Shown here: piece after piece, positions 1 through 26,920 of the stretch
How positions within the stretch are numbered: the stretch's first letter is position 1
How the letters are laid out: each line of letters starts with the position of its first letter
Source of the DNA: a virus
Length of the DNA stretch: 26,920 nt
Direction: 5' to 3' (one strand)
IMG/VR virus record: IMGVR_UViG_3300031707_000144
Span: 1-26,920 of that record
Position numbers and translations under genes: made by a program
The notes under the pieces: model-generated
The model's database searches: none
Told to the model about the DNA's origin: nothing
What the model saw: the letters and a program-made list of their open reading frames with translations, nothing else

Positions 1-68
1 CCTGAACTATTTGGGATTGGTTGTTCATCCGTGTTTAGGATGACATTGTTTAAAGTTTTAATTTTCAT
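1..68 (-). CDS. Partial CDS, N-terminus of an unidentified late protein
   Basis: An ATG at 68 opens a frame that runs off the left edge without a stop. The 22 visible residues begin MKIKTLNNVILNTDEQP. It starts 30 bases after the stop of the upstream DNRLRE-like gene, on the same strand, so it probably continues the tail-tip part of the late operon. No clear Shine-Dalgarno site is visible; the leader is A/T-rich, as for other tail genes here. The short N-terminus resembles small phage structural proteins of the MK(I/L)KTLN type, but that is only an impression and no function can be given. Confidence 0.5.
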   Translation of the reverse strand, partial: MKIKTLNNVILNTDEQPIPNSS

Positions 69-98
69 TTTGTTTAAATTTAACTTTGGTTAAGTAAC

Positions 99-863
99 TT
101 ATACTCCATATGTTATATAAACACTTGGTCCTGCCAATTCTCCTGATCTCACTATTTGATGTCCTTCTTTATCCGTAGGGGTACTACCTCCTATATCATA
201 ATAAGAATTTAAAAGTGCAACATATAAATAACTTCCAAAATATGTTGCTATTGCTGATCTTTGTCCTGCCGTATCTGCTATAATAGCGTAGGCATATAAT
301 TCTGGGTCTTCTGGAGGAGAAGTGCTCCATGTACCAAATAAAACACTTGCCACCGTATACGCATCATAATCTGCAGTTGTTAATGTGGTTCCATGGGTTC
401 CAACTACTCCTATGAAATTGGGGTGTGAAGAACCATAGGATGCTGAGATATTAAATTCAAGAGAAGCAGAAAGACAAGTAGCTCCAGATGGTATTGAAGT
501 CAAATCAAATCTCAGAAATGTTCTATATATATAATACTTAGGACTACTCCACTGTACATAACACTCAAAAGCTCCAGTGGTATATGCTGTAGTCCCTGTT
601 CCTGTAGTTCTACAGGTTGTCCAATTAGTACCGTTATAATAAACATGGCCATTATCTATTGATGAATCAAAAACAATATCAAATGGAACCTCATTTGCAT
701 AATTCCTAAAATTTAAAAGTCTATCTTTTGAACCTGCATAAGTAGGATCAAAATACCCTGCTACTGCATCTGCAAAACATTCCACAAGATTGTTTGATGA
801 TGGCACTACAACCGCAGTTACATCAGTCAATTTAAAAGTCGTTGTATCAGGAACTCCTGCCAT
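99..863 (-). CDS. Tail-tip or adhesin-like protein with a DNRLRE/CBM96-like beta-sandwich
   Basis: 254 residues. The middle contains the block YRTFLRFDLTSIPSGATCLS followed by a beta-strand-rich stretch. This is the pattern of DNRLRE/CBM96-type domains, small beta-sandwiches found in surface and carbohydrate-binding proteins. The N-terminal part has FADAVAGYFDPTYAGSKDRL followed by LNFRNY, a block I associate with structural proteins of environmental phages. There is no signal peptide or membrane segment. Its start overlaps the end of the S74 fibre gene by 17 bases, so it is coupled to the fibre genes. I infer an accessory adhesin or fibre-associated protein exposed on the virion. It could also be a minor structural protein with no sugar-binding role. 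Confidence 0.6.
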   Translation of the reverse strand: MAGVPDTTTFKLTDVTAVVVPSSNNLVECFADAVAGYFDPTYAGSKDRLLNFRNYANEVPFDIVFDSSIDNGHVYYNGTNWTTCRTTGTGTTAYTTGAFECYVQWSSPKYYIYRTFLRFDLTSIPSGATCLSASLEFNISASYGSSHPNFIGVVGTHGTTLTTADYDAYTVASVLFGTWSTSPPEDPELYAYAIIADTAGQRSAIATYFGSYLYVALLNSYYDIGGSTPTDKEGHQIVRSGELAGPSVYITYGV

Positions 864-2535
864 TTTTTAATTCTTTTATTGTAAGTTCTAATTCATTTAT
901 TTTCTTGTTCAACTCATGTATTGCCGCATTATTAATTGCTGTGATCCTACTATATGATACCCCATCATTAGGTGCTAATTCTTCTCTGACCTCTCTCACA
1001 TCTTGTGCTATGAATCCTACATGATTATATTCATCCCTACAATCTCTCCAATCAAAAGTAACTGGATTTAATGCTAAAGCCATTTCCAATCCGTTCTCTA
1101 TTGGCTTGATATTCTTTTTTAATCTTGCATCAGAACTTAATATATAATCTGCTGCTGTCCACTTCCCATCTGCTGTCAGATATGCAACACTTGATGAAGC
1201 AGCATAGCAATTTAAGAAATAATATGATCCACTTGTTGCATCAATATCAATTCTTACTCCATGTCCTGTTGATGAATCCTGATCAAAAAACCCAACATAT
1301 TTACTTGCCTCATTCAAATAAACCTGAAATTTATAGGATGTGCTTGGATTCACACCTACACCAACATACCCACCATAATCTAATCCAATCCTATTTACTG
1401 CCGTTGCTGTTGATAATGTTCCACAAGCCAGATATAATGTACCAGAAGTAGTATTATAACCAACACACATAGCACTTGAACCTGTACCAGTGTACAATAA
1501 TGCCAATTCTGATGCTGTGATACCAAATTGAGTACCAGTATATCCTGTACCAAATGCCATCAGATATACATATGGTCCATTTGTTGCACTGGCAACAAGG
1601 GTCGCTCTGGCTGCTACTCCGGACTCATCGGAATTATGTGCCTGAATATTCACATCACCATTATAGGACTGATTATTATATAGTCTATAAGTTGATGTAT
1701 TATATGTTAATGCGGCATTACCAGTAATCGAATTCGTACCATCCCAAAATGCAAGATATGTACTTGTAGATGCTCCAATTACTACATTATCAGCTCTTTT
1801 AATTTTATAACTATCAGAGGCATCACAAAATAATATTTCACCATCAAGAGCATCCGCATTACTAAGAGCACTATTTAACAATCTGATAGATGCTGTATGA
1901 GTTTGCCCTATGTAAATATCACCATCTGTAGATGATCCATCTCCAGCCTCTATATAAACGCTTCCCCCTGTTCCTCCTGGACCACCTTCAATAAAAATTG
2001 CACCTCCCATAGCAGAACTCGAATTGATACCACCACTGATATAAATATCACCAGCATTATAAGAAGCGGAACTAATAGCACCTCCCATTATTATAATATC
2101 ACCGGCACTAACCGTTGTCGTTGCTTGACCTCTAATATACAAATCATAAGCAGAGGAAGTACCATCAGCTATTTTGATTGTACGAGCGGCTCCCGACCCA
2201 AAAGTTACATCCCCAGCTATTCCTAATATGTTACTGCTATTCCAAGTTAAATTAGCTTCTCCCTGAATGGCATTGGCACCAGTTACAGTACAGATGGTAT
2301 TATCTGTACTACCAGAGAGAGCACACCCCCCTGGTGCTACAACCCAAGCTAATCCTGTAGCAGCAGCATCGTCCCTTTTCAAATAATATCCATCAGTACC
2401 TGCAGCAAGTACAGTAGGAATATGACTTGTATCAGCTGAAAGTAGATCACCTTTACTCAGGTGAACAAATTTCTCCGAATACTCCACCAGAGTAGCATGT
2501 ACATTTTGTTCCAATAATAAATCATACTGTGCCAT
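847..2535 (-). CDS. Tail fibre/spike with C-terminal S74 intramolecular chaperone
   Basis: 562 residues. Residues 1-70 are a virion-proximal module (MAQYDLLLEQNVHATLVEYS...) nearly matching the N-terminus of the upstream fibre. The centre is rich in Gly, Ser, Thr and Tyr with short GDIYI/GGAIFIEGG-type repeats, as expected of a trimeric beta-structured shaft. The last ~95 residues match the peptidase S74 chaperone: SSDARLKKNI at 467-476, then NPVTFDW, HVGFIAQDV, and a C-terminal coiled coil (NKKINELELTIKELK). In this family the domain trimerises and folds the fibre, then cuts itself off just before the Ser-Asp. The Ser at 468 and the Lys at 473/474 are present, so self-cleavage is expected. 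The gene starts 5 bases after the upstream fibre stops. Probable role: receptor-binding fibre. Confidence 0.85.
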   Translation of the reverse strand: MAQYDLLLEQNVHATLVEYSEKFVHLSKGDLLSADTSHIPTVLAAGTDGYYLKRDDAAATGLAWVVAPGGCALSGSTDNTICTVTGANAIQGEANLTWNSSNILGIAGDVTFGSGAARTIKIADGTSSAYDLYIRGQATTTVSAGDIIIMGGAISSASYNAGDIYISGGINSSSAMGGAIFIEGGPGGTGGSVYIEAGDGSSTDGDIYIGQTHTASIRLLNSALSNADALDGEILFCDASDSYKIKRADNVVIGASTSTYLAFWDGTNSITGNAALTYNTSTYRLYNNQSYNGDVNIQAHNSDESGVAARATLVASATNGPYVYLMAFGTGYTGTQFGITASELALLYTGTGSSAMCVGYNTTSGTLYLACGTLSTATAVNRIGLDYGGYVGVGVNPSTSYKFQVYLNEASKYVGFFDQDSSTGHGVRIDIDATSGSYYFLNCYAASSSVAYLTADGKWTAADYILSSDARLKKNIKPIENGLEMALALNPVTFDWRDCRDEYNHVGFIAQDVREVREELAPNDGVSYSRITAINNAAIHELNKKINELELTIKELKNGRSS

Positions 2536-2540
2536 ATATT

Positions 2541-4133
2541 TTAAGTCCAGTTAGTCGCTAATGCACAACGTTTCCATGTATTAGTAGCGGTACAGATGTA
2601 TAGATAATGATCATTTTCATATATCTGACCAGCTACACCCGTACTCGTTGGAGTAGTGGGAGCGGTATCAGTTCTCCACATCATAGGCATTAATTGAGTA
2701 TCTGCATCCACCGCTACAATTCCACCAGCAATACGTCCTACGACTGATCCTGCCGCTACGGTCAGGGCAGCTGGAGTATTATCAGTGTCCGCATAAAGAA
2801 CTGTGTATGCATCATACAAGGCTTTTGTAACATAATCCGTTGCCGTTGCCGATGCCATCGTTCCCAATGTAATTCCCAGTACCTGAGTAGCGGAAAGAAC
2901 TTCTGCATTATTAATCTTATAAACAAGCCCAGAACTAAGATTTACACTCTGATTGAATGACCAATTATCATTGGCATTGTCCCAGAGGATGGTTTTATCA
3001 GTAGCTCCTTTCAAGGTAATACCACCACCATCGGCTGTAGTATCAGATGGAACAGCAACACTCCCTATTTCTATATTCTTATCATCTACGGTTAAGGTAG
3101 TGGCATTGATAGTTGTTGTGGTACCATTAACTGTAAGATCACCCGTAACAACCAAATCCTTATTTACCGTGACCGTACCGCCTGAAGCACTACCAAGATT
3201 AACATTCATCGCTGCCGTACCCGCACCAGCCGTAGCAATATTAACATTTGTAGTTGATCCTGTTGCTCCAGCTGTACCAATATTAATGGTTTTTGTTAAG
3301 CCAGTTGTAATTGCCCCAGTAATAAAGTTTGTTGTACTTGCTCCCGTACCATCATATCCAATAGCCAATGTAGTAGCTGCTCCAAAGGCATTAATGGTAG
3401 TTGAAGTGGTATCAAATACATCAAATGAAGCTCCACCAATTACAGAAGTTGTAAATGTTGGAGTTGTTCCTAATACCAAGGTTGTGCCTGATCCAGTTGT
3501 GGATGCTGCTGCAATAACCCCACTTCCATTTGTACCTAATGCTACTGCTGATATGATTGGTATATCCAATACACCAACAAGTGTTATAGTAGCATTCGTA
3601 TGCCCAATATTTATGGGAGTTGCCCCAGTTCCTGCCGCAGCAATATTCAAGGTTCCAGTAGTAAGTCCTGCTCCAATAGCTATTGAACCAGTGGTTACTT
3701 CACTCCAAAGATCAGCAGTTGATCCAGTTCCTGCCGCTTTGAGATCATCCAGAGTAAGAGCATTAAATGTGGCATCTTTTGCCTGTATATCAGCATACGT
3801 AGCACCACCACTAACCTTAACATCAAACTTGGAAGCTGATGCCGCTGTAAGTTCAATTGCAAACGTATCACTATCCAAATGAAATATCGTTTCGGTAGTG
3901 CCAGTGTCTGTATTCTGAGTATGCCCACCAGCAATAACCTGCCAAGCAAGACCAGTTGCAGCGGCATCACTCCTTACGAGCATATACCCATCTGTTCCTG
4001 CCGATAGAACAGTAGGGGTGTGATCTGTAGCAGCCGATAACAAATCACCTTTGTTTAAATGCACAATCTTCTCTGACCATTCTGTCAAAGTAGCATGTAC
4101 ATTTTGGATTAATAAAACATCATACTGTGCCAT
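2541..4133 (-). CDS. Tail fibre protein, repeat-rich shaft
   Basis: 530 residues. Residues 1-70 (MAQYDVLLIQNVHATLTEWS...DAAATGLAW) are shared with the downstream S74 fibre and probably form the attachment module. A long Gly/Thr/Ala-rich region follows, with imperfect repeats such as TLNIAAAGTGATPINIG and TINIGTAGATGSTTNVNI. Next comes VTGDLTVNGTTTTINATTLT, then VDDKNIEIG and GGGITLKG. I recognise this combination from fibres of aquatic phages. The C-terminus ends YLYICTATNTWKRCAL, a short terminal motif also found in modified form in the fibre-like gene at 4423-5331. There is no S74 domain. The long antisense frame opposite this gene is a by-product of its repetitive composition. Role: structural fibre or side fibre; the receptor is unknown. 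Confidence 0.8.
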   Translation of the reverse strand: MAQYDVLLIQNVHATLTEWSEKIVHLNKGDLLSAATDHTPTVLSAGTDGYMLVRSDAAATGLAWQVIAGGHTQNTDTGTTETIFHLDSDTFAIELTAASASKFDVKVSGGATYADIQAKDATFNALTLDDLKAAGTGSTADLWSEVTTGSIAIGAGLTTGTLNIAAAGTGATPINIGHTNATITLVGVLDIPIISAVALGTNGSGVIAAASTTGSGTTLVLGTTPTFTTSVIGGASFDVFDTTSTTINAFGAATTLAIGYDGTGASTTNFITGAITTGLTKTINIGTAGATGSTTNVNIATAGAGTAAMNVNLGSASGGTVTVNKDLVVTGDLTVNGTTTTINATTLTVDDKNIEIGSVAVPSDTTADGGGITLKGATDKTILWDNANDNWSFNQSVNLSSGLVYKINNAEVLSATQVLGITLGTMASATATDYVTKALYDAYTVLYADTDNTPAALTVAAGSVVGRIAGGIVAVDADTQLMPMMWRTDTAPTTPTSTGVAGQIYENDHYLYICTATNTWKRCALATNWT

Positions 4134-4149
4134 AATTTTTAGTTTTTAA

Positions 4150-4410
4150 TTATTTAGGGTATAGATTAAACGGTATTGATATGTTTTCCTTTGTTTGTAA
4201 TGCCAATTCCACAATCTTAACAATGTCAGATGGAGTAAGTATAACTCCACACATCAACTCATGTTCCTCACAGAGAGTTTCAATTTGCTTCTTCACATCC
4301 TCCACCATTTCTTTTTCTTCCTGCTCTACCTGTTTGAGTTCTTCTTCAATCTTTTTAGCCACTGCTATGGAATCTTCCAATTTCTTACGAATGTTTTTAC
4401 TTTTTGCCAT
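4150..4410 (-). CDS. Small coiled-coil protein between fibre genes
   Basis: 86 residues, start ATG at 4410. The first half is very rich in Lys and Glu with a heptad-like pattern (KKLEDSIAVAKKIEEELKQV), predicting a long helix or coiled coil. The second half is more hydrophobic and compact (LTPSDIVKIVELALQTKENI). It has two Cys near the centre (LCEEHELMC). I do not recognise the family. It lies between two fibre-like genes with 12 to 16 base gaps, so it is co-expressed with them. It could be a fibre assembly chaperone or a minor tail component; the sequence does not decide. The opposite-strand frame here is a shadow. Confidence 0.65.
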   Translation of the reverse strand: MAKSKNIRKKLEDSIAVAKKIEEELKQVEQEEKEMVEDVKKQIETLCEEHELMCGVILTPSDIVKIVELALQTKENISIPFNLYPK

Positions 4411-4422
4411 GATTTTAAATTT

Positions 4423-5331
4423 TTAAGGAGACTGCATTAATGCTGTTTTTTTCCATGTTGCTGCTCCAGCCCCACCCGTAGCAACACAGATATATATATA
4501 ATCATCGTCAATTGATCGTTGTCCAACTGTTCCAGCATCTGAGGATGAATACTTTGACCCCCAAGTAATATAAAGAAAACTGGAGGCATTGTAACTACTA
4601 TTTGCCAATTCACCCCCTGCTGTAAGAGTTGGGAAATTACCTTCCGTAGGAGTACCCACTATTGAAATATAATCAGAGTCATGGTAGTGAGTAGCTGGAG
4701 TTTGAGCATCAGCCAATACTCCACTTAATCCAGCCACTGATATTTCATCCGATCCTCCATTTTCATGGGTATCATTATGTGCATCGGGAATACCTGCCGT
4801 AGGAATATCATACCAACCACGCACCCCGGAACTATTCGTTCCATATAGTTTACTATTTCCCGGAGCAGATACATCACCAACCAAATTAACATTATTAGAT
4901 GAATCATCATCAATAGAATATCGGAATGTGTAAGTTTCTCCTGCCCCATAATTTAGATGAGCAAAACCTGATACAGAACCACTCCCATTAATACTTCCTT
5001 TTAAGAAATCACAATATGTCCGTCCAGTACCTGTAACTGTGGTTTTCCCATTAATCAAACCTCTGGCTAATTTTGTAGCTGTATCAACTAATACACCTGT
5101 AACTGTGGCTTCTCCACTACATAAATATGACGCTAATTTACCATCCCAAATAATGTTTGTCCAGTGAACCCTAGAACTATGATATGAAGATAATTGATTT
5201 TTAGTATAATAATTAGATAAGTCCGTAGGTGGAGTGGAAAGAACCTTTCCACCTGCAGTATGCTGGACAACTCCAATTCCAGTTACATCCCACGGAACAT
5301 ATTCTAAATATTTATAAATGTATATTGCCAT
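4423..5331 (-). CDS. Fibre-like tail-tip protein with short glycine repeats
   Basis: 302 residues. Residues ~60-115 hold three spaced copies of a short motif: GEATVTG, NGKTTVTG and NGSGSVSG. Such motifs are common in phage fibre and baseplate-associated proteins. Further on, DTHENGGSDEISVAGLSG and then ADAQTPATH form the widespread phage structural motif in which a G-G-S-D-E-I block precedes LSG and a D-x-QTP-x-H block. The C-terminal end has YIYICVATGG...WKKTAL, like the end of the fibre at 2541-4133. No enzymatic motif or signal peptide is seen. It follows the hub gene after 11 bases, so it may link the hub to the fibres. The link is inferred from gene order and motif sharing. Confidence 0.65.
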   Translation of the reverse strand: MAIYIYKYLEYVPWDVTGIGVVQHTAGGKVLSTPPTDLSNYYTKNQLSSYHSSRVHWTNIIWDGKLASYLCSGEATVTGVLVDTATKLARGLINGKTTVTGTGRTYCDFLKGSINGSGSVSGFAHLNYGAGETYTFRYSIDDDSSNNVNLVGDVSAPGNSKLYGTNSSGVRGWYDIPTAGIPDAHNDTHENGGSDEISVAGLSGVLADAQTPATHYHDSDYISIVGTPTEGNFPTLTAGGELANSSYNASSFLYITWGSKYSSSDAGTVGQRSIDDDYIYICVATGGAGAATWKKTALMQSP

Positions 5332-5343
5332 ATCTTCATTATG

Positions 5344-8300
5344 TTATGGTGTCCAATTATAATTCTTAAACGTACTCCATGCACTTTGATCAGTAGGATT
5401 ATAGGCACATACTCTAAAATGAACAGTTTGTGCAGAATCAGCACTTGGATTCTGCTCTATTACACAATTTGTATTGACCCCATGCCACACTTGATGCCAA
5501 GCATTAACCCATCTTCCACCCGTACCAAGAATTGGTGGAAAATAAAATGGTTCCTGTTCTACTCTATAACCAATCATTCCGCCTTCTACAGGTTCCCATG
5601 ACAAATGAATTGGGTGTCTATATCCACTGGTTTCCATCCAGCATGAACTCCAAATGGGAGTAGCAGGAGTAGGATATATAATTTCTCCTTCTTCATCATA
5701 TTCTACCCCATCCACTATGACATTCTCTTCTGAATACTCCTCTGCTTCTATATCATATGTCCCATTTACCAAGTCCCAAGTAAATCCATTTAACAGGAAT
5801 GAAATTACTGTGCCATATTCATCCATAATAGTATCATCCGTTAGGACTGCAAATGGTTTAAATATATTATCAGATAGTATCTTTCCTTTCAATCGGTGAA
5901 TAGTCCTACCATATTTCCGAAACTTACATTTTGCCAGTACTTCATACAATGGAACAGAAGTAACAGAATTTTCTGATGACCACAACTTCGTCCTATCAAT
6001 ACCATCTTCACCTAACAAAAGAGCATTCCCATAATTCATGTTATCCAAATCAAATAAATACAAATCAATCTCCTGAGTCTTTATAAAATCCTTATTTATG
6101 ACATATGTAATCTTATTGGTTATTTCTTCAGTGTTTACGGTTACTGCTATATCTCCCAAATAATATTCAGAGAAGCAAATACACTCATATGCAACATCTG
6201 CGTGACGAGGATCATACTTTTGTACTGGAGTCCATCGAGGGGGTAAAAAGTTTATTATGAACAATTGATATTCAGGACTACCCAGTACTGCCCAAAGACC
6301 ATCATTGCGTGGGGCATATGTAGTATTACCACCATATACTCGAACAGGCATACTTTCCAATGGTATTTCCAAATTAAAATCCCACTTCCTTGGCTCTCCA
6401 AGATGAACATCAAATAATTGACTAATCCTACAATATTTGAAGGAATATCCTTCAATAATATAAAATGAGTCTTTAGGAAATATATTTATCATCACTTCAT
6501 CTGAGTCATATCCATACACATCCGAACCAACACCACCTGCAGTACCAATTTTTCCTCCTACAGTCATTAATGCCCCATCATATGTGCCCCCAACAATTTT
6601 AATAACTATGTCAAGTGCTAAATCACAGGCAGAAGTAGGAAGGTTATCTGCTCCCATACTATAATTTATGGTTAGCGTAGTCTCCGCTGAATCAGGTTTC
6701 TTATTAGGGTACACCGCAAATTTATAACTCCAACCACATAATCTTGCTCCCGGAAAAGAAGTATCACTAATCGTTGCATGAACCCACTGAGCAATATCAT
6801 ACATATCTTCTCCTGATGTTATATCAGTAAGATGATCATCAGCATACCAAGTTCTGTATTCCATATCTTCTCCATTTGGCCAATTTACCAATTTAACATA
6901 AATGTTATCAGCAGATGGCCAACTATTGGCTACAAGAGAATCCAGTTTTTGATCTCTCAAATTTAGTATTAAGGTATGCAATCCTGAATCATATTCAACC
7001 ATTTGACTACAATCCACATATTCCCAATCTCCATCCTGTTTGTTTAGTGTTTGTTTTAATGAATTTGTTACTGATACTATCACCGTATCTATATCAGGGT
7101 CAGGTTCACTTGGCACTCCAAGTAATTTATTTCCTGATCCATTCACTGTTATATTAGCTGTTCCATAGGCTCCAGTGAGTGTAATGGATTGTACTTTAGC
7201 GGTTTTATTAGTATGAGTTTGGATATGTGCAATTGTTACATCAAGACTACCTGTCATATGTTGATGATTAGTATTAAGTGCCCCATCCCTCTCAATTTGA
7301 ACATACCATCCATCCCCATCTTCATTATAAGATAATGTATTTCCTGAAGCAGCAAATTGTGTACTCCAATTCGTTACAAATGAAGAACAGGTTAGCTCTG
7401 GATCACCAATAGCTGAACTCATTATCCCTAAAGAATAAGAACAAAGAATTTTTAGCACTCCGGTAGAACTATTAGGGTATACTCGATCTATCGCATTCGT
7501 TCCAGGAGTATAACTTGAAGTAGGAGAATTAACTGTTCCAGCCAAATCACCAGTAGCATTTGCAATGGTAGGAGTCGTAAAATTAAAATATCCACCAAAT
7601 ATTATACTGACTCCACTATTAAACACTGCCACACTTTCATCATTATATAAAGAAGTATAATGATCATTAACGAACTGCCGTGCTGTAGAAGCAAGATCAT
7701 TAATAACTTCCTGTCCATATGTAACCCAGGTACCATCACGGGTAATATCTTCCTGACGTTCAAGCACCCATTTATTATTATAAGAGTACAAGAAAGCACT
7801 GAATGATTTAAGGGCTTTATTTATCTCATCATAAAGATTATCAATTGTATAGGCATCACTGAAAAACATAGAACTCTGAACATACGTTTGATCCAACCAA
7901 GTATCATCAATCTCTTTTGTCATTGAATCTTCAAATAATGTAGAATTAACAAATAGATTGAAATCAAAATTAGTGACCTGAAGTAATTCCCTAACAAGTT
8001 GATGCAATTGAACTACGCCATTTGTAGAGAATAATAATTTTGAATACTGTCCCTCTACCCTATGTAAATAATCTGTAAATTGTAAAGTTACTTGAGCAAA
8101 TGGTAATAACTGCCGTTCATTTACATCACAAATGGAGAACCCTTTAAATACTGGTTGAGAATTATACTCTATGGTACAATAAAATTCTTTTTCAGTAGAA
8201 AGCAATAAATCTTCCAAATAAGACATCTCCTCTGTATCAGCTATGACCACAATCTTTGCACCCTTACCAATAATTGGGGTGTCATCATCAGTATAACTAC

Positions 8301-8442
8301 TTTCAATAGTCACTTCAGATGTTCTTAGATTGGTAACACCCAAATCATAATCCACCCGGTAAATCTTTACTGATACTAATTTACCAAAGTAATTATAAAA
8401 GTCCGACTGGTATTTAAGTCCATAATCTGATAACTCTGCCAT
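5344..8442 (-). CDS. Large tail-tip/baseplate hub-like protein
   Basis: 1032 residues, starting 2 bases after the tape-measure stop. This is where distal tail and hub proteins are encoded in siphoviruses. The N-terminal ~150 residues (LKYQSDFYNYFGKLVSVKIY, ..VFKGFSICDVNERQ.., ..VTLQFTDYLHRVEG) look like the ring-forming start of hub proteins in Bacteroidota phages: an element contacting the tube, then a 'KGF...D...' strand pair. The middle is long and strand-rich with no motif I can name. The C-terminal ~110 residues (HLSWEPVEGGMIGYRVEQEP ... VHFRVCAYNP) have the W...GY.V and F.V.AYN spacing of a fibronectin type III-like domain, often surface-exposed on tail tips. No separate Dit gene is seen, so one protein may do both jobs. 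No peptidase motif was recognised. Confidence 0.7.
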   Translation of the reverse strand: MAELSDYGLKYQSDFYNYFGKLVSVKIYRVDYDLGVTNLRTSEVTIESSYTDDDTPIIGKGAKIVVIADTEEMSYLEDLLLSTEKEFYCTIEYNSQPVFKGFSICDVNERQLLPFAQVTLQFTDYLHRVEGQYSKLLFSTNGVVQLHQLVRELLQVTNFDFNLFVNSTLFEDSMTKEIDDTWLDQTYVQSSMFFSDAYTIDNLYDEINKALKSFSAFLYSYNNKWVLERQEDITRDGTWVTYGQEVINDLASTARQFVNDHYTSLYNDESVAVFNSGVSIIFGGYFNFTTPTIANATGDLAGTVNSPTSSYTPGTNAIDRVYPNSSTGVLKILCSYSLGIMSSAIGDPELTCSSFVTNWSTQFAASGNTLSYNEDGDGWYVQIERDGALNTNHQHMTGSLDVTIAHIQTHTNKTAKVQSITLTGAYGTANITVNGSGNKLLGVPSEPDPDIDTVIVSVTNSLKQTLNKQDGDWEYVDCSQMVEYDSGLHTLILNLRDQKLDSLVANSWPSADNIYVKLVNWPNGEDMEYRTWYADDHLTDITSGEDMYDIAQWVHATISDTSFPGARLCGWSYKFAVYPNKKPDSAETTLTINYSMGADNLPTSACDLALDIVIKIVGGTYDGALMTVGGKIGTAGGVGSDVYGYDSDEVMINIFPKDSFYIIEGYSFKYCRISQLFDVHLGEPRKWDFNLEIPLESMPVRVYGGNTTYAPRNDGLWAVLGSPEYQLFIINFLPPRWTPVQKYDPRHADVAYECICFSEYYLGDIAVTVNTEEITNKITYVINKDFIKTQEIDLYLFDLDNMNYGNALLLGEDGIDRTKLWSSENSVTSVPLYEVLAKCKFRKYGRTIHRLKGKILSDNIFKPFAVLTDDTIMDEYGTVISFLLNGFTWDLVNGTYDIEAEEYSEENVIVDGVEYDEEGEIIYPTPATPIWSSCWMETSGYRHPIHLSWEPVEGGMIGYRVEQEPFYFPPILGTGGRWVNAWHQVWHGVNTNCVIEQNPSADSAQTVHFRVCAYNPTDQSAWSTFKNYNWTP

Positions 8443-8444
8443 GA

Positions 8445-11400
8445 TTAGTATATTGATTTTTTCTTCATTTGTTTCTTTAATATACCCACTAACCGATCTC
8501 CTTCAATTTCAAATCTTACCTCTGCCCCTTCCAAACTCCATGTTTGCTTTTCCATTTGATCTAATGGGATAACAGCTTCTCCAGATGTTAGTAATGCTGG
8601 ATAAGTATCATTTGGATACCCTGGTGGAATTATACCACCCTTATCCATTTTCTTTGCCTTTCTCACTGCCATAGTAACCATAGCAATTGCGGCAACCGCA
8701 AAAAGTGCCCCAGCAATAATTCCAGCCAGTCCTAAACTTCTTACTCCTTTTAATAAAGCCTCTGCTCCAGCCAACAGAAAAGTTGCAAATGCTGATTTCT
8801 CTTTTTGTATAGTGAGTGCCTTTTCTACGATCACCTGTGTCCCAGCTACAGCCATCCCTTTAGCCTTAACTCCAATACTCACTTGATCAGCCACAGTTAC
8901 CGCAGCCGTAGCCACTGCTTCTCCTTTCTTAGCCTTTGTTAGAGCATTATATACTACTTCTGCAAAACTCAATGCTTCTGTTCCTTTTTCTACAACTCCG
9001 GTATTTAGAACCTGCCCTTTGGAAACTTCATCAAAAATCTTACTAAGTTCCCCTAAAGAATCTTTCAAATTATTTACAACATCCGTAAAATCTTCAATGC
9101 CACCAGTCTTGAGTACACCAGAAAAGTCCATCAACTTCAATCCTGACTTTCCTATATCAAATGCATCCGCTAATGACTTACCAAATGAACCCTGTTCAAG
9201 TTTAAATCCCTTTATTACATTAGTAAATATAACAAATCTAAGGGTTGCTGAAATTAGTTTAGCTATGATATCTTTTAAGGTGTCTGACAAATACTCACTC
9301 ATCTTTTCACCAAGGCTCTGTGTTTCATCACCTCCTTCAATTAATGTTCTAATCATACCATCCATAGCACCTGTAAATTCTTCTACAACCATTATGGTAT
9401 TCTTATATTTTTGTAGTTGACTGGCTAAATTCCTGAATTCATCAGTAGCCTCCATACCATTGGCAGACATTGCCTTTAATTGATCTTCCATCACTGCCAT
9501 ATACCCATCAAGTAAAGCCATACTGGTACTCAGGTTACCAAAAAGATTATTCATGTCCTGCAAATACTTAATATCAATAGCAGCATTCAAATCCTCTATT
9601 GCATATTTTAAGGTGTTTATATTATTTATAGTATTTTGGATTTCCTCTGGAGTAAATGCTTTCTTCGTTGCATTTGCCTTCAGCATACTTCTCAGTTGTT
9701 TCTCTTGTGCCTCAAGAGCATAGGTTAAAACATTTACCTTACCAATCACCCCACCAAAGGCATCAGCTTCAGCCTGTAAAAGATTTATCATCTCCTGATC
9801 AATAGCAGTTTGCTGAGCCATTTTAAGCATGTCAAGTTTATTGTAAAACTCACGCAATGTTAAATTCAAATAGGCTACAAGTGAAATTGTCTGTTGAACT
9901 CCTTCAACTTCAATAGTGAATGTAGCCGTTTTCAGATTTTCCATTTTACTCATTGCCTCAATAATGCCATCTATTGCAGATTCATATGCTGATATTTCTG
10001 CACCAATTACATCAAACTTTGGACCTTCAAACTTAGCTTTCACTTGTGCTACCTCTAATGCTTCTCTCAATTTGTCCAATACCTGAATAACTGAGAGTAT
10101 ACTGGGTGGTAAATTCTTAAATTCTTCAATTAATCCCTGTACGAATTCTTCTTCAAAGAATCCATTTTCCATTAATTCTGTAATAGCGGATTCAAGTAAT
10201 TTAGCCTTTTCACCTACAAAATCAAAGGTCTCCCCATACTTTCCAAACTGTTCCATATGTTCACGTTGATTCTTAAGTGCCTCCAACTTACTACCAAGTT
10301 TGGCCAATATTATAATAGCTGGTCCCATATTTTTTGGTAAATCCTTGAATTCCTTAATTAACTTTTGAGTGACCTCATCTTTGAAAAATCCATTTTCCAT
10401 TAATTCTGTAATGGTAGATGAAAGTAAATCTGCCTTTTCTCCTACAAAATCAAATACCTTTCCATATTCCTCAAACTGATCCTTCATGGCAGAATCAGCA
10501 TTTATGTCTTTAAGAGTTTGCATTTTATTATTGAACTCACCCATTATTTTTGTAAGTTCATCTACCCTACTACCAGTATCACCAGTCTCAGTTGATAATG
10601 AATGCAACAAACCTTCTACATGTTTTATCCATTCTCCCGCCTCTTCTAATCCAAGTGCTTTTAATTTTACTAATGCGGCATTATATAAATTAGTTTTGTC
10701 TGTTATTACATCATATTCCTTACCCTGTTCATCCATATCTTCTTTAGTCGCATTATAAATCCTATCCATAGCAGCCATATCCATTAATACTTGCCGTATG
10801 GCGGGAGTGTCAATTTTTGCATAAATACTTGACATAGATTCTTCCAATTCTTTCTGTGAATCAACAGCCTCCTGATTTGCAGAAATCATAGCATTCAACA
10901 TATTTATTGGACCTGACGCCATTCCTTTATATGCTGCAAATTTTAAGAATGCCTTTCCAAACTCTTCCCAATCATACCTTAACATTCCAGTTGACCGTGA
11001 CATTTCTAGTACATATTCCTCCCACAGATCATGTACAGCCCTCCATGTGTCTTGTGACACTAGGTAAAGATCAGTCTTTATTTTACCACCTTCCGTCTTA
11101 AGTACCTTATCAGCCGTATCATACATGTCTTGTACAAATTCCCCTAACATGTCACCCCCATACCTCTCAGTGAATGCATCAGTAATTGCCCCCATCTCAG
11201 TCCTGAACTTGTTAGAAATCTTACCATAAACACTTGAAAGTTCTTGTTCACTTCCTCTTACCGTAGCTGCGGCAACCATGGCATTTGTTACCTGACGCTG
11301 AACTTCTTCTATATCTTCCAGTGAAGACTTCTCTGTTAGTAGATTCTTTAAGTATACCCCATATCGTTCATTTATTACTCGAATTGCATTTGCCCTATCT

Positions 11401-13190
11401 GTAGTTCCTTCTGCCGCCTTCTTAGCCCTATTGAATACATACGTTAATTTGGTGATTTCTTCAGCGACAAGACTATTCACATTACCTACAACATCCTTGA
11501 ATTCCTTTTGTGCTCTTACATGTCTTACAATCGCCACAGTGGCAGCCACTATTGCTGTTGCCAGAAGTAGCCATGGATTTGTTATAAGAAACCTCCCTAC
11601 AGAAGCCATTCCCCCAGCTAGTTTTTTAAATTTATCAGCCACAAATCCAATAGCCATACCAAATGTACTAAAAATAAGTGCCATTGGACCAATTAGTACA
11701 AGCCATTTACCCAGTTGTACAATCATCCTCTGTGTTCCTTTGTTTAGATTAGTGAACCACTCAATTACATTTTGTAACTTCTGACTCCATTTTTCCAATA
11801 TGGGAAGTATTAGTTGAGCAATGACAACACCTAACTTAATCAAATTAACTTTCATGCCAACTAATGCAGTATTCCATCTGAAAGCAATAGTCTGGGAAGC
11901 AATAAAGAAAGCCTTCTCAAAATCTCCCATAGACTGTGTAACCGCTTCCATTACCTGTTTATTGTACATCAAATTCTGACCAGTAAGGTTTAATGCCCCC
12001 AATAATGCCCTAATATTTGGGAATATTTCTGCCATGGACTCCCCATATTCATCTGTTAATTCTCGTAATCGTAACAATGTAGGCATTAGTCCTTGCCTCC
12101 TTAACATATCATTTAACTCCTTAGTGGAAGTACCCATCCTTGCAAAGGCTTTCTCCGTACCAGCAGATGGATGCATTAATTTCATAAGTACATTTCTCAG
12201 GTAGGTAGCAGCATTGGCAGTCTGTGATGTAATTAATGTCATTGACGCTAATGCACCACCTACTTGATCAAGTGAAACCCCCAATTCAGCAGCGATAGGT
12301 AATATTGTACCAAGTGCTCTTGCCATTTCAGCTGGTTCTCCTTTTCCTTCTCTAACTGATGCTGTTAATACATCCATTGCTCGGGCTGCCGTTAAACCAG
12401 ATGAACGATAGGCATTCATTGCTGAGGTTAAGAAGTTAGCAACATCCCCAGTCTCCCCTAATCCTGTGGCTGCTCCCTTTGCAGCCATTTCAGTAATTTC
12501 AAGAGCTTGGGCAGATTTAAAACCAGAAGATGCCACATAATATAAGGTATCTGCCAATTCCTGTGGACCTTTAGAAGTAGCCTTTGCCATATTTAAAAGA
12601 GACTTTCCCCATGCCTCCGTCTGTGATTTTGCAATACCAACCAATCCCTCTATTTTTGCCATAGCCATTTCAAAATCTCTACCAAACTTAGATATAGCAG
12701 TAGCCCCCATAATTAATGGGGCTGTAAATACTGTAGTAGCTAACCACCCAAAACTTCTCAACCTCATACTCATTCTACCAAGATTATCCCCCCAAGTATT
12801 AGCAAGTTTATTTGGATCAGGCATGTTCTTACCCGCACTTATCGCTCCTCCTCCCATCACTCCTACTCCCGTCACTCTTCCTACTCCTTGAAGTGATAAT
12901 AATTCCTTCTTCAACATTCGTGTTTGATTGGTTACTCTACCCAACTGTCGAACCATCTTATTTGTAGCTGCAAGCATCTTCTTCTCCCACACACTCATAG
13001 CAGTACTTGTTGCCATCAGATTGACATTTTTATCAAGTCTTTTTACTGCTGCATTAACAGTACCTAACTGCCGAACCATTTTATTTGAACTGGCAAGAAT
13101 TTTCTTTTCAAGCATACCAAAATCAATTATGCCTCTTCTTAATCCAGCAGTCTCTACTGTTAAAGTTGCTACTAATGTGCCTAAGTTCAT
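8445..13190 (-). CDS. Tail tape measure protein
   Basis: 1581 residues. Residues ~165-345 match the TP901/PhageMin-type core: GRDFEMAMAKIEGLVGIAKS, then ELADTLYYVASSGF, MAAKGAATGL, ALGTILPIAAELGVSLDQVG and NVLMKLMHPSAG. Long helical regions and hydrophobic segments follow near residues ~490-515, ~535-558 and ~1490-1510. The C-terminus carries MDKGGIIPPGYPNDTYPALL followed by TSGEAVIPLDQM, a common tape-measure end motif. In this family length sets tail length; at about 0.15 nm per residue this predicts a tail near 0.24 micrometre. Two internal duplications are listed separately. Its ATG overlaps the T-frame stop as ATGA, coupling it to the tail chaperones. Confidence 0.95.
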   Translation of the reverse strand: MNLGTLVATLTVETAGLRRGIIDFGMLEKKILASSNKMVRQLGTVNAAVKRLDKNVNLMATSTAMSVWEKKMLAATNKMVRQLGRVTNQTRMLKKELLSLQGVGRVTGVGVMGGGAISAGKNMPDPNKLANTWGDNLGRMSMRLRSFGWLATTVFTAPLIMGATAISKFGRDFEMAMAKIEGLVGIAKSQTEAWGKSLLNMAKATSKGPQELADTLYYVASSGFKSAQALEITEMAAKGAATGLGETGDVANFLTSAMNAYRSSGLTAARAMDVLTASVREGKGEPAEMARALGTILPIAAELGVSLDQVGGALASMTLITSQTANAATYLRNVLMKLMHPSAGTEKAFARMGTSTKELNDMLRRQGLMPTLLRLRELTDEYGESMAEIFPNIRALLGALNLTGQNLMYNKQVMEAVTQSMGDFEKAFFIASQTIAFRWNTALVGMKVNLIKLGVVIAQLILPILEKWSQKLQNVIEWFTNLNKGTQRMIVQLGKWLVLIGPMALIFSTFGMAIGFVADKFKKLAGGMASVGRFLITNPWLLLATAIVAATVAIVRHVRAQKEFKDVVGNVNSLVAEEITKLTYVFNRAKKAAEGTTDRANAIRVINERYGVYLKNLLTEKSSLEDIEEVQRQVTNAMVAAATVRGSEQELSSVYGKISNKFRTEMGAITDAFTERYGGDMLGEFVQDMYDTADKVLKTEGGKIKTDLYLVSQDTWRAVHDLWEEYVLEMSRSTGMLRYDWEEFGKAFLKFAAYKGMASGPINMLNAMISANQEAVDSQKELEESMSSIYAKIDTPAIRQVLMDMAAMDRIYNATKEDMDEQGKEYDVITDKTNLYNAALVKLKALGLEEAGEWIKHVEGLLHSLSTETGDTGSRVDELTKIMGEFNNKMQTLKDINADSAMKDQFEEYGKVFDFVGEKADLLSSTITELMENGFFKDEVTQKLIKEFKDLPKNMGPAIIILAKLGSKLEALKNQREHMEQFGKYGETFDFVGEKAKLLESAITELMENGFFEEEFVQGLIEEFKNLPPSILSVIQVLDKLREALEVAQVKAKFEGPKFDVIGAEISAYESAIDGIIEAMSKMENLKTATFTIEVEGVQQTISLVAYLNLTLREFYNKLDMLKMAQQTAIDQEMINLLQAEADAFGGVIGKVNVLTYALEAQEKQLRSMLKANATKKAFTPEEIQNTINNINTLKYAIEDLNAAIDIKYLQDMNNLFGNLSTSMALLDGYMAVMEDQLKAMSANGMEATDEFRNLASQLQKYKNTIMVVEEFTGAMDGMIRTLIEGGDETQSLGEKMSEYLSDTLKDIIAKLISATLRFVIFTNVIKGFKLEQGSFGKSLADAFDIGKSGLKLMDFSGVLKTGGIEDFTDVVNNLKDSLGELSKIFDEVSKGQVLNTGVVEKGTEALSFAEVVYNALTKAKKGEAVATAAVTVADQVSIGVKAKGMAVAGTQVIVEKALTIQKEKSAFATFLLAGAEALLKGVRSLGLAGIIAGALFAVAAIAMVTMAVRKAKKMDKGGIIPPGYPNDTYPALLTSGEAVIPLDQMEKQTWSLEGAEVRFEIEGDRLVGILKKQMKKKSIY
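10020..10475 (-). repeat. Tandem 228-bp (76-residue) repeat inside the tape measure gene
   Basis: Two adjacent units begin FEEYGKVFDFVGEKADLL (from 10475) and FGKYGETFDFVGEKAKLL (from 10247). Each continues with ITELMENGFF and an EEF/KEF-K-LP block. The period is 228 bases, so the frame is kept. Similarity fades towards the end of the second unit, and a weak third start (KFDVIGAEISAYESAIDGII) follows. The two copies also match as DNA, for example over the segments from 10161 and from 10389. This looks like an in-frame tandem duplication that lengthened the ruler. Confidence 0.85.
12939..13109 (-). repeat. Short N-terminal duplication in the tape measure protein
   Basis: Residues 28-43 (EKKILASSNKMVRQLG) and 69-84 (EKKMLAATNKMVRQLG) are near-identical helices 41 residues apart. 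They lie ahead of the tape-measure core, in the part that would contact the tail tip or the chaperone. The repeat is helical and amphipathic. Confidence 0.8.
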
Positions 13191-13576
13191 TTTTTCTTAA
13201 TATTAGGTGGTTTCTTAGGAATGTATTCCTTTTTATTTTGTGCCGTTGCTATATCTTTAAGTACTCGTTTCATATCATCAACTGATTGAGATGTTGTCCC
13301 TTCTGGAACAGTATGATCCCACTCAGGCATGAAATCCAGTGCTGTGTGTTTTGTTGCTCTTTTACCATGTGCCCAAGTCATTAAGTTTGTAAACTGGGCT
13401 TGCAATGAAGCCCAACCAACATCGTCTCTCCATTTCCCTATTGGATCAATTACATCGTATGCTTCCCACTCTTGTATCTGTTCCAATGTCAGATGATCCA
13501 ATAGGTAATCAGGATGGATAATACCTAACTCTCTACAGAGCCTGAAGCAGAATTGTCGCCAAGGGCGACTTCGGAG
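13187..13576 (-). CDS. Tail assembly chaperone T part (gpT-like), read by -1 frameshift as the GT fusion
   Basis: 129 residues as read after the slip at 13576. The frame is open from a stop near 13595 down to 13187 and has no ATG upstream of its conserved part; a TTG at 13501 lies inside that part and has no ribosome site. It reads LRSRPWRQFCFRLCRELGII followed by HPDYLLDHLTLEQIQEWEAY and IDPIGKWRDD, the pattern of T-type tail chaperone parts (short helices, then a WxAY-x-x-x-(D/E)PxG motif). It lies in the -1 frame of the G gene, with which it overlaps, so the product is a fusion of 126 G residues and 129 T residues, 255 in all. In lambda, G and GT bind the tape measure and recruit tail-tube subunits. 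The stop overlaps the tape-measure ATG (ATGA). Confidence 0.85.
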   Translation of the reverse strand, partial: LRSRPWRQFCFRLCRELGIIHPDYLLDHLTLEQIQEWEAYDVIDPIGKWRDDVGWASLQAQFTNLMTWAHGKRATKHTALDFMPEWDHTVPEGTTSQSVDDMKRVLKDIATAQNKKEYIPKKPPNIKKK

Positions 13577-13953
13577 TTTTTTATGAGTTCCTCCTTATCT
13601 TCTTCAGTTATTGCATTGAGTTTCTGAGATTCATTTACAATCTTCTCCAGTCTCGCTGCACTCATCATTTGGCTCAGTTGAGGGTAATCATTTGGTTGCA
13701 GGAGTAAATTACCCTGCTCATCACATACAGAACATACCGCTAATTTAGCTCTGAAATCATCCAGTGCCTGTTCATACCCAGTAACCTTGCCTTTACTATC
13801 ACGAGTGCGTTTGATAAGAGATTGTTCAAATTTATCTCTTTCACGTCCAGTCATCTGACGAACATAAACATATTCATCTTTGCCAAGATCGACTTTCACG
13901 ATCTTGAGTTCTTCCTTTGCTAAAAGGTTCTCTCTGTTTAAAAGTTTTTCCAT
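13525..13953 (-). CDS. Tail assembly chaperone G (gpG-like)
   Basis: 142 residues, between the tail-tube gene and the tape measure, the usual site of tail chaperones. The protein is mostly helical and highly charged (TGRERDKFEQSLIKRTRDSK), with ALDDFRAKLAVCSVCDEQGN and a low-complexity acidic and Ser-rich C-terminus. The zero-frame product ends at a TAG at 13525. A fraction of ribosomes should slip at 13576-13582 and continue into the T frame. In lambda and many siphoviruses the ratio of G to GT matters for tail assembly, and neither protein stays in the mature virion. No Shine-Dalgarno site is obvious; the leader is A-rich. A putative terminator hairpin lies just upstream, which may lower expression relative to the tail tube. 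Confidence 0.85.
   Translation of the reverse strand: MEKLLNRENLLAKEELKIVKVDLGKDEYVYVRQMTGRERDKFEQSLIKRTRDSKGKVTGYEQALDDFRAKLAVCSVCDEQGNLLLQPNDYPQLSQMMSAARLEKIVNESQKLNAITEEDKEELIKNSEVALGDNSASGSVES
13555..13596 (-). promoter_or_regulatory. Tripartite -1 programmed ribosomal frameshift signal
   Basis: Read on the minus strand, three elements follow in order. First, AAGGAGG at 13596-13590, a perfect Shine-Dalgarno-like site with no start codon after it. Second, after 7 bases, A AAA AAC at 13582-13576, phased in the G frame as ATA AAA AAC. Third, after a 6-base spacer, the hairpin GTCGCC-CTT-GGCGAC at 13569-13555, a perfect 6-bp stem with a 3-base loop. A GAA just before the stem and a TTC two bases after it could add three more pairs. 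Slippage by -1 leads directly into the open T frame. Upstream Shine-Dalgarno-like site, heptamer and downstream hairpin are the same three parts as in the E. coli dnaX signal; its spacer is 10 bases as I recall. Confidence 0.92.
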
Positions 13954-13977
13954 TTTGTTTTGATTATTAATAAAATT

Positions 13978-14004
13978 AAAGAAAAAATCCTTGATTAGGA
14001 ATTT
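13978..14004 (-). terminator. Putative weak intrinsic terminator after the tail-tube gene
   Basis: On the minus strand TCCT-AATCA-AGGA forms a 4-bp stem, extended by three A-U pairs beyond one mismatch, and is followed by TTTTTTCTTT. It lies 12 bases past the tail-tube stop, in a 62-base gap that is long for this operon. The stem is short, so partial termination or mRNA 3'-end protection is more likely than a full stop. The same loop occurs after the capsid gene. Confidence 0.45.
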
Positions 14005-14015
14005 GACATTACTTA

Positions 14016-14444
14016 TTAGCCATTTGTTCCCGTACCTGATGTAAGGTCAACCGTACCACTGATCTTGATTGTTACATCAGCAGTGATTTTATCATCAGTT
14101 GGAATTGTCAATGGTATCTCTGTAATAAGACCCAAAAATTCCAAACTTGTAACCTCTTCATCCGGTAGGCAAATCATATAGCTCTGAGCAGTATCACTCT
14201 CGAAATCAGCCTTCACTATCGAAAAAGTTTCGTGAGTGAAGTTCATCGCAAGAGATACCGTACCTGCATCACGGAATCCGGTAATAAATTCCCGGAATCC
14301 ACCAGTGGAATCCAACGACGTTACGTCGATGAAATCTCTGGTCATACTGGGACCAGTGATGGAATTAATTTCGGCTAGAGCTGCCCATGCAGAACCACTC
14401 CACCGATAAAATTTTGTTCCAACACCAGCAATTGCATTACTCAT
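14016..14444 (-). CDS. Major tail tube protein
   Basis: 142 residues from the ATG at 14444, which has an ideal ribosome site (AAAGGAGGT, 6 bases upstream). A TTG at 14477 would add 11 residues but lies before this site and inside the previous gene, so I reject it. The sequence has the tail-tube pattern: KFYRWSGSAWAALAEINSIT, then GPSMTRDFIDVTSLDSTGGF, REFITGFRDAGTVSLAMNF and a strand-rich C-terminus ending in Gly/Thr. This resembles lambda gpV-type and related tube proteins, which stack as hexameric rings. It lies between the terminator and the chaperones, as expected. Its GC content is higher than that of neighbouring genes (28 of 60 bases at 14221-14280), as for the capsid gene. Confidence 0.88.
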   Translation of the reverse strand: MSNAIAGVGTKFYRWSGSAWAALAEINSITGPSMTRDFIDVTSLDSTGGFREFITGFRDAGTVSLAMNFTHETFSIVKADFESDTAQSYMICLPDEEVTSLEFLGLITEIPLTIPTDDKITADVTIKISGTVDLTSGTGTNG

Positions 14445-14448
14445 AGTT

Positions 14449-14850
14449 TTACCTCCTTTGTAAATTAAAATTAACAATAAAACGAACTAGCCCGTTATCA
14501 TCCCAATCCAGTAACGCTGGGCCACTGGAACAGTAAATAACGGTATATAATGTACCGTTCCATGTCTCTTGTGCCCGGCCATGTAACGATGTCATTATGT
14601 CATATATTAAATTCCAACCTAACTGATAAGAAACACTGCGGACTCTTATCTGAATGGATGGATAATAGTAATTACCTTCTTCCTGTCCCCCCAAAGTAAG
14701 TTGTGGAGGACGTCCATAAGTATCAAATATGGTAACCATATTTTGAGGAGTTGTTGGATCTTTGCCTATAAACAGATTATCACCGAACACCAAGCCCAGT
14801 GAACTTTCTGCCTCTAACATATCCCGTATATCTACCGATGGTGCATTCAT
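14449..14850 (-). CDS. Tail terminator-like protein
   Basis: 133 residues. A helical start (DIRDMLEAESSLGLVFGDNLF) is followed by PSIQIRVRSVSYQLGWNLIY, a helix with a LHGRAQETWNGTLYTVIY hairpin, and PALLDWDDNGLVRFIVNFNL near the end. This order (strand with QIxVR, helix, small hairpin, then a D-DNG-R-F-x-x-NF strand) is that of tail terminators and 'minor capsid' proteins that cap the tail tube next to the head (DUF3168 and related). Its ATG overlaps the stop of the HK97 gp10-like gene (ATGA). It stops 4 bases before the tail-tube ATG. Confidence 0.75.
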   Translation of the reverse strand: MNAPSVDIRDMLEAESSLGLVFGDNLFIGKDPTTPQNMVTIFDTYGRPPQLTLGGQEEGNYYYPSIQIRVRSVSYQLGWNLIYDIMTSLHGRAQETWNGTLYTVIYCSSGPALLDWDDNGLVRFIVNFNLQRR

Positions 14851-15410
14851 CTTGTTCCAGGTATTTTTGATGTTTCTCGAATTATTTGTAATATCTTTTT
14901 TTGATTACGATTTATTGATTCTTCAAACCATTTTGGTCCAGACTCAGGTCGTTTAAATTGCTTCCCCAACATCTCATGAACCCACATAGCATAAGTGGCA
15001 CTATACCCAAATATAACATTTCTCTTATTTGGATCCATTCCAGCCAATGCTTTTGCTTCAGTAATTGCATCCTCATGCCAAGACTTAAATTGTCCTGCAG
15101 TAAATCTCCTTATCTTATTATCTCTAAAATGTCCACTTTTTCCTATTGGATCTGGGACAGTTCCACTATTAGATACTGCAAACCAGCTTGCTCGTAAATT
15201 TCCAAAATCAAGAGGAGTAATATATGGTGTCTTCTCTGTATCATTGCGTATATAAGCCACTGCATTAACTGCCCCTCTCTCAGACTTATAATGCATTCTT
15301 TTAATAGCTTCATTAAGATTATTCATAACTTGTTCAAATCCCCTCACATGAGTATTAGGATACTTCTTTGCGTGATACCTTGCACTCCTTAATAATCTAG
15401 ATGATGCCAT
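14847..15410 (-). CDS. HK97 gp10-like head-tail joining protein
   Basis: 187 residues. Features of the HK97 gp10/Mu gpG-like family are visible: a basic N-terminus, a helix with VNAVAYIRNDTEKTPYITPL followed by DFGNLRASW, and further on VIFGYSATYAMWVHEMLGKQ. In this family a T-P-x-x-T/D-x-G-x-L-R-x-S motif precedes a G-x-x-x-x-YA-x-x-x-H-E motif, and both are present. The C-terminus (GPKWFEESINRNQKKILQII) is the usual terminal helix. It works at the head-tail joint or tail completion and is usually placed between head closure and terminator, as here. It starts 5 bases after the stop of the closure gene. Confidence 0.82.
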   Translation of the reverse strand: MASSRLLRSARYHAKKYPNTHVRGFEQVMNNLNEAIKRMHYKSERGAVNAVAYIRNDTEKTPYITPLDFGNLRASWFAVSNSGTVPDPIGKSGHFRDNKIRRFTAGQFKSWHEDAITEAKALAGMDPNKRNVIFGYSATYAMWVHEMLGKQFKRPESGPKWFEESINRNQKKILQIIRETSKIPGTR

Positions 15411-15415
15411 TTGCT

Positions 15416-15808
15416 TTATCTTAAAAATGGTGTTAAAAATGCTTTATGTAAAAACTCAGTCGTTGACCCCAATGCAGGTGTCTTCTCAAACCGTTTGATG
15501 ATGTAAGCTGTCTCTTTTAACTTTGGATTAGTCAACTCTTCCGCAGTAAGATCAACCAATGTACCCAAATATAAATAACCCTGCTCATCTAAATCCTGAG
15601 TAACAAAGACCACTGACCGAGACAATTCTATTCCACCAGTAACTTCACCCCCTACTTGAGTTCCCATGATCTGCTCTTTATCCTCCCAACGACAAGGTAT
15701 TTCTATGGGAGCAGCAAAAGTTTTACCACCATAACCATCTTCTACTGGGGAACCCCAATAGACACAGGTCTGTACACATTTACTTGCTATAAATGCTGCT
15801 ATTCCCAT
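15416..15808 (-). CDS. Head closure / head-tail adaptor-like protein
   Basis: 130 residues, strand-rich. Visible blocks are CVYWGSPVEDGYGGKTFAAP, IPCRWEDKEQ, SRSVVFVTQDLDEQGYLYLG and TAYIIKRFEKTPAL. A small beta-barrel with an early 'Y.....DGYGG..F..P..I.CRW' block is typical of head-tail adaptor proteins (SPP1 gp16 / HK97 gp7-like). These close the connector after DNA packaging. Its ATG overlaps the stop of the connector gene by one base (TAATG), so the two are translationally coupled. Assignment rests on motif pattern plus position; exact family not certain. Confidence 0.7.
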   Translation of the reverse strand: MGIAAFIASKCVQTCVYWGSPVEDGYGGKTFAAPIEIPCRWEDKEQIMGTQVGGEVTGGIELSRSVVFVTQDLDEQGYLYLGTLVDLTAEELTNPKLKETAYIIKRFEKTPALGSTTEFLHKAFLTPFLR

Positions 15809-16212
15809 TATTCAAAGCTTTTAACTGCATAAATACTTGCTGCCCTCTTACCTGCGTTTGCTAACAAACCAGTTGTATCCAATACCTTCAGCATCATTCC
15901 ATACGGGGATGAATCAAGCCCTTTGCCAAAGGTAGTAGTTGCATATTCTATTTCTGCATCTCCCACTTTCTCCCGTTTTACTGCTCCACTGCCCCCAATA
16001 CTACCTCCCGAGCCATAAACAGAAAATATAATGTGAGCAGACAACCACTTTTCAAGTTCTGCTTTCTGATCGGTTGTAGTAGTAGTATCATATTCAAATA
16101 CTCGATCCATAAGAATGTGAGCTGCATTAATGAATGGATGTATTTGAGCATCTGTCAAAGTACAACCTTTCATTATTTCCAAAACTTCTTCTGCCGTTGT
16201 TAAACATGCCAT
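15808..16212 (-). CDS. Head-tail connector (gp6/DUF4054-like)
   Basis: 134 residues with a strong ribosome site (AGGAGG) upstream of the ATG at 16212. The first 60 residues are helical (TTAEEVLEIMKGCTLTDAQI, then INAAHILMDRVFEY), followed by a helix with LEKWLSAHIIFSVYG. A flexible Gly/Ser loop comes next, then VKREKVGDAEIEYATTTFGK, SPYGMMLKVLD and the C-terminus. Helix bundle, 'LSAH' helix, a 'x-E-K-V-G-D-x-x-x-x-Y' strand and 'SPYG' are typical of head-tail connector subunits that dock on the portal. The start lies 13 bases inside the end of the sulfotransferase gene. The strong ribosome site suggests expression partly independent of the cassette upstream. Confidence 0.75.
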   Translation of the reverse strand: MACLTTAEEVLEIMKGCTLTDAQIHPFINAAHILMDRVFEYDTTTTTDQKAELEKWLSAHIIFSVYGSGGSIGGSGAVKREKVGDAEIEYATTTFGKGLDSSPYGMMLKVLDTTGLLANAGKRAASIYAVKSFE

Positions 16213-16865
16213 TTTGTTTTCCTCCTACTTTTTAATAACATTGGATCAATTGTTTCTACTATTTTACTATTCCATTCCAATCCTAACCATTCCAGAGTTT
16301 CATATATCTGTTGGTAATCCCCACTTACCATTCGCTCCGGCCATACTATCTTGCAATTAACTCCTGCTTCAATCATTGTAACAAATCGTTTCTCGTACTG
16401 ATGTACCCACCATTTCCATCCTTCTGTTTCATCCACTGCCCCCACACGTTTTAAATTATTGGCATCCTTAAACATTGTCATATACCCCGTCTTTATACAG
16501 GATTCCACTATATCACCCGTTCTCCTTCTGACTATAATCCAACGTGCATTTGGAAAGGCATAATTCCAAACTGGCCACATTTGTCCCAGTTTAGGACTTT
16601 TACACATCCACGACCCATCCTTGTATTCTTCCCTCTCCAATATCTCCAACACCTTAGCATTCCAATCCATAGGAATACTCAAACCTCTTATGTCAGGGAA
16701 TAAACCAACTTTGGAACTAAGAAATCCATCCATCAGTAAATTCATTCCAAAATTTTCGTACATTGTAGATGTCAGTCCTTTATGCACTCCACAAATATCA
16801 AATATCTTTGCTATCATGGAACTACCTGATCGCTCTACTCCTGTTATGAATATTGGTTGGTTCAT
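16200..16865 (-). CDS. Sulfotransferase family protein
   Basis: 221 residues. The N-terminus FITGVERSGSSMIAKIF (6-22) has the 5'-phosphosulfate loop of PAPS-dependent sulfotransferases (G-x-x-R-S-G-S-S). RWIIVRRRTGDIVESC at ~108-123 fits the 3'-phosphate motif, with Arg 113 and Ser 122 as candidate ligands. The rest (CKSPKLGQMWPVWNYAFPNA, GWKWWVHQYEKRF, YETLEWLGLEW) agrees with bacterial sulfotransferases. Known members move sulfate from PAPS to a hydroxyl or amine of sugars, lipids or peptides. No signal peptide or membrane segment is visible, so it should act in the cytosol. It is last in the glycan cassette: ATGA overlap with the glycosyltransferase before it, 13-base overlap with the connector after it. 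A nucleotide kinase is a less likely reading. Substrate unknown. Confidence 0.82.
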   Translation of the reverse strand: MNQPIFITGVERSGSSMIAKIFDICGVHKGLTSTMYENFGMNLLMDGFLSSKVGLFPDIRGLSIPMDWNAKVLEILEREEYKDGSWMCKSPKLGQMWPVWNYAFPNARWIIVRRRTGDIVESCIKTGYMTMFKDANNLKRVGAVDETEGWKWWVHQYEKRFVTMIEAGVNCKIVWPERMVSGDYQQIYETLEWLGLEWNSKIVETIDPMLLKSRRKTKWHV

Positions 16866-17566
16866 TCGTAATATTTATAATCTTCCCCAATCAATTCTTT
16901 TAATTTCTCAAAATTTACATCACTAGTCATTTTAACATCCATCCTGTGCCCCATCCCTATTCCTGCCCTACCTGGAAGTCCTTTAATCCCTATGGCTAAA
17001 TCCTGACCATCAAACAGATTAACTTTTTTATGGTGCACTGCCCTAAAGAAACTCATATCAATGAACTTATTTCTTTGTATACAAATAGTTTTGAAAATAT
17101 TAAGCATATTGGGTTTAAAAGCTACCTGGAAAAGACTTGCATGTCCAATGTTTCCATTCCTCATCCATCCCTTATTCACTACATCATAATAAACGGTATA
17201 CATTTGTCCTGCCACGTCATATCCCTTTAGTTTCTTCACCATTGTACTTAGGTACTGAGAGGAATAATAATCATCATCCTCAATTATAAAAACATAATCA
17301 ACTTCAAAAAATTCAACAATTTCAATACCTCGTATTAAATTACTTGCCTGTGTGTTTAATCCGGGCATCCACTTCTTCTGTGGATAAATTTTCAATATCT
17401 TCCAATTTTCACGAAAGTCGGATGTAATATTTTTAGTAGTAACCGGCAAGGCATCATCCACAATTACCCACAATACTTTCCCTTCATAATCCTGCTTATG
17501 CATAAATTCTGCACAGAGTTTAATCTGTGTTGGACGTGCTCCAGTTGGTGTAATCAAAGCAATCAT
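16862..17566 (-). CDS. GT-A glycosyltransferase-like protein
   Basis: 234 residues. The fold pattern of family 2-type glycosyltransferases is visible: MIALITPTGARPTQIKLCAE at the start, VLWVIVDDA at ~31-39 (nucleotide-sugar site), and YVFIIEDDDYYSS at ~91-103, whose EDDD supplies the metal-binding D-x-D. DGQDLAIGIKGLPGRAGIGM at ~187-205 is in the place of the catalytic acidic residue. There are no transmembrane helices. It overlaps its neighbours on both sides by ATGA, the epimerase upstream and the sulfotransferase downstream, so these three are probably made together. The donor and acceptor cannot be read from sequence. It probably adds one sugar of a glycan that is then sulfated. Confidence 0.75.
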   Translation of the reverse strand: MIALITPTGARPTQIKLCAEFMHKQDYEGKVLWVIVDDALPVTTKNITSDFRENWKILKIYPQKKWMPGLNTQASNLIRGIEIVEFFEVDYVFIIEDDDYYSSQYLSTMVKKLKGYDVAGQMYTVYYDVVNKGWMRNGNIGHASLFQVAFKPNMLNIFKTICIQRNKFIDMSFFRAVHHKKVNLFDGQDLAIGIKGLPGRAGIGMGHRMDVKMTSDVNFEKLKELIGEDYKYYE

Positions 17567-18456
17567 AATCTTTTCTTAACCTTTTTAATTACCCTATCAA
17601 TTCCTTCTTCCAATGATATAGAACAATTATATTTAGTCAATATACTTTGTAAAGTAAAATTTGCTGCTTTCGTTAAGGTCATTTTTTCTGGTAATGCTGT
17701 TTCAATTACATAATCTTTATAAGATAATTCAAGCTTCTTACAAATCATCCTTGCCATATCCTGTGTAGAATATAATTCAGGATTCCCCACATTGATAATC
17801 ACAAACTCTTTCAGATAACATAACTTTTCAAGAACCACTATGGCATCATCAAGGTGCATCCATGAACGGTAACTATCTTTATGAACTGTTATTTGCTGAT
17901 GCCTTAATAATGAATAAACAAAGCGAATCATAGCTGAACGGTGATCTCCAAAAGATTCATCTTCATGATAAAACATAAATGGACGAACAATAACAGCATT
18001 TAATCCATTGGATATTTCATATTCTACCAACTGCTCCGCCATTAATTTACTTAACCCATAAATATTGTTAGGTCGTAGGTCACGTCGCCCCTCCGACAAA
18101 TTACCCACCAAATTTCCATATACTTCAGAAGTGGAAAAGAAAATAAGTTTTGCCCCCACCTGCTTACATAATTGAATTACATTTTCCGTACCACAGACAT
18201 TTGTCTTAATCGTAGTAACGGGGGAATGTTCACAAGTAACCCTACTTACCATAGCTGCCATATGAAAAACAATCTCTGGTTTAAATTCATAGAAAGCACT
18301 CACAATATCAGCTCCATTATTGATATCAACAGTTCTGTATCCTTCCTCAAACTTCTGTTTGATATCAATGCAGAATACCTTATGTCCTTTACTCCTGAGA
18401 TAAGGAATCAGTATCTCTCCTATATTTCCTGCTCCACCTGTTACTAATATTTTCAT
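17563..18456 (-). CDS. NAD(P)-dependent SDR sugar epimerase/dehydratase
   Basis: 297 residues from the ATG at 18456, which overlaps the stop of the previous gene as ATGA. A TTG at 18480 would add eight residues and is rejected. The Rossmann start MKILVTGGAGNIGEIL has G-x-x-G-x-x-G at 7-13. STSEVYG at 108-114 and YGLSK at 133-137 form the Ser/Tyr-x-x-x-Lys catalytic set, and VIVRPF at ~155-160 is typical of extended SDRs. The conserved blocks match nucleotide-sugar 4-epimerases and 4,6-dehydratases (GalE/RmlB/WbpP class). It should convert one NDP-sugar to another to feed the neighbouring glycosyltransferases. The exact substrate cannot be set. No nucleotidylyltransferase is encoded here, so the starting NDP-sugar must come from the host or from genes outside the window. 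Confidence 0.85.
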   Translation of the reverse strand: MKILVTGGAGNIGEILIPYLRSKGHKVFCIDIKQKFEEGYRTVDINNGADIVSAFYEFKPEIVFHMAAMVSRVTCEHSPVTTIKTNVCGTENVIQLCKQVGAKLIFFSTSEVYGNLVGNLSEGRRDLRPNNIYGLSKLMAEQLVEYEISNGLNAVIVRPFMFYHEDESFGDHRSAMIRFVYSLLRHQQITVHKDSYRSWMHLDDAIVVLEKLCYLKEFVIINVGNPELYSTQDMARMICKKLELSYKDYVIETALPEKMTLTKAANFTLQSILTKYNCSISLEEGIDRVIKKVKKRL

Positions 18457-18665
18457 GCTGCATTTATTAATCTTGTCCAAAGTTGTAATGTCTTAATATT
18501 CTGTTCAAAAGTGTAAAATAAATTACCACCATTGAGATACATTGCTTCATCTAAATCACGAGCCTTGACATCTACCTCAGCTTCTTTCAAAGTAGCTTGT
18601 AGATAGCCAAGTGATGGTGAAGGGAATACATCACTCTGCCACGGATTTATAAGCAATACCTTCAT
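18453..18665 (-). CDS. Short protein resembling the start of a cobalamin-binding (B12) radical-SAM domain
   Basis: 70 residues. The first ~45 (MKVLLINPWQSDVFPSPSLG, YLQATLKEAEVDVKARDLDE) are the classic opening of B12-binding domains in radical SAM enzymes: beta-strand, NP loop, P-S-LG-YL helix and second strand. The B12-ligand motif (D-x-H-x-x-G) and the whole radical SAM barrel are absent. Its end overlaps the epimerase start as ATGA and its ATG overlaps the preceding gene in the same way. The frame is thus tightly integrated, not an obvious random fragment. It could be a decayed remnant kept for translational coupling, or a small protein reusing half of a Rossmann-like fold. I cannot assign a function. 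Confidence 0.6.
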   Translation of the reverse strand: MKVLLINPWQSDVFPSPSLGYLQATLKEAEVDVKARDLDEAMYLNGGNLFYTFEQNIKTLQLWTRLINAA

Positions 18666-19426
18666 AAGTCTCTTGTATATATATGTTTTGCCCTATATGA
18701 ATTTTCTTTTCTTATTTCAAGTAATAAAAGTTTATTCTTTGCCTCCAATCTGACATAATCTACTGGATGTGGAGTAACATAATGCCACTGATGAACTACA
18801 AATGGAACGAGAGGAATTTTAACCTGTAACCCAAGTACCCCCACTCTTTCAATAAGATTATTGTCTCCATAGGCATGTCCATCACTAAACCGCTCATCAT
18901 ACCCATTCAACAACTTCATGTTTTTAGCTGTTAAGGCAACACAAAAGTCAAAAGCATTAGGTCTATACACTGGATGATTATACCAAGCAAGATCACCATC
19001 AAAATTGGCTCTACGGCGATTTTTATCCGCCAGGTAAAAAACATTATGTTCTTTAAACGTATTTTCCCGATCTAAACTAAAACAACTAAAGGCAAAATAT
19101 GTAGAATCAGTTACCTTTGTAGCATAAGAAATAACATCCCCTACATGATAACACTCGGCATTTTGCACAATAATAACATCAGGGTTTGCTTTCATTGCCA
19201 GAAATAATCCCATATTGTAGGCTGGTTCTGGATTAGTCCACCTTTTATTCTTCATCTTCACTACAGTTACTGGGTATTCCTTTATATTATGAAAAATATC
19301 ATTTCGACTGTCATCATCCACTACAATCACTTCAAAATCTTTATACTCAGATTTCTTCAAAGATTCCAAAGTCTTAGTCAGTTGGAGCTGCCGTTCATAA
19401 TATGTCATTACAAGAATCAATTTCAT
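18662..19426 (-). CDS. Family 2-type glycosyltransferase
   Basis: 254 residues. The N-terminus MKLILVMTYYERQLQLTKTL and VIVVDDDS at ~33-40 are the nucleotide-sugar site of GT2 enzymes. At the position of the usual D-x-D, the protein has VQNAE (87-91), so the metal motif is altered. FDFCVALTAKNMKLLNGYDE (159-178) followed by RFSDGHAYGDNNLIERV is the acceptor-side block with the probable catalytic acidic residue. HQWHY at 212-216 sits near the C-terminus. No membrane segments are seen. ATGA overlaps tie it to both neighbours. The altered D-x-D also occurs in active polypeptide- and chondroitin-type GT2 relatives, so loss of activity is not implied. Sugar and acceptor unknown. Confidence 0.82.
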   Translation of the reverse strand: MKLILVMTYYERQLQLTKTLESLKKSEYKDFEVIVVDDDSRNDIFHNIKEYPVTVVKMKNKRWTNPEPAYNMGLFLAMKANPDVIIVQNAECYHVGDVISYATKVTDSTYFAFSCFSLDRENTFKEHNVFYLADKNRRRANFDGDLAWYNHPVYRPNAFDFCVALTAKNMKLLNGYDERFSDGHAYGDNNLIERVGVLGLQVKIPLVPFVVHQWHYVTPHPVDYVRLEAKNKLLLLEIRKENSYRAKHIYTRDL

Positions 19427-20079
19427 TTCACTAACCTTTTTTTGCCTGTTGCACTATTTACATTTGCCGTCTGATAATAATATTGTTCATCCTTTGAAAG
19501 TAAGGTAAGATCAGAATAATACCAAGGTACATGCCTTGCCGTGTAAGGTCTATTCGTTCTTACTGCTGAGTGGGAATAATTTACTACTCCTTCTCGATAT
19601 AAAGCAAATGTGGTATCTACTGGAGAATTATAATACATATTATCATACTGACTCCTCCAATATCTTGGTTCAACCTGAGTCCTGATATAATTACCTTCCT
19701 CAGTATTAGGTAAATCATTTATCTCAAGACTAAATCCACATTTGTCAATATGCCGGTATTTATCCAATCCAGTATTCAGTACAGTAAGGAAATCATCTGG
19801 TATTCCACTCAAATCCAAATCTGGATCAGATACTATATATCTTTCATTAACTATTCCTAAACGTTGTAGTATATTTACCTCTTTATTCCATATAACAGTA
19901 TGCCCATGATTTTCTTTTAAACGAAGTGTAGTATAAGGACATTCATAATAGTACTCCAACAATGGAGCATAGTCCGAATGATTATCTATGAAAATAGGGG
20001 TCAGTCCATGTGTATCACACCAAACTGCCATTTTCATTGGAAGAGTCAAACGGTTATAATTTATTATTAGTACTTTCAT
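19423..20079 (-). CDS. GT-A glycosyltransferase-like protein
   Basis: 218 residues, with AAAGGAG 9 bases upstream of the ATG. The start MKVLIINYNRLTLPMKMAVW and PIFIDNHSDYAPLLEYY match GT-A folds of the family 2 type. YIVSDPDLDLSGIPDDFL (81-98) carries the D-x-D as DPDLD. CGFSLEINDLP, PVDTTFALYR (153-162) and RHVPWY (182-187) are typical of a small glycosyltransferase family found in phages and bacterial surface-polysaccharide loci. Its first 26 bases overlap the end of the MptE-like gene and its stop overlaps the next glycosyltransferase (ATGA). No membrane segment. It is one of three glycosyltransferases in this cassette, enough to build a short oligosaccharide, assuming each adds a sugar. 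Confidence 0.78.
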   Translation of the reverse strand: MKVLIINYNRLTLPMKMAVWCDTHGLTPIFIDNHSDYAPLLEYYYECPYTTLRLKENHGHTVIWNKEVNILQRLGIVNERYIVSDPDLDLSGIPDDFLTVLNTGLDKYRHIDKCGFSLEINDLPNTEEGNYIRTQVEPRYWRSQYDNMYYNSPVDTTFALYREGVVNYSHSAVRTNRPYTARHVPWYYSDLTLLSKDEQYYYQTANVNSATGKKRLVK

Positions 20080-20803
20080 TATTTAAAAACTCCTTTAAGG
20101 TCATTTTTGGAAATTCCACAATTGCACTATCAGGGCTGATATTAATAATTTCAATCCCTCTCATCCTGGCATCCTTTGCAATATATGGAAATCCTAACAG
20201 ATGCTTATGAAAAGGAAGAGATTTTCTTGGATCTCTTGGTTGCCCTCTTCTTCCAGCAGGTACTACTGATGTAGGTTCTTCTGCATAAAGTTTATGCCAA
20301 TTTTTTTCTCCATTCCCATTTAATGTCATATCAAATCCTAACAGTATAATTCTCTTTGCCCCTGCATTGGCGGCAACACTAATTGCAGCCCCTCCACTAT
20401 GAGCATTCCAAGAAATCATGTTTGGATTAGGGGTTATTCCTTTTGGATGATTTCCATCCCTACCTAAGAACTTAACCCAGTCATACCCTTTAATCCCATC
20501 ATGGCAAGTAACTTTCAAACCTGGCCATGCCGCTAATCTATCCTTATGTGGAAGGAAAAATTTATTATCCCCAAAGAAAACCATATCTATCCAAGTTCCA
20601 ATCAGATATGCGGCATTAATACCAATGACATGCTTCTTATGGATAACTTCCATGTAAGGGGAGTATATTGAGGGAGGTGAAACCCCATTCATTACTTCTT
20701 GCACAAGAGTGTCTGGAATATCAAATTGCTTTGTTACCGATGGCCCTCCTCCAAGAATCCAAACATCTCCTCCCTCCCATATACGTGGAACTTCCCAATT
20801 CAT
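20054..20803 (-). CDS. DUF115/MptE-like Rossmann protein ('norphogenetic' type)
   Basis: 249 residues from the ATG at 20803, which shares one base with the preceding stop (TGATG). A GTG three bases earlier is an alternative. Motifs: WILGGGPSV (15-23), VIGINAAYLIG then DMVFFGD, SGGAAISVAANAGAKRIILL followed by GFDM (to 159), and IINISPDSAIVEF near the end. This set defines a phage family often annotated 'norphogenetic protein' and related to the DUF115/MptE-like domain. That superfamily also includes flagellin glycosylation factors and GT42-type sialyltransferases. It opens the glycan cassette, so a role in glycosyl transfer or in recognising the protein to be modified fits, but it is not proven. 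A nucleotide-binding maturation role is another possibility. Confidence 0.75.
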   Translation of the reverse strand: MNWEVPRIWEGGDVWILGGGPSVTKQFDIPDTLVQEVMNGVSPPSIYSPYMEVIHKKHVIGINAAYLIGTWIDMVFFGDNKFFLPHKDRLAAWPGLKVTCHDGIKGYDWVKFLGRDGNHPKGITPNPNMISWNAHSGGAAISVAANAGAKRIILLGFDMTLNGNGEKNWHKLYAEEPTSVVPAGRRGQPRDPRKSLPFHKHLLGFPYIAKDARMRGIEIINISPDSAIVEFPKMTLKEFLNNESTNNKL

Positions 20804-21201
20804 CACTTTAGTTTTTTAATCATTGTCTTTGCCTGTTCCTTAGTCAATGGTTGTTCATTGATAACTTTCCCCTCAGAAGATATTACATCATAATAGAAAC
20901 CATGTGAAATAATCTTCCCTTCCGCATCCATTTCCATATGTTTATCTTCCCGCTCATTCATGCGGTATATGACGGGTTTATCCATTGATAAATCCACTTC
21001 TGGAGGAGGAATAGATTGGGATTCTTCCTTCTCTGGCATATTTAGGGTAACATCCAAAGGAATGACTGTTAGTCTGAATTCTATTGGAATGGCACTTTCA
21101 GGAGCAGAAAATATCTGCCCTGGTTTCATGATTTTCTTACCCCAATACCAAGCTCTGCTGGAAACAACTTTCCAACGGATCGTGACATCTTTAGGTTCCA
21201 T
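20803..21201 (-). CDS. Small structural or accessory protein, paralogue B of a tandem pair
   Basis: 132 residues with a GGAGGG site before the ATG at 21201. N-terminal block IRWKVVSSRAWYWGKKIMKP then GQIFSA, and C-terminal block YYDVISSEGKVINEQPLTKE then QAKTMIKKL, both parallel the adjacent 108-residue gene. Between them sits a longer, acidic and Pro-rich linker (PEKEESQSIPPPEVDLS) absent from the neighbour. No enzyme motif. It lies between capsid and glycan genes and is coupled to the MptE-like gene by TGATG. Two small folded ends joined by a flexible linker would suit a capsid-associated or adaptor protein; this is inference. Confidence 0.7.
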   Translation of the reverse strand: MEPKDVTIRWKVVSSRAWYWGKKIMKPGQIFSAPESAIPIEFRLTVIPLDVTLNMPEKEESQSIPPPEVDLSMDKPVIYRMNEREDKHMEMDAEGKIISHGFYYDVISSEGKVINEQPLTKEQAKTMIKKLK

Positions 21202-21203
21202 AA

Positions 21204-21530
21204 TTAACCCTCCAACTTTTTAACCAGTTCCAAAGCCTCAGATTTTTTCAAAGCCTTCTCATTGATAACCTTTCCCCGATTATCAACAGCATCATACCAA
21301 TTACTTTTTCCTCTCCTCTGAACAGAGAATTCAATCTTAACTGCTACGGGTTCTGGTCCAGTTGGTATGGGTTCCAAAGGTTTTATTGTATCCCTGAAAG
21401 CCATTGATACTTGATCTGAAGTGGCTAAGAATATATCACCAGGTTTAATTACTCTGTGATCACTTAGGTAAAGAATACCACCACCGGTATGTTTCCACTT
21501 TATTACATCATTTTTTATTGTACGTTCCAT
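21204..21530 (-). CDS. Small structural or accessory protein, paralogue A of a tandem pair
   Basis: 108 residues. N-terminal block IKWKHTGGGILYLSDHRVIK then PGDIFLA, with MAFRDTIKPLEPI after it; C-terminal block NWYDAVDNRGKVINEKALKK then SEALELVKKLEG. It follows the capsid gene after a 45-base gap that holds a hairpin. The same two blocks occur in the next gene, so the pair arose by tandem duplication. I associate proteins with a 'kPGdiF.A' and a 'GKVINEk.Lrk.eA..l' block with the post-capsid position of environmental phages, but know no function for them. A role as minor capsid or head-completion protein is likely from context only. Confidence 0.7.
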   Translation of the reverse strand: MERTIKNDVIKWKHTGGGILYLSDHRVIKPGDIFLATSDQVSMAFRDTIKPLEPIPTGPEPVAVKIEFSVQRRGKSNWYDAVDNRGKVINEKALKKSEALELVKKLEG

Positions 21531-21543
21531 AATTTATGTTTTT

Positions 21544-21567
21544 AAAAGAAAGAGACTTGATTAGTCC
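21544..21567 (-). terminator. Putative weak intrinsic terminator after the capsid gene
   Basis: On the minus strand GGACT-AATCA-AGTCT forms a 5-bp stem (one G-U) followed by TTTCTTTT. It begins 8 bases past the capsid stop, in a 45-base gap. The stem is short, so at most partial termination is expected, which would let capsid mRNA exceed that of later genes. Its loop AATCA and flanking C-U...A-G match the hairpin after the tail-tube gene. Confidence 0.42.
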
Positions 21568-21575
21568 TTCTCAGA

Positions 21576-22688
21576 TTAGGCAATATGGGTTACACCACAC
21601 TGTCCCAATACGTCGGAACGAATCTGAGGAACCTGTATGGTCAGGACTTTGTATTTGGTAATAAATTTACCTTCAGTCTGCCATTCAACGTTCTGTAGAC
21701 CCATACCACGTATCAGCCTTACAACATCCGATGTCATCTGAATGAACAGGACATTGTTAGCCGGGAGGGTGTCAATAACCTTTATGCCAAGTATTCCAGA
21801 TATTGCGAGAATCCTTGCACGGATAGTCGTATTGGGAGCTGTATCAGGAGTTGAGCCAACATAATCCTCATCCAAAACGGTTTCATAAGTCGTTGGGATG
21901 TAGATCATCCACGGCCCATAATGTTTGGCATTAATACTGACTTGCTTCCAGGAGATAACTTGGTCAACAATAGTCTTTCCAGTTACTGCTGAATCGTCCC
22001 ATGCAGTCCCCAGTGAAACCTGGTTTCTGTCAGGAAAATTAATGTAACTGTAAATGGTATTGCGACTTCTGCTATCCTTTTCACCAAAACTATAAGTAGT
22101 ATTGGTAAACAGCATGTTCTCCAGTTTTACCATCACTGCTCTTGCAGCACGTTCAGCCAACGTGGTATCCAGTGGATTACCCATGTTACGGCTGGTAGCC
22201 AATGCCCTTGCATTGATTTCATAATCAACATGCACGATAGGTATTGGCAAGTAATTGTACTGCCAGACAGGACGGTTCCCAAGAGCACGGGTTACAGCAT
22301 CCATTGTGAGATCAGCTTCCAGGTCACCCTGAACATCATGCCATTCAAGTACTGTCGTACCCATAGCATTTCCAAGGTTGTATGTCAAACCTCTTCCAAC
22401 GAGATCATCCACACCACCAAGTCTGATTTCAGCAGCCTTCTGTACGGCTTCATCAAGTAACTTCCACTCATTCGGGCGGAGAGTTGCTCCAGCATTAGTC
22501 TGTATAGACTTGTAACTTGCTGGATCTTTAGGATCACCAGTACCTTTGTATACTGATACATAACTTCTGCCATCAGTATGTACAAAAGGTCTCATATAAC
22601 CAGGATCAAGTCTCCCTTGATTGGCGAAATAGTTTGCTACTTCTCCACGCACCTGGCCATCGCTTCCAATTAAATCAACATTTATCAT
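21576..22688 (-). CDS. Major capsid protein (HK97-fold)
   Basis: 370 residues, with an ideal ribosome site (AAAGGAGG) before the ATG at 22688. It lies after protease/scaffold and a decoration-like gene, the standard site for the capsid gene. Visible blocks are RLGGVDDLVGRGLTYNLGNA, TTVLEWHDVQGDLEADLTMD, VHVDYEINARALATSRNMGN, a helix with AERAARAVMVKLENMLF, and QTEGKFITKYKVLTIQVPQI near the end. The order (N-terminal arm, long helix with A-R-x-V-x-x-x-E, P-domain strands) suits an HK97-type shell protein, and the texture reminds me of encapsulin-like (Linocin M18) relatives, a weak call. The gene is GC-richer than most (33 of 60 bases at 22261-22320, 26 of 60 at 21781-21840). Confidence 0.85.
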   Translation of the reverse strand: MINVDLIGSDGQVRGEVANYFANQGRLDPGYMRPFVHTDGRSYVSVYKGTGDPKDPASYKSIQTNAGATLRPNEWKLLDEAVQKAAEIRLGGVDDLVGRGLTYNLGNAMGTTVLEWHDVQGDLEADLTMDAVTRALGNRPVWQYNYLPIPIVHVDYEINARALATSRNMGNPLDTTLAERAARAVMVKLENMLFTNTTYSFGEKDSRSRNTIYSYINFPDRNQVSLGTAWDDSAVTGKTIVDQVISWKQVSINAKHYGPWMIYIPTTYETVLDEDYVGSTPDTAPNTTIRARILAISGILGIKVIDTLPANNVLFIQMTSDVVRLIRGMGLQNVEWQTEGKFITKYKVLTIQVPQIRSDVLGQCGVTHIA

Positions 22689-22707
22689 TGTATTTTCCTC
22701 CTTTTTT

Positions 22708-23169
22708 TTATAATACTCTGATCATGATTCTCTTGTTGTAGCCAAAGGGTGCTTCGGAATCTTCCGCCCCCGATGAACCAGAAAGGTTAATAGCTTTCAC
22801 TACAACCCCAAAAGCTTCACCAGATGAGAAAGCCTTTACATAACCATTACCAGCGGATGCAACAAATGATCCAACGGTATAGTTAGTGCCATCTTCTGCA
22901 ATAGCATAGACCCAATCACCACGGTAAGGAATCCAAACCTGAACCTGATCCCCTGTTACATAGGGATCATCAATCCCTTTTCCCTGCAGTTCATCCTCCA
23001 GAGCAACCATCGTGCAGAAGGCTGCTGGATCATTATCATTATGTGCGATTACTGTATCTTCAGCGCTCATAATGAGAAGCATGCCCGGATATATCGCACC
23101 ACCTGCCTTGTGTTCTTCAATGACATCCGAGTATTTCTTCAGTTTAATCGTGTTGTGAGCAATATTCAT
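22708..23169 (-). CDS. Capsid decoration-like protein
   Basis: 153 residues with a strong ribosome site (AAAGGAGG) upstream of the ATG at 23169. The sequence is strand-rich with few helices: KAGGAIYPGMLLIMSAEDTV, ALEDELQGKGIDDPYVTGDQ, WIPYRGDWVYAIAEDG, VGSFVASAGNGYVKAFSSGE and a basic C-terminus. The 'G....PG.L......t....' opening and the 'Y..GD.v.v.....G..v.a......i..G' pattern match small beta-barrel decoration or head-stabilisation proteins encoded just before the capsid gene (DUF2190-like proteins and relatives). It probably binds the outside of the expanded shell. If the glycan cassette modifies the virion, this surface protein is one plausible target. The exact family is not certain. 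Confidence 0.7.
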   Translation of the reverse strand: MNIAHNTIKLKKYSDVIEEHKAGGAIYPGMLLIMSAEDTVIAHNDNDPAAFCTMVALEDELQGKGIDDPYVTGDQVQVWIPYRGDWVYAIAEDGTNYTVGSFVASAGNGYVKAFSSGEAFGVVVKAINLSGSSGAEDSEAPFGYNKRIMIRVL

Positions 23170-23183
23170 TGCGTTTCCCTCCT

Positions 23184-23657
23184 TTATTTTTTCTTATCCT
23201 CAACAAACATAGGAAGCATCACCGGAACACCCTCATTGATTTGGATTGCCTCCGCACCTAACAGAGAGTAATCAGTTACATCTTCCATTTTAATCATCCC
23301 ACTTATCCTTTTCAGATCATCCAGATCCTTAGCATCCAAAAGAGCCTGTGTCCAGACATCCTTTGTATTGGTCAGAATATTCTTGACCAGTTTCTCACGA
23401 TTCTCTTTAAGCTGGGTTTTACCATACTCAAGAGCCGCTTTGTCTTCATCAGAAAGGACATTCACTTGAACTTCCTTTTCAACGACTTTTTCCACCTCTA
23501 CAATCTTATCAACTGTAACGGGCTGGGCAATTTTGTCCAACATCGGTACACTCAAAGTCTGTAGAACCTCCCTGTCATCCTCAGTGTATTTGCCCTGACT
23601 GGTTTCAATCAGTTCATCTACCTTGTTTTTGACGCAGGGGGTGCATTCATTTGCCAT
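23184..23657 (-). CDS. Capsid scaffold protein from a nested in-frame start
   Basis: 157 residues, identical to the C-terminus of the protease (from its Met 259). The ATG at 23657 is preceded by AAAAAGGAGG, with the perfect AAGGAGG 8 bases upstream, one of the best ribosome sites in the window even though it lies inside a coding region. The product begins MANECTPCVKNKVDELIE and is then a highly charged helix with coiled-coil character, as expected of scaffolds. Lambda Nu3 within gene C is the well-known parallel. The free scaffold would be made in excess over the protease fusion, and the fusion would bring the protease into the prohead. Confidence 0.82.
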   Translation of the reverse strand: MANECTPCVKNKVDELIETSQGKYTEDDREVLQTLSVPMLDKIAQPVTVDKIVEVEKVVEKEVQVNVLSDEDKAALEYGKTQLKENREKLVKNILTNTKDVWTQALLDAKDLDDLKRISGMIKMEDVTDYSLLGAEAIQINEGVPVMLPMFVEDKKK

Positions 23658-24431
23658 AATTTCAACCTCCTTTTTAATTAAATTATTAACATCTATATTA
23701 ACACGTATACCACAACCATCAGCCACAGAACAGGCACCAACACTGCCGAGCAGAAGTGCTAAGTGATCCGGTCTATGATTTCTAGCAATGGCAACATAGT
23801 GTTCTCCATTCCAATCACCTGCCACAATCTCTTCATCATTAAATACTCCAACACTGACTTCTATCAATTCCCCTTTTTGCAACTGTGCAAGCAATTCAGC
23901 AGACAATACTCTTAATTTTTCTTCATCAATCCATGCTTCAGCTTTCAATCTGTTTCCATCTATAAAGGTATTATAGATACGACCAATGGTCTGTTCATCT
24001 ATAATATCGGGATAATTGGCCGAAACAGACACACCCTCTATCTCTGGATGATTTACTACTACAGGAATCCCATTCCAGGATTCAGGGTATTTTCCAAGTT
24101 CATCTATGGAATGGAATAAAAGCCCATGATTTCCATGATGAACTCCTTCAACCATCATTATAACAGGAACAACCAAATGTTGCTTCCCTTGATGTTTGCG
24201 GTTAGTTACTTTGTAATTAGGTTCTTGCATACTCTTATGAGTAGCGTACCCTTCTTCATGTCCTGTTGTCCCATTGGCTATTCGTATAGCCTGTGGGGCA
24301 CAGGATTTGTCATTTCCACCTTTCTTTATACAAGCGGTAAGAGCGGAATTGGCTGTGGCAACCCATTTCTTCTTTTGCTCATCACTCAATCCCTTCTTAT
24401 GACTATCTACATCAGCTGTGGTCCATGGCAT
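23184..24431 (-). CDS. Prohead protease (DUF2213-like) with N-terminal ChaB-like segment and C-terminal scaffold
   Basis: 415 residues, ATG at 24431 with a strong AGGAGG site. Residues 1-55 (MPWTTADVDSHKKGLSDEQK ... DKSCAPQAIRIANG) form a small ChaB-like helical segment often found at the start of phage XkdF-like proteins. Residues ~85-240 fit a DUF2213/XkdF-like protease: SWNGIPVVVNHPEI (118-131), TIGRIYNTFIDGNRLKAEAW, GELIEVSVGVFNDE and NHRPDHLALLLGSVGACSVA. His 128, Ser 193 and His 219 are candidate active-site residues. From residue 259 on, the protein is Lys/Glu-rich and helical, with the repeat-like VDKIVEVEKVVEKEVQVNVL: a scaffold domain. An internal start makes that part separately. 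The protease should cut scaffold and itself during head maturation. Confidence 0.78.
   Translation of the reverse strand: MPWTTADVDSHKKGLSDEQKKKWVATANSALTACIKKGGNDKSCAPQAIRIANGTTGHEEGYATHKSMQEPNYKVTNRKHQGKQHLVVPVIMMVEGVHHGNHGLLFHSIDELGKYPESWNGIPVVVNHPEIEGVSVSANYPDIIDEQTIGRIYNTFIDGNRLKAEAWIDEEKLRVLSAELLAQLQKGELIEVSVGVFNDEEIVAGDWNGEHYVAIARNHRPDHLALLLGSVGACSVADGCGIRVNIDVNNLIKKEVEIMANECTPCVKNKVDELIETSQGKYTEDDREVLQTLSVPMLDKIAQPVTVDKIVEVEKVVEKEVQVNVLSDEDKAALEYGKTQLKENREKLVKNILTNTKDVWTQALLDAKDLDDLKRISGMIKMEDVTDYSLLGAEAIQINEGVPVMLPMFVEDKKK
23666..23672 (-). promoter_or_regulatory. Internal ribosome binding site of the nested scaffold gene
   Basis: AAGGAGG on the minus strand, 8 bases before the ATG at 23657 and inside the protease frame, where it encodes part of IKKEVEI. 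Match and spacing are as good as those in front of the capsid and tail-tube genes, which argues for real use. Confidence 0.82.
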
Positions 24432-24449
24432 AATTTTGTCCTCCTATTT

Positions 24450-25400
24450 TTAATAATATTTTTGTAATTCTTCAATATATGGTAACGCAAGACATCTGCA
24501 AAGAGGGTGCACAGGTATCATTGGTTCAATCTCATCCAGTGTAAACACTTTTCCTTCTAAACTAGCACATTCCTCACAAACTCTATCATCTCCTGCAGTT
24601 TTCCATTCTCCCAAAACTTTTATTCCCAACACCCCCCAATTACGATATTCCTGAATAGTAGCTAAATGATAAGCACGAATCATCTCTGTACGTGCTAACA
24701 TCTCTGCCCTACGCATAGCTGGGATGAATCTACCTAGTGTATCTCTAATACCTAATTTATCAATACCTTCCCCATTAATTACCGCTATTAACTTCCTTGC
24801 TATCAATGCTGGCCCGTCCCCATCAATCATTCCCTGTGCTAATATACGACTTATCTGAGCATCCATTTGTTCGGTTATCCCTTTTAAATCATTATATACA
24901 CGTGTGAACAAAACTCCTACCCGATCCATATGAAAGGGTGTCCCCATTATCATATCTATGCCCCCTGAGTCAGATATTGATGGTACCACCATTCTTGCAC
25001 GAACCATCTCTGTACGTGCCCTTATGACTCCCCTTTTATATGAATCCCATACGTATAGATTAGTCCATGCCGCATTTATTGATTCCCCTACCTGCTCTGC
25101 CTCTGCTACGGTTAATAATCCTTTTTGTACCTGCTCATCCAACCATTTCATAAATTCTTCAACCTTTCTACTGCTTTTTGAAAAAGCAAAAGCCCCATCC
25201 CCTGGAGGTGTCACTTGGAAAACACTAATCCTACTAGTCAAACCAAAGCAATCCTTGTCAACTATTGCTACCCAAATTATCTTCATAAGTTCCACAAACC
25301 TACGTTTCACATCCCTAGCAAAGGCATTTCTCAATGCTGTAGTATGAGTTGGATCATATCTACTTTGGACTAATATACTATGTTCACAAGTGTTTATCAT
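24450..25400 (-). CDS. Minor head protein, SPP1 gp7 / Mu gpF-like
   Basis: 316 residues; its ATG overlaps the portal stop (ATGA). The C-terminal ~150 residues match the phage Mu F domain: RRAEMLARTEMIRAYHLATI at ~230-249, WKTAGDDRVCEECASLEGKV at ~266-284, and PVHPLCRCLALPYI at ~296-309. C275-x-x-C278 together with H298, C301 and C303 form a Cys/His cluster that is common in this family and may bind zinc. The N-terminal half is helical. ARTEMVRA at 128-135 nearly repeats ARTEMIRA at 236-243. Proteins of this family are made next to the portal, enter the prohead in a few copies and affect morphogenesis or DNA exit. Confidence 0.88.
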   Translation of the reverse strand: MINTCEHSILVQSRYDPTHTTALRNAFARDVKRRFVELMKIIWVAIVDKDCFGLTSRISVFQVTPPGDGAFAFSKSSRKVEEFMKWLDEQVQKGLLTVAEAEQVGESINAAWTNLYVWDSYKRGVIRARTEMVRARMVVPSISDSGGIDMIMGTPFHMDRVGVLFTRVYNDLKGITEQMDAQISRILAQGMIDGDGPALIARKLIAVINGEGIDKLGIRDTLGRFIPAMRRAEMLARTEMIRAYHLATIQEYRNWGVLGIKVLGEWKTAGDDRVCEECASLEGKVFTLDEIEPMIPVHPLCRCLALPYIEELQKYY

Positions 25401-26896
25401 ACAGCTGGTCTCCGTTTACGTTTTACTGGTTCTCCATGGGTTGGTTTAGCCTTCTTTTCTCCTTGTGCTGTTTTTGATCTGGTCGGATTACCACCAGCAG
25501 GTTGAACCACAGGTTCTGGTTCTAATTGCTTTTTAACCTTGGCCATTAGTTTTACTTCTTCTTCCATCTCATCTTCTCTAATCCTATCAACCAATTCAAT
25601 TTCATCCGTAGTAAGTCCCAAGAACTTCATCATGAATACGGTAGGTGGAATAATAGCTTCTGCTATTGGATTAGAGGTATACTCTCGTAAGGCATTAGCC
25701 CTACTCTTACCAATTTCAACTCTTGCTTTCTCACTAATTGAGAATAGGTCTGCCCATTTAACTGTGTAATCTCTTTCCGGTTCAGGCAGAATTTTAAGTT
25801 CAATAAAGCGATCCACCATTGGTCTCAATATATGAGGTTCAGCATGTTCTTCCCTACGAGCCTGTACATAGGTTAGCCATTCCCCCCTGTCCTCTGAACT
25901 TGCTAACTCCCCACGCTCACTTCCTGATAGGATGCGTAGAGGAATACCAGTCTCCGCTGAAATCATCTTTAATTGAGTGTCCACATGTGAGCTAGGATCA
26001 GAAATTTGTTGTGCAAGAGCTTCTATATCAACTCCTTCATTGATAAGGAATCGTCTCAAATCATGCTCATATTCATCTAATTGTTCCAATAAATCTTCTT
26101 TAGCCTTTGGAGTCATAGTATATTCTGGGGCCACCGTACCTTTGAAACCTGGACGAGCATTTCTCCAAAACATTTCAGCATCTCCACCAACAATCTTTTC
26201 AATATCCATTAATCGGTTAAACACAGCTTCTAATCTTGGAGTACCCAGTATCTCTGATTCCAAGTTACCATCCGTGATATGAATAATCCTAGAATAATGA
26301 ACTTTTACACTCTTGGTTGATTTACTTGTTGGATCACCCACCTCAATTTCATAAAGAAGAGGCATCCCATACCTAATATCTTTTGAATCTTCTACATAAT
26401 TAAAGATTGGAGCTGATTTCTGACTGAATGGTTTTACAAAGGTTAGAACACGAGTACCTTTAGCCTCACGTTGATACCCATCCAAATTCTTAACATCATC
26501 CAGTCCTAATAGTAATACACCATATTGTCCAATGCTGGTGAGGCGATCTACTCGAGCTAGACGGGTTTTTAATCCTATCTTTCTATTAAGGTCATTCCAA
26601 GCTTTTTCAAACTCAGTATCTTCTGGTTCATTGGATTCAATAAGCTCCAAAGCCCCCTGCCAGGTAGCATTTACTGGACGATCAATGATAGCCTTTGCAA
26701 TATCCTGCCTTTCATATTGGGCGTAATAGTCAGTAAAGATTAATGTCTTTTTGTAACCAAGTGCCTCGTATAGGTCTCTATTATTACCATACTGCTGCCC
26801 AAGCCTTGTCATCAAGTCAACTCTTCCAACTATTGCACTGGCAAAGGTTGCCAACTGTTGAGTTGTCAATTTATTATTATGTTTTGTTCGTTCCAT
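25397..26896 (-). CDS. Portal protein (DUF1073-like)
   Basis: 499 residues. Visible blocks of the DUF1073/anti-CBASS Acb1-type portal family are DIAKAIIDRPVNATWQGALE (65-84), LARVDRLTSIGQYGVLLLGL, VHYSRIIHITDG with GTPRLEAVFNRLMDIEKIVG (218-237), and GIPLRILSGSERGELASSED then RGEW (317-340), the clip and crown-side signature. Residues after ~455 are Pro- and Lys/Arg-rich and unfolded, ending EPVKRKRRPAV, perhaps contacting DNA or scaffold. Twelve copies should form the ring through which DNA enters and to which the connector at 15808-16212 docks. No strong ribosome site is visible at the ATG at 26896. Only 24 bases of sequence remain upstream; terminase genes are expected beyond the window. 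Confidence 0.9.
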   Translation of the reverse strand: MERTKHNNKLTTQQLATFASAIVGRVDLMTRLGQQYGNNRDLYEALGYKKTLIFTDYYAQYERQDIAKAIIDRPVNATWQGALELIESNEPEDTEFEKAWNDLNRKIGLKTRLARVDRLTSIGQYGVLLLGLDDVKNLDGYQREAKGTRVLTFVKPFSQKSAPIFNYVEDSKDIRYGMPLLYEIEVGDPTSKSTKSVKVHYSRIIHITDGNLESEILGTPRLEAVFNRLMDIEKIVGGDAEMFWRNARPGFKGTVAPEYTMTPKAKEDLLEQLDEYEHDLRRFLINEGVDIEALAQQISDPSSHVDTQLKMISAETGIPLRILSGSERGELASSEDRGEWLTYVQARREEHAEPHILRPMVDRFIELKILPEPERDYTVKWADLFSISEKARVEIGKSRANALREYTSNPIAEAIIPPTVFMMKFLGLTTDEIELVDRIREDEMEEEVKLMAKVKKQLEPEPVVQPAGGNPTRSKTAQGEKKAKPTHGEPVKRKRRPAV

Positions 26897-26920
26897 TGAT
26901 TATCTGAGTTTAAAGTTACT

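Follow-up and report, generated by a model that had tools for sequence, protein, structure and literature searches.

Virion glycosylation by phage-coded glycosyltransferases has been described in mycobacteriophages, where capsid and tail-tube proteins are reported to carry glycans (Freeman et al. 2023, as described in PMC12619734). The locus reported here likewise uses enzymes coded by the phage, but, relative to what that account describes, it comprises several exchanged genes, a Maf-fold anchor and a sulfotransferase, and its glycan is predicted from the genes. Phage virion glycosylation systems place their sugar genes with virion genes, as this island does.

Maf flagellin glycosyltransferases transfer nonulosonic acid to Ser/Thr of flagellin. 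They act in the cytosol, on the protein before export, and the fold of their catalytic domain (5mu5) is common to the MptE-like protein of the island; MptE, however, has only the central domain, and the island holds no flagellin. The GT42 enzymes CstII and Cst-I share with MptE a fold (Z up to 11.8) and a PHROG name, but not a Pfam match. In Caulobacter phage CcrColossus, virion genes are immediately followed by an MptE-like gene that has sugar-transferase genes nearby; there, however, the group follows tail genes and not the capsid gene, the similarity to MptE extends over half of the protein at 33% identity, and none of the 19 annotated features examined is named a sulfotransferase. Temperate-phage O-antigen conversion (gtr) also relies on phage-coded sugar enzymes, but our island lies in the head operon, and its long relatives gave no GtrA match (see below). 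Among the titles and abstract openings listed from open-access literature, none dealt with the island.

Organization of the island

The window is the whole 26,920-nucleotide stretch of viral DNA analysed. The glycosyltransferase-epimerase-sulfotransferase cassette was confirmed on its minus strand at 16200-20803, as seven same-strand ORFs with the small capsid-adjacent genes on one side and the DUF4054 connector gene on the other (Table 1). The ORFs, their strand and their overlaps bear out the original prediction of seven coupled genes between capsid and connector. That nearly all junctions are ATGA overlaps also holds: the 4-base overlap occurs at five of the six internal junctions (SULF/GT_C, GT_C/EPIM, EPIM/B12, B12/GT_B and GT_B/GT_A), the sixth, GT_A/MptE, being a 26-base overlap. 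The start codon of MptE is the ATG at 20803, which forms a TGATG junction with the preceding gene. The assignment of the left flank as major capsid protein is backed by annotated major capsid proteins among tblastn matches.

Table 1. Genes of the island and its flanks in the window.
Feature	Coordinates	Strand	Evidence
Major capsid protein, left island flank	21576..22688	-	phrog_771, E 1.5e-8
g108, small two-domain gene behind capsid gene	21204..21530	-	position and N-domain fusions
g108 paralogue (second copy)	20803..21201	-	32% identical to g108, alignment A5
MptE-like, Maf/GT42 fold, proposed priming glycosyltransferase	20054..20803	-	phrog_4603 and predicted structure
GT_A, conserved protein, candidate glycosyltransferase	19423..20079	-	8-sequence alignment
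GT_B, GT2 glycosyltransferase	18662..19426	-	PF00535, 44.8 bits
B12, radical-SAM/B12 gene, deletion remnant	18453..18665	-	matches both ends of L039 protein
EPIM, NAD-dependent sugar epimerase/dehydratase family	17563..18456	-	PF01370, 125 bits; phrog_540
GT_C, GT2 glycosyltransferase	16862..17566	-	PF00535, 25.0 bits
SULF, PAPS-type sulfotransferase, island end	16200..16865	-	PF13469, 37.4 bits
DUF4054 connector protein, right island flank	15808..16212	-	PF13262, 24.2 bits; phrog_302

Fixed ends and a variable middle

The scans for relatives kept the best 80 of 353 capsid matches, the best 80 of at least 501 MptE matches and, as a set apart from the 203 loci below, the best 80 of 342 sulfotransferase matches. 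Merging loci with long identical stretches in common reduced 203 loci to 142 groups, of which 80 run from capsid to connector, another 53 are truncated and 9 have no capsid gene; gene labels in these relatives come from ORFs and from profiles built in this analysis, not from gene-caller output.

The cassette of the window represents one form of a hypervariable island that belongs to a lineage of uncultivated siphophages and has the pairs g108-MptE and sulfotransferase-connector as its fixed anchors. Among the 80 deduplicated spanning loci, g108 immediately follows the capsid gene in 77, and an MptE-like gene is present in 73, directly behind g108 in 72 of them. The sulfotransferase is present in 64 of the 80, and the next recognised gene after it belongs to the connector block in all 68 distinct sulfotransferase loci. 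The middle genes are freely exchanged, with 59 gene sets among the 80 loci; the cargo forms 83 families, which are automatic clusters with singletons counted, and in relatives includes GT2, GT9, GT29, GT32-type, methyltransferase and aminotransferase genes. The placing of the predicted unit in the head operon holds for a phage lineage, but the unit is a variable island between anchors and not seven set genes.

Within the 58 capsid-selected loci, 51 hold both g108 and MptE, 4 hold g108 alone and 3 hold neither (Fisher p 0.001, a test that depends on the three loci lacking g108 and ignores shared ancestry). The sulfotransferase goes with MptE in the same set, occurring in 40 of 51 loci with MptE versus 2 of 7 without it (p 0.014). 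Three loci count against the function proposed below: in L071, g108 and a sulfotransferase are present without MptE, and nothing else lies between capsid gene and connector; L073 and L075 have g108 with neither MptE nor sulfotransferase. Contigs of metagenome-assembled genomes with capsid relatives are titled Bacteroidota, Balneolales, Syntrophomonadaceae, Spirochaetota, Halanaerobiaceae, Marinimicrobia and Puniceicoccales; because phage contigs are often mis-binned in such genomes, we assign no host to the lineage.

The MptE-like protein and g108

The 250-residue MptE-like protein is predicted to be a confident globular fold (pLDDT 92.6), and its model is closest to Maf 5mu5 (Z 14.6, rmsd 4.4, 195 residues aligned). 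The alignment covers only residues 256-512 of the 632-residue Maf chain, and the additional domains that surround the catalytic one in large Maf proteins are absent from MptE. CstII (Z 11.8) and Cst-I come next in the ranking, the GT42 enzymes being about 18% identical to MptE over the structural alignment. MptE also matches phrog_4603, annotated as alpha-2,3-sialyltransferase (E 3e-24). The GT42 Pfam family gave no match to MptE at E <= 1, where the MptE-like model alone appeared; that model, PF01973 (MptE/HPPK), scored 16.5 bits over 23 matched residues, below its cut-off of 34.6. By Pfam, the name "MptE-like" falls short; the Maf fold is that of a protein glycosyltransferase. Since archaeal HPPK has the same fold (Z 10.8), MptE need not be a glycosyltransferase; its role as a priming glycosyltransferase is a proposal.

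The N-domain of g108 is fused to glycosyltransferase-like proteins in L010, L011, L035, L012 and L204 and to MptE-like proteins in L108 and L113, seven fusions that amount to about three kinds and not to seven independent events. MptE itself is fused to GT_C in L013. The weak model of g108 found no fold match at E <= 0.001 in the PDB and viral libraries, the best structural match at a second look having Z 5.6, and in hhalign comparisons the probabilities were 0.14, 0.23 and 3.9% for the small capsid-adjacent genes of, respectively, Citrobacter phage K1M, MaInes and Hardycor1.

We considered g108 as an O-glycan acceptor and rejected it: conserved Ser/Thr are absent, the lone column with at least 50% Ser/Thr being Ile in the window, and its Ser+Thr content (8.6%) is not enriched relative to MptE (9.6%) or SULF (9.3%). 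It was therefore demoted from acceptor to docking module. In this role, g108 is likely to be a capsid-side platform recruiting enzymes to their substrate, a function that would account for the N-domain fusions to island enzymes. In capsid and decoration proteins, where only 3 and 2 sequences, respectively, lack the island, Ser/Thr columns tracking it were not convincing.

The sulfotransferase and its donor

The predicted sulfotransferase proved sound: the PF13469 match spans residues 4-199 against a cut-off of 27 bits, and R12, S13, G14, K89, R113 and S122 are invariant in 28 of 28 sequences. We take R12-S13-G14, K89, R113 and S122 to be the 5′-phosphosulfate loop and 3′-phosphate site residues of PAPS binding. 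An APS kinase gene adjoins the sulfotransferase in 6 of 7 loci of the first set, and lies beside it in 14 of the 80 sulfotransferase-selected loci (best 80 of 342), some of these 14 being contigs already in the first set. One gene beside an APS kinase, in L200, looks sulfotransferase-like by eye, has no Pfam match and was left out of the counts.

Proposed function and alternatives

We consider it fairly probable that the seven genes are a version of a variable island by which a virion protein is glycosylated and sulfated in the cytosol during assembly, guided by g108. MptE would attach the initial sugar to a virion protein, probably a head protein, and the variable glycosyltransferases would lengthen the glycan. 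Epimerases, aminotransferases and methyltransferases would shape the sugars, the sulfotransferase would transfer sulfate from PAPS, and the APS kinase of some phages would help to make this donor. With g108 on or near the capsid, the enzymes may be brought to their substrate, and exchange of middle genes would alter the surface of the particle in the way that O-antigen loci alter that of a cell.

The same enzymes could instead reshape a host surface glycan (LPS, capsule or S-layer), with the host supplying lipid carrier, flippase and ligase, and serve to block superinfection or progeny loss on debris. GT2, epimerase, aminotransferase and methyltransferase genes are usual parts of surface polysaccharide loci, and GT_B weakly matches phrog_841, a GtrB-like O-antigen conversion family (E 4e-4). 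We nevertheless find this reading unlikely, given the fixed place of the island in the head operon and the genes of 25 long records (at least 55 kb, of no estimated completeness, one of them, L033, without the island). GtrA, the Polysacc_synt flippase and the lipid-linked priming transferase Bac_transf each gave 0 matches in the 25, against 7, 13 and 9 of 14 control genomes, and an integrase was found in just two; absence from these records does not prove absence from the phage. The expected lack of a flippase agrees with the Polysacc_synt and GtrA results in these records. The expected lack of membrane segments holds for all scored proteins but MptE, globular in its model: in L038, near-identical to the window, MptE alone reaches the 19-residue hydropathy threshold, marginally (1.61 versus 1.6), in a scan that had no positive control and left out the 70-residue B12 ORF. 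The scan across islands, also without a positive control, flags 50 of 579 proteins, 24 of them MptE and none with more than two segments. The original preference for cytosolic virion modification over host export is partly supported, by the head-operon position, the lack of flippase, GtrA and priming-transferase matches in the 25 long records, the Maf fold, the PAPS-site residues and the APS kinase neighbours in some loci.

Two further readings were weighed. The sulfotransferase may act on a tyrosine of a virion protein and not on sugar, beside a glycosylation system; its nearest PDB sequences are protein-tyrosine sulfotransferases 1 and 2 (residues 6-211), and the bare g108-sulfotransferase pair of L071 would suit such a role. 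The E-values are weak, however (9e-4 to 2e-3), the phage profile has another residue in the column aligned with the catalytic Glu of TPST, though in a weak part of the alignment, and the association with MptE argues against this reading, which we regard as improbable. We give very little credence to the idea that the island modifies phage DNA, adding sugars and sulfate to hypermodified bases. PMC10829341, citing Iyer et al. 2013, mentions reports of phage systems in which glycosyltransferases and sulfotransferases modify nucleotides, but the head-operon position and the g108 fusions do not fit this role, and the thymidylate-synthase family (base hydroxymethylase) had no match over cut-off in the 25 long records and one weak match below it, against 9 of 14 controls. 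The TET/JBP oxidase profile matched 0 of 25 records and none of the control genomes, a result that carries no weight either way.

Taking virion modification as the preferred role, we suggest, more tentatively and with some doubt, that a tailed-phage lineage builds an antigen-like, quickly exchanged sulfated coat, in which the Maf-fold protein primes a head protein, g108 aims the enzymes and some phages add APS kinase. If true, this would be, to our knowledge, the first sulfated phage particle and a phage counterpart of O-antigen loci: particles of bacterial viruses would carry hypervariable, charged glycans made by virus-encoded enzymes, much as cells carry O-antigens. Such a coat would bear on phage escape from antibodies, grazers and anti-phage factors as well as on particle adhesion and phage therapy, and the island would offer soluble enzymes with which to glycosylate and sulfate proteins.

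Middle genes of the window

Three glycosyltransferases had been predicted; two, GT_B and GT_C, exceed the Pfam GT2 cut-off of 23.3 bits, and GT_A is a candidate lacking family support, with an invariant D-P-D-L in the 8-sequence alignment, no family match in Pfam, PHROG or NCBIfam and a best PDB match of E 0.45. The predicted epimerase agrees with its Pfam family and starts at 18456 rather than at the TTG at 18480. The "B12-domain-like fragment" is a deletion remnant: the ORF joins about the first 42 residues of a radical-SAM/B12 protein of 366-370 residues to about its last 43. Relatives keep it whole, as in the 370-residue protein of L039, the intact form combining Radical_SAM and B12-binding domains.

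Results

The 26,920-base virus window carries a siphophage head–tail operon on the minus strand, running from portal, head morphogenesis protein, protease, decoration protein, major capsid protein and two small genes through the cassette to the DUF4054 connector, further neck genes, tail tube, chaperone, tape measure and tail genes. The seven genes originally predicted between capsid and connector are correctly placed, and they belong to something larger, an island shared by relatives. ATGA overlaps, claimed for nearly all junctions, occur at 5 of the 6 internal ones; GT_A and MptE overlap by 26 bases, and MptE meets its upstream gene at TGATG. Judged from sequence, this is the pattern of an operon with translational coupling.

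Coordinates of features in the window and in related loci
Feature	Location	Strand	Remark
Cassette	window 16200-20803	minus	capsid side first: MptE, GT_A, GT_B, B12 ORF, epimerase, GT_C, sulfotransferase
g108	window 21204..21530		small gene behind capsid gene
B12 ORF	window 18453-18665		70 residues
Tail assembly chaperone adjoining minor tail T gene	window 13187-13953		T gene starts with TTG; possible lambda G/GT-type frameshift pair
Tail protein	window 847-2535		C-terminal Peptidase_S74 (endosialidase chaperone) domain
506-residue protein	locus L066, 3373-4893		between g108 and sulfotransferase, MptE absent; sugar transferase and ATP-grasp-like part (judged by eye)
CcrColossus region	locus L208, 7935-12488		MptE-like gene

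Capsid, sulfotransferase and MptE queries (including the best 80 of 353 capsid and of at least 501 MptE relatives) gave 203 loci in 142 groups. The 80 groups spanning capsid to connector divide into 62 with g108, MptE and sulfotransferase together, 11 with g108 and MptE, 2 with g108 and sulfotransferase, 2 with g108 only and 3 with none of these. Since MptE or sulfotransferase had selected some loci, the capsid-chosen subset was tallied apart (58 groups; 40, 11, 2, 2 and 3, respectively). The g108–MptE association (Fisher p 0.001) rests on three loci lacking g108 and ignores shared ancestry. Position is nearly fixed at both ends: g108 directly follows the capsid gene in 77/80 spanning loci and MptE comes immediately after g108 in 72/73, while in all 68 distinct loci among the best 80 of 342 sulfotransferase relatives the first gene recognised after the sulfotransferase is DUF4054 (64) or g130 (4), the latter being the gene behind DUF4054 in the window. 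Three loci (L033, L067 and L072) have no island genes, the connector standing immediately behind the capsid gene. The isolates MaInes and Hardycor1, with capsid proteins 35% and 31% identical to that of the window, also lack the island; a single small gene separates capsid gene and connector (DUF4054 above cut-off in MaInes, under it in Hardycor1).

Islands differ fully even between phages whose capsid proteins are nearly alike: one island (L008) has only g108 and MptE, whereas L012, at 94.8% capsid identity, carries five more genes. The MptE-to-connector interval holds 0 to 12 genes (median 6). With g108, MptE and sulfotransferase left out, the proteins of the 80 loci fall into 83 clusters, and the loci show 59 different gene sets. 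Representatives above Pfam cut-offs include GT2, GT9, GT29, GT32-type (Gly_transf_sug) and capsule-synthesis enzymes, FkbM and other methyltransferases, DegT aminotransferase, alcohol dehydrogenase, dehydrogenase E1/transketolase-type enzymes, radical-SAM/B12 and APS kinase; one GT10-like match is under cut-off. Five of 20 representatives have no Pfam match, among them the L010 fused protein; proteins from L123 (298 aa), L200 (248 aa) and L149 also match nothing, and those from L123 (249 aa) and L186 only sub-threshold. Six loci (L027, L166, L178, L188, L192 and L196) have two sulfotransferase-family genes within a single island.

In the window, sulfotransferase and epimerase exceed Pfam cut-offs, as do two GT2 enzymes; the third predicted glycosyltransferase, GT_A, lacks family support but is conserved among 8 aligned sequences, with D-P-D-L invariant. 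The MptE-like protein scores under the Pfam MptE cut-off. In structure comparison its predicted model (pLDDT 92.6) reaches Z 14.6 with Maf, up to 11.8 with CstII and Cst-I, and 10.8 with archaeal HPPK. What had been taken for a B12-domain-like fragment is a deletion remnant, because only the two ends of a radical-SAM/B12 protein (roughly 42 residues from the start and 43 from the end) are kept, joined in frame. The gene is intact in L039, L047, L085 and L156; in L039, which lies on the contig of L005 and has 90% capsid identity, it encodes 370 residues. L043 has no call for it in the stretch from GT_B to epimerase.

Sulfotransferase residues R12-S13-G14, K89, R113 and S122 are invariant in 28/28 sequences. 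Seven loci of the first set have an APS kinase gene, and in all but L200 it lies next to the sulfotransferase (6/7). The two are also neighbours in 14/80 loci selected by sulfotransferase, some of which come from identical or near-identical contigs. Pfam APS_kinase is above cut-off for L175, and for L175, L188 and L200 in a search of 26 records. Sulfotransfer_3 occurs in 20/25 long records (at least 55 kb) at E 0.001, 17 above cut-off.

Discussion

Our best reading is that the island probably glycosylates the virion, with sulfation. The glycan would be built on protein in the cytosol; this is favoured by the protein-glycosyltransferase fold of the anchor enzyme, MptE, by the location of the genes within the head block, and by searches for flippase, GtrA and lipid-linked priming transferase that matched 0/25 long records (integrase 2/25). 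These same points make alteration of the host surface less likely, although host flippases could serve it. DNA modification is also less likely, a base hydroxymethylase being above cut-off in 0/25 records; the TET/JBP search matched no control genome and carries no weight here. Acceptors of the virion glycan may be capsid, decoration, connector or tail protein. The sulfotransferase possibly acts on tyrosine; its closest PDB sequences, weakly matched, are tyrosylprotein sulfotransferases.

We hypothesize that g108 is a docking module for glycan enzymes. The model (pLDDT 73.5, pTM 0.35) suggests a small, probably two-domain protein, and about three kinds of fusion suit docking: its N-domain heads glycosyltransferase-like proteins of 314-315 (L010, L011, L035) or 705-706 residues (L012, L204), and joins an MptE-like protein, at the front in L113 and internally in L108. 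Only the long kind bears the glycosyltransferase-like label firmly, because the L012 protein matches PF05159 (capsule synthesis) and the L010 protein has no Pfam match. As an acceptor g108 is disfavoured, since its alignment has no conserved Ser/Thr. In L056, L162, L176 and L202, MptE forms the N-part of 948 to 1108-residue proteins; therefore, anchor and other domains can share one polypeptide.

In mycobacteriophages, the capsid and tail-tube proteins of the virion are glycosylated (Freeman et al. 2023, via PMC12619734). PMC8290583 and PMC10829341 mention phage sulfotransferases in the role of auxiliary metabolic genes or of enzymes that modify nucleotides. Among the open-access papers listed in our searches, none describes this island. 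Single-sequence tblastn of 50,697 phage records, which misses distant relatives, gave no match for two sulfotransferase queries or for one g108 query; MptE matched 18 records. The isolated Caulobacter phage CcrColossus, with its MptE-like gene directly behind tail genes and a nucleotide-sugar transferase and GT9 gene nearby, is a possible laboratory model.
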